From assembly GCF_030686865.1 (NCBI RefSeq), contig NZ_JAQYUS010000001.1, positions 62,001-126,000 on the forward strand: a stretch of DNA of 64,000 nucleotides, given 5' to 3'. This document shows, one piece after another, positions 1 through 64,000 of the stretch; within the stretch, counting starts at the first letter, position 1; every line of letters begins with the position of its first letter. Position numbers and translations under genes: made by a program. A model generated the notes under the pieces. It was not told the DNA's origin and did no database searches. It worked only from the letters and a program-made list of their open reading frames with translations. Source of the DNA: Kaistella sp. SH40-3. GTDB lineage: Bacteria > Bacteroidota > Bacteroidia > Flavobacteriales > Weeksellaceae.

Positions 1-57
1 AACGAATCATACAAAATCATGAACCATATCATCGCATTTAGAAATAAATTGAATTAA
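1..57 (+). CDS. C-terminal end of an upstream gene (partial)
   Basis: Frame 1 is open from the window edge and codes for 18 residues (NESYKIMN...FRNKLN) before TAA at 55-57. It runs in the same direction as rsmD. In related genomes rsmD is, as I recall, often preceded by a DUF3822 gene, so this may be its end, but the fragment is too short to identify from sequence. Confidence 0.3.
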   Translation, partial: NESYKIMNHIIAFRNKLN

Positions 58-73
58 ATTTGCCTTCTCGTGC

Positions 74-122
74 ATCTAAAATCCAGCACCAAACACCCAG
101 CATCCAGCATCTAACATCCAAC
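74..122. repeat. Heptanucleotide-register repeat upstream of rsmD
   Basis: Seven consecutive 7-nt units are in perfect register: ATCTAAA, ATCCAGC, ACCAAAC, ACCCAGC, ATCCAGC, ATCTAAC, ATCCAAC. The array ends 9 nt before the rsmD ATG. It is open in the frame of rsmD, which falsely extends that gene upstream by 24 residues. Similar 7-nt arrays occur elsewhere in the window (see findings). Confidence 0.85.
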
Positions 123-131
123 AACAAAACC

Positions 132-737
132 ATGTACAGAATAATCAGTGGCCAATGGAAAGCCAAAAGAATTTCCGCTCCAAAAAGTTTCGACGTCAGA
201 CCAACCACCGATTTTGCCAAAGAAGCACTCTTCAGCATTATTGAAAACCGTTTCCGATTCGACTATGCCTCAATTTCTGTGCTCGATTTATTTGCCGGAA
301 TTGGATCCATCTCCCTGGAGTTTGCCTCCCGAGGTTGCAAAGATGTTACCTCAATTGAAATGAATGCCAGACATGCGGGATTCATTAATAATACTGCGAC
401 TGAACTCGAAATGAATACGCAGGTCAATGCAATTCGTGGCGATGTTTTTGAATATTTAAAAAAGAACAGAAACCGTAAAACCTACGAAATTGTTGTGGCT
501 GATCCCCCTTTTGAAATGGATGTGCCGAAATATCAGGAATTGATTTCTTTGGTATTGAACAATAATTACCTGAAGGAAAATGGCGTCTTTATTTTGGAAC
601 ATCAAAGTCGCACAAAATTGGAACACCCCAATATTATCGATACCAGAAAATATGGGAATGTAAGTTTTTCTTTCTTAAAACCAAATGAACCGGAAGTAGA
701 AGAAACTGCGGAGACAGAAGAAGCAACTACCGAGTAA
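132..737 (+). CDS. rsmD: 16S rRNA (guanine966-N2)-methyltransferase RsmD
   Basis: This SAM-dependent methyltransferase modifies guanine 966 of 16S rRNA in the 30S subunit. The 201-residue protein has the family pattern RPTTDFAKEALF (about residues 23-34), the SAM-binding loop VLDLFAGIGS (50-59) and the catalytic DPPF motif (124-127). The frame is open further upstream, but the extra 24 residues come from a heptanucleotide repeat, so the ATG at 132 (MYRIISG) is taken as the start. The C-terminus is an acidic tail (EVEETAETEE), which is not part of the catalytic fold. The gene converges on murI across a shared hairpin. Confidence 0.93.
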   Translation: MYRIISGQWKAKRISAPKSFDVRPTTDFAKEALFSIIENRFRFDYASISVLDLFAGIGSISLEFASRGCKDVTSIEMNARHAGFINNTATELEMNTQVNAIRGDVFEYLKKNRNRKTYEIVVADPPFEMDVPKYQELISLVLNNNYLKENGVFILEHQSRTKLEHPNIIDTRKYGNVSFSFLKPNEPEVEETAETEEATTE

Positions 738-781
738 TATTGACTAAGAGAGAATAGACGGAATTTATCTCAAAATTATAT

Positions 782-839
782 TGCCACGAATTCATGAATA
801 AATGTTATCTACAACAGAAAAATTCGTGCATTCGTGGCA
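782..839. terminator. Bidirectional hairpin between rsmD and murI, built from a dispersed repeat
   Basis: TGCCACGAATTCATGAAT (782-799) pairs with ATTCGTGCATTCGTGGCA (822-839) with two mismatches and is followed by a T-rich stretch. It lies between two convergent genes, so it probably ends both transcripts. The same 'attcgtg(c/a)attcgtggca' word occurs at about 10510, 14727 and 28764. Confidence 0.7.
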
Positions 840-859
840 TTTTTATAAAAAACACTCTC

Positions 860-1690
860 TTACAACACTTTCAATTCCAGATTGATCGTTTTGCCAAAGA
901 ATTTCTTAGAAATTTTCTCGAAGTTTTTGGTAATATCTGAAAGGTAAAATTGATAAGACGGCTTTGGGTTTTGCTCATTTAATAAATGGTGTTTTTCCAA
1001 TACCATTTTCAACTGATTCGCCACAATACTCGGTGAATCAATTACTCTGACGCGGTTTCCGTAATATTGCTTGATCTCATTCAACAAAAGCGGATAATGT
1101 GTACAACCTAAAATTAGGGTTTCAATGTTTTTTAATTTACTGTTACTCAAATAATTGTAAATGATCGAATGGGTAATTGGATGGTTTCTAAAACCTTCCT
1201 CAATCGCCGGGACCAAAAGCGGAGTCGCCAATTCATCAACTTTAATGAACTTATTATGTTTGCGAATTGACTTTTTGTATAACCCAGAATTCACAGTGGC
1301 TTTGGTTGCAATCACACCCACATTATTGTGAATCTCGTACGCTACTTTTTCCGCTACTGGATTAATTACATCGATGACTGGAACTTGATTGTTGACCAAT
1401 TCCAAGACTTCTTTTAAAGCATTTGCTGTGGCAGAATTACACGCAATAACAATCGCTTTGCAATTTTTCTCTAATAAAAACTCGGTGATTTTTATACAAT
1501 AGCCAACAATCGCTTCCCGCGATTTTTCACCGTACGGAAGGTGTTTGGTGTCGCCGAAATAAATTAAATCTTCATTAGGCAATAATCTTTTAATTTCTTT
1601 GGCAACGGTTAATCCACCCACACCAGAATCGAAAATCCCGATAGGTTGGTTGGCTGAAAGATGACTGAAATCTTGTTTTTGAGTTTTCAA
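860..1690 (-). CDS. murI: Glutamate racemase
   Basis: MurI converts L-glutamate to D-glutamate for peptidoglycan synthesis in the cytoplasm. The sequence shows the N-terminal GIFDSGVGGLTV motif and the two catalytic cysteine motifs ACNSAT and GCTHYP, as expected for a cofactor-independent racemase. The frame is open to an ATG at 1768, but those 26 extra residues (MTTHFTWLFLLF...) are translated from the AGAGCCA/AGTAAAA heptad repeat. A TTG at 1690 (LKTQKQDFSHLS) gives a 276-residue protein of normal family length and is the more likely start. A short 5' extension cannot be excluded. Confidence 0.9.
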   Translation of the reverse strand: MKTQKQDFSHLSANQPIGIFDSGVGGLTVAKEIKRLLPNEDLIYFGDTKHLPYGEKSREAIVGYCIKITEFLLEKNCKAIVIACNSATANALKEVLELVNNQVPVIDVINPVAEKVAYEIHNNVGVIATKATVNSGLYKKSIRKHNKFIKVDELATPLLVPAIEEGFRNHPITHSIIYNYLSNSKLKNIETLILGCTHYPLLLNEIKQYYGNRVRVIDSPSIVANQLKMVLEKHHLLNEQNPKPSYQFYLSDITKNFEKISKKFFGKTINLELKVL

Positions 1691-1722
1691 GGGGTTGAAA
1701 TTTGTGCAAAAATACGGAATAA

Positions 1723-1757
1723 AGAGCCAAGTAAAAAGTAAAAAGAGCCAAGTAAAA
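1723..1757. repeat. Heptad repeat AGAGCCA/AGTAAAA, copy 1
   Basis: Five 7-nt units in exact register: AGAGCCA, AGTAAAA, AGTAAAA, AGAGCCA, AGTAAAA. The first four units recur without change at 33927-33954, and a related inverted version is at 20148-20182. It lies in the 5' region of murI. Confidence 0.85.
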
Positions 1758-1851
1758 TGAGTGGTCAATAAAAGTGAATGACGAATTTTGAACCGTTTTT
1801 ATTTAATGAAGAAAGTGAATATTGAACTTTAAACTATTGCTAAATAGCAAC

Positions 1852-1872
1852 CTCGCAACTCGCAACTCATTA
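1852..1872. repeat. Short heptad repeat CTCGCAA next to the hemW stop codon
   Basis: CTCGCAA, CTCGCAA, CTCATTA in register. The third unit overlaps the hemW stop codon (TTA at 1870-1872 on the plus strand). Confidence 0.6.
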
Positions 1873-2994
1873 AACCACAAACAGATCCGACGCGATTCCA
1901 TCTGCTAAAAACCAGTGTTTTTCAGGAATCGTTAAATGGTTATTTTCGACTTTTAATAAACCGTCTTCCAGTTTGGTTTTGATTTCTTTTTGAAAATACT
2001 CCAAAAGTTCCGTACTGAATTTCTCCTTTAATGATGATAAATCTACGCCCCAAATGGTTCGTAAACCAATCATGAGCATTTCATTAAATTGATCTTTCTC
2101 TGATAGAATTTCAGTTTCTTTTGGCAAGACATTTTTATTTAATGAATTGATGTACAATTGGTTATTAGCCATATTCCAACTTCTTTCATTTCTTCCGTTA
2201 TAAGAATGTGCAGAGGGTCCAATGCCTAAATATTCTTGATATTTCCAGTAAGCCGAATTGTGTTTGGAATGAAAACCAGGTTTTCCAAAATTGGAAATTT
2301 CGTAATGATCAAAGCCATTCTCTTTCAAGAAATCACTCATGTAGAAAAACTCCTCATGCTGTTCTGCTTCTTTTGGTGCAGCGATTTTCCCTTGCGAAAT
2401 CCAGGCGTTTAACATGGTTTTCGGTTCGATAGTCAATGCATAAGAAGAAACATGCGGAACTTGAAGTTCAATGGTTTTATCTAAATTCTGTTTCCAGATT
2501 TCAAAATTTGCACTGGGTGAACCGTAAATTAAATCGATGCTGATATTTTCAAAACCAAAATCTTGCGCCCGCTTAATCGAACTTTCTGCTTCACCCGAAT
2601 TATGAGCGCGGTTCATTAATTTTAAATCTTCATCAAAAAAACTTTGGGTTCCGATTGACAAGCGGTTAAAAGGAGTTTTGGATAATTCCTTCAGAAAGTT
2701 TTTATCCAAATCATCTGGATTAGCTTCCAGCGTAATTTCGATATCCGGATCAAAGGAAAAATATTTTAAAACCTCATCAACAATAGATTTTAGTTCATCT
2801 ACTTTAAGAATAGAAGGCGTTCCACCACCGAAATAAAGAGATTTTAAAGACTTCGTTTCCAGTTCGTCTTTTCGCAAACCAATTTCTTTTTTAAGGGCAG
2901 AAACCATCTCCTCTTTATAATTTAAAGAAGTAGAAAAATGGAAATTACAGTAACTGCATTTTTGTTTGCAGAAAGGGATGTGGAGGTAAATCAT
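1870..2994 (-). CDS. hemW: Radical SAM heme chaperone HemW
   Basis: HemW is a radical-SAM protein related to coproporphyrinogen dehydrogenase HemN. In studied bacteria it works as a heme chaperone rather than as an oxidase. The 374-residue protein has the cluster-binding motif CxxxCxxC at residues 9-16 (CKQKCSYC) directly after the first strand MIYLHIPF. HemN has a further cysteine (CxxxCxxCxC), but here the following residues are N-F, which supports HemW. Other family motifs are FGGGTPS and SIGTQSFFDEDL, and the HemN C-terminal domain follows. Older annotations call such proteins 'coproporphyrinogen III oxidase'. Confidence 0.9.
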   Translation of the reverse strand: MIYLHIPFCKQKCSYCNFHFSTSLNYKEEMVSALKKEIGLRKDELETKSLKSLYFGGGTPSILKVDELKSIVDEVLKYFSFDPDIEITLEANPDDLDKNFLKELSKTPFNRLSIGTQSFFDEDLKLMNRAHNSGEAESSIKRAQDFGFENISIDLIYGSPSANFEIWKQNLDKTIELQVPHVSSYALTIEPKTMLNAWISQGKIAAPKEAEQHEEFFYMSDFLKENGFDHYEISNFGKPGFHSKHNSAYWKYQEYLGIGPSAHSYNGRNERSWNMANNQLYINSLNKNVLPKETEILSEKDQFNEMLMIGLRTIWGVDLSSLKEKFSTELLEYFQKEIKTKLEDGLLKVENNHLTIPEKHWFLADGIASDLFVV

Positions 2995-3005
2995 ACAAGT
3001 TGCTA

Positions 3006-3040
3006 GATGATGGATGTTCGATGATGGATGATGAATATTA
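3006..3040. repeat. Heptad repeat GATGATG upstream of hemW
   Basis: Five 7-nt units in register: GATGATG, GATGTTC, GATGATG, GATGATG, AATATTA. It occupies nearly all of the 73-nt gap between the PorP/SprF gene and hemW, 11 nt upstream of the hemW start. Confidence 0.8.
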
Positions 3041-3067
3041 GTACCACAATCAAAATTTCCGATTTTA

Positions 3068-4012
3068 TTAGTAACGGTATCCTCTTGTATTGATAAAGTT
3101 TTCTAATTTATAACCGATGCTCAACATAAAACTGTTTCCTGCGTATTGTTGAATATCTGAAAGTCCGAAATTATAAGTCGCTCCGAAAAAGAAATTATTA
3201 ACCGAAGCTTTTACGACAGGGGAAATTCCTAAATTTTGATTTCCGAATTTATTGCTCGCAGTTCGTAAACTCGCGCCGGCAGAAAAAGAACTCTCGTCTC
3301 CAGTCACCGTTGCCATTAAATTAAAATCCATCATTTTGGATGAGTTGGTATTAAAATTTACAAGCACTGAAGGCGTTACATAAAACTCATCGGTAAGAAA
3401 CCAGTTATAACCCGTGTTGAGAAGAAACTTAGTGGGCTCTGGCTCAATGCCATTTACAATAGGAATATCATTGGTTAAGGCAATATCATTCACAGAAACT
3501 CCAGCGAAAAAATCACGGTAGGTTACCGCCATTCCCAAATTTGCATAAACTAAAAACAGCGAATTGGAATTCAATACAGGATCGCCTGGATCTTGTGGAT
3601 TAAGCATTCCCAAATCAATATTCATGTTATAGAAATTCACATTGGTTCCAAAAGAGAACTGGCTTTTTCTTTCACCATCATCATCAATCGGAATAAAATA
3701 CGATGCACCTGCTGAAATTCCATTTGAAGAAATCGGTCCGTTTTGATCTCTAAAAAAAGACAATCCTGCTCCTACTCTATCGAAAACATTGGCATGCATA
3801 CCAATGGACTGCACATTGGGTGACTGGTCGAAATTAGAAAATTGCTTTTGGTAGTTTAAATTCAACACAACATCATCGGTATTTCCGTAAAGTGCAGGGT
3901 TAAATAGGAAATCGCCATTGAGCAAATACTGTTGATAAAAAGGCAATGTTTCCTGGCTTTTATAACTTCCTAAAAAGACCACCACGAAAAATAACGTATA
4001 TATTTTTCTCAT
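3068..4012 (-). CDS. PorP/SprF-family type IX secretion outer-membrane protein
   Basis: Members of this family are outer-membrane beta-barrel proteins that work with the T9SS. SprF of Flavobacterium is needed to export the SprB adhesin. The protein has a signal peptide (MRKIYTLFFVVVFLGSYKSQ) and the family opening LPFYQQYLLNGDFLFNPA, followed by alternating beta-strand sequence to an aromatic C-terminus (RGYRY). The ATG at 4012 is chosen over the one at 4039 because it puts the signal peptide at the N-terminus. sprF genes usually follow a giant adhesin gene. None is nearby, so this is an orphan member of unknown partner. Confidence 0.85.
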   Translation of the reverse strand: MRKIYTLFFVVVFLGSYKSQETLPFYQQYLLNGDFLFNPALYGNTDDVVLNLNYQKQFSNFDQSPNVQSIGMHANVFDRVGAGLSFFRDQNGPISSNGISAGASYFIPIDDDGERKSQFSFGTNVNFYNMNIDLGMLNPQDPGDPVLNSNSLFLVYANLGMAVTYRDFFAGVSVNDIALTNDIPIVNGIEPEPTKFLLNTGYNWFLTDEFYVTPSVLVNFNTNSSKMMDFNLMATVTGDESSFSAGASLRTASNKFGNQNLGISPVVKASVNNFFFGATYNFGLSDIQQYAGNSFMLSIGYKLENFINTRGYRY

Positions 4013-4060
4013 AATAAGAATTGCGTGAATTTTGAACAAATATAAAAAGTTTTTATGGAA

Positions 4061-5122
4061 CTAAGATTCTAAATATTTCCTCCATTTATTTAGAGCTTCT
4101 TCCATATCTTTTGGCATCGGACTTTCGAAATACATTTCCTGTTTTGTAGTCGGATGAATAAAACCTAAAGTGTGTGCATGAAGTGCGTGACGTGGCAAAA
4201 CTTCAAAAACATTTTTGATAAACTGCTTGTATTTCGGCATATTTACTCCTTTTAAAATCTGATTTCCTTCGTAGCGTTCATCATTAAAAAGAGTATGTCC
4301 GATATGTTTGAAATGCGCACGGATTTGATGCGTTCTGCCGGTTTCTAATTTGCATTCGACCCAAGTGATGTAGCGGAATCTTTCGAGAACTTTATAATGC
4401 GTGACCGCATGTTTGCCCAAACTACCATCTTCGAAAACTGCCATCTGCATTCTGTTTTTCAAATGCCTGCCGATATTCCCGCGGATGGTTCCCTCATCCT
4501 CTTCTATATTTCCCCAAACGAAACCCCAGTATAATCTTTTGGTGGTGCGGTCAAAGAACTGCTTGGCTAAAAAACTTAAGGCATATTCGTTTTTGGCAAT
4601 GACTAAAAGTCCAGAAGTATCTTTATCGATTCTATGAACCAAACCAACACGGTCTAAATCTGATTTAAGTCCATTTTTTTCGAAATGAAAAGCCAGCGCA
4701 TTAATTAATGTTCCGCTATAATTCCCATGACCGGGATGTACGACCATTCCCGCTTCTTTATCCACAACGACCACATCGTCATCTTCATAAACGATGTTAA
4801 TAGGAATATCTTGTGGAATGATGATATTTTCACGCGGCGGACTGGTAAGCAACACCGAGATTTCATCGCCTGGTTTTACGCGGTAATTTTGTTTTACCGG
4901 CGAACCGTTAACAATTACATTCCCTGCACGACAGGTTTGGGAGATTTTGTTCCGTGTAGAATTCTGGCGAAAATTAACCAGAAACTTATCAATTCGAAGT
5001 GGTTCTTGACCTCGATCTACTTTGATAGAGAAATGTTCAAAAAGTCCTTCTGATTCGTTTTCATTAGATTCCTGATTCAGTAATTCTTCGTCGTGGGAGA
5101 AATTTTCGTTGTCTTCTGTCAT
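4061..5122 (-). CDS. RluD-type 23S rRNA pseudouridine synthase
   Basis: RluA-family enzyme that isomerises uridine to pseudouridine in RNA. An N-terminal S4 RNA-binding domain (LRIDKFLVNFRQNSTRNKI...) is followed by the catalytic domain with the signature HRIDKDTSGLLVIAKN, whose aspartate is catalytic. The start at 5122 (MTEDNENF, acidic leader) leaves a 64-nt gap to the preceding PASTA gene. A longer start at 5197 would overlap the end of that gene by 11 nt. S4 plus this signature fits RluD (23S positions 1911/1915/1917), but RluA-family paralogues are hard to separate by eye. Confidence 0.85.
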   Translation of the reverse strand: MTEDNENFSHDEELLNQESNENESEGLFEHFSIKVDRGQEPLRIDKFLVNFRQNSTRNKISQTCRAGNVIVNGSPVKQNYRVKPGDEISVLLTSPPRENIIIPQDIPINIVYEDDDVVVVDKEAGMVVHPGHGNYSGTLINALAFHFEKNGLKSDLDRVGLVHRIDKDTSGLLVIAKNEYALSFLAKQFFDRTTKRLYWGFVWGNIEEDEGTIRGNIGRHLKNRMQMAVFEDGSLGKHAVTHYKVLERFRYITWVECKLETGRTHQIRAHFKHIGHTLFNDERYEGNQILKGVNMPKYKQFIKNVFEVLPRHALHAHTLGFIHPTTKQEMYFESPMPKDMEEALNKWRKYLES

Positions 5123-5186
5123 TTTATTTTTGAAAGATAAAGCTCCAACATTTCCGTTGAAGCTTTTTGGATGATCTTGACTAATC

Positions 5187-6254
5187 TTATTCAACAATTA
5201 CCTTCTTCACTTTGGGTTTCTCTTCGGTTTTTGTTGGTGTGGTTTTCGCTGGAGTCGTCGGCTTTCCTTCAGCAGGTTTCGGTTTCTGCTCAGTTCCTTT
5301 TGAAGTTTCCACCTTTTTAACTTCCTGTTTCGGAGTTTCTGATTTTGGTACCGTTGATTTCGGCGCTTCTACCACTTCAGATTCAGAACCTCGAGGTACC
5401 GGTTCTCTGTAGACTGGCGTTTCATTGTCATAATTCTCCGGAACACTGTAATCCATTTTGATTCTATAAATAGAATTCAATTGTGAAATTTTTCCGCCCA
5501 TTTCGGCCGGTGTTTTTTTACTTGCCCAAATATCAATCTGCATTCCCTGATCCCGAACATCAAATGCTGCCGGATCCTGATAATACACGATATCTGATTC
5601 ATCTGCACCCCCATCCTCATGCTCTACCAAACCTATTTCAAATAGATTTTGTTTAATAACCGCTTTTGCCTCCTGAACCGTTAAACCTACAAGATTGGGG
5701 ACAGAAATATTTCTTTTCGGGCCTGCGCCAATCACAATATCGATGGTTGAGAACCTTGGTAACAAAGCACCCGGCTTTAACGTTGCGCCATTATAAAGCA
5801 ACCGGAGTACCGCATCACGCTGGATACTCGGTTCCAAAATAGTGTCCCCAATTTTTAATCCAACCTGTTCTAACTGTCTAAATGCTAAACCTTTGTACCG
5901 ATCCAAAACATCAGGAACCGAAACGGGTGCGTAACTTCTTGGATTGACCTTTAAAATAATTGTTCGGCCATCTTTCACGCGGGATCCCGGTGAAGGATAA
6001 ATTTGTAAAACCTGGAACGGTTTAAATTTTGGCTCGTATTTACCACTATCAACTTCATAATCCAGGCCAGTATCTTCTAATACTTTAATGGCTTCGTGCA
6101 CCGATTTATTCATCACATTGGGTACTGCGATTTCTTTCCCGTGGTTCGTATGCAATTCCAGCCAACGAAAAGTCAACCAAACTGCACCTGCGAAAACAGC
6201 AGACGCTAAAAGTATATTTACCCAGACTTTCCAATGGAAGAGCGATTTAAGCAT
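5187..6254 (-). CDS. Membrane-anchored PASTA-domain protein
   Basis: The protein begins with one membrane segment (about residues 9-28, VWVNILLASAVFAGAVWLTF). Three PASTA repeats follow (starting near VPNVMNKSVHEA, VPDVLDRYKGLA and VPNLVGLTVQEA), and then a low-complexity tail rich in Pro, Lys, Thr and Glu. PASTA repeats bind peptidoglycan fragments in kinases and penicillin-binding proteins of Gram-positive bacteria. Here there is no kinase or transpeptidase domain, so only a periplasmic role near the cell wall can be inferred. It is directly upstream of, and probably cotranscribed with, the pseudouridine synthase gene, a pairing common in Flavobacteriia. Confidence 0.85.
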   Translation of the reverse strand: MLKSLFHWKVWVNILLASAVFAGAVWLTFRWLELHTNHGKEIAVPNVMNKSVHEAIKVLEDTGLDYEVDSGKYEPKFKPFQVLQIYPSPGSRVKDGRTIILKVNPRSYAPVSVPDVLDRYKGLAFRQLEQVGLKIGDTILEPSIQRDAVLRLLYNGATLKPGALLPRFSTIDIVIGAGPKRNISVPNLVGLTVQEAKAVIKQNLFEIGLVEHEDGGADESDIVYYQDPAAFDVRDQGMQIDIWASKKTPAEMGGKISQLNSIYRIKMDYSVPENYDNETPVYREPVPRGSESEVVEAPKSTVPKSETPKQEVKKVETSKGTEQKPKPAEGKPTTPAKTTPTKTEEKPKVKKVIVE

Positions 6255-6481
6255 ATTTCTAAATCTTTTATTAAATGCAAATATATAAAATAATCTTTTC
6301 TGTATTTGTCGAAAATTTTAAACAGTATTAAACTTCAAATAGTATCACCTTAGTGCATAAGTAATTGGTTAAAATGATCTTATTTTATTTTTTACTTTTG
6401 AACTTTTGCGTAAAAAAAAGATTCAGATGATTAATCAGTATTTTATAGTTTCTTTTTTAAGCCTGAAAGTTTTTAAATAAT

Positions 6482-6489
6482 TATCTTTG
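6482..6489 (+). promoter_or_regulatory. Likely -7 element for yicC
   Basis: TATCTTTG matches the Bacteroidota -7 consensus TAnnTTTG and ends 17 nt before the yicC ATG, which would give a very short leader. The -33 element is not clear. Confidence 0.5.
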
Positions 6490-6506
6490 TGAGATAAAGC
6501 AAATAC

Positions 6507-7364
6507 ATGATTTTATCCATGACCGGCTTCGGAAGAAGCGAAGGAGTTTTCGAAGGCAAAAAAATAACCCTCGATATTAAATCTCTCAACAGCAAATCAT
6601 TTGATTTAAATATCAAAATTCCATTAAGATATAAAGAAAAAGAATTTGAAATTCGCAAACTATTGAACGACAGAGCACTACGTGGAAAAGTAGATTGCTA
6701 CGTCAATATTGAATCCCTTAATAATATTAATGATGTTGCTATTAATCATGATTTGGTTCAGGCGTATATTACTGAATTAAAGAAGGTTGCTGCAGACGGT
6801 CCCGATTTCGAATATTTGAAAATGGCAATAAGAATGCCGGACGTCGTTTCGACAAAAAGTGAGGAACTCAGTGAAGACGAATGGATTTTCCTGATTGAAT
6901 TGCTGGAAGAAACTCTAACAAAATTTGAAAATTTTCGGCGTACAGAAGGAGAAATTCTTCAACAGGAACTCAGTCGTAATATTAAAAAAATTGAATCTTA
7001 TTTAAGTCAGGTCGAACCTTACGAACAAGTAAGAATGGATGCCGTGAAAGAACGTTACCGAAATTCTCTCAATGAATTTGACCAGATTGATGAAACGCGT
7101 TTCTATCAGGAAATGGCTTACTACACTGAGAAATTAGATATCGCCGAAGAAAAAGTTCGATTGACTCAACATTTAAAATATTATCTGGAAGTAATGATTG
7201 AAGAAAGTTTCAATGGTAAGAAACTCGGCTTCATTTCCCAGGAAATCGGTCGTGAAATCAATACTTTGGGTTCCAAAGCCAATCACGCAGAAATTCAAAA
7301 ACTGGTCGTCATGATGAAAGATGATCTGGAGAAAATAAAAGAACAGACGGTAAACGTTTTGTAG
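6507..7364 (+). CDS. yicC: YicC/YloC-family endoribonuclease
   Basis: The 285-residue protein starts with the family signature MILSMTGFGRSEG and ends with the conserved DUF1732 region (GKKLGFISQEIGREINTLGSKA). E. coli YicC is an endoribonuclease, and the family is almost always next to guanylate kinase, as here (gmk begins 100 nt downstream). The length is normal. The gene is separated from gmk by a long inverted repeat. Confidence 0.92.
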   Translation: MILSMTGFGRSEGVFEGKKITLDIKSLNSKSFDLNIKIPLRYKEKEFEIRKLLNDRALRGKVDCYVNIESLNNINDVAINHDLVQAYITELKKVAADGPDFEYLKMAIRMPDVVSTKSEELSEDEWIFLIELLEETLTKFENFRRTEGEILQQELSRNIKKIESYLSQVEPYEQVRMDAVKERYRNSLNEFDQIDETRFYQEMAYYTEKLDIAEEKVRLTQHLKYYLEVMIEESFNGKKLGFISQEIGREINTLGSKANHAEIQKLVVMMKDDLEKIKEQTVNVL

Positions 7365-7384
7365 ATAAAAGACTTTGAGATAAT

Positions 7385-7449
7385 AGACGGATAGATAATA
7401 GACATCAACATGTTAGTCTATTATCTATTAGTCTATTATCTATCCGTCT
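7385..7449. repeat. Inverted repeat with 19-bp arms between yicC and gmk
   Basis: AGACGGATAGATAATAGAC (7385-7403) is exactly complementary to GTCTATTATCTATCCGTCT (7431-7449). The spacer contains a second partial copy of the right arm (TAGTCTATTATCTATTA). Units of 7-8 nt (GATAATA, TAGTCTA, TTATCTA) are visible, linking it to the heptad-type repeats. It lacks a T-run and lies inside a probable operon, so it may be an attenuator or mRNA-processing hairpin rather than a terminator. Confidence 0.8.
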
Positions 7450-7464
7450 TAAAAACTTAAATCA

Positions 7465-8028
7465 ATGAATAAAGTTATTATATTCTCAGCGCCGTCCGGA
7501 AGTGGAAAAACTACGCTCGTTAAGCATTGTTTGGAGCATTTTTCTGAACTGGAATTTTCGATTTCCTGTACGACCAGGAGTGCAAGAGGTGAAGAGAAAA
7601 ACGGTATTGATTACCATTTTATTTCTCCTGAAGAGTTCAGAGAAAGAATTGCAGCAAAAGCATTCGTAGAGTTTGAAGAGGTTTATACTGACAAGTATTA
7701 CGGAACTTTAAAATCGGAAGTCGAAAGAATCTGGGCCAGCGGAAAAGTCGTTATTTTTGATGTTGATGTTCAGGGTGGAATTGCTTTAAAAAAATATTTT
7801 GGCGACAAAGCCTTATCTATTTTCATCATGCCTCCATCAGTTGCTGCGTTGGAATTAAGATTAATCGCCAGAGGAACTGATGATTTAGAAACCATTCACA
7901 CACGGGTTGCAAAAGCAACAGAAGAAATTTCCTATAAAAATGAGTTTGATGAAATCGTGGTGAATGATCAGTTGGAAGTTGCTAAAAAGGACATCGAAAA
8001 TTTAATTACTCAATTTCTGAAATCATGA
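7465..8028 (+). CDS. gmk: Guanylate kinase
   Basis: Transfers phosphate from ATP to GMP, giving GDP. The Walker A loop SAPSGSGKTT lies at residues 8-17, followed by the GMP-binding SCTTRSARGEEKNGIDYHF segment. The length of 187 residues is normal. The stop codon overlaps the start of the next gene by 4 nt (ATGA), so the two genes are translationally coupled. Confidence 0.95.
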   Translation: MNKVIIFSAPSGSGKTTLVKHCLEHFSELEFSISCTTRSARGEEKNGIDYHFISPEEFRERIAAKAFVEFEEVYTDKYYGTLKSEVERIWASGKVVIFDVDVQGGIALKKYFGDKALSIFIMPPSVAALELRLIARGTDDLETIHTRVAKATEEISYKNEFDEIVVNDQLEVAKKDIENLITQFLKS

Positions 8029-8756
8029 GAATTGCCATTATCGGTTGCGGTTGGGTTGGGGAACGATTAGCCAAATATTTGACTGGTAGAAATCACCATG
8101 TCATTGCCACTACCACTTCACCCGAAAAAACAATCAATTTGGAAAAAGTCGCAACAGAAGTTCAGTTACTTGACTTTAATTCTGTGACCCATTTTGAATT
8201 TTTAGATAATGTGGATGTTGCCATTTTCAGTATGCCGATTTCGAGAAATACCTGGCATCAAGGTTTTGAAAAATTCGACCAACAATTTCCAAAAACCATT
8301 CTTTTCAGTTCGACCGGAGTTTATCCGCAAGAAAATAAAATCTTTACAGAAAAAGACACCGATAATTTAAGAGCCGATATTCTCGCGTCAGAAAATTTAG
8401 TCAGACAAAAATATCCGCAAACCAATATTCTGCGCTTTGGTGGTTTAATGGGTGACGAACGTTCTTTGCAAAACATGTTCAGAAACAGACAGCCGGAAAA
8501 TCCTGACAAGCCAACCAATTATATTCATTACGAAGATATTCTTCCGATTGTTGAATTGGTTCTTAATTCGGAAATACAATCTGAGACTTATAATATCGTC
8601 GCGCCGGAACATCCTTCCATAGCGGAAGTGCTGAATTTAGAAAGTCAAAAAAGCGACGACCCTAAAACCGAAACTAAACAAAGAATCATTTCTTCAGACC
8701 ATTTGATTCAAGATTTTAATTATACATTTATACATCCCAATCCTAAATATTTTTAA
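8025..8756 (+). CDS. NAD(P)-binding epimerase/dehydratase-like protein
   Basis: The 243-residue protein has an N-terminal Rossmann nucleotide-binding loop (IAIIGCGWVGERLAKYL) like YeeZ-type short-chain dehydrogenase relatives. Later segments resemble the extended SDR fold (FSSTGVYP, YIHYEDILPIVELVL). The usual YxxxK catalytic pair is not obvious, so the activity is unknown. It lies between gmk and nadA with a 4-nt overlap on the left and a 3-nt gap on the right, suggesting one transcript. Confidence 0.7.
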   Translation: MRIAIIGCGWVGERLAKYLTGRNHHVIATTTSPEKTINLEKVATEVQLLDFNSVTHFEFLDNVDVAIFSMPISRNTWHQGFEKFDQQFPKTILFSSTGVYPQENKIFTEKDTDNLRADILASENLVRQKYPQTNILRFGGLMGDERSLQNMFRNRQPENPDKPTNYIHYEDILPIVELVLNSEIQSETYNIVAPEHPSIAEVLNLESQKSDDPKTETKQRIISSDHLIQDFNYTFIHPNPKYF

Positions 8757-8759
8757 TCA

Positions 8760-9779
8760 ATGAGCACAGAAAATTTAGATAAAGCAAAATCGAACCTTCC
8801 GGTTAGAGGTTTTTTAAAAATAGATGACCTCATCATTCCACAAGGTGAAGATTTGGTAAAGGCCATTTTGGATTTAAAGAAAGAAAAAAACGCCGTTATT
8901 TTGGCGCATTATTACCAACCGCCTGCGATTCAGGATATCGCGGATTACTTGGGAGATTCCTTGCAATTGGCAAGAGCGGCAAAAGATACCAATGCTGATA
9001 TGATCGCTTTTTGTGGCGTTCATTTTATGGCTGAAGCAGCGAAGATTTTGAACCCAACGAAGAAAGTTGTTCTTCCCGATACCCAAGCCGGATGTTCATT
9101 GGCAGACGGTTGTAGTGGTGAAGGTTTGCGTGCAATGCGTGCAAAATATCCGAACGCATTAATTGCGACTTACATCAACTGTAACGCCGAAACAAAAGCC
9201 GAATCAGACATTATCGTAACGAGTTCGAATGCTGAAACCATCATTCGTTCTTTGCCGGAAGACCGACCAATTATTTTCGCACCGGATAAGAATTTAGGAA
9301 AATACCTAATGAAGAAAACCGGACGTGACATGATTCTCTGGGACGGAAGTTGCATCGTTCACGAAGCCTTTTCTATGGAAAGAATCGCCCAGCAAATGGC
9401 AGACAATCCTCACGCAAAATTGATCGCCCATCCTGAAAGTGAAACCCCAGTTTTGGACTTGGCTCATTTCGTTGGCTCCACTTCTGCACTTTTAAATTTT
9501 GTAGAAAAAGACGATGCTCAGGAATTCATCGTGGCAACCGAAGAAGGAATTCTACACGAAATGCAAAAACGTGCACCACATAAAAAACTAATGCCTGCCT
9601 TGGTTTTCGACGAATCCTGTAATTGCTCCGAATGCTTTTACATGAAAAGAAACACGCTGGAAAAACTCTATCTGTGCATGAAATACGAATTGCCGGAAAT
9701 CACCATGGACGAAGAATTACGTTTAAAAGCCTTGAAACCGATTGAAGCAATGCTGGAATTATCGACAACGATTAAATAA
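8760..9779 (+). CDS. nadA: Quinolinate synthase A
   Basis: NadA condenses iminoaspartate with dihydroxyacetone phosphate to quinolinate in de novo NAD synthesis, using a [4Fe-4S] cluster. Conserved features are ILAHYYQPPAIQDIADYLGDS, the cysteine motif AFCGVHFMAEAAKIL, and the C-terminal DESCNCSECFYMKRNTLEKL. The 339-residue length is normal for the family. nadB and nadC are not in the window. Confidence 0.95.
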   Translation: MSTENLDKAKSNLPVRGFLKIDDLIIPQGEDLVKAILDLKKEKNAVILAHYYQPPAIQDIADYLGDSLQLARAAKDTNADMIAFCGVHFMAEAAKILNPTKKVVLPDTQAGCSLADGCSGEGLRAMRAKYPNALIATYINCNAETKAESDIIVTSSNAETIIRSLPEDRPIIFAPDKNLGKYLMKKTGRDMILWDGSCIVHEAFSMERIAQQMADNPHAKLIAHPESETPVLDLAHFVGSTSALLNFVEKDDAQEFIVATEEGILHEMQKRAPHKKLMPALVFDESCNCSECFYMKRNTLEKLYLCMKYELPEITMDEELRLKALKPIEAMLELSTTIK

Positions 9780-9810
9780 TTTGGCGACGTGATGATTTCC
9801 TGATCTATTA

Positions 9811-9960
9811 TTTTGGGCAATCTTTTTTCGCCAACGCTAAACCCTTTCAGCCTTCTGAAGGCTGAAAGGGTTTTCCACCGGAAAAAAGCCAGGCTGTCCG
9901 TTGCAATTCCTCGCGCCAACGCTAATGCCAACGCTTGCTGTGGGATTTCCACTTCCATCC
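9811..9960. repeat. Dispersed hairpin element (copy 1) joined to a second dispersed repeat
   Basis: The first part (about 9811-9876) contains a strong hairpin, AACCCTTTCAGCCTT...AAGGCTGAAAGGGTT (9840-9872). It matches the reverse complement of about 20076-20140 over the whole stretch from TTTTGGGCAA to GGGTTTTC. The second part (about 9893-9960), read on the minus strand, has the pattern GTGGAAATCCC ... GGAATTGCAACGGA that also occurs at 32025-32110. Spurious ORFs arise here on both strands. Confidence 0.7.
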
Positions 9961-10019
9961 CTATTGCAGAAGACATTTTGATAATTGGTGATGTGTTAAT
10001 TTGAAAATGAATTAAAATA

Positions 10020-10379
10020 ATGACTTCAAAAATAATTATAGAAGACCTCAAAATTTACGCTCATCACGGTGCTCTTCCGGAAGAAACCCTTATCGGAACA
10101 TACTATCTTTTGAACGTAGAAGTTCACGCTGATTTGTGGAAAGCAGTCGGGACTGATGATTTAAACGATACCATTAACTACGCAGAAATCAACGAAATCA
10201 TTCATCATGAAATGAAAACTCCGTCGAAGTTGATGGAACACGTGGCTGGCAGAATTTTGAAAAATATCAAATTAAAATTCACACAAGTTTCCTTTATTAA
10301 AATTAGAATTACCAAAACCAGTCCACCAATGACCGGCGAAATGCACGGTGTAAGTGTGGAAATTGAAAATCAATTTTAA
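10020..10379 (+). CDS. folB: Dihydroneopterin aldolase
   Basis: FolB cleaves 7,8-dihydroneopterin to 6-hydroxymethyl-dihydropterin in folate synthesis. The 119-residue protein shows the family opening IIIEDLKIYAHHGALPEE and the catalytic-region pattern DTINYAEI, followed by LMEHVAGRI. The length is typical. It stands alone here, without other fol genes. Confidence 0.92.
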   Translation: MTSKIIIEDLKIYAHHGALPEETLIGTYYLLNVEVHADLWKAVGTDDLNDTINYAEINEIIHHEMKTPSKLMEHVAGRILKNIKLKFTQVSFIKIRITKTSPPMTGEMHGVSVEIENQF

Positions 10380-10563
10380 TTTTTTGTCATTCTGAATGGA
10401 ACAAAGCGCAGTGAAGAATCTCATTTTTTTAAACAAGCTTCTTCCTTCGTCAAAATTCGAAAATTGGTGAAGCCATCTATAAAAGCAAATAATAATTAGG
10501 CTGAAAGAAATTCGTGCATTCGTGGCAAAAACCTTTCGAGTCAATTATAGGATCAGAAAACCT

Positions 10564-10571
10564 TAACTTTG
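10564..10571 (+). promoter_or_regulatory. Likely -7 element for lnt
   Basis: TAACTTTG fits TAnnTTTG and ends 26 nt before the lnt ATG. No convincing -33 element is visible. Confidence 0.4.
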
Positions 10572-10597
10572 ACAATTAAATACGTTTTAAACAAACT

Positions 10598-12259
10598 ATG
10601 AAATATATTATTCTTTCCTTACTCTCAGCGGTATTGCTGAGTATCTCCTGGCCCACTTACGGAATTCCCTTTTTTATATTTTTCGCGCTCGTTCCTTTAT
10701 TAATCATCGAACACGACATTTCTAAATTTTCAAAAATCAAAAGAAAAGGTTGGACGATTTTCGGCCTGACTTATCTCTGTTTTGTGATTTGGAATATCGT
10801 AACCACCGGCTGGTTATATGGAGCAAAAAACCCAGATGGAACGCACTCTCTGTTTGCCGTGGTTGTTCCGGTTTTATTTAATGCCTTTTTTTACTCCCTT
10901 ATTTTTCAGTGTTACCATTGGTACAAAAATGCGCAGGGAACTTATTTTGGACTCGTTTTCTTTGTGGCCATTTGGATGGTTTGGGAAAAACTTCATTTGA
11001 GTTGGGAACTGACGTGGCCCTGGTTAAATCTAGGAAATGTATTCGCCGATTATCCGCAATTGATTCAGTGGTATGACACGTTCGGAGCGACTGGTGGAAG
11101 TTTCTGGATTCTCTTGGTGAATGTTTTTGCCTTCTACACTTTACGAATTTGGGAAGCGGGCAGAAAACAGAAGTCACTCATTATCAACTCTTCAATCCTT
11201 GTTGCGGGAATCGCTTTACCCCTATTAATCTCCGTGGCAAAATATAAAAACTTTGATTTAAAACCAATCGGATCGGTCAACGTTTTAATGCTCCAACCGG
11301 AATTGAATCCGTACACTGAAAAATATTCAAAAGACAGTTTAACGATTTTAAATGATTTATTGACTTTAGCTGAAGACCACTCCAAAGGTCAAATCGATTA
11401 TTATATCGGTCCGGAAACTTCACTTCCCGGTTTTGGATCGATTTCGGAAACTGGATTTGAGGATAGTGAACTTTTAAATAAAACAAAAGCGTTTTTAACA
11501 AAACATCCGAAATCTGTTTTTACCACCGGAATTTCCTCCCACCGATTTTACCCCAATGAAAGTGAGAAATCCAAAACGGCTTATCAAACTTCCCAAGGGA
11601 CGTACGTGGACAGTTATAATTCTGCGGTTCAAATTATTCCGAATCAAAAAGTAGAAGTCTACCACAAAGGTAAACTCGTTCCCGGCGTTGAAATTTTTCC
11701 TTACATCAATGTGCTGAAACCACTTTTGGGAGATGCAATGTTAAACCTAGGCGGCACCACTGCTTCCCTTGGAATTGATGAAGAAAGAAAAGTATTCAAC
11801 AATCCTTTTAACAAAGGAAAAATGGCGCCGATTATTTGCTACGAAAGTATTTACGGCGAATTCGTGACGGACTATGTAAAAAAAGGCGCGAACTTTTTAG
11901 GAATTATGACAAACGACTCCTGGTGGGGCGTTACGCAAGGTCACAAACAACTTTTGGCTTATGCCAGAATGCGCGCCATCGAAACCCGTCGTGAAATTGC
12001 GAGATCAGCCAACAGCGGAATTTCTGCGCATATTGATGTGAAAGGTGACATTTCAGCAGACACCCTTTACGGCGATAAAACTGCTCTCTTCGCTAAAGTT
12101 GATTTGTATGATCATCAAACTTTTTACACCCGAACGGGTGATTTATTTTCAAGATTATGCATTTTCGTTTTGGGCTTCCTGGTCTTTTATACTTTAATTA
12201 AAAAGTATCAGAATAGAAAACCGCAAGAACCAATGAAGAAGATTGTGATTAAAAGATAA
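10598..12259 (+). CDS. lnt: Apolipoprotein N-acyltransferase
   Basis: Lnt adds the third acyl chain to the N-terminal cysteine of lipoproteins in the inner membrane. The 553-residue protein has about five or six membrane segments in the first 220 residues, then a nitrilase-type domain with the catalytic triad in GPETSLPG (Glu), YHKGKLVPGVE (Lys) and APIICYES (Cys). A last membrane helix lies near residue 530. Several lipoproteins in the window (for example at 14907) would be substrates. Confidence 0.93.
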   Translation: MKYIILSLLSAVLLSISWPTYGIPFFIFFALVPLLIIEHDISKFSKIKRKGWTIFGLTYLCFVIWNIVTTGWLYGAKNPDGTHSLFAVVVPVLFNAFFYSLIFQCYHWYKNAQGTYFGLVFFVAIWMVWEKLHLSWELTWPWLNLGNVFADYPQLIQWYDTFGATGGSFWILLVNVFAFYTLRIWEAGRKQKSLIINSSILVAGIALPLLISVAKYKNFDLKPIGSVNVLMLQPELNPYTEKYSKDSLTILNDLLTLAEDHSKGQIDYYIGPETSLPGFGSISETGFEDSELLNKTKAFLTKHPKSVFTTGISSHRFYPNESEKSKTAYQTSQGTYVDSYNSAVQIIPNQKVEVYHKGKLVPGVEIFPYINVLKPLLGDAMLNLGGTTASLGIDEERKVFNNPFNKGKMAPIICYESIYGEFVTDYVKKGANFLGIMTNDSWWGVTQGHKQLLAYARMRAIETRREIARSANSGISAHIDVKGDISADTLYGDKTALFAKVDLYDHQTFYTRTGDLFSRLCIFVLGFLVFYTLIKKYQNRKPQEPMKKIVIKR

Positions 12260-12524
12260 AGAAGCATATATTTTAATTAAATAGCAAATATACTTTGTAA
12301 CTTTTGTGGTTTATTTTTTCCACATAAGTCACATTAGTTTTTAGTTCAGTGCCCAAATCACATTAGTTTTAGCACACTCCATTTTACTAAAAAAGTCTTA
12401 ATGAACTTAACTTCTTAATTAAATCTTAATGGTGAAATTTAATTTTGCGAACTTTCAGCAGCATGATTTTCACTTTAATTGCAATTAAACTTTTGTGACT
12501 TTTGTGGTTTAATGTATTAAGAAT
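12260..12524. other. Intergenic region with decayed dispersed words, no gene
   Basis: No credible ORF. It carries repeated words also seen elsewhere: 'cttttgtggttta' (about 12300 and 12499), 'cacattagtttt' twice (about 12330 and 12359), and 'cttaatg/cttaact' units around 12395-12430. Confidence 0.5.
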
Positions 12525-14654
12525 TTACTTTCCTGTTTTGGAATTTTTATGAGTAAAGTGATTCAGCAACAAACGGATTTCATTGAATTCAAAATCGTTC
12601 GGTAGGGCTTTCTTCCAGTCATTTAAGGTTTCGTACGAATTTTTCTTAAATTCTTTTTCAAAGGTTTTTATTTTTTCTTTGTCAAAAATTCTGGTCAAAT
12701 CCAATAATCCCTGTTCCGCGAATTTCGCTAAATGTCCAAAAATCGTTTCCGTTACCAAACCTCTTTCTTTGGCAATTTCAGGAATGGTTTTTCCATCTTC
12801 GAATAACTGAAAGGTTAAAATATGAGAAGGGATTTTGGCTACTTTCGTCGAAATCGTAATATTATTTTCCTGATTAAAAAGTGGTGCTTCCAACAGATGA
12901 ACTTTCTTTAAATCATTCAGATAATCTTCTAAATCATCTAGAAAAACACGAAAATCTTCGTTGTATTCTTTCAGACCTTTTGTCCCTTTATTCTCAGAAT
13001 AGAAATCGAGCAACGGCTGAAATATTTCTAAATTCACTTTGGTAAAAAAGAAATTTACCGCGCCTTTTGCTTTTGTTTCAATCTCCGGCCATTTTTCATC
13101 ACCATTGATAAATTTATGGGTTTTCTGAACCATGATTCTCTCAAACTTTTGATAAACGTCGCCAAAATTTGAAATCTTCGGTTTAATGCTTTGGTATAAA
13201 AAGGTTGCTTTGCTTTTATCAAGTGCTTTGCTGGTTTTGGTGGATTGATACCACTTTTCCAGGGATTGTCTGAACCACATACAATCCAGACTGCTGATTA
13301 CTTTTTTAATGCTGTAATCATATTTTTCAGCCTGTAGAATTTCCTCGACTTTTTCGTTGGCATTCGTTTCATCCTGAAATTTTGAAACTCTGCGGTCAGC
13401 AAAAATTACATTCGGTGTAATCTTAGATTTTAAAACAATTCCTTCTAAAGTTCGACAACGGGAAAGCGCTACATAAACCTGTCCGGAGGCAAATGATTTT
13501 CCAGCATCAATAATCAAACGGTCAAAAGTTAAACCTTGCGATTTATGAATCGTCACTGCCCAAGCCAGCCGAATCGGATATTGCTGAAAACTTCCCAAGA
13601 CATCTTCGGTGATGTTTTTTTCAGCATCTAAGCCATATCTTTTCTGTTCCCAGGTTTCTTTTTTTATAGTGAAAACTTCATCGTCGCCATCGATGAGCAC
13701 GGTAATTTCCTTATCGTTTAAACTCATCACTTCGGCCAACTTTCCATTGAAATACCTTTTGTCGGCACTGGCATCATTTCGAATAAACATTACTTGTGCT
13801 CCAACTTTCAACTGAAGTTCTTCTTCGTTGGGATATTGATTTTCGCTAAAGTTGCCAACGATATCTGCATTATAGGAATAAAGTTTTCCTTTTAATTCCT
13901 TCAATTTTTTCTGATTGATTTCGTCGGCCATTCTGTTGTGAGAAGTCAGATAAACATAAGGTTCATCGGTCGGTTCGAAATCGGGATTATACCTTTCGTT
14001 CAAGGTTTCGAAATCGATATCGCCTACTGCTCCATCTCGGATATCATTCAGAATCTCCAAAAACGTTTCATCAGTCTGACGATAAACAGTTGTTAATTCA
14101 ATCGTAATTAAAGGCATTTCCTTTAAAGCATAACTCTCAAAGAAAAAAGGTGATTTATAATATTGTCCTAAGAAATGTTCATCTCTCACCACCGGCGGAA
14201 GTTGGTACAAATCTCCAATAAATAACATTTGAACACCACCGAATTTCTGCTGATTCCGACGAACAAAACGCAGCGAAAAATCCATCATATCCAAAACATC
14301 AGCACGCAACATGGAAACCTCATCGATGATAATGATTTCTATTTCGCGCAAAAGTTTGAGTTTGTCTTTTCGGTATTTAAAGTGCTGCATCAAATCAGCA
14401 ATATTGTTTCCTAAATTACTGTCGATTCGATCGGTAGTCGGAATAAAAGTTCTCAAAGGAAGTCCGAACATGGAGTGAATCGTAACGCCACCAGCGTTGA
14501 TTGCAGCAATTCCAGTGGGAGCCACCACGATATGTTTCTTCTTGGTTTTCTTTACAAATTCATTAAGAAAAGTCGTTTTTCCCGTTCCTGCTTTTCCCGT
14601 TAAAAAAATACTGCGGTTCGTATGTTCGGCTAAATTAAAGAGAGATTCGTCCAT
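12525..14654 (-). CDS. Pif1/RecD-like superfamily 1B helicase with C-terminal helix-turn-helix
   Basis: The 709-residue protein begins with a Walker A motif (LTGKAGTGKTTFLNEF, residues 17-32), then VVAPTGIAAINAGGVTIHSMF (motif Ia), IIIDEVSMLRADV (motif II), FIGDLYQLPPV (motif III) and VTIHKSQGLTFDRLIID near residue 370. This is the Pif1/RecD arrangement. The C-terminal third has no helicase motif. It carries a predicted helix-turn-helix (DGKTIPEIAKERGLVTETIF) of the type found at the end of RecQ-like helicases. It probably unwinds DNA 5' to 3' in repair or replication. It has its own transcription unit. Confidence 0.85.
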   Translation of the reverse strand: MDESLFNLAEHTNRSIFLTGKAGTGKTTFLNEFVKKTKKKHIVVAPTGIAAINAGGVTIHSMFGLPLRTFIPTTDRIDSNLGNNIADLMQHFKYRKDKLKLLREIEIIIIDEVSMLRADVLDMMDFSLRFVRRNQQKFGGVQMLFIGDLYQLPPVVRDEHFLGQYYKSPFFFESYALKEMPLITIELTTVYRQTDETFLEILNDIRDGAVGDIDFETLNERYNPDFEPTDEPYVYLTSHNRMADEINQKKLKELKGKLYSYNADIVGNFSENQYPNEEELQLKVGAQVMFIRNDASADKRYFNGKLAEVMSLNDKEITVLIDGDDEVFTIKKETWEQKRYGLDAEKNITEDVLGSFQQYPIRLAWAVTIHKSQGLTFDRLIIDAGKSFASGQVYVALSRCRTLEGIVLKSKITPNVIFADRRVSKFQDETNANEKVEEILQAEKYDYSIKKVISSLDCMWFRQSLEKWYQSTKTSKALDKSKATFLYQSIKPKISNFGDVYQKFERIMVQKTHKFINGDEKWPEIETKAKGAVNFFFTKVNLEIFQPLLDFYSENKGTKGLKEYNEDFRVFLDDLEDYLNDLKKVHLLEAPLFNQENNITISTKVAKIPSHILTFQLFEDGKTIPEIAKERGLVTETIFGHLAKFAEQGLLDLTRIFDKEKIKTFEKEFKKNSYETLNDWKKALPNDFEFNEIRLLLNHFTHKNSKTGK

Positions 14655-14876
14655 TGGTCAAATTTAAGAAATTGAATACAATTACCATAGCCGAAATTAG
14701 GACATGTGTATTAAAGTTTTTTTGCCACAAATGCACGAATTCTTTTTAATAGATTCTAAGTGAATTTTAATAATTTTAGATAAAACGGTGTGAACTTTCA
14801 ATTAGAAGAATAAAAAAGAAACTTATGCGCTTCCTTCGTACAAAATACTCTTGAGTCAAAATTCCAAAAAAGACTG

Positions 14877-14884
14877 TATTTTTG
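14877..14884 (+). promoter_or_regulatory. Likely -7 element for the lipoprotein gene
   Basis: TATTTTTG fits TAnnTTTG and lies 22 nt upstream of the ATG at 14907. TTG at 14851 could be the -33 element, with slightly long spacing. Confidence 0.4.
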
Positions 14885-14906
14885 TAAAGTAAAAGAAAAA
14901 TAGAAA

Positions 14907-15368
14907 ATGAAAAACTTATTGATTATTGCAATTTCAATTTTAACGCTGGCTTCGTGTTCCTCGAAAAAAGGAATGATAGAGGAAGAGACTTTACCGAAGG
15001 ATATTGCGCTGAAACCAGAAAATGAGTTTTCGCAGGAAGAAGAGCAAGTTCAAATGAAAAACCTCATCAACAAAATTGATTCATTAATCAGCACTGAAAC
15101 CTGCTCCGATGCAACAGACTGGAAATTTGCTGCAATCGGCTCAAAAGCATGTGGTGGACCAAGTTCTTATATTGCGTATCCTTTAAAATTAGAAGAAGAA
15201 ATTTTACCAAAAATAACCCAGTTCACTTCGATGCAAAGTGCTTTTAACACGAAACATAAAATCATGTCAGATTGTGCGATGGTGATGCCTCCTGCCGAAA
15301 TCAGATGCCAGGATGGAAAAGCGGTGTTAATTGGAGATCATTCAGATAAAAAGGAAGAAGGTGAATAA
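14907..15368 (+). CDS. Predicted lipoprotein of unknown function
   Basis: The 153-residue protein has a lipoprotein signal peptide ending in the lipobox LASC (MKNLLIIAISILTLASCSSKKG). After an acidic linker there is a compact region with four further cysteines (ETCSDATDWKFAAIGSKACGG, SDCAM, IRCQDG). Even numbers of cysteines suggest disulfides in the periplasm. The pattern TDWKFAAIGSKACGGP is seen in small lipoproteins of Flavobacteriia, but no function is known to me. Confidence 0.75.
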   Translation: MKNLLIIAISILTLASCSSKKGMIEEETLPKDIALKPENEFSQEEEQVQMKNLINKIDSLISTETCSDATDWKFAAIGSKACGGPSSYIAYPLKLEEEILPKITQFTSMQSAFNTKHKIMSDCAMVMPPAEIRCQDGKAVLIGDHSDKKEEGE

Positions 15369-15397
15369 ATCCAACTTCTTTCTCTATTTCGTATTAT

Positions 15398-15925
15398 TTA
15401 CAAACTCGTACTTTCTTTATACCAGCCGGAGTATTTCACATAATTATCAGCGATTCTGTTCACTTCGCCTTCTAATAATTCAGTAGACATATCTTTAATT
15501 TTTCTTGCTGGAGATCCAGCCCAAACTTCGCCTGATTTAATATGCGTTCCCTGAGTCACAACCGACCCAGCACCTACAATCGAGTTGCTTTCTACCAAAC
15601 AGTCATCCATGACAATTGCGCCCATTCCAACTAAAACATTGTCATGAATGGTGCAACCATGAACGATTGCGTTGTGTCCAATGGAAACATTATTTCCGAT
15701 TACGAGCGGGAATTTTTCGTACGTACAGTGCAACATCACATTATCCTGAACATTCACTTTATCGCCCATTTTTATATAATTCACATCACCACGGATGACG
15801 GCGTTATACCAAACACTGCATTCTTTGCCCATGTTAACATCACCGATAATGGTTGCTGTTTCTGCTAAAAAAGTATCGTTTCCCATTTGTGGGGTTTTTC
15901 CTAAAAGTTCTTTTATAAGTGCCAT
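15398..15925 (-). CDS. Gamma-carbonic anhydrase family protein (left-handed beta helix)
   Basis: The 175-residue protein is built of hexapeptide repeats typical of the left-handed beta-helix fold, starting at ATIIGDVNMGKECSVWYNAVIRGD. Three metal-binding histidines are visible in MLHCTYE and SIGHNAIVHG. Members (YrdA, PaaY, CaiE) bind zinc or iron, and some have carbonic anhydrase or thioesterase activity. Which applies here cannot be told from sequence. Confidence 0.88.
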   Translation of the reverse strand: MALIKELLGKTPQMGNDTFLAETATIIGDVNMGKECSVWYNAVIRGDVNYIKMGDKVNVQDNVMLHCTYEKFPLVIGNNVSIGHNAIVHGCTIHDNVLVGMGAIVMDDCLVESNSIVGAGSVVTQGTHIKSGEVWAGSPARKIKDMSTELLEGEVNRIADNYVKYSGWYKESTSL

Positions 15926-16075
15926 ATTAAATTGATAATGTGTTAATTTAAAAATATGATAATTTATACCAATAAAATTAATACCATTTATTTTTAATAA
16001 ACCTTATCTATGTTAACTGATATTACTCATTGACAGGGTCTAAAACATCAATAATGAAATCTAAATTGTTATCCG

Positions 16076-16083
16076 TATTTTTG
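16076..16083 (+). promoter_or_regulatory. Likely -7 element for the NifU-family gene
   Basis: TATTTTTG fits TAnnTTTG and ends 22 nt before the ATG at 16106. The -33 element is unclear. Confidence 0.4.
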
Positions 16084-16105
16084 TATCCAAATTTAGTGAA
16101 ATAAA

Positions 16106-16984
16106 ATGAGACCACTTATTATAGAGCCCACAGAAAACCCGAAAGTAATGAAGTTTGTAGTCGACTACAACTTAATTCCCGGTTCTCTGGAACTCGACAG
16201 AAATTCGGATATTAAAGAAATTCCTTTAGCCCAAGAACTTTTCAAATATCCTTTTGTAGAAAGAGTTTTTATTACGGCAAACTTTATCGCTGTAGCAAAA
16301 CAGGATGGCATTGACTGGGAAAACCTTGTTGAACCGTTAAAAACCGTTATCGTAGATGAATTAGAAGCGAACCCAAGAATTTATCTTCAGAAGAAAAACG
16401 ATGAATATCTAATTTATGCGGAGATGACTCCGAATCCAATGGTAATGAAATTCGTTTCTAATAAAGCCTTAATGGATGGTTTCATCGAAGTTAAATCTCG
16501 AGAAGAAGCAAGCGAAGTTCCTTTAGCCAAAGCCATTTTTGATGAATATGATTTTGCGAAAGAAGTTTTCATTTCAGATAATTTTGTAGCAATTACGAAA
16601 AACGTATCGGTTGAATGGCATGAAGTAATGGTTACGGTGCGAGCATTTGTATCTGATTATCTTCAAAACGGTGGTGCTATTTCTAATGTAACTCCACAAA
16701 AACATGAAAGTCCGGCAGCGGGAATCATGAACAGAGATTATACGGAAGACGAACAGAAAATTTCTGATATTTTAAACGAATATGTCGCTCCAGCAGTAGA
16801 AGGTGACGGTGGAAAAATTTCTTTGATGGAATACGATGCTGAAACAAAAACTGCAAAAATGTTAATGCAAGGTGCTTGTTCCGGTTGTCCAAGTTCTACA
16901 GCAACTTTAAAAGGTGGAATCGAAAATATTCTGAAACAGTTTTTACCTGAATTGGTAGAGAAAGTTGAAGCGGTAAACGGTTGA
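16106..16984 (+). CDS. NifU-family Fe-S scaffold with duplicated Nfu N-terminal domain
   Basis: The protein has two copies of the Nfu_N domain (about residues 1-90 and 105-195, both containing 'ENPKVMKFV'/'NPMVMKFV' and 'PLA...F'). A C-terminal NifU domain follows, with the cluster-binding motif MQGACSGCPSSTATLKGGIE (CxxC, about residues 250-269). Nfu proteins carry or transfer [4Fe-4S] clusters to client enzymes. The doubled N-terminal domain is usual in Bacteroidota. Its TGA stop is part of a TTGATAG tandem repeat. Confidence 0.9.
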   Translation: MRPLIIEPTENPKVMKFVVDYNLIPGSLELDRNSDIKEIPLAQELFKYPFVERVFITANFIAVAKQDGIDWENLVEPLKTVIVDELEANPRIYLQKKNDEYLIYAEMTPNPMVMKFVSNKALMDGFIEVKSREEASEVPLAKAIFDEYDFAKEVFISDNFVAITKNVSVEWHEVMVTVRAFVSDYLQNGGAISNVTPQKHESPAAGIMNRDYTEDEQKISDILNEYVAPAVEGDGGKISLMEYDAETKTAKMLMQGACSGCPSSTATLKGGIENILKQFLPELVEKVEAVNG

Positions 16985-17029
16985 TAGTTGATAGTTGATA
17001 GTTGATAGTTGATAGTTGATAGTTGAAGA
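16981..17029. repeat. Perfect tandem heptanucleotide repeat (TTGATAG)6
   Basis: Six uninterrupted copies of TTGATAG from 16981 to 17022 are followed by a degenerate unit, TTGAAGA. The first copy contains the stop codon of the NifU gene, so the array begins within the gene. Because 7 is not a multiple of 3, change in copy number would not affect the protein but would alter the 3' UTR. Confidence 0.95.
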
Positions 17030-17070
17030 TGGAAAAAAATCTTTAATTGTTGCTGTCATTTTAAAAATAT

Positions 17071-17176
17071 AACAGGGTTGCGCCCCGACTTGAACGGAGC
17101 TCTTTTTTATTGTTGTCTGAGCGGAGCCGAAGACAATAATAAAAAAAGCGGGAGTGGAAGGCGGAATTAGGCGCCC
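17071..17176. repeat. Dispersed GC-richer palindromic element upstream of hemH
   Basis: The element runs from AACAGGGTTGCGCCCC to TTAGGCGCCC and has an internal hairpin (TTTTTTATTGTTGTCT 17103-17118 with AGACAATAATAAAAAA 17131-17146, one mismatch). It includes the words 'gacttgaacggagc' and 'agcgggagtggaaggcgg'. Its GC content is clearly higher than its surroundings. The false upstream extension of hemH (MEGGIRRPNKKY) comes from it. It resembles intergenic repeats I know from Chryseobacterium-type genomes. Confidence 0.7.
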
Positions 17177-17189
17177 AAATAAAAAATAC

Positions 17190-18218
17190 ATGTCGAAAAA
17201 AGGAATTTTATTAGTTAATCTTGGGTCGCCACGATCGACAAAAGTTGAGGATGTCAGGGAGTATCTGGATGAGTTTTTAATGGATGAAAAGGTGATTGAT
17301 TATCGCTGGTTTTTCCGAACATTGTTGGTGCGTGGGATTATTTTGAATACGCGACCGAAAAAATCTGCAGAAGCCTACAAAACGGTTTGGACTGATGAAG
17401 GTTCGCCGTTGATTTTCATCACCGAAAGGATTAAAAAGAAACTCGAAAAAATCGTAGATGTTCCCGTAGAAATCGGAATGCGTTACGCTGAACCGAGCAT
17501 CGAAACTGGAATCCGAAAACTGACTGATCAAGGTGTTACGGAAATCGTTCTCTTCCCACTCTATCCGCAATACGCGATGAGCACGACGGAAACGGTGATT
17601 GACAAAGCCGAAGAGGTGCGCAAGAAACATTTCCCTGATATTAAAATTAATTACGTTCAGCCTTTTTATAACCGTGAAATTTATATCGACTGTTTGGCAG
17701 AAAGTATCCGCGAGAAATTGCCGGAAACATTTGATGCTTTACAATTCTCTTATCACGGTGTTCCGGAAAGACATATTTTCAAAACCGATCCTACCAAAAC
17801 CTGTAATCTAAACGACTGTTGTTCCCGAGATAGTAATCCGAGTCATCAGTTTTGCTACAGACACCAGTGTTTTAAGGTGACGGAAGAGGTAATAAAGAAA
17901 TTAAATTTACCGAAAGAAAAAGTAATGGTAACCTTCCAGTCCCGTTTGGGAAATGATAAATGGATGGAACCTTATACAGATGAAACTTTGGAAGGTTTGG
18001 GCAAAAAAGGAATTAAAAATCTGGCAATTGTTTGTCCGGCTTTTGTGTCTGACTGTTTGGAAACTTTGGAAGAAATTTCAGTTGAAGGTAAAGAACAGTT
18101 TATGCATGGTGGCGGGGAAACCTACAATTACATTCCATGTTTAAATGATGAAGACCGCTGGATTGAGGTAGTGAAAACTTTGTGCGAGGAAAAATTGCAC
18201 GAGTTTTATTTGGTATAA
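17190..18218 (+). CDS. hemH: Ferrochelatase
   Basis: HemH inserts Fe2+ into protoporphyrin IX in the last step of the protoporphyrin-dependent heme pathway. The sequence shows GILLVNLGSP at the N-terminus, the catalytic histidine in SYHGVPERH, and the C-terminal motif FVSDCLETLEEI. A cysteine-rich insert (TCNLNDCCSRDSN...FCYRHQC) may bind a cluster or metal, as in some bacterial ferrochelatases. The ATG at 17190 (MSKKGILLVNLG) is chosen because the upstream residues are encoded by a dispersed repeat. Confidence 0.94.
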   Translation: MSKKGILLVNLGSPRSTKVEDVREYLDEFLMDEKVIDYRWFFRTLLVRGIILNTRPKKSAEAYKTVWTDEGSPLIFITERIKKKLEKIVDVPVEIGMRYAEPSIETGIRKLTDQGVTEIVLFPLYPQYAMSTTETVIDKAEEVRKKHFPDIKINYVQPFYNREIYIDCLAESIREKLPETFDALQFSYHGVPERHIFKTDPTKTCNLNDCCSRDSNPSHQFCYRHQCFKVTEEVIKKLNLPKEKVMVTFQSRLGNDKWMEPYTDETLEGLGKKGIKNLAIVCPAFVSDCLETLEEISVEGKEQFMHGGGETYNYIPCLNDEDRWIEVVKTLCEEKLHEFYLV

Positions 18219-18227
18219 AAACATATT

Positions 18228-18257
18228 GACCTTCAAGAAATCTTGAAGGTCTTTTTT
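18228..18257 (+). terminator. Intrinsic terminator of hemH
   Basis: GACCTTCAAGA (18228-18238) pairs perfectly with TCTTGAAGGTC (18241-18251) and is followed by a run of T. Confidence 0.9.
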
Positions 18258-18286
18258 TATGAATAGTTTTTCATAACTTTGATTCT

Positions 18287-18523
18287 ATGAATGTTACTGT
18301 TGAACAACTTACCGAAAAACTGAAAACACTTCCTGAAAATTTCTTAGAAAGAGTTTGGGGTTATATCGATGGGTTATCAGAAGAAGAAATTGATCTAGAA
18401 ATTCCCGAGTGGCAGAAAAATGAGGTAAGAGAAAGAATCGAAGAATACAAAAGAAATCCCGGCTCTCTTACAGATATGAATGATGTTTTTTCTGAAATCG
18501 ACAGAGAATTAGATGAAAATTAA
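18287..18523 (+). CDS. Putative antitoxin (addiction-module component), toxin partner broken
   Basis: This small acidic 78-residue protein (MNVTVEQLTEKLKTLP..., ending SEIDRELDEN) has the look of addiction-module antitoxins that accompany RelE/ParE toxins: a helical N-terminus and a charged C-terminus. Its stop codon overlaps the start of a decayed RelE/ParE-like reading frame (18513-18785), as in intact pairs. The antitoxin frame itself is undamaged. The identification rests on the context and general resemblance. Confidence 0.65.
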   Translation: MNVTVEQLTEKLKTLPENFLERVWGYIDGLSEEEIDLEIPEWQKNEVRERIEEYKRNPGSLTDMNDVFSEIDRELDEN

Positions 18524-18785
18524 ATTCTCCTTTGAAGCAAAGAAGAATTTATTAATTCTGCAAAATTCTACGAAGGTAGAGTTTTAAGTTTGGGCAAAAG
18601 ATTTAAATCAGAAATCAACTAGATTTAATTCAAAAAAATCCAAAATCAGCAGAATTAAAATATAAAGATATCAGAGTTTTAGTAATTAAAACTTTCCATT
18701 TACCATTCATTACAAAATTGGAAAAGAATATATTGTTATTGTCGCAATATTTCATTCATCAAGAAACCATGAAAAACTGGGATAA
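18513..18785 (+). pseudogene. Frameshifted RelE/ParE-family toxin
   Basis: An ATG overlapping the antitoxin stop starts MKIKFSFEAK, but the frame closes after 24 codons. Shifting frames recovers consecutive toxin-like blocks: EEFINSAKFYEGRVLSLGKR, then IQKNPKSAELKYKDIRVLVI, then IGKEYIVIVAIFHSSRNHEK with a stop at 18783-18785. At least three small indels are needed. The arrangement of the blocks fits the family (KFYE, RRFxxEI, R-x-V-x-V-I, VIVAIFHxxRxP). The toxin is therefore inactive unless the sequence is in error. Confidence 0.85.
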
Positions 18786-18795
18786 GTCTAAAAAT

Positions 18796-20007
18796 TTATC
18801 TCACCGGCGTTCTAAATTCCCCATAACCCAACAATCCATCGTAGTTTCTGCCAAAAGGCTGGTAATATAAAAATGCTTGATACAAGTTTTCGGTCTGCCA
18901 GAAATTACCGTTAATTTCACCAAGATTTAAACTTCCATCCGGATTTTTAGTAGCCAAAATATAATTGTAGAATCCCTGTTTCAAATAAATTTTGGCAATG
19001 TATTTTTTTAAAGTTTCATCGTAAGTCATTTGATTTTCTTTGCTTGCTTTAAAGTCATTGAAACCACCCACAACATAAATTTCTTTATTTGTTTTTTCTG
19101 AATCCAGCGCGAAATAAACCCACGAATAATCTGCTTCTCGTTCCGCATTTCTTTCAATTCCCAAATCATTTCTACGGAAATAATAAGCGCCATTCACATC
19201 CGGCTGATATTGATAATTCAGCGGAAAAGCCCAAACGGGATGAAGATAAGTATAGTTAACTCCGTCAACGGTTTCTGATTGAGCAACCATGTCAAATGGC
19301 TGATTCATATTCTTATTATCGAAATAATAGAACTCATTATTACCGGGGAAAACCAAATTCATTTGTTGAAAAAGTATTTTATTTCCTAAAGTTGAACTTG
19401 CTTTTTGATTATAAACACCCAGGTTCCAGTTGTTATTTTGGATGACATTCAAAGAAAGAGAATTGAGATTGGAATTCATGGCCGAACTATTTCCAACAGC
19501 CTGCACTTCTACCCTTTGGTTGATTTGGGGATTTCTCGCATCAGAAGTTCGGGTAATATTTAGAGCCAGATTCGCTCCGTCTTCTACGACACAAAATCTT
19601 TTGGTGAAAAGTGGTTTACTCGCTGAATCCTGATAAACTAACAATTCAAAATTCCCTGAAATTTTCGGTTGAATTTTATCATTCGGAAAAGTCAAAGTAT
19701 AATTGGTATAAGCCTGTAAAGTATTGAAGGAATACTGAAACTGATCGATCATTCCATTTAAACTTCCATTTGCATATTCGGTATAAAACAAACCATCATC
19801 GTTCCAGTTACGGTCAAAATGTTTTAACGTATATCGATAAATATTACTGGAATTCGACAAATCATCGAAGCGCAAAATCAACTGTTCATTAAACCCGATA
19901 ACCGGCGTTTCATCATTGGTTTGCGGATTAAACAATTGAACGCTGCGAATATCCTGTGCAAAGAAACAGGCACTGAATAAAATCAGGAAAGTTTGTAAAT
20001 ATTTCAT
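18796..20007 (-). CDS. Type IX secretion system plug protein (DUF5103)
   Basis: The 403-residue secreted protein has a signal peptide (MKYLQTFLILFSACFFAQDI) and the DUF5103 sequence with NPQTNDETPVIGFNEQLILRFDDL near the start and the 'GGFNDFKASKENQMTYDE' region near the C-terminus. DUF5103 is known as the plug that closes the periplasmic side of the SprA translocon of the T9SS. The frame is open to 20121, but the extra 38 residues are translated from a dispersed hairpin element, so the start at 20007 is used. It is far from the PorP/SprF gene in the window. Confidence 0.88.
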   Translation of the reverse strand: MKYLQTFLILFSACFFAQDIRSVQLFNPQTNDETPVIGFNEQLILRFDDLSNSSNIYRYTLKHFDRNWNDDGLFYTEYANGSLNGMIDQFQYSFNTLQAYTNYTLTFPNDKIQPKISGNFELLVYQDSASKPLFTKRFCVVEDGANLALNITRTSDARNPQINQRVEVQAVGNSSAMNSNLNSLSLNVIQNNNWNLGVYNQKASSTLGNKILFQQMNLVFPGNNEFYYFDNKNMNQPFDMVAQSETVDGVNYTYLHPVWAFPLNYQYQPDVNGAYYFRRNDLGIERNAEREADYSWVYFALDSEKTNKEIYVVGGFNDFKASKENQMTYDETLKKYIAKIYLKQGFYNYILATKNPDGSLNLGEINGNFWQTENLYQAFLYYQPFGRNYDGLLGYGEFRTPVR

Positions 20008-20075
20008 TGAGACGAAGATAACAATTTTTGACGAGTTGATAATCTGTTGATGTGTTGACGTGGTGATTAAAAAGA

Positions 20076-20142
20076 AAACCCTTTCTGCCTTTAGAAGGCT
20101 GAAAGGGTTTAGGATTGGCAAAAAATTTGCCCAAAATATTTA
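20076..20142. repeat. Dispersed hairpin element, copy 2
   Basis: Reverse complement of the 9811-9876 element, with the same order of words: TTTTGGGCAA, a T-run, GCCAA, CTAAACCCTTTCAGCCTTCT, AAGGC, GAAAGGGTTTTC. The hairpin arms are AACCCTTTCTGCCTT and AAGGCTGAAAGGGTT with one mismatch. It lies between the T9SS plug and ribB genes. Confidence 0.8.
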
Positions 20143-20147
20143 TTGCC

Positions 20148-20182
20148 TTACTTGACTCTTTTATCTTTTTACTTGGCTCTTG
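20148..20182. repeat. Heptad repeat TTACTTG/GCTCTTG after ribB
   Basis: Five 7-nt units: TTACTTG, ACTCTTT, TATCTTT, TTACTTG, GCTCTTG. It is the reverse-strand form of the AGAGCCA/AGTAAAA family and ends exactly where the ribB stop codon begins (20183). Confidence 0.75.
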
Positions 20183-21304
20183 CTACAACTCAACCATCTC
20201 GGTTACTTCCACATCATAACCTCCTACCAAAGGTTTCTGCTGCGTATTTTGAGTAATAACCCGGAATTTATTAATTCCCAAATTCTTTAAAATCTGAGTC
20301 CCAATTCCGTAATCATGGAAGTTTGATGCTAAAGTTGGACGTTTTTCCTGACCATCCTGGAAGTCCAAAAACTGCTGCAATTTGCGCATTGTGTTTTCAG
20401 AATTCGAAACATTATTAATGAAAATAATCGCTCCTTTTCCTTCGTCATTGATCATTTTTGTCACCTTTTCAAGCAACGGTTTTTCTCCCGTCGTCAGTCT
20501 GCTCAAAACATCAAAATAAGAATTTGAGGCTTGTACTCTCACTAAAATCGGTTCGTTTTCTAACCAATGTCCTTTCGTTAAAGCAAAGTGAATTTGATCC
20601 GTACTCGTTTCTTTGAAAGCGTAAAAGTCGAATTCACCGTAATGGGTTTTCACTTTTCTTTCTTCCAAACGTTCGATCAAATCTCCTTTTCTTAATTGAT
20701 ATTGAATTAAATCTTCGATAGAAACCAATTTCAAATCGTGCTTTTTTGCCAGTTCATACAACTCCGGAAGTCTGGCCATAGAACCGTCATCATTCATAAT
20801 TTCGCAAATTACGCCACCTTCCTGCAGGCCGGCTAATTTGGTTAAGTCAATCGCTGCTTCGGTATGTCCGGCTCTTTTCAAAACACCACCTTTTTTCGCT
20901 CTCAACGGAAAAATATGTCCCGGACGCATGAAATCAGTAGGTTTTGTATTTTTATCCATCAAGGCCAAAATCGTTTTACTTCTGTCGCTCGCCGAAATTC
21001 CTGTAGAAACTCCTTCGCCCAACAAATCCACAGAAACTGTAAAAGCCGTTTCTTTCGGATCGCTGCTGCGCGTCACCATAATATCGAGGCCGAGTTCGTC
21101 ACAACGTTTTTCTGGTAGTGGCGTACAAATTAAACCACGCCCGTGGATGGTCATAAAATTAATAATCTCCGGCGTAGTTAATTCCGCTGCAGAAAGAAAA
21201 TCTCCCTCATTTTCACGGTTTTCATCATCTACAACGATGATTATTTTTCCGTTTTTTAGATCCTCAATCGCTTCAGGAATTGTATTAAGTTTAATATCTG
21301 ACAT
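20183..21304 (-). CDS. ribB: 3,4-dihydroxy-2-butanone-4-phosphate synthase with degenerate GTP cyclohydrolase II domain
   Basis: The N-terminal half (about residues 1-205) is an intact DHBP synthase, with the acidic active-site motif DDENRENEGDF and RPGHIFPLRAKKGGVLKRAGHTEA. It makes the four-carbon riboflavin precursor from ribulose 5-phosphate. The C-terminal half has the outline of GTP cyclohydrolase II (HYGEFDFYAF, DYGIGTQILKNLGI) but lacks the zinc-binding cysteines normally found in a CLTGD...CDCG region. There the sequence reads ASNSYFDVLSRLTTG. GTP cyclohydrolase activity is therefore unlikely and a separate RibA is expected elsewhere. The start is MSDIKLN at 21304. Confidence 0.9.
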   Translation of the reverse strand: MSDIKLNTIPEAIEDLKNGKIIIVVDDENRENEGDFLSAAELTTPEIINFMTIHGRGLICTPLPEKRCDELGLDIMVTRSSDPKETAFTVSVDLLGEGVSTGISASDRSKTILALMDKNTKPTDFMRPGHIFPLRAKKGGVLKRAGHTEAAIDLTKLAGLQEGGVICEIMNDDGSMARLPELYELAKKHDLKLVSIEDLIQYQLRKGDLIERLEERKVKTHYGEFDFYAFKETSTDQIHFALTKGHWLENEPILVRVQASNSYFDVLSRLTTGEKPLLEKVTKMINDEGKGAIIFINNVSNSENTMRKLQQFLDFQDGQEKRPTLASNFHDYGIGTQILKNLGINKFRVITQNTQQKPLVGGYDVEVTEMVEL

Positions 21305-21322
21305 TTTACTTTTAGATTTTTG

Positions 21323-21353
21323 CAAAGATACTGAGTTTAAACGCAACCGACAA
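21323..21353 (-). promoter_or_regulatory. Promoter of ribB
   Basis: On the minus strand, TTG (plus 21351-21353) is followed by 20 nt and then TATCTTTG (plus 21323-21330), a full match to the Bacteroidota consensus. It leaves only about 18 nt before the ATG, so there is no room for an FMN riboswitch. Confidence 0.7.
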
Positions 21354-21550
21354 TTCTAATTTAGATGTCTGTTTCCGTTTGAATTTATCCTGAAATTTTA
21401 GAAAGGTTGCCACTTTTTTGGTTTTCTGCCTTTGCTTTTTCTTTTTCTAAGAAACCTAAAAAAGATTTCGGTTCAAACTGGGACATGGGTTCATGTATTT
21501 TAAGAAAACTCAATAATATTAGTTTAAAGTATTCCTTAAACCAGGATTTA

Positions 21551-22555
21551 TCAATTCTGATTCAAATCATCAACTGCATTTCGAATGATTTCATAAGATT
21601 TTAATCGCGCTTCATGTTCATAAATATGCGAAGTAATCATAAATTCATTAACTCTGAAACGTTTCTGAAACTGCTCCATTTCCTTTTTTATGGTTTCTTT
21701 GCCTCCAATAAAACTGTATTTCAACATATTTTGAACATGCATTTTTTCCATTGGATTCCAGATTTCATCCATATCATCAACTGGCGGAGCATACGGTTTT
21801 CTATCATTTCTAATAAGATTTACAAATGCTTGATATAATGTTGTTGAAAGTTTAGTTGCTTCTGTATCAGTTTCAGCCGCAATTCCATTAACACAAGCAA
21901 TCGTATAAGGATCGGGAAATTCTTTACTCGGTCGATAATTCTGATGGTAAATCTCAAAAGAAGACTCCATCATTTGTGGAGCGAAATGTCCCGCGAAAGC
22001 ATAAGGCAAACCTAACTCTGCCGCAAGCCAGGCACTGTCTGTACTTGATCCTAAAACATAAATTGGAACATCGCAACCTTCTCCTGGAATGGCTCTGACC
22101 AGACTTTGGGAATTTTCTACAGAAAAATACCGTTGCAATTCCTGGATTTGCTGGGGAAAATGCTGGTTGATATTATTTGGATTTCGGCCGAGCGCTTTTG
22201 CGGTCAGCCCGTCAGTTCCCGGTGCTCTTCCCACGCCTAAATCAATTCTGTGGGGAAATAAACTTTCTAAAGTTCCGAACTGTTCGGCAATAACCAGTGA
22301 ACTGTGGTTTGGCAACATAATTCCGCCGGATCCAACTCTGATTTTTTGGGTTCCATTGGCGATATAGCCAATGAGTACTGAAGTTGCAGAACTTGCAATG
22401 CTTGCCATGTTATGATGTTCGGCAAGCCAAAATCTTTTGTAGCCTAATTTTTCAGCAAATCTTGCTAAATCTAAACTGTCGTTAAAGGTATCGTGAATGG
22501 TTTTATCTTTTTTTACTGGCGCTAAATCCAGTACCGAAATTTCAAAATTTTTCAT
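21551..22555 (-). CDS. Luciferase-like (LLM class) flavin-dependent oxidoreductase
   Basis: The 334-residue protein belongs to the bacterial luciferase-like monooxygenase superfamily (YhbW/MsnO8 subgroup). Visible features are the N-terminal [13 protein letters not shown], the [20 protein letters not shown] segment and [22 protein letters not shown], which contact the flavin in relatives. Such proteins use FMN or F420. The substrate is unknown. It stands alone on the minus strand and has normal length. Confidence 0.88.
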
Positions 22556-22714
22556 TGCGAAAAGTTAAGGATTAGAATTAATTTTTTCATCATTAAAATA
22601 TTTAAAGAACCAATTCCTGTTATAGAATTGGAAAATAAAATTTAAAATGATGATATATTTCCTCACCCTTATCCAAATTTTATGCAAATTTGCGTTAGAT
22701 AGAAAATTTTAAAA

Positions 22715-24091
22715 ATGCGAAACTTTCTCTTACTGCTGATTTTGCTTTTTGGTTCGAAATTATTTTCGCAGCAAAATACCGAGAACTCAGTAGTACCCTA
22801 TTATAATTTCCCTAAAATAAAATCATCGATCACGATGCCGGTAAAAATTCCGTTATCTGAAATTGGGAATATTATTAATAATTCTGTGCCGACCTTAATT
22901 TTCGAAGACAATTCTTTTACCGACAATAATAACGACCAGTTCAAAGTGAAAGTCTGGAAGACTCGTCCAATTCGTTTGGTTGGTGGAACGAAGCAAAATC
23001 TTCTCATCGAAGTTCCTTTAAAAATATGGGCAGAAAAGGGAATTGGAACATTTGGTCTTTACAATTATCAGAACACCACATTTGAAACGGTGATGTATTT
23101 TAATATGCAACTCACCTTTAATAATAACTGGAAGATGGTCACTAAAACCTCACCAATGGGTTATAAATGGGTAAGTAAACCAGTTTTAGATTACGGTAAA
23201 TTTAAGGTTCCTATTACTTCCCTTGTTGAATCCAGTTTAGTAAAACAGCAGGCAGATTTTTGCAAAACTATTGATGATATGATGTTGGAGCAACTGAACT
23301 TTCAGCAATATGCAATTATGGCCTGGAATCAATTTTCTGAGCCTTTCCAAGTTTCCGAAGAATACAATACCTGGTTGAAAATCACCCCAATCAGTGTAAA
23401 TATTACTCCGCTCACTTTTTATGGAAATCGAATTGATGCGAATATCGGGATCGATACGTATTCTGAAACTTTTACAGGAAGAAAACCAGCATCTTCTCCT
23501 GTCATAAAAACCGTTGCTAATTTTAATTCGGTACAGCAACTTCCACAAAACTTTTTATTGCAAACTACTGTGAACATTCCATTCAGTGAGGCGACCGCCA
23601 TTGCCGAAAAAATGTTTTTAGGAAAAGAGTTTGATTTTAGAGAAGGAAAATCGAAGGTTAAAATAAATTCAATTAAAGTTTTTGGAGAAGAGGACCGAAT
23701 TATGATCGAAGCCCAAACTGAAGGCGCCATAGAAGGAACTTCTTACATCAGCGGAACTCCGGTTTACGACCCCTTAAAAAGAAAAATTGTTTTATCAGAC
23801 ACGAAATTCAAATTGAAAACGAAAAACATTTTATACAAAACGGTAACGCTTTTATTTCAAGGGAAAATCGTAAAAATGATTGAAGACGAATACGGAATTC
23901 CAACGGCGGAACTCGAAAATTCATCAAAGAAAAGCATCGAAGAAACCTTTAATAAAGAATATTACAAAGGTCTAAATATGAAAGGAAAAGTTTTTAAGTT
24001 GACGCCATCAAAAATCATTCTTACTCCATTTGGAATTACAGCAGTGATTGATACTCAGGCACAACTGGAATTATTCGTTAAGGGAATGTAA
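22715..24091 (+). CDS. DUF4403 family secreted protein
   Basis: The 458-residue protein has a signal peptide (MRNFLLLLILLFGSKLFSQ) and the DUF4403 pattern: two similar halves with STINIPVKIPLSEI-like starts (here ITMPVKIPLSEIGNIIN and LLQTTVNIPFSEATAIAEKM). The family is common in Bacteroidota and of unknown role. The repeated halves resemble lipid-binding tubular (TULIP-like) folds, which is only a guess. It is followed by a (TAAA)n tract and the RDD gene on the same strand. Confidence 0.82.
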   Translation: MRNFLLLLILLFGSKLFSQQNTENSVVPYYNFPKIKSSITMPVKIPLSEIGNIINNSVPTLIFEDNSFTDNNNDQFKVKVWKTRPIRLVGGTKQNLLIEVPLKIWAEKGIGTFGLYNYQNTTFETVMYFNMQLTFNNNWKMVTKTSPMGYKWVSKPVLDYGKFKVPITSLVESSLVKQQADFCKTIDDMMLEQLNFQQYAIMAWNQFSEPFQVSEEYNTWLKITPISVNITPLTFYGNRIDANIGIDTYSETFTGRKPASSPVIKTVANFNSVQQLPQNFLLQTTVNIPFSEATAIAEKMFLGKEFDFREGKSKVKINSIKVFGEEDRIMIEAQTEGAIEGTSYISGTPVYDPLKRKIVLSDTKFKLKTKNILYKTVTLLFQGKIVKMIEDEYGIPTAELENSSKKSIEETFNKEYYKGLNMKGKVFKLTPSKIILTPFGITAVIDTQAQLELFVKGM

Positions 24092-24095
24092 TTCA

Positions 24096-24126
<31 letters not shown>

Positions 24127-24143
24127 TAAACTAAAACAAAATT

Positions 24144-24620
24144 ATGGCAAGAGTTCTACAGGTTGTTGAAAGACATAAAGCAGATAAGGGATATCGCTTT
24201 CTAAATTACATCATTGATCTTGCTTTTGCAATGATCATTATTTGGACGCTGATGCTTGTATTTGTAATCGCAAAATATTTCATCACTGGCGCAGATATCG
24301 AAGAAACCATCGATCAAATTGCAGATATGAATCCGCTCATCGATCGTGTGGGAACTGTTTTGATGTGTTCGTTCATTCTATTTCTAGTTGAAAAATTTAG
24401 CAACGGCAGAAGTTTAGGTAAATTAATCACCGGAACCAAAGTCGTCAAAGCGGACGGGAGTGATTTAACAACGGACGATTTACTCAAAAGAAATTTCACG
24501 CGGGCGGTTCCATTTGACCAACTTTCTTTTTTAGTAAACATCGGGTGGCACGACAACTGGTCGAATACGCGGGTAGTGCGGATTAAAGATTATGACCGCG
24601 CCAGAAGCATGCAAAAATGA
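24144..24620 (+). CDS. RDD family membrane protein
   Basis: The 158-residue protein starts with an RxxN-type segment (GYRFLNYIIDLAFAMIIIW) and has two clear membrane helices (about residues 21-45 and 70-88). Between and after them come the charged motifs NGRSLGKLITGTKVVKADGS, characteristic of RDD proteins. Some RDD proteins are reported as Na+/H+ antiporters, but most are uncharacterised. It has the same orientation as the DUF4403 gene and could share its transcript. Confidence 0.85.
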   Translation: MARVLQVVERHKADKGYRFLNYIIDLAFAMIIIWTLMLVFVIAKYFITGADIEETIDQIADMNPLIDRVGTVLMCSFILFLVEKFSNGRSLGKLITGTKVVKADGSDLTTDDLLKRNFTRAVPFDQLSFLVNIGWHDNWSNTRVVRIKDYDRARSMQK

Positions 24621-24683
24621 CATCGAAAGTCTGGGTATAAAAGAAAATCTTTAAATTTATTTTTTCCAAAAAATAAAAAGTCC

Positions 24684-24691
24684 TATATTTG
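24684..24691 (+). promoter_or_regulatory. -7 element of tRNA-Cys
   Basis: TATATTTG fits TAnnTTTG and ends 11 nt upstream of the tRNA 5' end. Confidence 0.6.
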
Positions 24692-24702
24692 CAAACCCAA
24701 AT

Positions 24703-24773
24703 GGTTCTTTGGCCGAGTGGTTAGGCAGTGGTCTGCAACACCATCTACAGCGGTTCGAATCCGCTAGGAACCT
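24703..24773 (+). tRNA. tRNA-Cys (GCA)
   Basis: Cloverleaf with acceptor arms GGTTCTT and AGGAACC, anticodon arm GTGGT-CTGCAAC-ACCAT giving anticodon GCA, TTCGAAT in the T loop and U as discriminator base, which is the cysteine identity element. CCA is not encoded. Confidence 0.97.
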
Positions 24774-24776
24774 CTA

Positions 24777-24815
24777 AAACCCTATTAATCTGCTCGTAAG
24801 ATTTCTAGGGTTTTT
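24777..24815 (+). terminator. Terminator after tRNA-Cys
   Basis: AAACCCTA and TAGGGTTT flank a second inner complementarity (AATCT/AGATT) and are followed by a T-rich run. Confidence 0.75.
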
Positions 24816-24925
24816 CTTTTTGGGGAAATAGTAAGGGAAATTATCAATTTAAAACACGAGGTTTTTAGGGAATCGCCTCAAATATTGGTTTAATTTTCTA
24901 CATTTGTTTTAACTACTTATTTTAA

Positions 24926-26215
24926 ATGATGAATAATTATTTTAATCTCCAAATTGGTGAAGAAGAAAAGGAAAAAGTCTTAGCAAATATCCACAGCAGT
25001 ATTTCTTTTTCTGGCGCAAATGTTTGGATTTTGGCTTGTGCCATTATTATTGCTTCTGTGGGTTTAAATGTGAATTCTACCGCGGTGGTAATCGGTGCAA
25101 TGTTGATTTCTCCACTTATGGCACCAATTGTTGGATCTGGATTTGCTTTGGCAATGTTTGATTTTGCACTTTTAAGAAAGTCACTTAAAAACCTTTTAAT
25201 TTCCACTTTAATAGGATTACTCGTTTCCTTTTTATATTTCTTATTAACTCCTTTTAAAGAAGCACAATCTGAAATTCTGGCCAGAACTTCACCGAATATC
25301 TATGATGTACTTATTGCTTTTTCTGGTGGATTAGTGGGTGTGATTGCGGTAACCAGAGTAGAAAAAGGAAATCCAATTCCCGGTGTTGCAATTGCCACTG
25401 CTTTAATGCCACCACTTTGCACCGCAGGTTACGGATTAGCAACCGGAAATTTTTCTTTCTTTGGAGGCGCACTTTTTCTCTACGCAATCAATTGTGTTTT
25501 CATCTGCATCGCAACTTATTTTATTGTTAAACTATTGAAATATCCTTCAATCGGTTTTGTAGATGCGAAACGCGAAAAAAAAGTAAGAAACTGGATTACA
25601 TTTATTACAGTATTAATGATTGTACCCAGTGTTTTCTTTGCCTACCAATTTATACAGCAACAGCGTTTTCAGGAAAAAGTAAAACTTTATGTACAGAAAG
25701 AATTTGAATCAAAAGGCAATACGATTGTTTATCAAAAAACCAACTACACATCTCCTGCCACACTACGAACCATAGAGTTAGCATTTTTAAATAAGAAATT
25801 CACTGCAAAGGAAATCGAAGAAGAGAATAAAAAATTAGAAGGTTTGGGTTTGCCAAACACCAAATTAATCATCAGACAAGACAGTGCTTTCCTGGCAGAG
25901 GCATCAACCAAGAAAATTGCCAACAATGAAGTTGATAATGCAAGAAGTGCTTTGATATCTGACCTTAACTCAAAAGTTGCACGCTACTCTTTCCAAACAG
26001 ACAATCTTTATAAAGAAGCATCTTCCATCTTTCCAGAGTTGACTTCAATTTCAGTAGCAAAGCAAGAAATTTTTACGAAAACAGATTCTACGACAGTGAT
26101 TCCTGTTGGTTTCTACCAAAGTGAAAAACCATTTACCAAAGAAAATGAAGAAACTTTAAGAAAATGGTTAGAAGCAAAATTAAAAGTAGACACCATTGAA
26201 ATCTACCGCCGATAA
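24926..26215 (+). CDS. DUF389 (TIGR00341-like) membrane protein
   Basis: The 429-residue protein has six predicted membrane helices within residues 25-240 and the family pattern GANVWILACAIIIASVGLN followed by AVVIGAMLISPLMAPIVG and ALMPPLCTAGYGLATG. The last 190 residues form a soluble domain. DUF389 proteins are widespread, and no transport substrate is established. It is a single gene with its own intergenic regions on both sides. Confidence 0.85.
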   Translation: MMNNYFNLQIGEEEKEKVLANIHSSISFSGANVWILACAIIIASVGLNVNSTAVVIGAMLISPLMAPIVGSGFALAMFDFALLRKSLKNLLISTLIGLLVSFLYFLLTPFKEAQSEILARTSPNIYDVLIAFSGGLVGVIAVTRVEKGNPIPGVAIATALMPPLCTAGYGLATGNFSFFGGALFLYAINCVFICIATYFIVKLLKYPSIGFVDAKREKKVRNWITFITVLMIVPSVFFAYQFIQQQRFQEKVKLYVQKEFESKGNTIVYQKTNYTSPATLRTIELAFLNKKFTAKEIEEENKKLEGLGLPNTKLIIRQDSAFLAEASTKKIANNEVDNARSALISDLNSKVARYSFQTDNLYKEASSIFPELTSISVAKQEIFTKTDSTTVIPVGFYQSEKPFTKENEETLRKWLEAKLKVDTIEIYRR

Positions 26216-26401
26216 TTCAATGTATTTTAAAAAAAATAAAAGTAAACTACACTTTCATAATCAAGCGACTACCAATAATTTTAATAGTTTTTAAAACTTT
26301 TAACAATCCTTTAACAGTAGATTGGTTTCGTTTTTGGCTGTAGTAAGATTAGACTGATTATTTAATAATCTACTTTTCAAATCGTATTAAAATTTATCAT
26401 T

Positions 26402-26988
26402 ATGAAATCAACTAACGCAATAACGCAACCGAATAGAAAGAACTTTAGTTTAAAACTATTTTATTATCAGGAGCAGTAGCAGCAATGACCTTGACTGCTT
26501 GTAAAAAAGAAAATACCGTAGTTGAAAAATCATTAGACCAACAAAAAATAGAGTTCCAGCAAAGACAACTTGAAATTGAGCAACAAAAATTAGCCATTGA
26601 AAAAGAAAAAATGGCTTACGAAACTCAAAAGAAAATGGACAGTATTGCTGAGAGAAAACAAGCAATCGCGGCACAACCAAAACCGCAGGTTATTAGAGAG
26701 ACTAAAACTGTTTATGTAAACAATACGCCTCGACAAAATTCTTCGTCTGGTTCAAATGCAGGAGTTTCTCAAGGAACTAATCAAGGAACGACACAAAAAC
26801 AAGGAATGAGTAAAGCCGCAAAAGGAACCATAATTGGTACCGTTGGTGGTGCTGCAGCAGGTGCAATTATCAGCAAGAAAAACCGTGGTTTGGGTGCAGT
26901 AGTTGGTGGTGTTGTAGGTGGCGCAACTGGTTATACCATCGGTAGAGCCGGTGACAGAAAAGATGGTAGAGTGCAACCAAGAAATTAA
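26402..26988 (+). pseudogene. Glycine-zipper lipoprotein with a frameshift in its signal peptide
   Basis: The ATG at 26402 starts MKSTNAITQPNRKNFSLKL and then meets TAG at 26477. One base inserted near 26458-26461 (CTA-T-TTA) would restore LLSGAVAAMTLTAC, a perfect lipobox, joined to the long open frame up to 26988. Without this, translation would have to start at 26485 (MTLTACKK), which is too short for export. The mature part has a Gln/Glu/Lys-rich coiled coil (about 40 residues), a Ser/Gly/Gln linker and a C-terminal glycine zipper (GTVGGAAAGAII, GAVVGGVVGGATGY) like outer-membrane YMGG/Gly-zipper proteins. It is either a recent null allele or a sequencing error. Confidence 0.75.
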
Positions 26989-27011
26989 AAAATCACTTCA
27001 TATATTATAGA

Positions 27012-27043
27012 AAAGATTGCTTATTTTTAAGCAATCTTTTTTT
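27012..27043 (+). terminator. Terminator of the glycine-zipper gene
   Basis: AAAGATTGCTT pairs with AAGCAATCTTT and is followed by a T-run. The next gene's ATG (27044) follows directly, so that gene depends on read-through or has its promoter inside the preceding gene. Confidence 0.85.
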
Positions 27044-28693
27044 ATGCTGTATACTTTATTGATGCTTATTTTGCTACTTCCTACTTTAGCAGGTTTAGGA
27101 GCAATTTTCAAAAATATTTTCAGAAGTTTCCCTCGAGGAATTGCTTTGCAAATTATTGCAGGTATTTTCTTTACCACCATCACTTGGACGATCCTCGCTT
27201 TTTTTATTCCTCTCAATATCTACGTCGAAATAGGAACTTTAATTATTGGTATCACAGCCTTTTTTTATTTTAAAGTCTATCTCCAATTCTGGAATTTCAT
27301 TTCAAAAAATTCTCTTTTATTTTTAAGTATTTCTTTGCTCATTATTTTCTTTGGATCCTACTACCCTTTTATTTTAGATCATTTCGGATATTATGTTCCG
27401 ACCGTAAAATGGTTGTCAGAAGTTGGTCTGGTTCAAGGAATTTCAAATCTGGATTTACTACTGGGACAAAATTCTTTCTGGCATATTTTCCAGGCTGGCT
27501 TTTCAAATCTCTCTGATCCTTTTCTAAGAATAAATGTTCTGATGCTGATTATTTATTTAATCTATGTTTTAGAGAAAAAATCCTGGATCCATCTGGTTTT
27601 GTTCCCTTTACTCTTTCTCTTTTTACAATCTCCGTCCACAGATTTGCCTGCGATCGTGTTTTCTTTAATTATTTTAAATGAAGTTTTTCTAGAAAATAAA
27701 AATTCTGAATTTTTATTTGCACTTTCTGTTTTTGTTTTTGCCATAAAACCGACCATGATTTGGTTGCCCATCTTTATTTTCTTCTACAGTTTTTTAATTT
27801 TAAAAAGTAATTATAAAGTTCTCTTTGTTGGAACTGCAGTATTACTTCTTTTCATATTTAAAAACATCTGGACTTTCGGATTCCCCATATTTCCAGTTCA
27901 ATTCGTCGATCTAGGATTATCCTGGAAACCTAATGCAGAATTATTACAAAACTCATCTGAAATGGCAATGATGAAAACCTTCGATATGCAATATTCCTTC
28001 GAAGAAATTCAGCAGTTTTCAAAATTTGATTATATCAAAAACTGGTTATTCATTAACGGAATCAAAAGTGTTATTCATCTTTTATTTGTTTTAAGTTTAA
28101 TCGTATTTTTAGTTTTTGCCTTTATTAAAAAATCAAAATTAATTTGGATTCTTTTTATCTCCATTTTAATTAAAAGCATTGTTGTTCTTTTATTTTCAGC
28201 GCAATACCGTTTTTTCTTCGATGTGTTTTTTGTGGTCTTCTTTGTTCTTTTTTATCAAATTTTATCTAAAAAACTCGCGCTTCTAATTTTCTCATTATCA
28301 TCAATTTTCATTGGTGCATTTCTATCATTTCCAAATCTGGTTACCACCTATTTACCCAGTTTCAAACTCGGAAATTTCATGACGGGTTTTACTAAAACTC
28401 AATTTGTCAAACCCGCTGCTTTTGCATTAAATAAATACAACACGCATCAAATCGGAAATCTAAAATTCAATGTCGTCGATGGTTATATTTTCAGTTTTGA
28501 TACGACACTTCCGGCGATATCTCCGCAATTTATTCAAGAAGATTTAGATGCCGGAATTTTTCCACAACTCAAAGGTGAAACTTTAAAAGATGGATTTATC
28601 TGGAGAAAAATTACAGAGGAAGAAAAAATAAAAATTGAAGTAATCTTGGAACAGTATTCAAAAACGATTCCTGCAATAAATGATTCCAAATAA
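27044..28693 (+). CDS. Polytopic membrane protein of unknown function (GT-C-like topology)
   Basis: About 549 residues with a dozen or more hydrophobic segments and one larger soluble loop in the last 120 residues. The sequence DHFGYYVPTVKWLSEVGLVQG after the first helices recalls the D-containing first periplasmic loop of GT-C glycosyltransferases, in which a similar acidic motif is catalytic. Genes of this kind are annotated in related genomes as LIC_10190-type membrane proteins. That name is from memory. The ATG at 27044 is preferred to the TTG at 27017, which lies inside the terminator hairpin. Confidence 0.65.
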   Translation: MLYTLLMLILLLPTLAGLGAIFKNIFRSFPRGIALQIIAGIFFTTITWTILAFFIPLNIYVEIGTLIIGITAFFYFKVYLQFWNFISKNSLLFLSISLLIIFFGSYYPFILDHFGYYVPTVKWLSEVGLVQGISNLDLLLGQNSFWHIFQAGFSNLSDPFLRINVLMLIIYLIYVLEKKSWIHLVLFPLLFLFLQSPSTDLPAIVFSLIILNEVFLENKNSEFLFALSVFVFAIKPTMIWLPIFIFFYSFLILKSNYKVLFVGTAVLLLFIFKNIWTFGFPIFPVQFVDLGLSWKPNAELLQNSSEMAMMKTFDMQYSFEEIQQFSKFDYIKNWLFINGIKSVIHLLFVLSLIVFLVFAFIKKSKLIWILFISILIKSIVVLLFSAQYRFFFDVFFVVFFVLFYQILSKKLALLIFSLSSIFIGAFLSFPNLVTTYLPSFKLGNFMTGFTKTQFVKPAAFALNKYNTHQIGNLKFNVVDGYIFSFDTTLPAISPQFIQEDLDAGIFPQLKGETLKDGFIWRKITEEEKIKIEVILEQYSKTIPAINDSK

Positions 28694-28804
28694 TAAAATC
28701 AACTTCGAAGTTTATCGCTAAGAATTCTACTGTATTGAAACGCTAACGTAATTTCATTAAAATAAATTCGTGAATTCGTGGCAGAAAAACTCACAACTAT
28801 TAAG

Positions 28805-28812
28805 TAACTTTG
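28805..28812 (+). promoter_or_regulatory. Possible -7 element at the aroC start
   Basis: TAACTTTG fits TAnnTTTG but ends only 4 nt before the ATG at 28817. If it is used, the transcript would be leaderless or start within the codon region. It may be a coincidence. Confidence 0.3.
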
Positions 28813-28816
28813 TAAC

Positions 28817-29890
28817 ATGTTCAATTTAGGCAATTTTCTCACGCTCTCTACCTTTGGCGAAAGTCATGGCACCGCGTACGGCGGAATCATCACTAATTTT
28901 CCCGCAGGTTTAAATATTAATTTAGAAGAAGTTCAACATCAACTTGACCGACGTAAACCTGGTCAAAGTTCCATCGTTACGCAACGAAAAGAAAGTGATA
29001 CGGTAAAGTTTCTTTCCGGGATTTTTGATGGAAAAACAACTGGAACTCCGATCGGTTTTATGATTGAAAACGAAAATCAGAAATCGAAAGATTATGATCA
29101 TATTTCAAAATCATACCGACCAAGTCACGCAGATTTTACCTACGACCAAAAATTCGGAATTCGTGATTATCGTGGCGGCGGAAAATCTTCTGCACGCGAA
29201 ACGGTGAATTGGGTTGTTGCCGGAAGTATGGCAAAACAGATTTTACCCAAAAATGTAGAAATCAATGCTTACGTTTCTTCGGTTGGCGAAATTTTCTGCG
29301 AAAAACCCTATCAAGATTTAGACTTTTCTAAAACCGAATATAATGATGTTCGTTGTCCTGATGCGGAAACGGCTGAAAAAATGATTGCGAAAATCAAAGA
29401 AATTAAGAAAGAAGGAAATACCATCGGTGGAACAATTACGTGCGTCATCAAGAATTTACCTATCGGAATTGGCGAACCGGTTTTCGGAAAACTTCAGGCC
29501 GAATTGGCAAAAGCAATGTTGAACATTAACGCTTGTAAGGGCTTTGAATACGGAAGTGGATTTTGTGGCGCAAAGATGACCGGCAAAGATCACAACGATT
29601 TATTCAATGAAGATTTTTCTACAAAAACCAATCTTTCTGGCGGAATCCAAGGTGGGATTTCCAATGGAATGGATATTTATTTCCGTATTGCTTTCAAACC
29701 TGTAGCAACCATTATACGTCCACAAGATAGTTTTGACTCTGATGGAAAACCAATTATTGTTGAAGGAAAAGGCCGTCACGATCCTTGCGTTTTACCAAGA
29801 GCAGTTCCTATTGTTGAGAATTTAGCAGCCTTCGTTTTGGCAGATTTATTTTTGATCAATAAACTTCGAAAGTATTCCGAACCAATTTAA
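28817..29890 (+). CDS. aroC: Chorismate synthase
   Basis: AroC removes phosphate from EPSP to form chorismate, the branch point of aromatic amino acid, folate and menaquinone synthesis. It needs reduced FMN. The 357-residue protein carries the three family signatures: [12 protein letters not shown] near residue 13, [13 protein letters not shown] around 120 and [13 protein letters not shown] around 320. Length and signatures are complete. It is a single gene. Confidence 0.96.
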
Positions 29891-30181
29891 AACAGAAAAA
29901 TCTTTTAACTGCAGATAGAACATATACTAAATCCATTAAAAAACAATAAATACTAAATCTATTTAAAGCACAGATCTCACAGATTTACACAGATTATCCG
30001 CAAAACCTACGAAATCGACCTAGAAATTATTTTAATATGCATTTTGCCGTATTTTGATTCCGCTTAATGGATAAAACTTTTGAAACTTTTGCGGTAAAAA
30101 AATTAAAAGAAACTCCCAATGTGATTTAGGTCACGTACTAATACAAGTATTATCCTGAAATTTGTATCAAATAAAAAAGAA
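29891..30181. other. Intergenic region with dispersed repeats, no gene
   Basis: No credible ORF. It contains the words 'cacagatctcacagattt' followed by 'acacagatt' (about 29971-29996) and 'cttttgaaacttttgcggt' (about 30068-30087). Both recur in related form elsewhere in the window (for example 30812-30940 and near 34765). Confidence 0.5.
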
Positions 30182-30793
30182 ATGAAATCAATGATTCAAG
30201 AAGCCCAAACAACAGATAAAAATCAAGAATTTAAAAATTACTGGCAAAACGCCATCACTTTTGATGAATATTTAAAAGTAGCAGAAGAGCGTTTTCACAA
30301 CAATCCAGATAAAAATGATGAGCACCAGGAATATTACGAACTGGGTTTAACAAGAACCAACAGAACGGTAAAAACCTATAAAGTTGACGATGAACAACTT
30401 CAAAAATTAGAAGCCAAAAACTTTAATGGTAAAATTTTAATCATTTCAGAACCGTGGTGTGGTGATGCCAGTGCGACTGTTCCGGCAGTTTCTAAATTTT
30501 TCGAAGCAGCCGGCGTTGAAGTTAAAATTTTCTTGCGAGACAGCGATCTTTCGCTAATCGATCAATTTCAAACCAATGGAACGCAGTCGATTCCAAAAGT
30601 AATTATCGTGAATGATGATTTCTCTGTAAAAGCAGATTGGGGTCCGCGTCCACAATTCGGAAATGATCTTTTGAAAAAATTCAAAGAAAACCCAGACACG
30701 TACCCAAGAGAAGAATTCTACAATGATTTGCAGGTTTATTACGCCAAAAACCGTGGCAAAGATGCCATCGAAGAAATCATATCTTTACTGTAA
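30182..30793 (+). CDS. Thioredoxin-fold protein with WCGDA active site
   Basis: The 203-residue cytoplasmic protein (no signal peptide) belongs to the thioredoxin family related to Thioredoxin_9. The active-site position reads EPWCGDASATVP, so only the first cysteine of the CxxC is present and ordinary disulfide reduction is unlikely. The sequence QSIPKVIIVNDDF contains the cis-proline. The function is unknown. Confidence 0.8.
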   Translation: MKSMIQEAQTTDKNQEFKNYWQNAITFDEYLKVAEERFHNNPDKNDEHQEYYELGLTRTNRTVKTYKVDDEQLQKLEAKNFNGKILIISEPWCGDASATVPAVSKFFEAAGVEVKIFLRDSDLSLIDQFQTNGTQSIPKVIIVNDDFSVKADWGPRPQFGNDLLKKFKENPDTYPREEFYNDLQVYYAKNRGKDAIEEIISLL

Positions 30794-30811
30794 ATAATTT
30801 TTTAATTTTAA

Positions 30812-30940
30812 CCGCAAAATTGGCAAAAGATAATTAAAAAAAGGATTTTCAAAAAGATGCAAAAAGTAAATTATGATTTTGCAAACTTTTGAATAAATTC
30901 TGTTTAAGAACCTTTTGTATCTTTTGCGGTTAAAAAATTA
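30812..30940. repeat. Inverted repeat of the AACCGCAAAA / TTTTGCGGTT family
   Basis: AACCGCAAAA (about 30812) and TTTTGCGGTT (about 30923) flank partly complementary sequence such as 'ggcaaaaga' and 'gtatcttttg', filling most of the gap between two thioredoxin-fold genes. The outer word also appears near 30080. Confidence 0.6.
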
Positions 30941-30966
30941 AACAAACTCTTAATCAAAACACGACA

Positions 30967-31518
30967 ATGAAATTTCTGAAGAAGAACGCATTTTTCATTT
31001 TGGCTATGGCATTTTTAGCCGTGCTTTATCTTTTCCCATCGGTAAAATTGAAGTTGAAAGATCTTTTTTTTCCCGTCGCAGCCATCGAAAACGCCATCAC
31101 TTTAAACGATGAAGATTACGATATCCAACTCAAAGGAATTAATGTTCCAGACACGAATCTTAAAGATTTAAAAGGCAATAAATTAATTCTGCTTAATTTC
31201 TGGGGGACGTGGTGTCCGCCGTGTCGCGAAGAATGGCCGACCATCGAGAAACTATATCAAGGCAGAAAAGACAAAATCGATTTCGTATTGATTGCCATGC
31301 AGGACAAAGAGGAAGATGTGATTGCATTCATGAAAAAAAACAATTATACCGCACCCGTATATATTGCTGAAAGTCCGATTACCAATCATGTTTTGCCAAA
31401 GGTTTTTCCCACCACTTTTCTATTAGATAAAAATGGCAGAATCCTTCTGAAAGAAGACGGTTCCAAAGATTGGAACTCCAAATCAACCAACGAATTCATC
31501 GATAATGTGACCAAGTAA
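30967..31518 (+). CDS. TlpA-family disulfide reductase, membrane-anchored
   Basis: The 183-residue protein has an N-terminal membrane anchor or signal (about residues 8-25, AFFILAMAFLAVLYLFP) and the redox motif FWGTWCPPCREEWP (CPPC) near residue 82, plus the cis-Pro region KVFPTTFLLDKNG. TlpA/ResA proteins reduce periplasmic disulfides, often for cytochrome c maturation. The partner here is unknown. Confidence 0.9.
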   Translation: MKFLKKNAFFILAMAFLAVLYLFPSVKLKLKDLFFPVAAIENAITLNDEDYDIQLKGINVPDTNLKDLKGNKLILLNFWGTWCPPCREEWPTIEKLYQGRKDKIDFVLIAMQDKEEDVIAFMKKNNYTAPVYIAESPITNHVLPKVFPTTFLLDKNGRILLKEDGSKDWNSKSTNEFIDNVTK

Positions 31519-31592
31519 CTTTAACTAAATTTACGAAATAGTGGTATAGAATTTGCGAATTATATCACGTTTTAAAAATCACAATACACAAA

Positions 31593-31934
31593 ATGAAAGT
31601 ATCAAAAATTCAGTTGGCAAAAGAAGCATTCAAGCATAAAGGATTTGTCTCAAAAATTCCTGTAATCATCCGCATGATCAAATCTGCAACCAAAAAAGGT
31701 GGTTACAAACCACATTTAAAAGATGTAATAATCCCCGCTTTGGTCTTGGTTTATCTCATCTCTCCCATCGACCTCATCCCTGACTGGATACCGGGTATCG
31801 GCATTTTAGACGACTTGGCGTTACTCACCTTTGCGATTCCGTTATTGGTAAAAGAAGCCGAAAAATTTGTCGCTTGGGAAGTCTCTCAAAACATGCAGGA
31901 CAATATCATTGATGAAGCCGAAGTAATTGGATAA
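31593..31934 (+). CDS. YkvA/DUF1232 family membrane protein
   Basis: The 113-residue protein contains the DUF1232 signature LVYLISPIDLIPDWIPGIGI followed by LDDLALLTFAIPLL, with two short hydrophobic helices. The family is common and has no proven function. A good terminator follows. Confidence 0.88.
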   Translation: MKVSKIQLAKEAFKHKGFVSKIPVIIRMIKSATKKGGYKPHLKDVIIPALVLVYLISPIDLIPDWIPGIGILDDLALLTFAIPLLVKEAEKFVAWEVSQNMQDNIIDEAEVIG

Positions 31935-31953
31935 AATCAGAAACTTATTACAA

Positions 31954-31982
31954 GCCGTTCTTTAAAAAGAGCGGTTTTTTTT
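31954..31982 (+). terminator. Terminator after the DUF1232 gene
   Basis: CCGTTCTTT pairs with AAGAGCGG (one G-U pair) and is followed by eight T residues. Confidence 0.85.
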
Positions 31983-32023
31983 AGGAGAAGCAACAAGATT
32001 TTCGCTTCTTCGAAAACCCGTCC

Positions 32024-32110
32024 CGCTTTCCGTTACAATTCTTCATTCGGCGCTCTCCGCCGCGGCAGATTACGTCTCATTCCGGGATTTCCACTGCAAT
32101 CGGGGCTAGA
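32024..32110. repeat. Dispersed GTGGAAATCCC...TTGTAACGGAAAGCGGGA element
   Basis: Read on the minus strand, it contains GATTGCAGTGGAAATCCCGG, a GC-rich middle (CCGCGGCGGAGAGCGCC) and GAATTGTAACGGAAAGCGGG. The outer words match the second half of the 9893-9960 element. Its GC content is well above the neighbourhood. It lies within the 433-nt gap between the DUF1232 gene and miaA. The rest of the gap holds 'cttaatcttccttaatccttaatg' type units and no gene. Confidence 0.65.
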
Positions 32111-32367
32111 ATATCAGGTATTTTGTTATTTCATAAAAGAATCAATATTAAAAAAAAGAATAGATTCAATTTTCATTACGGAATATTAATCAGTGAAATC
32201 TGTGCGAGAAAAGAAGACTACTAAATTGACAATATATAATTTTAAACATTAAGGTGTTAAAATTCATTTCGGAAAAATTGTGTCGTTATTAGAAAAAACA
32301 AAAATCTTAATCTTCCTTAATCCTTAATGTTTCAATATTATTCAAAAAAAATCAGGAAATTTGCAGC

Positions 32368-33270
32368 GTGAAAAAACTCATCTCCATTATCGGAACAACA
32401 GGAATCGGCAAAACAAAACTCGCCATCGAAATTGCAAAACATTTCGAGACCGAAATTATTTCCTGTGATTCCCGACAGTTTTTCAAAGAAATGACTATCG
32501 GCACCGCAACGCCTTCTCCTGAAGAACTGGCCGAAGTTCCGCATCACTTTATTGGCAATCTTTCCGTTCAGGATTATTATTCCATCGGACAATATGAAAA
32601 AGAAGCCATTCAAAAAATCGAAGAATTATTTCAGAAACATGACGTTGTTGTTTTGGTTGGCGGAAGCATGATGTACGAAAAAGCCGTCATCGAAGGTCTT
32701 CACGATCTACCCGAAGCCAATGAAGAAAACCAACGTACACTGGAGCAGATTTCAGAAGAAGATGGAATTGAAAAACTTCAAAATATCTTACAGGAATTAG
32801 ATCCGGAATATTTTAATAAAGTTGACAAAGACAATCCGAGAAGATTATTTCGAGCAATTGATATTATCTGGCAAACCGGTAAAACGTACACTGCAAATAT
32901 TTCAGAACAAATGAACAAGCGGGATTTTAAAGTCATCAGAATCGGACTTCAAGCGCCACGGGAAATCATTTACGAAAGAATTAATCAACGTGTAGATTTG
33001 ATGGTCGAAAACGGTTTACTGAAAGAGGTAGAATCATTAATTCCCTTTAAAAATAATCTGGCTTTACAAACCGTTGGCTATGCCGAACTCTTCAAATATT
33101 TCGACGGAACCTGGACTCTGGATTTTGCCGTGGAAGAAATCAAGAAAAACTCCCGACGGTTTGCAAAACGACAATTAACGTGGTACCGAAAAGAAGAAAA
33201 CATCAAGTGGGTAAATTTTGAAAATTCGGTGCAAGAATCGTTATCCTATTTAAATTCGGTGATGTTATGA
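32368..33270 (+). CDS. miaA: tRNA dimethylallyltransferase
   Basis: MiaA adds a dimethylallyl group to adenosine 37 of tRNAs reading UNN codons. The 300-residue protein has the P-loop GTTGIGKTKLAIEI at residues 8-21, the substrate motif SCDSRQFFKEMTIGTA and the C-terminal NSRRFAKRQLTWYRK. The start codon is GTG at 32368, directly giving KKLISIIGTT. No upstream in-frame ATG gives a better start. Confidence 0.94.
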   Translation: MKKLISIIGTTGIGKTKLAIEIAKHFETEIISCDSRQFFKEMTIGTATPSPEELAEVPHHFIGNLSVQDYYSIGQYEKEAIQKIEELFQKHDVVVLVGGSMMYEKAVIEGLHDLPEANEENQRTLEQISEEDGIEKLQNILQELDPEYFNKVDKDNPRRLFRAIDIIWQTGKTYTANISEQMNKRDFKVIRIGLQAPREIIYERINQRVDLMVENGLLKEVESLIPFKNNLALQTVGYAELFKYFDGTWTLDFAVEEIKKNSRRFAKRQLTWYRKEENIKWVNFENSVQESLSYLNSVML

Positions 33271-33315
33271 TTCTTTAATATGCTGATTGTTGTTTTCTTT
33301 GCCATAGTTTATCAT

Positions 33316-33323
33316 TATATTTG
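33316..33323 (+). promoter_or_regulatory. Likely -7 element for the AhpC/TSA-like gene
   Basis: TATATTTG fits TAnnTTTG, about 40 nt upstream of the ATG at 33363. The -33 spacing is not ideal (TTTG at 33298). Confidence 0.4.
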
Positions 33324-33362
33324 TATTATCAAATTAACACATTAACTCATCAACAAATCATT

Positions 33363-33923
33363 ATGGCAAATACTCCTTCAAATATGCTCGCACTCGGAAC
33401 CAAAGCACCTTTTTTTGAACTTCCGAATCCGTCTCAAAGCAATGAAATGCAATCCTTAGAAGATTTAAAAGGAGAAAAAGGAACATTGGTTTTCTTCATG
33501 TGTAATCATTGTCCGTTTGTACTTCATGTGATTGATAAATTGACTGAACTTTACGAAGATTATCAGGAACAGGGAATTGAGTTCATCGCGATTAATTCGA
33601 ACGACGTAGAGAAATATCCGGCTGATTCTCCAGAGAAAATGGTTGAATTTCAGGTAGAAAGAAAATTTGATTTCCCTTATTTATATGACGAAAGCCAAGC
33701 GATTGCAAAAGCCTACGACGCTGCCTGCACGCCAGATTTTTTCTTTTTTGATGACAAATTAGATTTAATTTACCGCGGACAAATGGATGATTCCAGACCG
33801 GGAAACAACAAAGAAATTACAGGTGAAGATTTAATTATCGCCTTCGAAAACCTATTGGCAGAAGCGCCTCAGGAAGAAATCCAAAAACCAAGTATGGGTT
33901 GTAATATCAAGTGGAAGGCTTAA
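33363..33923 (+). CDS. Thioredoxin family protein (AhpC/TSA-like)
   Basis: The 186-residue cytoplasmic protein has the peroxiredoxin/thioredoxin fold with the motif FFMCNHCPFVLHVIDKL (CNHC) near residue 46 and KAYDAACTPDFFFFD (cis-Pro). Proteins of this family (often called thioredoxin family or redoxin) are common, and their targets are unknown. The ATG at 33363 (MANTPSNMLALG) is preferred to an earlier in-frame codon at 33321 that overlaps the promoter. Confidence 0.87.
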   Translation: MANTPSNMLALGTKAPFFELPNPSQSNEMQSLEDLKGEKGTLVFFMCNHCPFVLHVIDKLTELYEDYQEQGIEFIAINSNDVEKYPADSPEKMVEFQVERKFDFPYLYDESQAIAKAYDAACTPDFFFFDDKLDLIYRGQMDDSRPGNNKEITGEDLIIAFENLLAEAPQEEIQKPSMGCNIKWKA

Positions 33924-33926
33924 ACA

Positions 33927-33986
33927 AGAGCCAAGTAAAAAGTAAAAAGAGCCAAGTATCATACAGATTACTTGGCTCTTTTTTAT
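33927..33986. terminator. Intrinsic terminator built from heptad repeat copy 2
   Basis: Units AGAGCCA, AGTAAAA, AGTAAAA, AGAGCCA, AGTATCA (33927-33961) repeat the pattern at 1723. The fourth and fifth units (AAGAGCCAAGTA) form a perfect stem with TACTTGGCTCTT (33969-33980), followed by T residues. It starts 3 nt after the stop codon of the preceding gene. Confidence 0.9.
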
Positions 33987-34024
33987 TTGCAACATTTTTC
34001 AACGATAAAATCTTTGAAAAACTT

Positions 34025-34663
34025 TTATCTGAAATAAGGACTGTAATTTTTCTCGAATCCAATTGTGGTTGGATTTCCGTGTCCGTTGTAAACTTTTGTT
34101 TCTTCATCAAGCACAAAAAGTTTTGTTTTGATATTGGTAATAAGTTGCTCGTGATCCCCTTTGTACAAATCGGTTCTACCAATACTTCCTTCAAATAAAA
34201 CATCGCCCGAAATCATGAATTTCTGCGCTTCATTATAGAAAGCGATACTTCCTGGTGAATGGCCGGGAACGTGAATTATTTTAAATTCATCTTTTCCTAA
34301 AGTTGCCGTTTCACCTTCATTAATATAAGAGATCTTCCCTTCAAATGGTTTAAAGAAAAAGCCAAACCGATTTGCATCCATTGGATTTCTATCCAGTATT
34401 TCCTGCTCAAGCGGATGAACCAAAACAGGAACATTGTAGGCATCAAAGGTTTTTTGCAAACCTAAAACATGGTCGATATGTGCGTGAGTTAAAAGAATAT
34501 TTTGCACTTTCAAATCATTGTCCGAAATGAATTTTTCTAAAGTCTCGGTTTCTTCGTCAGTGAAATTTCCCGGATCAATGACGAAAGCAACTTTATCTTC
34601 ATTGAAAACGACATAAGTATTTTGTGAAAAAGGATTGAAAGCAAAAGATTTAATCTGCAACAT
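34025..34663 (-). CDS. Metallo-beta-lactamase-fold hydrolase (glyoxalase II-like)
   Basis: The 212-residue protein has the metal-binding motif LTHAHIDHVLG (HxHxDH) near residue 60, plus IHVPGHSPGSIAFY and SGDVLFEGSIGRTDL, which supply the remaining ligands. This resembles YcbL-type glyoxalase II proteins that hydrolyse thioesters such as lactoylglutathione. The real substrate is not known. It is convergent with the thioredoxin-like gene. Confidence 0.9.
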   Translation of the reverse strand: MLQIKSFAFNPFSQNTYVVFNEDKVAFVIDPGNFTDEETETLEKFISDNDLKVQNILLTHAHIDHVLGLQKTFDAYNVPVLVHPLEQEILDRNPMDANRFGFFFKPFEGKISYINEGETATLGKDEFKIIHVPGHSPGSIAFYNEAQKFMISGDVLFEGSIGRTDLYKGDHEQLITNIKTKLFVLDEETKVYNGHGNPTTIGFEKNYSPYFR

Positions 34664-34919
34664 TGATTTATTTTTTTTACAAATTTAAAACCTAATTTTT
34701 TATAAACCACAAAACCTTGATGCGAAATTATAAAATAGACTTTTTCTAAAATTAGTGACTTCAAGAAAATCTGCGTAATAAGCAAAATCTGCGAGAGAAT
34801 GTTTAAAAATTATTCACCATTAAGATTGATGAAGGAATTAAGATTATTAAGATCCTCTTCGAAAATTGCATTGTGCTCTTAGAGAAATCAATCTCAATTT
34901 GAATTTATTGTTGAATAAT
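34664..34919. other. Intergenic region with dispersed repeat words, no gene
   Basis: AT-rich. It contains 'aaatctgcgtaataagcaaaatctgcgaga' type repeats (about 34768-34797) and 'attaagattgatgaaggaattaagattattaaga' units (34819-34852), related to those near 32305. No credible ORF. Confidence 0.45.
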
Positions 34920-35423
34920 TTATCTTCTAAAATCCCAAGGTGCGACGGGATTTTTGTCTGTCCAAAGTCCTACTCTATTTCTCTTAGCGAAATTTTCTAA
35001 TTGAGCATACTCCTCATTTTTGGAATATTTTTTATAATGCCAGGCTAAACCAGATTTCAGCATTTCCTTGTTCACGTTCGTTTTTTCATTTACAAAAACC
35101 TCAGCGATCATTCGACCTCGGCCATCATAATTCCCTTTTTTACCAGTGCTGACAATGGTAACGTTTTTACCAAAACATAAGTCTGAGAGTTTTTGTTTTG
35201 AAACCGTCCCAAACGCTTGTTTCTTTTCTGGCGCATCAATATGTTCAAGCCGAATTACAATGGGAAGTTGATAGTATAGAACCTCAATGGTATCGCCGTC
35301 TTTTACCCCAATAACTTTCACTTTTAAAACAAGTTGATTGGTTTGTTTAGAAGTTTGCAAAGAAGCGGTTGTAAATTGATTTCCGAAAAAGAAAAGGAGA
35401 ATAAAGATGATAAGTTTTCGCAT
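34920..35423 (-). CDS. Secreted thermonuclease-like (SNase) protein
   Basis: The 167-residue protein has a signal peptide (MRKLIIFILLFFFGNQFTTA) and a staphylococcal nuclease domain: VIGVKDGDTIEVLYY, RLEHIDAPEKKQAFG with the catalytic Arg/Asp, and YDGRGRMIAEVFV with the second Arg. Such enzymes hydrolyse DNA or RNA with Ca2+ outside the cytoplasm. The ending EYAQLENFAKRNRVGLW is also typical. A role in nutrient scavenging or in attacking extracellular DNA is plausible. Confidence 0.9.
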   Translation of the reverse strand: MRKLIIFILLFFFGNQFTTASLQTSKQTNQLVLKVKVIGVKDGDTIEVLYYQLPIVIRLEHIDAPEKKQAFGTVSKQKLSDLCFGKNVTIVSTGKKGNYDGRGRMIAEVFVNEKTNVNKEMLKSGLAWHYKKYSKNEEYAQLENFAKRNRVGLWTDKNPVAPWDFRR

Positions 35424-35755
35424 GAAGGTATTGGAACTATTTTGTGTGCTGAAGATAGGTATTAAAATTTACCAAATGTTACTTCTTTACATTTAATTAT
35501 TAAAGTGTGAATTACAGATATGTCGGTGTTTTTTTATTGTATGTAGGAATACTTTAACAGCAAGATCAAAATAATTCCCCTTATGGAATCGGCTTTTTAA
35601 TGTTTTTTTATCTCCTAATTGATTGCTAATCTGATGGGTTAAATCACCCTATTTTAAACTACAAGCACTAAAATTCTTTTTTAATTGCAATCTCTTGTGT
35701 AGTTTTGTGAAAGAATTAATCTTTAAAAAGTTTAATTCTAAACACAAACACAATT
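35424..35755. other. Intergenic region upstream of the exported-protein block
   Basis: 332 nt, AT-rich, no ORF of note. TAGTTTTG at 35700-35707 fits the -7 consensus and would transcribe the following gene with a leader of about 45-90 nt. Confidence 0.45.
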
Positions 35756-36388
35756 TTGAAAAAAGATTTATTTTTGGTAAGAAATTTACCGAAAAGAAGG
35801 ATGACTTCTATATCATCTTTATTTTCGGTGTTTTTTGTTTTATTATTTTCATCACTTTCCTTTGCAACTACTTTATCAAAGACAGATAGTGTCACAACAA
35901 AGCAAACTGCGGTAATTTACGTTTTAGGAAATACGATAATTAAAGGTGAAAGTAGTTTTTCTAACGCCAACATTATCACTGTAAAAATTGTAGAAAAGAA
36001 ATCTTCTAATACAAAACAAAATACAGTAGAAAAAAAAGAAGATCAATCAATCTCTGCGCAAATCAGTAAAAAAGAAAAAGAAGAAAAAGAAAAAGAAAAA
36101 TTAGCAAAAATTCAAAAGCAGGTTAAAGAAAAACCTACCACTTTTCTTTCACAAAATCAAACTTCTTCAGATTTCAATAATACTAATTTTCAAAATGGAA
36201 GTATTGCAGTTGCAAGCAACAATTCTTACTCTCCATTTAAATTCTTAAAAGTCTTTTTGCAAAAAAACAAAGCACCTGTTCTTTGCGAAGACAAGAAAAA
36301 CAAACAAAAATTCTACACTACTCTTTCTTATTTACATTTCGGTAAATATAGAAGTTCTTCTTTGCGGGCACCGCCTGCATTCGTTTAA
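35756..36388 (+). CDS. Exported protein of unknown function, Lys/Glu-rich
   Basis: The frame is open from a TTG at 35756 (210 residues). An ATG at 35801 (MTSISSLFSVFFVLLFSSLS) places a signal peptide at the N-terminus and may be the true start, whereas the TTG form has a charged n-region. The middle is a highly charged stretch (KKEKEEKEKEKLAKIQKQVK) predicted to be a helix or disordered, and the end is basic. No known domain is recognised. It heads a row of four exported-protein genes. Confidence 0.6.
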   Translation: MKKDLFLVRNLPKRRMTSISSLFSVFFVLLFSSLSFATTLSKTDSVTTKQTAVIYVLGNTIIKGESSFSNANIITVKIVEKKSSNTKQNTVEKKEDQSISAQISKKEKEEKEKEKLAKIQKQVKEKPTTFLSQNQTSSDFNNTNFQNGSIAVASNNSYSPFKFLKVFLQKNKAPVLCEDKKNKQKFYTTLSYLHFGKYRSSSLRAPPAFV

Positions 36389-36606
36389 GATTTTATTTTG
36401 ACTTTCAATATTTATTATTGAAATCATTCCTACATAATTTCTTTTTTTCTATAATCTCCATTTAAAATTTAATCAACGATTCTATTTTTTAAGACTAAAC
36501 TCTGCATTTTTTCATTTTAAATGTCAATTGAGTTGTTATAATTAAAGATTGGAATTATCATTTTAATAAAAATCAAAAAAAATTACATAATAAAAAAAAC
36601 ACTAAG

Positions 36607-37158
36607 ATGAAAAAATTAAAAGTACACCTGTTTTTTGGCCTTAGTCTTTTCTTTGGCGCATCATTGCATGCACAAAAGAAAATACAAGACCTTAATGCAT
36701 TACTAGATCCGTCGGGGGGTAAAACAAACTTCTCTAAATCTGCTCTGAAAAACAACCCTGAACAATCTACCAACCCTGAACTACTCAAAGAAACCTTTTT
36801 TGATGCTCACGGTATGATTGCTGTTATGAATGGGAAAGACGCAGTAAAATGGGACAGAGTAGACAAACCCGTTCAAGATATGGATTTAAAATCTGTATCG
36901 GAAATACCAACGCTAAAAGCGGCCTATCCTGCTCAGATCTATTTGATTCGTACAATTAGAATTACTTATAGCAATAATATAGATCTTGTGGCAGAATTAG
37001 CCGCTGACATGCCCAATTTGCAAAATATACTGATAACTTCTTATAAAGAAATGCCTGAGGATATCGATGAAAACCTTGAAACTTTTCTTTCCAAATTGAA
37101 ACAAAGCCAGATCAATCCGGTGAATGTATATTATTATCAAGAAGCTGAACCACAATAA
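36607..37158 (+). CDS. Secreted protein of unknown function
   Basis: The 183-residue protein has a clear signal peptide (MKKLKVHLFFGLSLFFGASLHAQ). The mature part mixes short helices and strands (QIYLIRTIRITYSNNIDLVA) with no recognised domain. It ends 10 nt before the ATG of the large surface protein gene (37169), so the two are probably cotranscribed and may work together. No cysteine is present in the mature part. Confidence 0.7.
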   Translation: MKKLKVHLFFGLSLFFGASLHAQKKIQDLNALLDPSGGKTNFSKSALKNNPEQSTNPELLKETFFDAHGMIAVMNGKDAVKWDRVDKPVQDMDLKSVSEIPTLKAAYPAQIYLIRTIRITYSNNIDLVAELAADMPNLQNILITSYKEMPEDIDENLETFLSKLKQSQINPVNVYYYQEAEPQ

Positions 37159-37168
37159 AACTGAAATC

Positions 37169-39898
37169 ATGAAAAAAAATAATCAATATTTTGTTAACAT
37201 AACCGGTATTCTTGCAATGGCTTTATTGCTGTTAAGTGCCGGATGGTATAGCGTGTCTGCACAATCCGTCGTTCCATTTAATCCAAGAGCATCCACGCCT
37301 GCCAGCTCAACTGGAACATACAACATCAAAGGAGATTTCCAGATGCTTGGAAATTCTAATTTGGTTGCTGCTAATGACCTTACTGGAAGTAGTACTTCAC
37401 AGTCCAATGCTACAAACATGGTATATGTTAATGTAGAACCAGCGACGGGGATCGTAAATTCTTCTTCGGCTACTTTACAATTTCCAAACATATCTGGGGT
37501 TGATCCCGCTTGTAGCGAGATTGTTTACGCCGGTTTATACTGGTCCGGAAGGGCAGATAATGGTGGAAATGCTTCCAATACTTTTTCAGTGACAAGCGGA
37601 GCAGCCGCCACTTACAATACCAATGTCACCACTGGAAATTCAAGCAATGGTTATAATTTAACGATTGCAACTGCTGATGACTCTAGCAATGGTGGGAATA
37701 ATGGAACCTTGACTACTTACACTTTCACGCCACAAGCTAGTGGTGATGCCGTGGTATTTCGTTTTTATACTTGGCGTACTACTACTAATAATAATAGTTA
37801 CACAAATAAAGTAACCGTTCAGGTTGGCACTGGTACTGTACAAACCTTATCTGGAACAGCATCAAATAATACTAATTATTCTGTAACGCTAAGCACACCT
37901 TACGCATTACCAATAGGGACTGGCTTAGTTACTGTCTTACAAAAAGTAAGAGGTAGTGGGCAAAGTGTGAGCAATAGTTTCTATGCTACCGTAAATACGC
38001 CTGCAGTTGCAGGTACAACTGCTAATTTGGATAAAGCAAAAGTTAAATTCAAATTTGCAGGCGATACCTACCAGGATATTCCAGCATTAGGTGGAACAGC
38101 GATTAATTATCCACCAACTAACTACGGTCAAATGTATGCGGGCTACGCGGATGTAACGGCTTATGTCAAAGCCCATGGGGCAGGAAACTATACCGTAGCC
38201 AATATCGCACTGAGAGAGGGAAACGGTGGAGACACCGGATACTATGGCAGTTGGGGGCTTGTTGTGGTCTATAAAAACCCTTTTATGGTAGATAAAAGTA
38301 TCACCGTATTCGATGGCTATGGTTATATGGCGAGCGGTGGAGGTACACAAACTTTAAATGTAAGTGGTTTTTCAACTCCACCATCTGGCGCAGTTAATGC
38401 TACCATTGGTGTGATGGGTGGAGAAGGTGATCTTAGTATTGCAGGTGACCCGTTTTCTATTCAACAAAAAAACACAACAACCTATCGGTATTTAGATCAT
38501 AACGGAAATAGTACCACGTCCACACCGACTGGGGCTTACAACAACTTTTTTGATTCCAGTATCACAATTGCAGGAAATCCACCAAGAAACCCTAATCATA
38601 TGAATAACTATGGATCAGATATTCATATGTTAAATTTGGTTAATGCCAGTAACTCGATTATTGGCAACAGTCAGACTTCTACAAGTTTTCAATATGGTTC
38701 TTCTCAGGATACTTATATTATCTATAGCATTGCCTTTTCAGTAGACAACTACGTGCCGCAGCCAACGTCATCTATTTCGGCAAGTTCTATCGTAAATGGT
38801 AGTACTGTTAATGCGGGGGATAACTTTACTGTAGATTATGATATTACCAATCCTGGAAATGAGGCAGTGATCAACTCGAAACTTACAATTCCAATTCCTT
38901 TCAATCAAGAGTATGTTTCCAGTTCAGTAAATAGTTGGGATGTTTCATTACTTGGTCCACAAGTCAGCCCGGTATTTACACCAGCAGCACCGGGACAAGT
39001 AACGGGCGGAACGCTTACGTGGAATTTAGGAACCTTACCTTTAATGAGTGCTGCGGATAAAAACAGAGTAATGGCCAGCCTGCAAGCACAATTCCGGATC
39101 ACAACCAATTGTTTATTGCTAACTGCGCCTACATGTAGTGGAGTTACGGAACAAAATGCATACATGACGGGAACAGGTCAAGTATCTGGTCAGACTGTAC
39201 AGCTTCCTACAATTACTGGAAGCACTACTACCTCAGGCGGTTGTACCGTTCCTAGTACAAATCCTTTCAGTTTTGCTTTGAATATTGATTCTTCTACCCT
39301 AAATTGTCCGTCAAATATTATAACTGATCCTAATGATCCTACCCATAAGATCGTGACATATAACGCCGGAGCAAGTACAATACCACGTGCAACGGTAGCT
39401 AATGACTTTCCTGCTGGAACGATTTTCTACACAAAATCTCCATCTGACCCTACTTTTAATGCAATAACTGATGTGTTTACAGGAGATTTCAATGCGCCAG
39501 CAAATGGTTCGGATCCAGCTATTCGATACTATGCCGTGGCGCCAAATATGCCTGCTAACTGTTACTTCATTATCTCAATTTCTAGAGGATTATGTTACAA
39601 TTTACCAGCTGGTGGAACTGGTACAGATACCAAGCATGGTATTACTTTGTTGCAAAGAGCCGGAGCCAGCCCAGCGTCGCTAGATAACTGGCCAATGGTG
39701 AGAAAATCTGCACACACTGTGTTAGAATCGAATACCAAAGGATTTGTAATTTCCAGAATGACAACAAACCAGATTAATCAAATAAAAACTGATAATCATG
39801 CAGTAGAAGGAATGATGGTTTATGATACAGACTTAAAATGTTTGAAATTATACGATGGTACAAATTGGTCTTGTTTCAACAAACCAGCATGTCCGTAA
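37169..39898 (+). CDS. Large secreted surface protein with DUF11-like region
   Basis: About 909 residues. After the signal peptide comes a Ser/Thr/Asn/Gly-rich beta-structured region with the pattern CSEIVYAGLYWSGR and YADVTAYVKAHGAGNYTVAN, then GSWGLVVVYKNP...DKSITVFDG. This layout is typical of the N-terminal part of large Bacteroidota proteins carrying DUF11-type repeats. A DUF11-like stretch is near residues 535-600 (FTVDYDITNPGNEAVINSKL). The last 60 residues (TKGFVISRMTTNQI, GMMVYDTDLKCLKLYDGT) form a separate module also found in the next gene. No T9SS C-terminal signal is seen. The earlier in-frame codon at 37124 overlaps the preceding gene, so 37169 is used. Confidence 0.8.
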   Translation: MKKNNQYFVNITGILAMALLLLSAGWYSVSAQSVVPFNPRASTPASSTGTYNIKGDFQMLGNSNLVAANDLTGSSTSQSNATNMVYVNVEPATGIVNSSSATLQFPNISGVDPACSEIVYAGLYWSGRADNGGNASNTFSVTSGAAATYNTNVTTGNSSNGYNLTIATADDSSNGGNNGTLTTYTFTPQASGDAVVFRFYTWRTTTNNNSYTNKVTVQVGTGTVQTLSGTASNNTNYSVTLSTPYALPIGTGLVTVLQKVRGSGQSVSNSFYATVNTPAVAGTTANLDKAKVKFKFAGDTYQDIPALGGTAINYPPTNYGQMYAGYADVTAYVKAHGAGNYTVANIALREGNGGDTGYYGSWGLVVVYKNPFMVDKSITVFDGYGYMASGGGTQTLNVSGFSTPPSGAVNATIGVMGGEGDLSIAGDPFSIQQKNTTTYRYLDHNGNSTTSTPTGAYNNFFDSSITIAGNPPRNPNHMNNYGSDIHMLNLVNASNSIIGNSQTSTSFQYGSSQDTYIIYSIAFSVDNYVPQPTSSISASSIVNGSTVNAGDNFTVDYDITNPGNEAVINSKLTIPIPFNQEYVSSSVNSWDVSLLGPQVSPVFTPAAPGQVTGGTLTWNLGTLPLMSAADKNRVMASLQAQFRITTNCLLLTAPTCSGVTEQNAYMTGTGQVSGQTVQLPTITGSTTTSGGCTVPSTNPFSFALNIDSSTLNCPSNIITDPNDPTHKIVTYNAGASTIPRATVANDFPAGTIFYTKSPSDPTFNAITDVFTGDFNAPANGSDPAIRYYAVAPNMPANCYFIISISRGLCYNLPAGGTGTDTKHGITLLQRAGASPASLDNWPMVRKSAHTVLESNTKGFVISRMTTNQINQIKTDNHAVEGMMVYDTDLKCLKLYDGTNWSCFNKPACP

Positions 39899-39909
39899 AT
39901 TAATACAGT

Positions 39910-39936
39910 CCGAAAGTGATAAGTTGTCACTTTCGG
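39910..39936 (+). terminator. Hairpin after the surface protein gene
   Basis: CCGAAAGTGA pairs exactly with TCACTTTCGG. The downstream T-run is weak, so read-through into the next gene is likely. Confidence 0.65.
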
Positions 39937-39966
39937 GTTATTTAACTTTAATTAAATATAAAAGAA

Positions 39967-40548
39967 ATGAAAAAAATATTTTCAATATTAACTTTATCAA
40001 TTATCGTGGGTTTAAATGCCCAAGTAGTAATTGGCGGAGCAACTGGATCAGCAGGATCTAATACAACTTCTGTATTATTAGACTTTGTCACAGGACAAAA
40101 CAAAGGAATCATCGTTCCTTATGTACGAGTAATGCCTGTAGCAGGAAATGCCCGCACAGAAGGAACCATCTTATTAGATGCAACTGATCCTACCAAAGCA
40201 AGAATGAAATTTTATAATGGCAACACTTTACCGTTAACCAATGGTTGGGTAGATTTAAGTGGCCAAGACGCCAATCTTACATTGCCTACAAATTACATGG
40301 CGTCGCAACCGACCATATTGCAAGCACCAGAATCCGCTACATCTAAAGCGATTATCGGCGCACAATCTAGTAGTGCAGATGGGGTTTTGGTTTTGGAATC
40401 TTCCAATAAAGCGATGGTATTACCTATCGTTGCAGATGTGCAAAATATCCTGAGTCCTTCGCCGGGAATGATGGTTTACGTTAATAAAACTGGCGCAAAA
40501 AGACTGGCCGTTTTCAATGGTAGTAAATGGTCTTTCTGGGCACCCTAA
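39967..40548 (+). CDS. Secreted protein with two copies of the surface-protein tail module
   Basis: 193 residues with a signal peptide (MKKIFSILTLSIIVGLNAQ). The mature part contains two similar modules: NKGIIVPYVRVMPV...EGTILLDA...MKFYNG...GWVDLSG, and NKAMVLPIVADVQN...PGMMVYVN...LAVFNGSKWSFW. These match the C-terminal end of the large protein encoded just upstream. Function is unknown. The similarity suggests a common receptor, anchor or assembly partner. Confidence 0.75.
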   Translation: MKKIFSILTLSIIVGLNAQVVIGGATGSAGSNTTSVLLDFVTGQNKGIIVPYVRVMPVAGNARTEGTILLDATDPTKARMKFYNGNTLPLTNGWVDLSGQDANLTLPTNYMASQPTILQAPESATSKAIIGAQSSSADGVLVLESSNKAMVLPIVADVQNILSPSPGMMVYVNKTGAKRLAVFNGSKWSFWAP

Positions 40549-40568
40549 AATCAAACACTCAATAATTG

Positions 40569-40598
40569 AAGTCACTTCGAAAGGAGTGACTTTTTTAT
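40569..40598 (+). terminator. Terminator of the exported-protein block
   Basis: AAGTCACTTC, a GAAA loop, and GGAGTGACTT are followed by T residues. The opposing gene at 40624 begins its stop just beyond. Confidence 0.9.
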
Positions 40599-40623
40599 TT
40601 CATTGTGAATTAGGATAGTCGGC

Positions 40624-41388
40624 TTACAATTTCTCTGTTAAGTATTTCCAATATCTTTTTGGTAAAGACTGCACATGGAGTTTTAAGTTTTTACGTTCTG
40701 GAATATTGGTTTTAAAAAAATACCGCTGCCATAATTTTTGATACTGAATTTCTTCTTCATGAAGAATATTTTCAGTCCTTTTCAATTGCTGAGTATGCTC
40801 TAAGGCAGGTTCAAAAAATTGAACATTACTTAAATCGTAGAAAATTCCGTAATGCCTTTTTAAATCGTAAATCATCCATTTTTGATCTCGATACCTATTT
40901 TCAAAATGAGTGATAATTAAAGGCAACACATTAAAATCAGGTTCAATCTTAGAAAAATAAACCTCATCTTGCAGTTTTTCAAAACGAACAAATGCATGCA
41001 TTCGGTGAACCTCCCGACTCATTGATTTGGTGATTTTCGCAATGTCCATCATATCAACATCTGCAAAATTATTTAACACGTTCTCTTTTGGATTTTTAAT
41101 ACAAGCAGAAACTGTAGAAAGAATGAGTCGTTCTAAATTTTCATTTTCAGAAAAATAAACGCTGAGTAATTGAGAGACGCCTTTTTTTCCTAAATTGGAT
41201 TCTATTTTTTTTAAAACCCGATCCGCTTTTCCCTGATCTGTTATCACTTCATGGTGATCTGTAAAAATAGATTCGGTTTGATAGTTTTCAGCAGCGATTA
41301 TTTTTACGGGTTCGAATCGACATTCGTACACCTCAAAAATCGCCGTCATTAAACCTTCAAAAGTTCCATCGTAAAGAAGAGTCGTCAT
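40624..41388 (-). CDS. TIGR03915-type (DUF4130) putative DNA metabolism protein
   Basis: The 254-residue protein matches the DUF4130/TIGR03915 family: TLLYDGTFEGLMTAIFEVY at the N-terminus and DMMDIAKITKSMSREVHRM followed by AFVRFEKLQ in the middle. The family is nearly always paired with the radical-SAM protein encoded directly upstream and is called 'putative DNA metabolism/repair' for that reason. The two genes touch without a gap (41388/41389), so they are one operon. Confidence 0.85.
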   Translation of the reverse strand: MTTLLYDGTFEGLMTAIFEVYECRFEPVKIIAAENYQTESIFTDHHEVITDQGKADRVLKKIESNLGKKGVSQLLSVYFSENENLERLILSTVSACIKNPKENVLNNFADVDMMDIAKITKSMSREVHRMHAFVRFEKLQDEVYFSKIEPDFNVLPLIITHFENRYRDQKWMIYDLKRHYGIFYDLSNVQFFEPALEHTQQLKRTENILHEEEIQYQKLWQRYFFKTNIPERKNLKLHVQSLPKRYWKYLTEKL

Positions 41389-42651
41389 TTAAAAAAGCGT
41401 CAACTGTTGGGAATGTGGATTTTGGAATTTTGATTTCATTCCTTGCAGAATTATTTTTCGAAAATTAAAATCATCAATATATTTGTTAAAAATATTTTGC
41501 GATTCGAACTCCAGGAAAAACTTTGCACGATTTGTAGCAACACCCATTTTTCTTAAATCCTCCAGATTTAATTTCTGAAAATTTCTTGCAGTCAAAATTT
41601 TAAACATAGATTTACGTCCGATTCCAGGAACGCGTAAAATCATTTCTTTGGACGCCGTATTGACGTTCACTGGAAATTGCTCACGATTACGCAGTGCCCA
41701 AGCCAATTTGGGGTCAACTTCTAAATCCAGGAAAGGATTGCTTTTTTCTAAAATCTCATCGGCTTTAAAACCATAAAACCGCATCAACCAATCGGCTTGA
41801 TATAGTCGATTTTCCCGCAACATGGGAACTTGAGAATCAATCGAAGGCAATCTTTTATCTTCCAACATCGGCACATAACCGGAATAGTAGACTCTTTTCA
41901 AATTAAAATTTTGATAAAAATGATCTGCTACTTTTATGATTTTTAAATCCGTCTCATCCGTCGCTCCTACAATAATCTGGGTTGATTGTCCTGCAGTCGC
42001 AAATTTAGGAACATTTCTAAAAATCTTTTTTTCCTCTTTATATAAGGTGAGTTCATTTTTAATGAAACCCATCGGTTTTATCATCTGGTCATGAGATTTT
42101 TCGGGTGCCAAAAGTTTCAAACCTTTGGTAGTCGGAATTTCTAAATTAATGGAAAGACGATCTGCATACAGACCGGCTTCTTTCATCAATTCATCACTTG
42201 CGCCTGGAATTGATTTTAAATGAATGTAGCCATTGAATTTATGTTCGGTTCGAAGCTTCTTGGCAACTCTCACCAGTCGTTCCATAGTGGTATCAGCATC
42301 TTTAAAAATTCCGGAACTTAAAAAAAGACCTTCAATATAATTTCGACGGTAAAAGTTAATCGTTAAATCTACCACTTCTTCTACAGTGAATGCCGCTCTT
42401 TTTATGTCATTCGATTTTCGGGAAACACAGTATGCACAATCATAAATACAATGATTGGTTAATAGAATTTTTAGTAAAGAAACACATCGCCCATCTTCCG
42501 TATAGGAATGACAAATCCCTGAAGCGTGACTGTCGCCTAAGCCACCATTCTTATTCTTGCGATTTCCACCGCTAGAGGAACACGATACATCATATTTTGC
42601 TGCATCTGCCAGAATTTCGAGTTTTTCTTGAAGGCGGGGGAAATTCATCAA
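41389..42651 (-). CDS. Putative DNA repair/modification radical SAM protein (TIGR03916-type)
   Basis: The 420-residue protein has a radical-SAM motif CxxxCxxC in LLTNHCIYDCAYC near residues 66-76. A C-terminal helix-hairpin-helix DNA-binding segment (VNVNTASKEMILRVPGIGRK) is followed by a photolyase-lyase-like end. The early block CSSSGGNRKNKNGGLGDSHA is typical of the family. It always occurs with the DUF4130 partner and is thought to act on damaged DNA, but no reaction has been shown as far as I know. Confidence 0.88.
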   Translation of the reverse strand: MMNFPRLQEKLEILADAAKYDVSCSSSGGNRKNKNGGLGDSHASGICHSYTEDGRCVSLLKILLTNHCIYDCAYCVSRKSNDIKRAAFTVEEVVDLTINFYRRNYIEGLFLSSGIFKDADTTMERLVRVAKKLRTEHKFNGYIHLKSIPGASDELMKEAGLYADRLSINLEIPTTKGLKLLAPEKSHDQMIKPMGFIKNELTLYKEEKKIFRNVPKFATAGQSTQIIVGATDETDLKIIKVADHFYQNFNLKRVYYSGYVPMLEDKRLPSIDSQVPMLRENRLYQADWLMRFYGFKADEILEKSNPFLDLEVDPKLAWALRNREQFPVNVNTASKEMILRVPGIGRKSMFKILTARNFQKLNLEDLRKMGVATNRAKFFLEFESQNIFNKYIDDFNFRKIILQGMKSKFQNPHSQQLTLF

Positions 42652-42930
42652 TTGAAATATTTATGGAATCAAAATTACAACCTTTGAAGCGCGCGAACAA
42701 AGTTTTACAGAAGTTTAACACTTTGTGTAAATCATTATAAGTCAATACTTTTTAGATAAATTAAATAACAAAAATTCAGTTATATAAATGAAAAACACAA
42801 ACAAATAAGTGATAATTTAAAATAAATTAATACATTTGAAATGAATTGATCATTTAATTTTTCTCCTTAGACCAATTTCAATTATTCTCTTCTATCTGAA
42901 AATAGGTTAGGGTTCAAAATCAGCGTGTTA

Positions 42931-42962
42931 TTTGTGAAAACCAAATTTATTACGTATCTTTG
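42931..42962 (+). promoter_or_regulatory. Promoter of rpoB-rpoC
   Basis: TTTG (42931-42934), 20 nt, then TATCTTTG (42955-42962): a full match to the Bacteroidota housekeeping consensus. It is followed by CACTC as in the tRNA promoters. Transcription from it gives a leader of about 315 nt before the rpoB ATG. Confidence 0.75.
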
Positions 42963-43285
42963 CACTCAATTTTGGCGCATATAATTGTTTACTTGACTTT
43001 AAAATATTGATTATCAACTCTTTCATTTCTTGAAAGAGGATTTTCTGTTTTCATTATCAATCCAACAAAAATTACCGCCAGAATTACAGTGAAAATATTT
43101 TGCACTACGTCGTGAAAAGATATACCGATGTTGCAGTTAGAAAGACCCAAGAATAAAGAGCAGAGAGCCAAGACTTCTCCTGATTGCGCCAAAAATCAAC
43201 CGTCTGAACTCAAATTCATAGTCTAGTTTCTTTCTGATATTTTATAAAACAAAATATTTTTTAACCCTCATTCTTTAATTTTTTT
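42963..43285. other. Long rpoB leader with a heptad repeat and a minus-strand small ORF
   Basis: The segment 43140-43180 is a degenerate 7-nt repeat (AAAGACC, CAAGAAT, AAAGAGC, AGAGAGC, CAAGACT). A hairpin CTCTTTCA...TGAAAGAG lies at 43018-43036. The minus strand has a 67-codon ORF (42989-43192) whose second half reads like a membrane helix (NIFTVILAVIFVGLIM) with a polar end. It could be a tiny membrane protein or a remnant of one, but half of the ORF is repeat-derived. Confidence 0.4.
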
Positions 43286-46200
43286 ATGAGTAAATCTAAA
43301 GCAGTCGCTAAAACTCAGGCCAATGAAAGAATCAATTTCTCTGAAGCAAAAGGGAAAATTGTGACTCCTGACTTTTTGGACATTCAGATCCAATCTTTCA
43401 AAGAATTTTTCCAGTTGGATACCCTTCCGGAGCAGAGACTCAAAGAATCTTTGTACAAAACCTTTGAAGAGAATTTCCCAATTACCGATTCTAGAAACAA
43501 TTTCGTTTTAGAATTTTTAGATTATTTGGTAGATTCACCACGATACTCGAGAGACGAGTGTGTAGAAAGAGGTTTAACCTATTCGGTTCCTTTAAAAGCA
43601 CGTTTGAAATTGTATTGTACCGACCCGGAACATGAAGATTTTCAAACCGTTGTTCAAGACGTTTATTTAGGACCTGTTCCTTACATGACGCCGTCTGGAT
43701 CATTTATTATTAATGGTGCTGAGCGTGTAATTGTAACTCAATTACACCGTTCGCCAGGGGTTTTCTTTGGCCAAACGTATCACGCCAACGGAACTAAATT
43801 GTACTATTCGAGAATTATTCCTTTTAAAGGATCTTGGATGGAATTTACAACCGACATTAACAATGTAATGTTTGCGTATATCGATCGTAAGAAAAAATTA
43901 CCTTTAACAACTTTGTTAAGAGCAATTGGATACGAATCTGATAAAGACATTTTACAAATATTTGACCTTGCTGAAGAAATTAAAGTTTCTAAAGCCGCTT
44001 TGAAAAAAGTAGAAGGTAGAGTTCTTGCAGCGAGAGTTTTGAACACTTGGTTCGAAGATTTCGTTGATGAAGATACAGGTGAAGTAGTTTCTATCGAAAG
44101 AAATGAAATCATCTTGGATAGAGAAACAGTTCTTGAAAAAGAGCATGTTGAAATGATTATTGATTCAGGTGTGAAATCAATTTTGATTCACAAAGAAAAT
44201 TCAAATGAATTCTCAATCATCCAGAATACTTTACAAAAAGATCCAACCAACTCTGAAAAAGAAGCGGTTGAATATATTTATCGTCAATTGCGTAACGCAG
44301 ATCCGCCCGATGAAGAAACTGCACGTGGAATTATTGAAAAATTATTCTTCTCTGAGCAACGTTATTCATTAGGAGAAGTTGGTCGTTACCGATTGAACAA
44401 AAAATTAGGATTAAATATTCCTGAGAAAACTGAAGTTTTAACCAAAGATGATATCATCGCGATCGTAAGACATTTGATCCAGTTGGTAAACTCTAAGGCG
44501 GAGGTTGATGATATTGATCACTTATCAAACAGAAGGATTAAAACTGTTGGTGAACAATTATCAGGACAGTTCGGTGTAGGTCTTTCTAGAATTGCAAGAA
44601 CAATTCGTGAGAGAATGAACGTTAGAGATAACGAAATCTTTACGCCGATTGACTTGGTTAACGCGAAAACTTTAACCTCAGTAATCAACTCGTTCTTCGG
44701 AACCAACCAGTTGTCTCAGTTCATGGACCAAACCAACCCACTATCAGAAATCACGCACAAGCGTAGACTTTCTGCCCTAGGACCTGGTGGTTTATCAAGA
44801 GAGAGAGCAGGTTTCGAGGTACGTGACGTTCACCATACGCACTACGGTAGAATCTGTCCGATTGAAACTCCAGAGGGACCAAACATTGGTTTGATTTCTT
44901 CTTTAGGAATTTATGCGAAAATCAATACTCTTGGCTTCATCGAAACTCCTTACAGAAAAGTAGAAAACGGTAAAGTTGACTTAAAAGGCACTCAGATTTA
45001 TTTGAATGCTGAAGATGAGGAAGATAAAACAATTGCTCAGGCAAATATCGACATGAAAGATGATGGAACGATCCTTACAGACAGAGTTATTGCTCGTTTG
45101 GATGGTGACTATCCGGTAGTTGAGCCTAAACAAGTTGATTTAATTGATGTTGCACCAAACCAGATTTCTGGTATTTCTGCTTCATTAATTCCTTTCTTGG
45201 AGCATGATGATGCGAATAGAGCTTTGATGGGATCAAACATGATGCGTCAGGCAGTTCCATTATTGAAACCAGAAGCACCAATTGTAGGTACAGGTTTAGA
45301 AAAACAAGTTGCAACAGATTCAAGAGTTTTAATTAATGCTGAAGGAAATGGAGTTGTAGAATATGTTGATGCTGATAAAATCACCATCAAGTACGAAAGA
45401 ACTGCAGATCAGGATTTAGTATCGTTTGATTCTGGAACCAAAACTTATAAATTAACCAAATTCCGTAAAACCAACCAGAGTACGACTATTACTTTGAGAC
45501 CAAACGTAAGAGTTGGCGACAAAGTAGAAAAAGGTCAGGTTCTTTGTGATGGTTACGCAACAGAAAATGGTGAATTAGCAATCGGTAGAAACCTAACCGT
45601 AGCATTTATGCCATGGAAAGGGTACAACTTTGAGGATGCAATTGTAATTAATGAAAAAGTAGTTCGTGAGGACTGGTTTACTTCAATTCACGTTGATGAA
45701 TATACATTGGAAGTTCGTGATACCAAATTAGGTATGGAAGAATTGACTGCAGATATTCCTAACGTTTCTGAAGAAGCGACCAAAGACTTAGACGAAAACG
45801 GTATGATTAGAATCGGTGCTGATGTGAAGCCTGGTGATATCATGATTGGGAAAATTACTCCAAAAGGAGAATCAGACCCAACGCCGGAAGAAAAATTATT
45901 GAGAGCAATCTTCGGTGACAAAGCTGGAGATGTAAAAGATGCTTCCTTGAAAGCAGATTCTTCATTAAGAGGAGTTGTAATCAACAAGAAGTTATTCTCA
46001 AGAAACATTAAAGACAAAAAGAAAAGATCCGAAGAGAAATTGAAACTTGAAGAAATCGAAAACACGTACAAAGCGAAATTCGATGAATTAAGAGCAACCC
46101 TTCTTGAAAAATTAGGAACTTTAGTTAACGGTAAAACTTCTCAGGGAGTTAATAACGATTTGGCTGAAGAGATTATCGGAAAAGGCGTGAAGTTTACAAC

Positions 46201-47113
46201 CAAACTTCTTCAATCTGTTGAAGATTATGTAAACGTAAGCGGTGCTGATTGGACGGTTGATGCTGAACGTAATGAATTGGTTAAACAATTAATTCACAAC
46301 TACAAAATCAAGTACAACGATCTTAATGGTGTTAAAAACCGTGAGAAATTTGCAATCTCTATTGGAGACGAACTTCCTGCAGGAATCATCAAATTGGCGA
46401 AAGTTTATGTTGCTAAAAAACGTAAACTAAACGTTGGTGATAAAATGGCGGGACGTCACGGTAACAAAGGTATTGTATCAAGAATCGTTCGTGAAGAAGA
46501 CATGCCGTTCCTAGAAGACGGAACTCCGGTAGATATCGTATTGAATCCACTAGGTGTACCTTCTCGTATGAACATTGGTCAGATTTATGAAACCGTTCTT
46601 GGTTGGGCTGGACAAAAATTAGGGTTAAAATTTGCAACTCCAATTTTCGACGGAGCAAGTTTAGAGCAGATTACAGAATATACAGAGCAAGCAGGTTTAC
46701 CAAAATATGGTAGCACTTATCTATATGACGGTGGAACAGGTGAAAGATTCGCACAGCCAGCAACGGTTGGAATCATTTACATGTTGAAACTTGGTCACAT
46801 GGTAGATGACAAAATGCACGCACGTTCTATAGGACCTTATTCATTGATTACGCAACAGCCATTAGGAGGTAAAGCGCAGTTTGGTGGACAAAGATTCGGA
46901 GAGATGGAGGTTTGGGCATTGGAAGCATTTGGTGCTTCGAATATCCTTAGAGAAATCTTGACTGTAAAGTCTGATGACGTGATTGGTAGAGCAAAAACTT
47001 ATGAAGCGATTGCCAAAGGAGAAGCAATGCCTGAACCAGGTATTCCAGAATCTTTCAACGTATTACTTCATGAGTTGAAAGGACTTGGTCTTGATGTAAG
47101 ACTAGAAGAATAA
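43286..47113 (+). CDS. rpoB: RNA polymerase beta subunit
   Basis: 1275 residues, the normal size for Bacteroidota beta subunits. The rifampicin-binding region is intact and wild-type in appearance ([20 protein letters not shown], about residues 473-492). [11 protein letters not shown] and the C-terminal [13 protein letters not shown] motif are present. Together with beta' it forms the catalytic core of the enzyme. It is the first gene of its own transcription unit here and is not downstream of rplJL as usual. Confidence 0.98.
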
Positions 47114-47196
47114 TTTTAAATTTTATTTATAATTTTTGAATAGAAATATTCAATGCTTAATCTAAAATCTGAAATCTAAAATTTAAAATCTAACAA

Positions 47197-50100
47197 ATGT
47201 CAAACAAAAATAAAACAAGTAATTTTAGTAAAATTACAATTGGTCTTTCTTCTCCCGAATCTATTTTACAGGATTCAAGAGGTGAAGTTTTAAAGCCCGA
47301 AACAATAAACTACCGTACGCACAAGCCGGAAAGAGATGGTCTTTTCTGCGAAAAAATCTTCGGTCCTGTTAAGGATTACGAATGTGCTTGTGGGAAATAC
47401 AAAAGAATCCGATATAAAGGAATCGTTTGTGACCGTTGTGGTGTTGAGGTTACCGAGAAAAAAGTACGTAGAGAAAGAATTGGCCATATTGGCTTAGTTG
47501 TTCCTGTTGCTCATATCTGGTATTTCCGTTCTTTACCAAATAAAATCGGATATCTTTTAGGATTGCCGTCTAAGAAATTAGACATGATCATTTATTATGA
47601 AAGATATGTTGTAATTCAGCAAGGTATCGCTAAAAGAGCAGATGGTGCTGACTTCGATGATAAAGAATTCTTAACTGAAGAAGAATATTTAGATGTTCTA
47701 GATACCCTTCCTGCAGATAATCAATATCTTGATGATTCTGATCCGAACAAATTCATCGCTAAGATGGGTGCTGAAGCGGTTGAGCAATTATTAAGCAGAA
47801 TTGATTTAGATACTTTGTCATTCGATTTGCGTCACAAAGCGCATAACGAATCTTCAAAACAAAGAAGAACTGAAGCTTTAAAAAGACTGAACGTTGTAGA
47901 AGCGATTAGAGGAGCAAATACAAGAATGATCAACCGTCCAGAATGGATGATTATGAGAGTGCTTCCTGTAATTCCACCAGAATTGAGACCTTTGGTTCCA
48001 TTGGATGGTGGTCGTTTTGCGACTTCAGATTTAAATGACCTTTACCGTAGAGTAATCATTAGAAATAATCGTTTGAAGAGACTTTTGGAAATTAAAGCTC
48101 CTGAAGTTATCCTTAGAAACGAGAAAAGAATGTTACAGGAATCTGTAGATTCATTATTCGATAACACCAGAAAATCTTCTGCTGTAAAATCGGAATCTAA
48201 CAGACCATTGAAATCACTTTCTGATTCATTGAAAGGTAAACAAGGTCGTTTCCGTCAAAACTTATTGGGGAAACGTGTGGATTATTCTGCCCGTTCTGTA
48301 ATCGTCGTAGGTCCAAACTTGAAATTGCACGAATGCGGTATTCCAAAAGATATGGCAGCGGAATTGTACAAACCGTTTATCATCAGAAAACTGATTGAAA
48401 GAGGAATTGTAAAAACTGTGAAATCGGCAAAAAGAATCATTGATAGAAAAGAGCCAGTTGTTTATGACATCTTGGAAGGAATCATCAAAGGTCACCCGGT
48501 TCTTTTGAACAGAGCGCCTACTCTTCACAGACTAGGTATTCAGGCATTCCAGCCGAAAATGATCGAAGGAAAAGCAATCCAACTTCACCCATTGTGTACA
48601 ACTGCATTTAATGCGGATTTCGATGGTGACCAGATGGCGGTTCATTTACCTTTAGGGCCTGAGGCAATCTTAGAAGCACAACTTCTAATGTTAGGCTCTC
48701 AGAATATCTTGAACCCTGCAAATGGTTCACCGATTACGGTACCTTCTCAGGATATGGTTTTGGGTCTATATTATATGACCAAAGAATTATCATCAACTGA
48801 TGATATGAAAGTTTTAGGTGAAGGTTTGGTTTTCTATTCTCCGGAAGAAGTAGAAATCGCTTATGCAGAAGGAAAAGTTTCCCTAAATGCAAAAGTGAAA
48901 TGTAGAGTTCTTGTAAAAGAAAACGGAGAATTGGTAACTAAATTAGTAGACACAACTGCTGGTAGAGTATTATTTAACCAAATCGTTCCAGAAGGTGTAG
49001 GTTATGTTAACGAACTTTTAACCAAGAAATCATTGAGAAATGTAATTGGTAGAATTTTGGCTGACACCGATTTCCCAACAACTGTAGAATTCTTGGATGA
49101 CATGAAAGACTTAGGTTATTCTCATGCATTCCGTGGAGGACTATCATTCAGTTTAGGTGATATCGTAATTCCTGCAGAAAAGAAAACCATGATTGCAACT
49201 GCTGTAGAAACAGTAGATGAAATTAAGGCAAACTATAACATGGGTCTTATCACCGATACAGAACGTTATAACCAGGTAATTGACGTTTGGACCAATACCA
49301 ATGCAGGATTAACGGAGATGATTATGAGCAGAATGAAGACCGATCAAGGTGGATTCAACTCTGTTTATATGATGCTTGATTCTGGAGCAAGGGGTTCCAA
49401 AGAGCAGATCCGTCAGCTTTCAGGAATGAGAGGTTTGATGGCAAAACCGCAAAAAGCCGGTTCATCTGGTGCAGAGATTATCGAAAACCCGATTGTAGCG
49501 AACTTTAAAGAAGGTTTATCCATCTTAGAGTACTTTATCTCTACTCACGGTGCTCGTAAAGGTCTAGCGGATACCGCACTAAAAACTGCCGATGCTGGTT
49601 ACTTGACCAGAAGATTGGTAGATGTTGCACAAGACGTTATCATTACTGAAAACGACTGTGGAACTTTAAGAGGAACAGAAATTACACCACTTAAGAAAAA
49701 TGACGAAATCGTTGAACGTATTTCTGAAAGAGTATTAGGTAGAGTTTCTTTACATAACGTTTATGATCCAGAAACCGATGAAATCATCGTTGAAGCAGAT
49801 CAGTTAATTAATGAGGCTTATGCTAAAGCAATTGAAGCAGCTGGAATTGATAGCGTAGAAGTTCGTTCTCCATTAACTTGTGAAGCGAAAAAAGGAATCT
49901 GTGCAGCGTGTTACGGTCGTAATTTAGCAACTGGTAAACCTATTCATATGGGTGAAGCAGTTGGCGTTATCGCAGCACAATCCATCGGTGAGCCAGGAAC
50001 TCAGTTAACATTGAGAACCTTCCACCAAGGGGGAACTGCAGGGAATATTTCTGAGAATCCATCAATTGTTGCAAGACGTGATGGTATCGTAGAAATGGAT

Positions 50101-51462
50101 GAGATTAGAACGGTAACTTCAGAAAACGAAGCTGGTAAAAAAGCCGAAATCGTGGTTTCCCGTTCAACGGAATTCCGTTTGGTAGCAGACAATGCTGCTA
50201 GAACACCGTTAATGGTTGCCAACATTCCTTATGGATCTGAATTGGCTGTTAAACCAGGTGATAAAGTAATGAAAGGAGATTTAATCTGTAAGTGGGATCC
50301 GTACAATGCGGTAATCATCGCGGAATCTGCAGGTAAGATTGAGTATGAAGATATTATCCAAGGGGTTTCATTCTCACTAGAGATTGATGAGCAGACTGGT
50401 TTCGAAGAGAAAGTAATTTCTGAATCTAGAAACAAGAAAGCAGTACCAACCTTGAAAGTTGTGGATTCTAAAGGAGTTGAGCAAAAAGCATACAACTTAC
50501 CGGTAGGAGCACACATCATGGTAAACGATGGTGAGAAAATTAAAGCTGGTAAAGTAATGATCAAGATCCCAAGAAAATCTGCAAAATCTGGAGATATTAC
50601 AGGGGGTCTACCGAGAGTTACCGAATTGTTCGAAGCGAGAAATCCTTCAAACCCAGCGGTAGTTACAGAAATCGACGGAGTGGTATCTTATGGTAAAATC
50701 AAAAGAGGTAACCGTGAGTTAATCGTAGAAGCAAAAACTGGAGAAATCACTAAGTATTTGGTGAAATTATCGAATCAGATTTTGGTTCAGGAAAATGACT
50801 TCGTAAGAGCTGGATCACCATTATCAAATGGATCTACTACACCAGATGACATCTTGAAAATTAAGGGACCAACTGCCGTACAGGAATATTTGGTAAATGA
50901 AATTCAGGAAGTATATCGACTACAAGGGGTGAAAATCGATGATAAACACTTCGAAATTATTGTTCGTCAAATGATGACCAAAGTGTCAATTGTAGATGGT
51001 GGAGATACTCAATTCTTAGAAGGTGCACTAGAACACAAAGGAGATTTCTTAGAAGAAAACAATAGAGTGTTCGGTCTAAAAGTAGTAACAGAAGCGGGCG
51101 ATTCGAAAGAATTCAAACCTGGTCAAATGATTACCTCTAAAGATCTAAGAGACGAGAATTCTAAACTTAAACGTGAAGATCTGGCTTTAGTAGAAGTTCG
51201 TGAAGCACTTCCTGCAACTGCAACACCAGTATTGCAAGGGATTACCAGAGCGGCACTACAGACCAAATCATTCATGTCTGCAGCCTCTTTCCAGGAAACG
51301 ACGAAAGTATTGAACGAAGCAGCAGTTTCAGGAAAAGTAGATTACTTAAGCGGACTGAAAGAGAACGTAATTGTAGGACACAGAATTCCTGCAGGTACAG
51401 GTCTTAAAGACTATCAAAACGTGATCGTGGGTTCTAAAAAAGAATTCGAAGATATCAACTAA
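47197..51462 (+). CDS. rpoC: RNA polymerase beta' subunit
   Basis: 1421 residues. The N-terminal zinc finger (CACGKY...CDRCG, about residues 64-83), the catalytic Mg2+ loop [12 protein letters not shown] (about 472-483) and the second zinc-binding cysteines [14 protein letters not shown] are all present. It lies 83 nt after rpoB. The gap contains 7-8-nt units (ATCTAAA, ATCTGAA, ATCTAAC) just before the ATG. Confidence 0.98.
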
Positions 51463-51470
51463 ATATTTTA

Positions 51471-51522
51471 ATTACAGATTACGGATATAAGTTTTAAATA
51501 ATTTATATTCGTAGTCTATAAT
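51471..51522 (+). repeat. Inverted repeat between rpoC and the DUF3467 gene
   Basis: ATTACAGATTACGGATATAA (51471-51490) and TTATATTCGTAGTCTATAAT (51503-51522) are complementary at 16 or 17 of 20 positions. The left arm consists of 7-nt units (ATTACAG, ATTACGG, ATATAAG). There is no T-run, so it may be a processing or stability hairpin. Confidence 0.7.
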
Positions 51523-51548
51523 TTTTAACTTAAAATATAAAATTTAAA

Positions 51549-51860
51549 ATGGACAACAATCAGAATCAAAATCAAGATCCAAACAACATTAACATTAACT
51601 TAAACGAAATGGTTGCTCAAGGAGTTTACTGTAACCTTGCTTTAGTAAACCATTCCCCTTCAGAATTCGTTGTGGATTTCATCCAAATGATGCCAGGAGT
51701 TCAACAAGCGAACGTACGATCAAGAGTAATCTTGGCGCCACTACACGCAAAAAGAGTAATGGCTGCATTGCAACAAAACATCAATAACTACGAACAACAA
51801 TTCGGAGAAATCAAAGAAGTTGAGCCTTTCGTATTAGGACAAAACAACGTACAAGCTTAA
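51549..51860 (+). CDS. DUF3467 domain-containing protein
   Basis: The 103-residue protein has an Asn/Gln-rich start (MDNNQNQNQDPNNININLNE) and the DUF3467 pattern GVYCNLALVNHSPSEFVVDF followed by MMPG and AKRVMAALQQNINNYE. The family regularly follows rpoC in Bacteroidota, but its function is unknown. The position suggests a link to transcription. It keeps this place even though the whole rpoBC block is turned round here. Confidence 0.88.
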   Translation: MDNNQNQNQDPNNININLNEMVAQGVYCNLALVNHSPSEFVVDFIQMMPGVQQANVRSRVILAPLHAKRVMAALQQNINNYEQQFGEIKEVEPFVLGQNNVQA

Positions 51861-51883
51861 TCAGCAAAACGTTTTTAAAATAG

Positions 51884-51918
51884 AAATCCCGATTCATTTA
51901 TTTGAGTCGGGATTTTTT
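51884..51918 (+). terminator. Terminator of rpoBC-DUF3467
   Basis: AAATCCCGA (51884-51892) pairs with TCGGGATTT (51907-51915), followed by T residues. Confidence 0.92.
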
Positions 51919-51983
51919 TGCTTTCAGTTTGTTTAATTTAAAGAAATACCACTCGTCCAAGGTAAGTACCATTAAGCACAAAA

Positions 51984-52012
51984 AAGCCATCTCGTATAAA
52001 ACGAGACGGCTT
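51984..52012 (-). terminator. Terminator of rplKAJL
   Basis: AAGCCATCTCGT and ACGAGACGGCTT form a 12-bp stem with one mismatch. On the minus strand it is followed by a T-run. It lies 21 nt after the rplL stop codon. Confidence 0.9.
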
Positions 52013-52033
52013 AGTTATAAGGTTGAGGAAGAA

Positions 52034-52399
52034 TTATTTCAATTCTACTTCAGCACCAGCTTCTTCTAATTGTTTTTTCAACGCTTCAGCTTCGTCTTTA
52101 GAGATTCCTTCTTTGATTGCAGTCGGAGCTCCGTCTACCATATCTTTCGCTTCTTTAAGACCTGCACCAGTTAAATCCTTAACTAATTTTACAACTGCTA
52201 ATTTTGAAGCACCTGCTGCTTTCAAGATTACGTCGAATTCAGTTTTTTCTTCTACTGCTTCGCCAGCACCTGCAACAGCAGCTACAGCTACAGCAGCTGG
52301 TTCGATTCCGTACTCATCCTTAAGGATAGTAGCTAATTCATTTACGTCTTTAACGGTTAAGTTTACAAGCGTTTCCGCTAAGTTTTTTAAATCTGACAT
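52034..52399 (-). CDS. rplL: Ribosomal protein bL12 (L7/L12)
   Basis: 121 residues: helical dimerisation domain, Ala-rich hinge ([17 protein letters not shown]) and the C-terminal factor-binding domain [20 protein letters not shown]. It forms the stalk that recruits translation factors. It is the last gene of the rplKAJL operon. In most bacteria rpoB follows it, but here a terminator and a convergent operon do. Confidence 0.97.
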
Positions 52400-52452
52400 T
52401 TTAATAATGTTTTAATTGTTGAACGATTTATTTGATTTTTTTTTGAGTCTAA

Positions 52453-53052
52453 TTACTCTGCACTAGGTGCATTGGTAGCGTCAGCACTTGCTTCTGGAGC
52501 AACTTCTGCTGCTGGGGTTTCTGCCTGAACTTCTTCCGCAACAGGAGCAGCCTCTTCAGCATCTCCGTTTGCTTCATCTTTGTTCTGTAATGCAGAAAGA
52601 ACATTTCTAAGTGGAGATTGAAGTAATGTGATGATTTCACCAATCATTTCTTCTCTAGACTTGATGCTAACTAAAGTAGCTAAGTTTTCGTCGCCTACGT
52701 AGAAAGTTTCTTGTAAATAAGCAGATTTCAAAGCTGGAATTTCTGCTTTTTTTCTGAATCCTTGAATCAACTTTGCCGGAGCATTTGCTGTTTCAGAAAT
52801 CATAATAGCAGAGTTACCTTTGAAAGTTGGGAACATTTCAGAGTAATCTACTCCTTCGATTTGTTCCAATGCTTTTTGTAGTAAAGTGTTTTTTACAACT
52901 TTTACAGTGATATTTTGTTTAAATGCTTGTCTTCTAAAATCTGAAGTCGCAGCAGCATTCATTCCTTCTAGACTTGCTACATAAACCACTTTCGCGTCTT
53001 GTAACACTTCTTTTAATTCTTGTATTACTAATACTTTATCTTCTTTTGTCAT
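52453..53052 (-). CDS. rplJ: Ribosomal protein uL10 with a long C-terminal tail
   Basis: The conserved uL10 body covers about residues 1-150 (TKEDKVLVIQELKEVLQDAK at the start, then LEGMNAAATSDFRRQAF). It is followed by a tail of about 40 residues rich in Ala, Glu and Pro (DAEEAAPVAEEVQAETPAAE). uL10 proteins are usually about 165-175 residues, so 199 is long. The tail is probably disordered. uL10 anchors the bL12 dimers on the ribosome. Confidence 0.95.
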   Translation of the reverse strand: MTKEDKVLVIQELKEVLQDAKVVYVASLEGMNAAATSDFRRQAFKQNITVKVVKNTLLQKALEQIEGVDYSEMFPTFKGNSAIMISETANAPAKLIQGFRKKAEIPALKSAYLQETFYVGDENLATLVSIKSREEMIGEIITLLQSPLRNVLSALQNKDEANGDAEEAAPVAEEVQAETPAAEVAPEASADATNAPSAE

Positions 53053-53065
53053 TGTCTTTCAGATT

Positions 53066-53758
53066 TTAGTTTACAGATTTAGTATCAATTGCAATACCTG
53101 GACTCATAGTAGAAGACAAATAAATGCTTCTTACATAAACACCTTTAGACGCTGTTGGTTTCAATTTGATTAATGTCTGAATTAATTCAGAAGCATTTTC
53201 TCTAATTTGAGCAGGGTCAAAAGACACTTTACCAATTCCAGCGTGGATGATTCCGTATTTATCAACTTTAAAATCAATTTTACCTGATTTTACTTCAGAT
53301 ACTGCTTTACCGATATCCATCGTTACAGTTCCTGATTTAGGATTTGGCATTAAACCTCTTGGACCTAAAATTCTACCCAATGGACCTAATTTACCCATAA
53401 CAGCCGGCATGGTAACGATCACGTCAACATCAGTCCAACCATCTTTAATTTTCTGTAAATATTCATCAAGACCTACATAATCAGCACCAGCTTCTTTCGC
53501 TTCTGCTTCTTTATCTGGAGTTACCAAGGCCAATACTTTTACATCTTTACCAGTTCCGTGTGGAAGAGATACAACACCTCTTACCATTTGGTTCGCTTTT
53601 CTAGGATCAACTCCTAATCTAACTGCGATATCAACAGATGCATCAAATTTTGCAAAGTTTACTTCTTTTACCAAAGCCGAAGCTTCTTCAAGAGAATAAA
53701 TTTTGTTTTTTTCTATTTTGCTTAAAGCTTCTTTTTGCTTTTTAGTTAATTTTGCCAT
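53066..53758 (-). CDS. rplA: Ribosomal protein uL1
   Basis: 230 residues with the uL1 signature ([17 protein letters not shown]) and [20 protein letters not shown]. uL1 forms the L1 stalk and, in many bacteria, represses its own operon by binding its mRNA. It lies 13 nt upstream of rplJ and 11 nt after rplK. Confidence 0.97.
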
Positions 53759-53769
53759 ATCTATAAGTT

Positions 53770-54213
53770 TTAAGCGTTAGTTGGTTTAGTTCCTGTTACT
53801 CTCAATCCCATAGATCTTGCAGTTCCGGCAACCATAGTAAGGGCACCATCCATCGTAAAACAATTAAGATCTACCATTTTATCCTCAGCAATTTTACTAA
53901 CTTGAGCCCAAGATACAGCACCTACTTTCAGTCTGTTTGGCTCTCCTGAACCTTTTTTCTGCTTAGATGCTTCTAAAAGTTGGATTGCCACAGGTGGAGT
54001 TTTAATTACGAATTCAAATGATTTGTCTTCGTACACTGTAATTACTACAGGTAAAACTTGTCCTGGCTTGTCTTGAGTTCTTCCGTTAAATTGCTTACAA
54101 AACTCCATAATGTTCACCCCTGCAGAACCTAATGCAGGACCTACTGGTGGAGATGGGTTTGCTGCTCCTCCTTTTACTTGGAGCTTCACCATTTTAAAGA
54201 CTTTTTTAGCCAT
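53770..54213 (-). CDS. rplK: Ribosomal protein uL11
   Basis: 147 residues with the start [35 protein letters not shown] and the RNA-binding C-terminal part ending [15 protein letters not shown]. It is the first gene of the rplKAJL operon, with its own promoter at 54310-54339. Confidence 0.97.
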
Positions 54214-54309
54214 TTTTATTTTTTATAAAAAATTAATAATTTATGAATGTGGAAGCATTTATAAATCTGTAACGAGGCGCGATAAAACACAACTTTACAT
54301 TTCGGATTG

Positions 54310-54339
54310 CAAAATTAAGAATAAATTTTGATTACACAA
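54310..54339 (-). promoter_or_regulatory. Promoter of rplKAJL
   Basis: On the minus strand, TTG (plus 54337-54339) is followed by 19 nt and TAATTTTG (plus 54310-54317), a full consensus match. The downstream sequence GCAATCCGAAATG closely resembles that of the rpsU promoter. The leader is about 90 nt. Confidence 0.75.
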
Positions 54340-54512
54340 TAGATAAGGTATTGATTTTTAGAAAGAATTTTAAAAATTGTCGAATATTTATAACAATCAC
54401 CTATTATCTCAAATGGCTTTATTGTATTTTTGTTAAATCATCAAATTTAATAAAACTTATTATCAAAAGAAAGATTGTTGAAACCGCCTTTCCATTATTT
54501 ATTAATAATGAA

Positions 54513-54535
54513 AAAACCGCTATGAAAACGGTTTT
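54513..54535 (-). terminator. Terminator of the prolyl oligopeptidase gene
   Basis: AAAACCG (54513-54519) and CGGTTTT (54529-54535) form the stem, and a T-run follows on the minus strand. It separates this gene from rplK. Confidence 0.75.
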
Positions 54536-54559
54536 GACAAATAATATTATTGTAAGTAA

Positions 54560-56707
54560 TTATTTGATATATTTAAAATTAGGATGATTTGTTTGCGCAA
54601 GAGCAAAAGCATACATATCTGCATAATTTCGATACGTAACATTTTTATCTTGAGTAAAATGTCCGTTTTCATAATCTACATAAAACAGAACGGGTTTTCC
54701 AGATGTTGAACTGTTTTGCATTGTTGCAGCAAATTTAGCAGGCATCCAGGGAATAACTCTTGGATCATTAATCCCTGTTCTTACTAGTACAGCGGGATAT
54801 TTTACATTTTCTTTAATTTTATGTTGTGCATCCATGGCAATTAAACCTTTCAATTCCTCAGGATTTCCCAGCGCTCCAAATTCGGGAATTTGATTGGGAC
54901 CGTTTGGGGTAATCTCCATTCTTAACATATTGGTACAGCCTACTTCTGCAATGATTGCAGCAAATAAATCTGGACGTTCTGCCACCGCATTCCCAATAAG
55001 AATACCACCAGCACTCATTCCCGAACCAATTAATTTATCTTTGGAGGTGTACTTATTATTGACTAAATAATCAGCGCAGGCAATAAAATCTTTCCAGGTA
55101 TTTTCTTTAGTGCCTTTAAATGCGGCTTTGTGCCACGCTTCTCCTTTTTCTCCACCACCTCTTACATGCGCCACTGCAACAATTACATTTTGTCTAAGAA
55201 GTGCATAATTTGCTTCAGAGAAGTACGGGAACATAGACACTCCGTATGATCCATAACCATCAAGATAAAGAGAATTACTTCCGTCTATTTTTATATTTTT
55301 TGGATAGATAATAGAAAGTGGAACCATCGTTCCATCGTAACTTTTAATTTCTATCTCCTTTACAACAAATTCTCCCTGATTTGGATAAACTGCTTTAGTA
55401 TTAAATAGTTTACTCACCTCAACTTTATTATCTTTTAATTGTACGTTATAAAAAACATATGGATTTAACCACCCATAGTTAACCGCAACTGCTTCATCTC
55501 CTTCTCTACTATTTAAAGGCAGCATCGCATTACTTCCTTGTGGAAGCGGTATTTTGTTTAGGGCTAAACTATTTCCATCAATTTGGTATAAGTCGATATT
55601 CATTCCGTTAGCCACTCTATAGACCAAGTAATTTTTGGTTGCTGTAATTCGAGTAATTAAATTTTTTCCTTCTGGGACGACAATTTTAGCATTTTTAAAA
55701 TCAGGTTTACTCATAGAAGTAACTCCAATCTTAAAATTAGGCGCATTTTTGTGAGTAAGAAAAAAAACTTTATCTCCGATAATACTAAAATCTGTGATCT
55801 CATCATCAAATCCTATGAAGGGCTTCCAATTGATGGATGATTTACCGAATTCTGAAGCAGGAGCATAATAAACTAACTGCTCCCTCTGCACCGACCCTAT
55901 ATCTAAAAACATATATCTGTAATCATCGGAAAAATAAGTGGACACCCAGTTTTCAGGTTTTATTGGAAGCGAAGGATTTTTTAACCGGGATGCGATTTCG
56001 ATATCTTTAGAGGTTGCAGTTCCCAAAAAATGCTGCATCGCACGCATATCTCTAAGCATGTCATTGCTTGTATTATCTGCATTTTGAAGTTTTATATAAA
56101 GTACAGACTTTTGATCCGGCGTCCAAGAACTGATTCCACCCCAAACCGGAGTTAAAACATCGGGTAATAGTTTTTTTGTTTTTATGTCAATGAATCGGCT
56201 TTCACCTATTTCCGCACCGCTTTCTGCTAAACCCATCGCCAATATCGATCCATCTATATTGGTTGAAAAATCTTGAATCTCATAGGTTTTACCAGCAACA
56301 TAATTTTCTGGATCGAATATAAGTATCTCATTCCCAGATCCGTCACGCATATACAATTTTGCAACTTTTTCGCCACGCAAAATTTTAGTGTAGAAATAAT
56401 TGTTACCACTTTTTTTAACGTTATAATAATCGGCATCTTTCAATTCATCCAGATATTTCATGTCGTTAAATAATTGATCTCGTCCGGAAATTTTTTCAAT
56501 ATAATTCTTACTAAAGTCAGCCTGATTTTTAAACCAGTTTGTTACTTCAGGATTTTTCATGTCTTCTAACCACCTGTAATTATCGGTAATTTTCACTCCA
56601 TTATAATTGTCAATGACTGCTTTTACAGGTGTTGCCGGATAATTGAATTGTGCATTCAAATAAACTGCGAAACAAAACAGCAGAAGAGTTACTACATTTG
56701 TTTTCAT
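54560..56707 (-). CDS. Prolyl oligopeptidase family serine peptidase (S9A), secreted
   Basis: The 715-residue protein has a signal peptide (MKTNVVTLLLFCFAVYLNAQ). Next come the N-terminal strand pattern NYPATPVKAVIDNYNGVKI, YRWLEDMKNPEVTNWF, and a beta-propeller. The alpha/beta-hydrolase domain has the catalytic serine in GSGMSAGGILIGNA (near residue 560), the aspartate in RTGINDPRV and the histidine in NGHFTQ. S9A enzymes cut short peptides after proline. This one likely acts in the periplasm or outside. Its place between nusG and rplK is unusual. Confidence 0.94.
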   Translation of the reverse strand: MKTNVVTLLLFCFAVYLNAQFNYPATPVKAVIDNYNGVKITDNYRWLEDMKNPEVTNWFKNQADFSKNYIEKISGRDQLFNDMKYLDELKDADYYNVKKSGNNYFYTKILRGEKVAKLYMRDGSGNEILIFDPENYVAGKTYEIQDFSTNIDGSILAMGLAESGAEIGESRFIDIKTKKLLPDVLTPVWGGISSWTPDQKSVLYIKLQNADNTSNDMLRDMRAMQHFLGTATSKDIEIASRLKNPSLPIKPENWVSTYFSDDYRYMFLDIGSVQREQLVYYAPASEFGKSSINWKPFIGFDDEITDFSIIGDKVFFLTHKNAPNFKIGVTSMSKPDFKNAKIVVPEGKNLITRITATKNYLVYRVANGMNIDLYQIDGNSLALNKIPLPQGSNAMLPLNSREGDEAVAVNYGWLNPYVFYNVQLKDNKVEVSKLFNTKAVYPNQGEFVVKEIEIKSYDGTMVPLSIIYPKNIKIDGSNSLYLDGYGSYGVSMFPYFSEANYALLRQNVIVAVAHVRGGGEKGEAWHKAAFKGTKENTWKDFIACADYLVNNKYTSKDKLIGSGMSAGGILIGNAVAERPDLFAAIIAEVGCTNMLRMEITPNGPNQIPEFGALGNPEELKGLIAMDAQHKIKENVKYPAVLVRTGINDPRVIPWMPAKFAATMQNSSTSGKPVLFYVDYENGHFTQDKNVTYRNYADMYAFALAQTNHPNFKYIK

Positions 56708-56891
56708 AGTTTCTAATTTTTATGATAACAAAGGTAAATTCACATAAATAAAACCATCAAGTTAAATCACCCTTTTAAAATTGATTTAACTTATAAAATA
56801 CTGCTGTGTTATATATGCTATAAATAATAAAAGTGATCAATCTTTCGAACGGCCTCTTTACAATTGCAATTCAAGAAAGCAATTTGTATTT

Positions 56892-57191
56892 TTAATTCGT
56901 GAACATTAATTTTTTCATAATCTTCTCTTTTCCTGATGAAATTCCTAAAATATAAATCCCTTTCTTAGCAGAAACTGGGATTTCTAAATTGTCCAATTTT
57001 TTTTTAAAGTTTTTATTAAAACTCTTTACCAGGAATAAAGCAATCTCGACATCACGAAGGAAATTATTCGTTTTAATTTTCAAAGAAGTCAGCACCGCAT
57101 TTTCAATCATCAATTACTGAAGAGAATTCTGCTGGGTGGTCAAAGTCACATCATCAACATAAATTTCATTTAAAGGAGAATATTTTTTCAT
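56892..57191 (-). pseudogene. Remnant of a T9SS cargo protein (C-terminal sorting domain)
   Basis: On the minus strand the frame gives MKKYSPLNEIYVDDVTLTTQ, a stop codon 25 codons from the ATG at 57191, and then in the same frame ENAVLTSLK...KKLDNLEIPVSAKKGIYILG and ISSGKEKIMKKLMFTN. The end matches the type A T9SS sorting domain ('G-x-Y-x-L-x-x-x-x-G...K-x-x-x'). 'IYVDDVTLT' is the usual end of a preceding carbohydrate- or choice-of-anchor-type domain. The rest of the cargo protein is missing, so this is the tail of a deleted gene. Confidence 0.7.
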
Positions 57192-57217
57192 AGCATTTGG
57201 ATTTTTGCACAAAAAAA

Positions 57218-57245
57218 AAAAGACTATTCTTTCGAATAGTCTTTT
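57218..57245 (-). terminator. Terminator of secE-nusG
   Basis: AAAAGACTATTC (57218-57229) pairs with GAATAGTCTTTT (57234-57245) and is followed by a long T-run on the minus strand. It ends the secE-nusG transcript before the peptidase gene. Confidence 0.92.
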
Positions 57246-57265
57246 AAATATTTTTAAAAAGCTGT

Positions 57266-57808
57266 TTATACTTTTTCTACTTGCATAAAACTTAGTTCCA
57301 TTGGTGTTTTTCTTCCGAAAATCATTACAGATACTTCAATTTTCTTTTTATCTTCGTGTAGTTTTTCTACAGTACCGTTAAACCCATTGAAAGGACCATC
57401 GATTACCTTTACGTTTTCACCAACTACAAAAGGAATTGCTGTATCGATTGCGAACTCAGAAAGTTCATCCATTCTACCAAGCATTCTATTCACTTCTGAT
57501 TTACGCATTGGTACAGGATCACCACCTTTGGTTGAACTCAAAAAAGAAATAACTCCTGGAATATTCTTAATGATGTGAGGAACCTCCCCTACTAGATTAG
57601 CTTCTACCATTAAGTATCCTGGGTAATAAGGTTTTTCTTTCGGTACCTTTTTACCATTTCTTATCTGGATTACTTTTTCCATAGGAATGACTACTTGAGT
57701 TACGAATTCCTCTAAGCCATAATGCTTCATTTCGCTCTCAATATAGGTTTTCACCTTATTTTCCTGTCCACTGATGGATTTCAGAACATACCACTTCAAG
57801 TCACTCAT
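57266..57808 (-). CDS. nusG: Transcription termination/antitermination protein NusG
   Basis: 180 residues with the NGN domain (KWYVLKSISGQENKVKTYIE; PYYPGYLMVEANL) and a C-terminal KOW motif (VGENVKVIDGPFNGFNGTVE). NusG links RNA polymerase with Rho or the ribosome. It lies 14 nt after secE and ends with a terminator, so it is not cotranscribed with rplK. Confidence 0.96.
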   Translation of the reverse strand: MSDLKWYVLKSISGQENKVKTYIESEMKHYGLEEFVTQVVIPMEKVIQIRNGKKVPKEKPYYPGYLMVEANLVGEVPHIIKNIPGVISFLSSTKGGDPVPMRKSEVNRMLGRMDELSEFAIDTAIPFVVGENVKVIDGPFNGFNGTVEKLHEDKKKIEVSVMIFGRKTPMELSFMQVEKV

Positions 57809-57822
57809 TTCGGAAAATAATT

Positions 57823-58026
57823 TTAATTGAACAGATTGATAAAGAGCGATATCATATTCGCAATAGATTTACTGAACAATGAATCAACGCCAAAAGTGAA
57901 TAATGCAAGAAGCACCGTACCAATAGTTACTACTACTGTTGAAGATTGCAACTCTGGCCACTTTGGCCACTCTACTTTATCTTTGAATTCGATATAAGAA
58001 CCTTTAATAAAATCTACTAAACTCAT
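57823..58026 (-). CDS. secE: Preprotein translocase subunit SecE
   Basis: The 67-residue single-span SecE of the Bacteroidota type has the amphipathic helix FIKGSYIEFKDKVEWPKWPE followed by one membrane helix (TVVVTIGTVLLALFTFGV). The ATG at 58026 (MSLVDFIK) is used. Longer starts at 58032 or 58050 would run into the tRNA-Trp gene. Confidence 0.94.
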   Translation of the reverse strand: MSLVDFIKGSYIEFKDKVEWPKWPELQSSTVVVTIGTVLLALFTFGVDSLFSKSIANMISLFINLFN

Positions 58027-58039
58027 TATCATTAATTTG

Positions 58040-58110
58040 CACGGGCACAAGGACTCGAACCCTGATCAACGGTTTTGGAGACCGGTATCCTACCATTGGA
58101 CGATGCCCGT
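58040..58110 (-). tRNA. tRNA-Trp (CCA)
   Basis: Acceptor ACGGGCA/TGCCCGT, discriminator G, anticodon loop CTCCAAA giving CCA, T loop TTCGAGT. It is between tuf and secE, its classical position. Confidence 0.97.
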
Positions 58111-58118
58111 AGATTAAA

Positions 58119-58150
58119 AAAGGTTCCGTAAGTTTCCCTACGGAACCTTT
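58119..58150 (-). terminator. Hairpin after tuf
   Basis: AAAGGTTCCGTA pairs with TACGGAACCTTT, with a T-run on the minus strand, between tuf and tRNA-Trp. Some read-through is needed if tRNA-Trp has no other promoter. Confidence 0.85.
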
Positions 58151-58165
58151 ATTATATTTTAGAAA

Positions 58166-59353
58166 TTAATCAGTGATTTCAGTTACCTGACCAGCACCAA
58201 CTGTTCTACCTCCTTCTCTAATTGCAAATCTAAGACCTACGTTAAGAGCGATTGGTTGCAACAATTCTACAGTAATTGTTAAGTTATCACCTGGCATTAC
58301 CATCTCTACACCTTCTGGTAAGAAGATTTCACCTGTAACGTCAGTTGTTCTTACGTAGAACTGTGGACGGTATTTGTTGTGGAATGGAGTGTGACGACCA
58401 CCTTCTTCTTTAGAAAGGATATAAACCTCTGCTTTGAATTTTTTGTGTGGAGTTACAGAACCTGCTTTCGCGATTACCATACCTCTTTTGATGTCGGTTT
58501 TCTCAATACCTCTTAATAAGATACCTACGTTATCTCCTGCTTCACCTCTATCTAAGATTTTACGGAACATTTCTACTCCTGTTACAGTTGATGTTAATTT
58601 TTCATCACCCATACCTACGATATCTACTGGATCACCTGTATTAATAACACCTGCTTCAATTCTTCCTGTAGCAACTGTACCACGACCTGTAATAGAGAAT
58701 ACATCTTCGATTGGCATCAAGAAAGTTTTGTCAACATCTCTTGTTGGAAGTTGGATCCAAGAATCAACAGCATCCATTAATTCTTCGATTTTCGCTACCC
58801 ATTTTGGATCTCCGTTAAGACCTCCTAGAGCAGAACCTTGGATAACTGGTGTATTGTCACCATCATAGTCATAAGAAGAAAGAAGCTCTCTTACTTCCAT
58901 TTCTACTAATTCTAGTAATTCAGCATCGTCAACCATGTCAACTTTGTTCATGAATACAAGTACGTTAGGTACGTTTACCTGACGACAAAGCAGGATGTGC
59001 TCTCTAGTTTGAGGCATTGGTCCGTCTGTAGAAGCAACTACCAAGATAGCACCATCCATTTGAGCAGCACCAGTAACCATGTTCTTAACATAATCGGCGT
59101 GACCTGGACAGTCTACGTGAGCGTAGTGTCTGTTTGCAGTTTCATATTCAATGTGTGAAGTATTGATTGTAATACCTCTTTCTTTTTCTTCTGGTGCAGA
59201 ATCGATAGAAGAGAAATCTCTTGCTGTTCCGTATCCTTTGTCAGATAACACCTTGCTAATTGCAGCAGTAAGTGTAGTTTTACCATGGTCTACGTGACCG
59301 ATGGTACCAATGTTCAAGTGTGGTTTGTTACGATTAAACGTTTCCTTTGCCAT
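58166..59353 (-). CDS. tuf: Translation elongation factor Tu
   Basis: 395 residues. The G motifs [10 protein letters not shown] (G1), DCPGHADY (G3) and NKVD (G4) are present, with the effector region [11 protein letters not shown] and the domain II/III sequences of EF-Tu. It delivers aminoacyl-tRNA to the ribosome. It is the only tuf copy in the window. Confidence 0.98.
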
Positions 59354-59396
59354 GATATAAATTATTTATTAATTAATTATTCTTTTTTTCGGTGCG

Positions 59397-59424
59397 CAAA
59401 TATAGTCATTTTTTGAATATTGAA
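59397..59424 (-). promoter_or_regulatory. Promoter of tuf
   Basis: TATATTTG on the minus strand (plus 59397-59404) is followed by CGCACC. A weak TTTTC -33 region lies about 20 nt upstream. The leader is about 40 nt. Confidence 0.6.
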
Positions 59425-59718
59425 AACCTTTTTTAGAAAAAAAAGTTGAATATTCAAAAATATTGGTTTACACCATTCTATATATAAACGAAATACCGGA
59501 GTGCAAATTTAGGTAAAAAAATTTATTTAAGAAAATGTATAAAATAATTTTATAAAAACATTTCCCTTTTTTAATGATTTATAATATTATTCCCAAATGC
59601 CTAAATATCCTTAAACCCTTTATATCCTATATTTTTTTTAGATTTCATATTTAAATGTTAATGAATTAAAGTTTTGTTAAAGTTTTATTTTCTCTAAAAT
59701 AGATGCGAATTTTTGGGC

Positions 59719-59931
59719 TCACATTAAGAGATTCACAATATTCATTCTTTGAATCCATCCGATTGAGAAATGAAACTGGTTATGAATTAACCTTTTTACA
59801 AATCGATCTTTAAACTCTTCTCTTCTAAAAGAATTAAACGAGACATAAATGATCGTCATTACAATACCAAAAGGCAATGAAAACGCAACACTCAGATTCA
59901 AGGCAATCTTACACTTTAGAGACCACATCAT
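59719..59931 (-). pseudogene. Truncated sensor histidine kinase (N-terminal membrane part only)
   Basis: The first 45 residues (LKCKIALNLSVAFSLPFGIV, then MTIIYVSFNSFRREEFKDRF) resemble the start of flavobacterial sensor kinases with an N-terminal membrane helix. The frame then passes into unrelated sequence (IHNQFHFSIG...) and ends. No HisKA or ATPase domain follows anywhere down to tuf. It sits directly after the response-regulator remnant in the order expected for a two-component operon. Confidence 0.65.
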
Positions 59932-59939
59932 ATTGCTTT

Positions 59940-60470
59940 TAAGTAATAAACATAGCCAGAACGGGTATGAATGAGTGTAACTGCAAAAATTTCATCAATC
60001 TTCTTTCTTGAAAAATTAATATAAACTTCCTCCGTTTTGGTATTCGTGATTTGTTGTTTAGAAACCGTTCGACCTGAGGCTTCTGCCAGAAAAACCAATA
60101 ATTGAAACTCTACGTCAATGCTATTTCCTGTCGGCCACGAAAAAATTCCTGATCGGTTTTGCTAATGTTCAAATCTTCTATTGAAAAAAAATCGTCGATG
60201 ACTTTGTCCTGAGCATTATTTCTTCGAACGAGCAACTGAATTCTCATCAATAATTCTTCAAAGTGGAAAGACTTTATCAGCAAGTCGTTTGAAGACTTCA
60301 TTCTTATCAGATAAATCACCGTACGCGGAAATCATGTTGATGAGAATGTTTTGATCCTCTTCCGGAAATTTTTTCGCAGACTTATAAGCCGTTTACTTTA
60401 GGAACATCAATGTCGAATAAATAAATATCGTAGGGATTCAAAAGTAGATCTAGGAAAATTTAGGCATAAA
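59940..60470 (-). pseudogene. OmpR-type response regulator, broken by several frameshifts
   Basis: Blocks in different frames of the minus strand follow the family order: YDIYLFDIDVPKVNGL (phosphoacceptor Asp region, then stop), ISAYGDLSDKNEVFKRLAD, SFHFEELLMRIQLLVRRN, and the winged-helix end EFQLLVFLAEASGRTVSKQQ, FSRKKIDEIFAVTLIHTRSG, YVYYLKS. At least three frameshifts or stops interrupt it, so it cannot make a protein. Confidence 0.85.
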
Positions 60471-60502
60471 AAAATCTCTCTAAAAAAAGAGAGATTACAC
60501 AG

Positions 60503-60574
60503 AGCCAACTATGAGATTTGAACTCACGACCTCTTCCTTACCAAGGAAGCACTCTACCCCTGAGCTAAGTCGGC
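60503..60574 (-). tRNA. tRNA-Thr (GGT)
   Basis: Acceptor GCCGACT/AGTTGGC, anticodon stem CTTCC-TTGGTAA-GGAAG giving anticodon GGT, discriminator U. Last gene of the tRNA cluster. Confidence 0.96.
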
Positions 60575-60624
60575 GAAAAATTAAAAAAAAATCACAAGCC
60601 GCTGTATTGGTTGTGATTTTTTAG

Positions 60625-60697
60625 AGCGGAAGACGAGGGTCGAACTCGCGACATTCAGCTTGGAAGGCTGACGCTCTACCAACTGAGCTACTTCCGC
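60625..60697 (-). tRNA. tRNA-Gly (TCC)
   Basis: Acceptor GCGGAAG/CTTCCGC, anticodon loop CTTCCAA giving TCC, T loop TTCGACC, discriminator U. Confidence 0.96.
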
Positions 60698-60782
60698 ATT
60701 TTTGTTTCCAAAAACTGTTGGTAAACGGTTTGCAAATTTACAATAAATTTACATATTCACAAAAACTTTTTAATAAAAAATG

Positions 60783-60865
60783 TGGGGAGGGTAGGATTCG
60801 AACCTACGAAGTCGTAAGACAGCAGAGTTACAGTCTGATCCATTTGGCCACTCTGGAACCTCCCC
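60783..60865 (-). tRNA. tRNA-Tyr (GTA)
   Basis: 83 nt with a long variable arm. Acceptor GGGGAGG/CCTCCCC, anticodon loop CTGTAAC giving GTA, discriminator A. Confidence 0.96.
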
Positions 60866-60885
60866 TATTTTTATTTTTTTCAATG

Positions 60886-60959
60886 AGCCTCCAGAGGGAC
60901 TCGAACCCACGACCTGCTGATTACAAATCAGCTGCTCTAGCCAGCTGAGCTACGGAGGC
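60886..60959 (-). tRNA. tRNA-Thr (TGT)
   Basis: Acceptor GCCTCCG/TGGAGGC, anticodon loop TTTGTAA giving TGT, T loop TTCGAGT, discriminator U. First gene of the cluster. Confidence 0.96.
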
Positions 60960-60996
60960 AAAATTTTAAAGAACTTCTTATCTGTTTTTGCGAGTG

Positions 60997-61004
60997 CAAA
61001 TATA
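60997..61004 (-). promoter_or_regulatory. Proximal promoter (-7) of the tRNA cluster
   Basis: TATATTTG on the minus strand followed by CACTCGCAAAAACAG. The block is a near copy of one 97 nt upstream. Confidence 0.7.
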
Positions 61005-61093
61005 GTGATTTATTTTACACCTACAATATTTTTTTAACTTTTTTCAAAAAAAATTTGTAGAAATAAAGAACTATTTATCTTTTTTTGCGAGTG

Positions 61094-61101
61094 CAAATAT
61101 A
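61094..61101 (-). promoter_or_regulatory. Distal promoter (-7) of the tRNA cluster
   Basis: TATATTTG on the minus strand followed by CACTCGCAAAAAAAG. Surrounding words (TACAAATTTT, AAATCTACAAA) parallel those of the proximal copy, indicating a tandem duplication of about 97 bp. Confidence 0.65.
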
Positions 61102-61154
61102 ACATAGTTAATTTTAAATCTACAAATTTTTTCAAGGCTTTTTTTTATTTTTTT

Positions 61155-61445
61155 TTACGCAAGTTCTTTCTTCTTGATTAACAGTTTTTTAGCAGCATCA
61201 GCACAAAGGTCAATACTCTCTTCAAATGAAGCAGAAGTCTTCTTTACCACGATATCATCTCCCGGAACCTCTAATTTAATCTCTGCTGTCTTATTTTCTT
61301 TACCTCCTCCATTTTCTACTTTCAAAAACACCTGGCAACCATGAATCTTATCATAAAAGGTTTCTAACTTATTAAGTTTCTTTTCTAAATACTCTTCAAG
61401 AGGTGCGTGTGGGGTTAAGCCAATTGACTGAACTTTAATTTTCAT
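61155..61445 (-). CDS. hpf: Short-form ribosome hibernation promoting factor
   Basis: The 96-residue HPF/YfiA-type protein (MKIKVQSIGLTPHAPLEEYL; HGCQVFLKVENGGGKENKTA) binds the 30S subunit in resting cells and blocks translation. It is the short form without the C-terminal dimerisation domain of long HPF. Its start overlaps the end of the recombinase gene by 11 nt, so the two are coupled. Confidence 0.92.
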   Translation of the reverse strand: MKIKVQSIGLTPHAPLEEYLEKKLNKLETFYDKIHGCQVFLKVENGGGKENKTAEIKLEVPGDDIVVKKTSASFEESIDLCADAAKKLLIKKKELA

Positions 61446-62331
61446 AATCTAGATTTTTTTTTGCTCTAGGATGAGCATTGTTAAACACTTTCTTTAATTG
61501 TTCGATATTCGCCGTAGTATAAACCTGAGTTGATGCTAATGACGAATGTCCCATTAATTTCTTCACTTTAGAAATTTCAGCCCCATTTTCTAAAACATGA
61601 GTTGCAAAACTGTGTCTTAAAATATGAGGGCTTCTTTTGGTCTTCGAAGTGACAAGACCAAGGTAAGAATTTACCGAAGAGTAGACAAATTTATCATTGA
61701 GTTTTTTCCCTTTTTCACTTAAGAAAAAATACATCTCATTCGATTCCAAGGGCTTTCTTTTACTTAAATAATATTTAAAACTTTCAAGGAGTTTCTCTGA
61801 AATAGGAATGATCCGGGATTTATTTCCTTTACCGATCACTTTAATCTCTTTTTTAGTAAAATCAACATCATTAAATAAAAGATTACACAATTCCGCTTTA
61901 CGCATTCCAGTTTGATACAATGTTTCGATAATCAACTCTTTCAAAAAACTTCCACTATGAGGTCTCCCTTCCATCGATTGCAAGTCCGCCATTTCATCTT
62001 CAGAAAATGGAATTTGTTTTTCAGCGTAAAATTTTAAAGATTGAATATTTTCCAGAGGAGAAACTGTTACTTCACCAAGTTTTAATAAAAAGAGAAAGAA
62101 ACTTCGCAAAGAGGAAATTTTTCGGTTGATGCTTCGTTTAGAAATTTTCAACGTACTTAATTCGGTCATAAAATTTCTAATAATTTTTTTATCAACTTTG
62201 GTAAAGTCCTGATGTGATTCTGTTTTCAAAAGAAACGCAGCAAAATCAGACAAATCCTTGTGATAACTTGTTACTGTATGTGGCGAATAGCGCCGTTCTA
62301 CTTCAATATATTCTAAAAATCTTTCTATCAT
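61435..62331 (-). CDS. Tyrosine recombinase (XerC/D type)
   Basis: The 298-residue protein has an N-terminal SAM-like core-binding domain (FLEYIEVERRYSPHTVTSYH) and a catalytic domain with the residues Arg (YQTGMRKAEL), Lys (VIGKGNKSRIIPI), HxxR (HILRHSFATHVLENG), His (MGHSSLASTQVY) and Tyr. It probably resolves chromosome dimers at dif. It could be XerC. The ATG at 62331 (MIERFLEY) is used. A longer start at 62358 overlaps the rpsU terminator. Confidence 0.9.
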   Translation of the reverse strand: MIERFLEYIEVERRYSPHTVTSYHKDLSDFAAFLLKTESHQDFTKVDKKIIRNFMTELSTLKISKRSINRKISSLRSFFLFLLKLGEVTVSPLENIQSLKFYAEKQIPFSEDEMADLQSMEGRPHSGSFLKELIIETLYQTGMRKAELCNLLFNDVDFTKKEIKVIGKGNKSRIIPISEKLLESFKYYLSKRKPLESNEMYFFLSEKGKKLNDKFVYSSVNSYLGLVTSKTKRSPHILRHSFATHVLENGAEISKVKKLMGHSSLASTQVYTTANIEQLKKVFNNAHPRAKKNLDYEN

Positions 62332-62344
62332 TATTAAAAACAAA

Positions 62345-62382
62345 AAATCACTTTTCAAATATAAGTATTTGAAAAGTGATTT
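62345..62382 (-). terminator. Terminator of rpsU
   Basis: AAATCACTTTTCAAATA pairs with TATTTGAAAAGTGATTT around a TAAG loop. The minus-strand continuation is T-rich. The recombinase gene starts 14 nt further on. Confidence 0.9.
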
Positions 62383-62409
62383 AAGTATAATCTCAAAGAA
62401 AAGTTTTCT

Positions 62410-62607
62410 TTAAGCTTGTTCTTCGATGCTTAAGTTTCTTTGTTTGTAAGCGGCTTTGGTATTCGCTGCTCTCTTCACAACAGAAGGCTTATTGAATTGT
62501 TGACGACTTCTAAGAGCTCTGATAGTTCCTGTTTTGTCAAACTTTCTTTTGTATTTCTTTAATGCTCTGTCGATGGATTCACCATCTTTTACTGGGATTA
62601 TTAACAT
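62410..62607 (-). CDS. rpsU: Ribosomal protein bS21
   Basis: 65 residues, basic, with the bS21 pattern IIPVKDGESIDRALKKYKRK followed by KTGTIRALRSRQQF. It is a small-subunit protein near the anti-Shine-Dalgarno end of 16S rRNA. In Bacteroidota it helps hide that sequence, which fits the lack of Shine-Dalgarno sites in this window. Confidence 0.95.
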   Translation of the reverse strand: MLIIPVKDGESIDRALKKYKRKFDKTGTIRALRSRQQFNKPSVVKRAANTKAAYKQRNLSIEEQA

Positions 62608-62630
62608 AATTTACATCTCATTTTGGATTG

Positions 62631-62661
62631 CAAAAGTAAGATTTTTTTCTGAGTTGACAAA
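62631..62661 (-). promoter_or_regulatory. Promoter of rpsU
   Basis: Minus-strand TTTG (plus 62658-62661), 19 nt, then TACTTTTG (plus 62631-62638): a perfect consensus. It is followed by CAATCCAAAATG, as at rplK. Confidence 0.8.
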
Positions 62662-62697
62662 TTTTTTTCTTACTTTTAAACTTAATAAAGTAAAATA

Positions 62698-64000
62698 ATG
62701 CAACCTGACTATAAAGTAATCAACGCTTCTGCCGGCTCCGGAAAGACTTACGCTCTGGTTCAGAATCTGTTAGCAATTTGTTTAAAGTATCCTGCGCAGT
62801 CTGATAAAATTAGAAATATTCTCGCGCTGACTTTCACCAACAAAGCAGCCAATGAAATGAAACACCGAATCATCGATTGGTTAAAGAAATTTTCTTTGGA
62901 AACTTATGAAACTAATACTGATCTCATCAATATTCAAATAAAATTAGAAGAAGAAGAAGGTTTCAATATTTCCTTAAGAGAATTGCACGAACGTTCTAAA
63001 CGAATGCTGGATTATGTTTTGCACCACTACTCTACTTTAAATATTGGTACGATTGATAAATTCAACTCTAAACTGGTGAGGAGTTTTGCACAGGAATTGG
63101 GTTTAGCGCAAAACTTTAATTTAGAAATTAATCCAGAACCTTTTCTGATTGAAGCCGTTGATAAAATGCTGGAAGATATTGGGGAAGAAAATAAAATCTC
63201 TGATGCCTTCATGGATTTTGTGAATTATACTTTGGATAATAATGACCGGATCGACCTCAATAAAACACTTTATAATTCAGCGAAAGAATATGTTCAGGAC
63301 AAACATTACTTCCGGTTAAATGAAAACAAAGAGTTTGATTGGGAAGTTTACGAAAACACCAAAAAGAATCTTCGAACAAACATTAAAGAATTAAGAGAAG
63401 AAGCGGTTAAGATTGCCGAAGAAGTAATGACTTTACTTCAGGAAAAGAGTTTAGAAGTCGGCGATTTTGCCGATGGGAAAAATGGAATTGCTGGATTTTT
63501 TGAAAAGTTTTTAGATAAAAAAATTCCGCTTCTTTATGAAACAATTGATCAGGAAGAAGGCAGAGAAGAGAAAATCAGAAAAGGCGCATCTTCAAAATCT
63601 AAACATCGGGAAGATGAAATTTTCGAAATCCTGGAATTTCTTTTGGAGAGACGTAAAAAACTGATTCACAATCATGTAGAAGCACAGAAAAAAGAAAAAA
63701 TTCTTCAGGCACTTTTACCTTTAAAAGTAAATAAAGATATTCAGGATAAACTGGCAGAAATCGAACAGGAAAATGATTTGGTTTTGCTGTCAAAATTCAA
63801 CATTATGATTCATGAGAATCTGCGCGAAGAGCCAACTGCTTTCATTTATGAAAAAATAGGCACGAAATTCACGCACTATTTTTTCGATGAATTTCAGGAT
63901 ACTTCTTTGCTGCAATGGCAAAATTTTCTTCCGTTAAGAGATCATGCAGTTTCTCAGGAAAACATGAGTTTTACTTTGGTCGGTGATCCTAAACAAAGCA
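62698..64000 (+). CDS. UvrD/AddA-type helicase-nuclease, N-terminal part
   Basis: The frame runs from ATG at 62698 to the window end (434 codons, incomplete). Walker A INASAGSGKTYALV lies at residues 8-21, ALTFTNKAANEMK (motif Ia) near 42, IGTIDKFNSKLVRSF (motif Ic), FFDEFQDTSLLQW (motif II) near residue 395 and LVGDPKQ (motif III) at the edge. Together with the long insert between Ia and II, this fits the AddA/RecB-like UvrD group of repair helicases. Flavobacterial forms usually exceed 1000 residues. The gene is divergent from rpsU. Confidence 0.9.
   Translation, partial: MQPDYKVINASAGSGKTYALVQNLLAICLKYPAQSDKIRNILALTFTNKAANEMKHRIIDWLKKFSLETYETNTDLINIQIKLEEEEGFNISLRELHERSKRMLDYVLHHYSTLNIGTIDKFNSKLVRSFAQELGLAQNFNLEINPEPFLIEAVDKMLEDIGEENKISDAFMDFVNYTLDNNDRIDLNKTLYNSAKEYVQDKHYFRLNENKEFDWEVYENTKKNLRTNIKELREEAVKIAEEVMTLLQEKSLEVGDFADGKNGIAGFFEKFLDKKIPLLYETIDQEEGREEKIRKGASSKSKHREDEIFEILEFLLERRKKLIHNHVEAQKKEKILQALLPLKVNKDIQDKLAEIEQENDLVLLSKFNIMIHENLREEPTAFIYEKIGTKFTHYFFDEFQDTSLLQWQNFLPLRDHAVSQENMSFTLVGDPKQS

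Follow-up and report, generated by a model that had tools for sequence, protein, structure and literature searches.

What is the function of a run of four genes whose products all look exported and match no protein family? The block lies on the plus strand of a 64,000-nucleotide stretch of the Kaistella sp. SH40-3 genome (the window), which also holds rpoB and rpoC. The preliminary description had read the four products as one functional unit on the cell surface, such as an appendage, adhesin or coat. For gene 3, a role as an adhesin or fibre remains plausible, but for gene 1 a structural role is not supported, since its anatomy is that of a regulatory arrest peptide. We consider it likely that the block is a surface-protein cassette under a predicted ribosome-arrest leader, with a putatively Rho-gated gap behind the leader and a gene 3/gene 4 pair as its output.

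Organization and recurrence of the four-gene block

The features to which the text refers are as follows.

35700..35707, plus strand: promoter-like TAnnTTTG element, TAGTTTTG, 48 nt before gene 1
35756..36388, plus strand: gene 1, predicted leader, 210 aa, TTG start
35915..35989, plus strand: IYVLGNTIIKGESSFSNANIITVKI, the sole further conserved stretch in the leader family (from the alignment, positioned from the translation)
36365..36376, plus strand: codons of the predicted arrest motif R204-A205-P206-P207, followed by Ala-Phe-Val and the stop
36389..36606, plus strand: gap of 218 nt from leader to gene 2, without TAnnTTTG, 25 C versus 14 G
36607..37158, plus strand: gene 2, exported protein of 183 aa (ORF translation)
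37169..39898, plus strand: gene 3, large exported surface protein of 909 aa (ORF translation)
39572..39898, plus strand: C-terminal module of gene 3, residues 802-909 (profile matches and alignment)
39907..39939, plus strand: terminator-like hairpin of 15 pairs in the interval between genes 3 and 4
39967..40548, plus strand: gene 4, exported protein of 193 aa with the module pattern twice, putative partner of the gene-3 tail
40568..40593, plus strand: terminator-like hairpin 3' of the block

The four ORFs, their positions and the 10-nt spacing between genes 2 and 3 agree with the preliminary description; the mechanically called ORF of gene 3 opens earlier, at 37124. All four translations begin with a basic-hydrophobic, signal-like N-terminus, as had been claimed, and the claimed lack of known enzyme domains is borne out by searches of Pfam and NCBIfam, which gave sub-threshold matches or none for all four proteins. 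PHROGs returned nothing useful for genes 2-4. A strong terminator had been placed at the end of the block, and a hairpin is indeed found there (40568-40593), but a longer one already stands behind gene 3, and cotranscription of gene 4 with the rest may therefore be incomplete. The G+C content of the block (0.32-0.40) is inside the range of the window.

We found a full-length gene-3 core in 3 of 296 genomes of the family, namely SH40-3, G170 (88% identity) and G067 (53%); the search scored no more than three candidates in any genome, and thus distant relatives of the core may be missed. A contig scan with the whole of gene 3 recovered no relative, whereas a scan with its tail module recovered 45 loci. 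Each of the three genomes carries the four genes in this one order, which answers the co-occurrence check proposed for the block. In G170 (locus L055) the block sits between rplL and a TIGR03915/TIGR03916 pair, ahead of rpoB, and in G067 (locus L056) it sits behind a metal-ATPase gene. These sites, in two genera, are unrelated, and the block is thus a unit that is rare and not bound to one place. A mobile element was considered, and no mobility gene was seen beside the block in the ORF lists of these two loci. The earlier view of the block as one surface-related unit is upheld by this co-occurrence, and by the family-wide recurrence of the tail module together with gene 4.

The surroundings of the block differ between the window and G170, the one genome compared. 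Relative to G170, the window shows an inversion that takes in gene 1 through rpoC (noted at ~35.4-35.7 and 51.5-52.0 kb). The genes rplL-rplJ-rplA-rplK (52034-54213) lie there on the minus strand, towards rpoBC, and a nuclease-like gene (34920-35423) adjoins gene 1, while its homologue in G170 sits behind rpoC. In G170, rplKAJL, the block and rpoBC all run in one direction, and the inversion in the window disrupts the usual rplL-rpoB order. Across loci, rplL lies just before a module cassette at 13 distinct places after removal of two duplicates (L055, L060, L061, L062, L065, L075, L080, L084, L085, L089, L143, L159 and L183), and in 12 of these a leader is the next cassette gene. The rplL-rpoB interval seems to be a favoured site for module cassettes.

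A leader family with a near-invariant C-terminal motif

The preliminary description had missed that gene 1 ends in RAPP (residues 204-207 of 210; C-terminus FGKYRSSSLRAPPAFV, …SSSLRAPPAFV), a kind of motif that its relatives carry far beyond chance. In an alignment of 30 leaders, gene 1 comprises a signal-like N-terminus, an IYV motif, a Lys/Glu-rich linker and the C-terminal RAPP. Many different preceding sequences permit stalling at RAPP and RGPP, the C-terminal motif of known ribosome arrest peptides; proteomes avoid both, and small upstream ORFs (uORFs) for exported peptides that bear them lie ahead of sec, TonB-receptor, metal and Dsb genes, while E. coli screens have yielded RxPP with x being G, A, S or P (PMC12992588). 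Like ApdA, ApdP, ApcA and the RAPP/RGPP uORFs (PMC12992588; PMC10987492, the latter on Sec/YidC-related arrest peptides), gene 1 is shorter than 300 aa and bears a localization signal. The best explanation for gene 1 is a leader with a signal peptide and, at its end, a predicted RAPP translation-arrest motif. Between the window and G170 it is only 34% identical, as against 88, 87 and 70% for genes 2, 3 and 4.

In the ORFs of 109 loci, R[AGS]PP occurred 36 times in 428,198 residues, and with overlapping loci counted repeatedly it was C-terminal in 33 of 2,944 closed ORFs, where ~2.5 were expected. We then considered the cassettes defined by the gene-3 module. Of 61 distinct module ORFs, 49 had enough upstream sequence to be counted, and in 28 of them a same-strand upstream ORF ended in R[AGP]PP (17 R[AG]PP and 11 RPPP), a count that is partly post hoc because the motif class was widened from R[AGS]PP once RPPP had been seen in further upstream ORFs. 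The upstream ORF of one more cassette ended in RAPG. The antisense control yielded 0 of 49, and swapping the Arg of the motif for other residues yielded 0 or 1 of 49. The remaining 20 cassettes, several of which are second or later in tandem arrays, lacked such an ORF; among them is the second cassette of the SH40-3 genome.

The upstream ORFs form a single, strongly diverged family with a signal-like N-terminus, the stretch IYVxxGAxVxG, a Lys/Glu-rich linker and unlike C-termini that share the motif, whose flanking residues are not conserved among the 30 aligned leaders. Because these leaders had been chosen by their motif, we built a model that omitted the last 45 residues, which makes the test on held-out relatives independent of the motif. 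This model used 25 of the 35 RxPP ORFs (30 were aligned); the more divergent or longer leaders, and those of L083, L097 and L101, were kept out by choice. In an initial check, for which the columns of the C-terminal tail were stripped from the alignment, four non-training closed ORFs scored E < 0.001, of which three carried the motif and the fourth was the leader of L083, which is apparently broken and seems to be split across two frames. The final model matched 90 of 286 family genomes (11 of 33 genera), and 11 of 246 genomes of the order, all 11 within the same family. Gene 1 was recovered too, being one of the training rows.

The 60 held-out relatives were distant matches at other loci in the family genomes, taken from the matches listed by rising E value (4.9e-13 to 5.4e-7); two were passed over, G143:C1 because its locus had already supplied an RxPP ORF and G101:C67 because a stop interrupts it. 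Part of this set comes from genomes that also supplied training loci, at other places. All 60 were closed ORFs, and 56 had R[AGP]PP no more than 28 residues from the stop; the four exceptions comprised one VKPPP, one TRPPT and two short ORFs (118 and 161 aa). A module or gene-4 homologue lay within the fetched stretch for 40 of the 60. Behind the other 20, most ORFs are long, begin with a signal-like segment and often extend past the fetched stretch; some of them resemble fibre proteins with a coiled tail. At L145, L154, L160 and L188, the first ORF behind the leader is a shorter one in which no export signal is evident. A hydropathy window detected an N-terminal hydrophobic stretch in 32/32 training and 55/60 held-out leaders. 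These results demonstrate a leader family that is defined without its C-terminus, keeps a near-invariant C-terminal motif and stands before surface-protein genes.

Statistics on motif, spelling, folding and gaps were drawn from 88 leaders (i.e., without L083, L097 and L101). The motif is RPPP in 61, RAPP in 16 and RGPP in 11, and is followed by 2-9 residues in 85 of the 88. It is written in 68 distinct 12-nt spellings that use all six Arg codons, and no internal copy was found in any of the 88 leaders. As in the RAPP/RGPP uORFs described in PMC12992588, the motif sits a few residues from the C-terminus, is preceded by variable sequence and is encoded ahead of presumed targets. Unlike in those uORFs, whose targets are sec, metal or Dsb genes, the leaders stand before surface-protein cassettes, RPPP predominates among the motif forms, no Pfam or NCBIfam family was found for gene 1, and arrest is predicted here.

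A different small exported ORF, unrelated to the leader family, was seen at L097 (10274-10633, minus strand). It encodes 118 aa with several His and Cys residues, ends in LRGPPAIS and, judged by look, is perhaps a metal-sensing arrest leader.

The gap between leader and cassette

The element TAnnTTTG, the flavobacterial -7 promoter consensus, was found 66 times upstream of 87 leaders, where mononucleotide shuffles gave 24.1, and once in the leader-to-gene gaps, where 10.9 were expected (87 of the 88 leaders used). Enrichment upstream together with depletion in the gap fits one transcript for leader and cassette. A strict intrinsic-terminator pattern was found in 0 of 85 gaps. C exceeded G in 68 of 80 gaps, as against 27 of 80 stretches upstream of the leader (Wilcoxon p 9e-10), and did so in 22 of 46 intervals between a module gene and the next gene. 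Gap lengths span 12 to 798 nt.

These properties can be set beside CruR of Bordetella pertussis, where RAPP stands three residues from the end, arrest is required for operon expression, and release leads to Rho-dependent termination (PMC9426467). Gene 1 resembles CruR in the position of its RAPP, in being the first gene of a putative operon and in having a presumed cell-envelope target. Control in CruR is thought to sit in the gap, with arrest meaning on and Rho acting upon release (PMC9426467). Unlike CruR, which senses copper through a CxxC, gene 1 has a single Cys and no CxxC in its translation, Pfam detected no DUF2946 (the CxxC copper sensor) in it, and a role of Rho is a prediction. A gap that, judged by these simple patterns, lacks promoters and intrinsic terminators and has a C-over-G skew would suit a CruR-like Rho-dependent switch, and the gap at 36389..36606 is the predicted site of such control.

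Several other explanations of the leader deserve consideration. The leader might stall while RNA structure does the controlling, in the manner of SecM-secA (i.e., the ribosome opens a hairpin that hides the next start, and Rho plays no part). In 62 leaders with gaps of up to 260 nt, the leader end plus gap folded more stably than dinucleotide shuffles (mean z -1.52, 21/62 below -2; z -3.05 in the window), as this explanation would predict, but control stretches upstream of or at the leader start were also negative (mean z -0.97, 8/42 below -2), so that gap folding is only modestly above this control; coding sequence gave mean z -0.26, with 2/42 below -2. The wide range of gap lengths also speaks against a control by structure, and the C-over-G skew is better explained by Rho. 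We therefore regard it as unlikely.

Alternatively, RxPP could be a sorting, cleavage or assembly signal of small exported surface proteins, in which case gene 1 would belong structurally to the surface unit. Bacteria do have sorting motifs at protein C-termini, and the leaders bear export signals and the conserved IYV stretch. The conserved letters are nevertheless those of ribosome arrest, in which R is irreplaceable and is followed by A/G/P-P-P (PMC12992588), while the surroundings of the motif are not conserved, the 2-9 residues left after it hold no membrane segment, and the loss of promoters and the C skew in the gap point to regulation. Together, these data make a sorting signal very improbable. 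That the genes are ordinary accessory surface-protein genes, with RAPP a functionless inherited oddity, would agree with their export signals and patchy distribution, both ordinary for surface proteins. Retention of the motif in 56 of 60 held-out leaders while the rest diverged, its 68 spellings and its excess at C-termini strongly disfavour this explanation, to which we give hardly any credence.

The tail module, gene 4 and a proposed working

The last 108 residues of gene 3 (the module) matched 249 of 292 family genomes (26 of 33 genera), as against 90 of 286 for the leader. Gene 4 matched 243 of 292 (25 of 33 genera); because the module and gene 4 are related, some of these matches may be to each other. 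The gene-3-tail and gene-4 profiles match each other's families, and in the gene-4 alignment the module pattern occurs twice, in keeping with the earlier claim that the last two proteins share a tail. Among 60 distinct module genes (window plus L055-L109), the module ends no more than three residues from the C-terminus in 59, and a gene-4 homologue follows directly in 55 of 59 testable cases. In loci fetched by the leader (L140-L199), gene 4 follows the module gene in 27 of 28 testable cases, and the module ends within three residues of the C-terminus in 22 of 32. The SH40-3 genome carries a second module/gene-4 pair on contig 3. On the 71.6-kb contig 17 of G030 (L058, L059 and L143), module genes stand in a tandem array, each with a gene-4 copy, and nine gene-4 copies are among the matches listed.

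One explanation for this pairing, which concerns genes 3 and 4 and is compatible with an arrest leader governing the block, is that gene 3 is a type IX secretion system (T9SS) substrate with an undescribed C-terminal signal and that gene 4 acts as PorP/SprF does for type B substrates. The module is strictly C-terminal, it occurs on many large exported proteins of this Bacteroidota family, and a partner gene lies directly behind; type B substrates are likewise often linked to PorP/SprF genes (PMC12618676, PMC10202324). The likeness to a type B C-terminal domain with its PorP/SprF partner (PMC9143113, PMC12618676, PMC10202324) thus extends to a C-terminal module, large surface proteins and an adjacent partner gene. 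Unlike in type B systems, Pfam and NCBIfam gave no family for gene 3 at E up to 1, hence no type A or B domain (TIGR04183/PF18962 and TIGR04131/PF13585), and no PorP/SprF match for gene 4, which is instead akin to the module. We consider this explanation possible and lean somewhat against it.

Structural and distant sequence comparisons gave limited hints. The best relatives of gene 3 in a plasmid collection were Thermus plasmid proteins with the annotation DUF11 domain-containing; they align in two pieces that cover 44% of the query at 33% identity (E 8e-25) and match 37169-38935, approximately residues 1-589. The AlphaFold model of gene 3 had a mean pLDDT of 45 and was left unused, while that of gene 4 (mean pLDDT 73) consisted of small beta strands. 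In Foldseek, the top weak matches of gene 4 were phage fibre-like and tailspike proteins, the best at E 2.9e-3 in the viral library and 1.4 in the PDB, with no match at E 0.001 or better. The likeness to such proteins lies in short beta-hairpin modules, and the gene-4 fold matches are too weak for a claim. A PDB sequence search gave three matches for the gene-4 profile (E 0.12 or worse) and none for gene 3; gene 4 had no sequence match among 50,697 phage records, and its match in PHROGs was phrog_2803 at E 0.007. Gene 2 was found in SH40-3 and G067 among 120 genomes, a sample that does not include G170, and its ORF is also present in L055; it was seen only alongside this 909-aa type of gene 3.

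From these results, we infer the following working for the block. The nascent R-A-P-P C-terminus of the exported gene-1 leader would stall its own ribosome. Transcription starting at the leader's promoter would extend through genes 2 and 3 and, at least in part, into gene 4, with the stalled ribosome shielding the start of the C-rich untranslated gap so that RNA polymerase continues. Once the export machinery pulls the leader in or through, the stall would be released, the ribosome would leave, and Rho would halt transcription in the gap. Release by export coupled to a Rho stop would make the cassette responsive to how export or the assembly of the envelope is proceeding. Gene 4 is probably a docking or assembly partner of the gene-3 C-terminal module, and gene 2 may be an extra that belongs to this type of surface protein.

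The sign of the control (i.e., that a stall means on) is taken by analogy from CruR and is the least certain step. Some findings count against the arrest-leader reading. RPPP is the majority form, and Pro at the x position retained only part of ApdA and ApdP arrest (PMC12992588). Replacing the export signal of CruR left its regulation unchanged (PMC9426467), and this lowers the case for export as the general trigger of release. The leaderless cassettes (20 of 49), the hairpin that splits gene 3 from gene 4 and the modest folding of the gap weigh on the same side. In a bolder version, which we think rather unlikely, the cassettes would be alternative surface-fibre sets, many headed by a dedicated stall leader that senses how surface proteins are exported or assembled in the outer membrane (not Sec capacity) and gates synthesis of very large adhesins, cassette by cassette, by envelope state, and the module and gene 4 would form a new surface-pairing system.

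Leaders of the RAPP type are already known as a kind, whereas this family, its class of targets and its RPPP majority appear to be new. The survey in PMC12992588 omitted downstream genes annotated as unknown, so that surface cassettes of this type could escape it, and the discussion in that paper asks how RAPP peptides regulate beyond protein localization and where the pulling force comes from. In the open-licence literature, we found neither the leader family with its surface-protein targets nor any paper joining an arrest peptide with Chryseobacterium or translation arrest with type IX secretion.

For these questions, the family offers dozens of divergent natural leaders whose target is clear. 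Arrest peptides have been known chiefly for monitoring metals and the secretion machinery, and a large leader family before surface-protein genes would mean that the same stall controls cell-surface display. The tail module together with gene 4 also gives access to what appears to be an undescribed route for displaying proteins at the surface.
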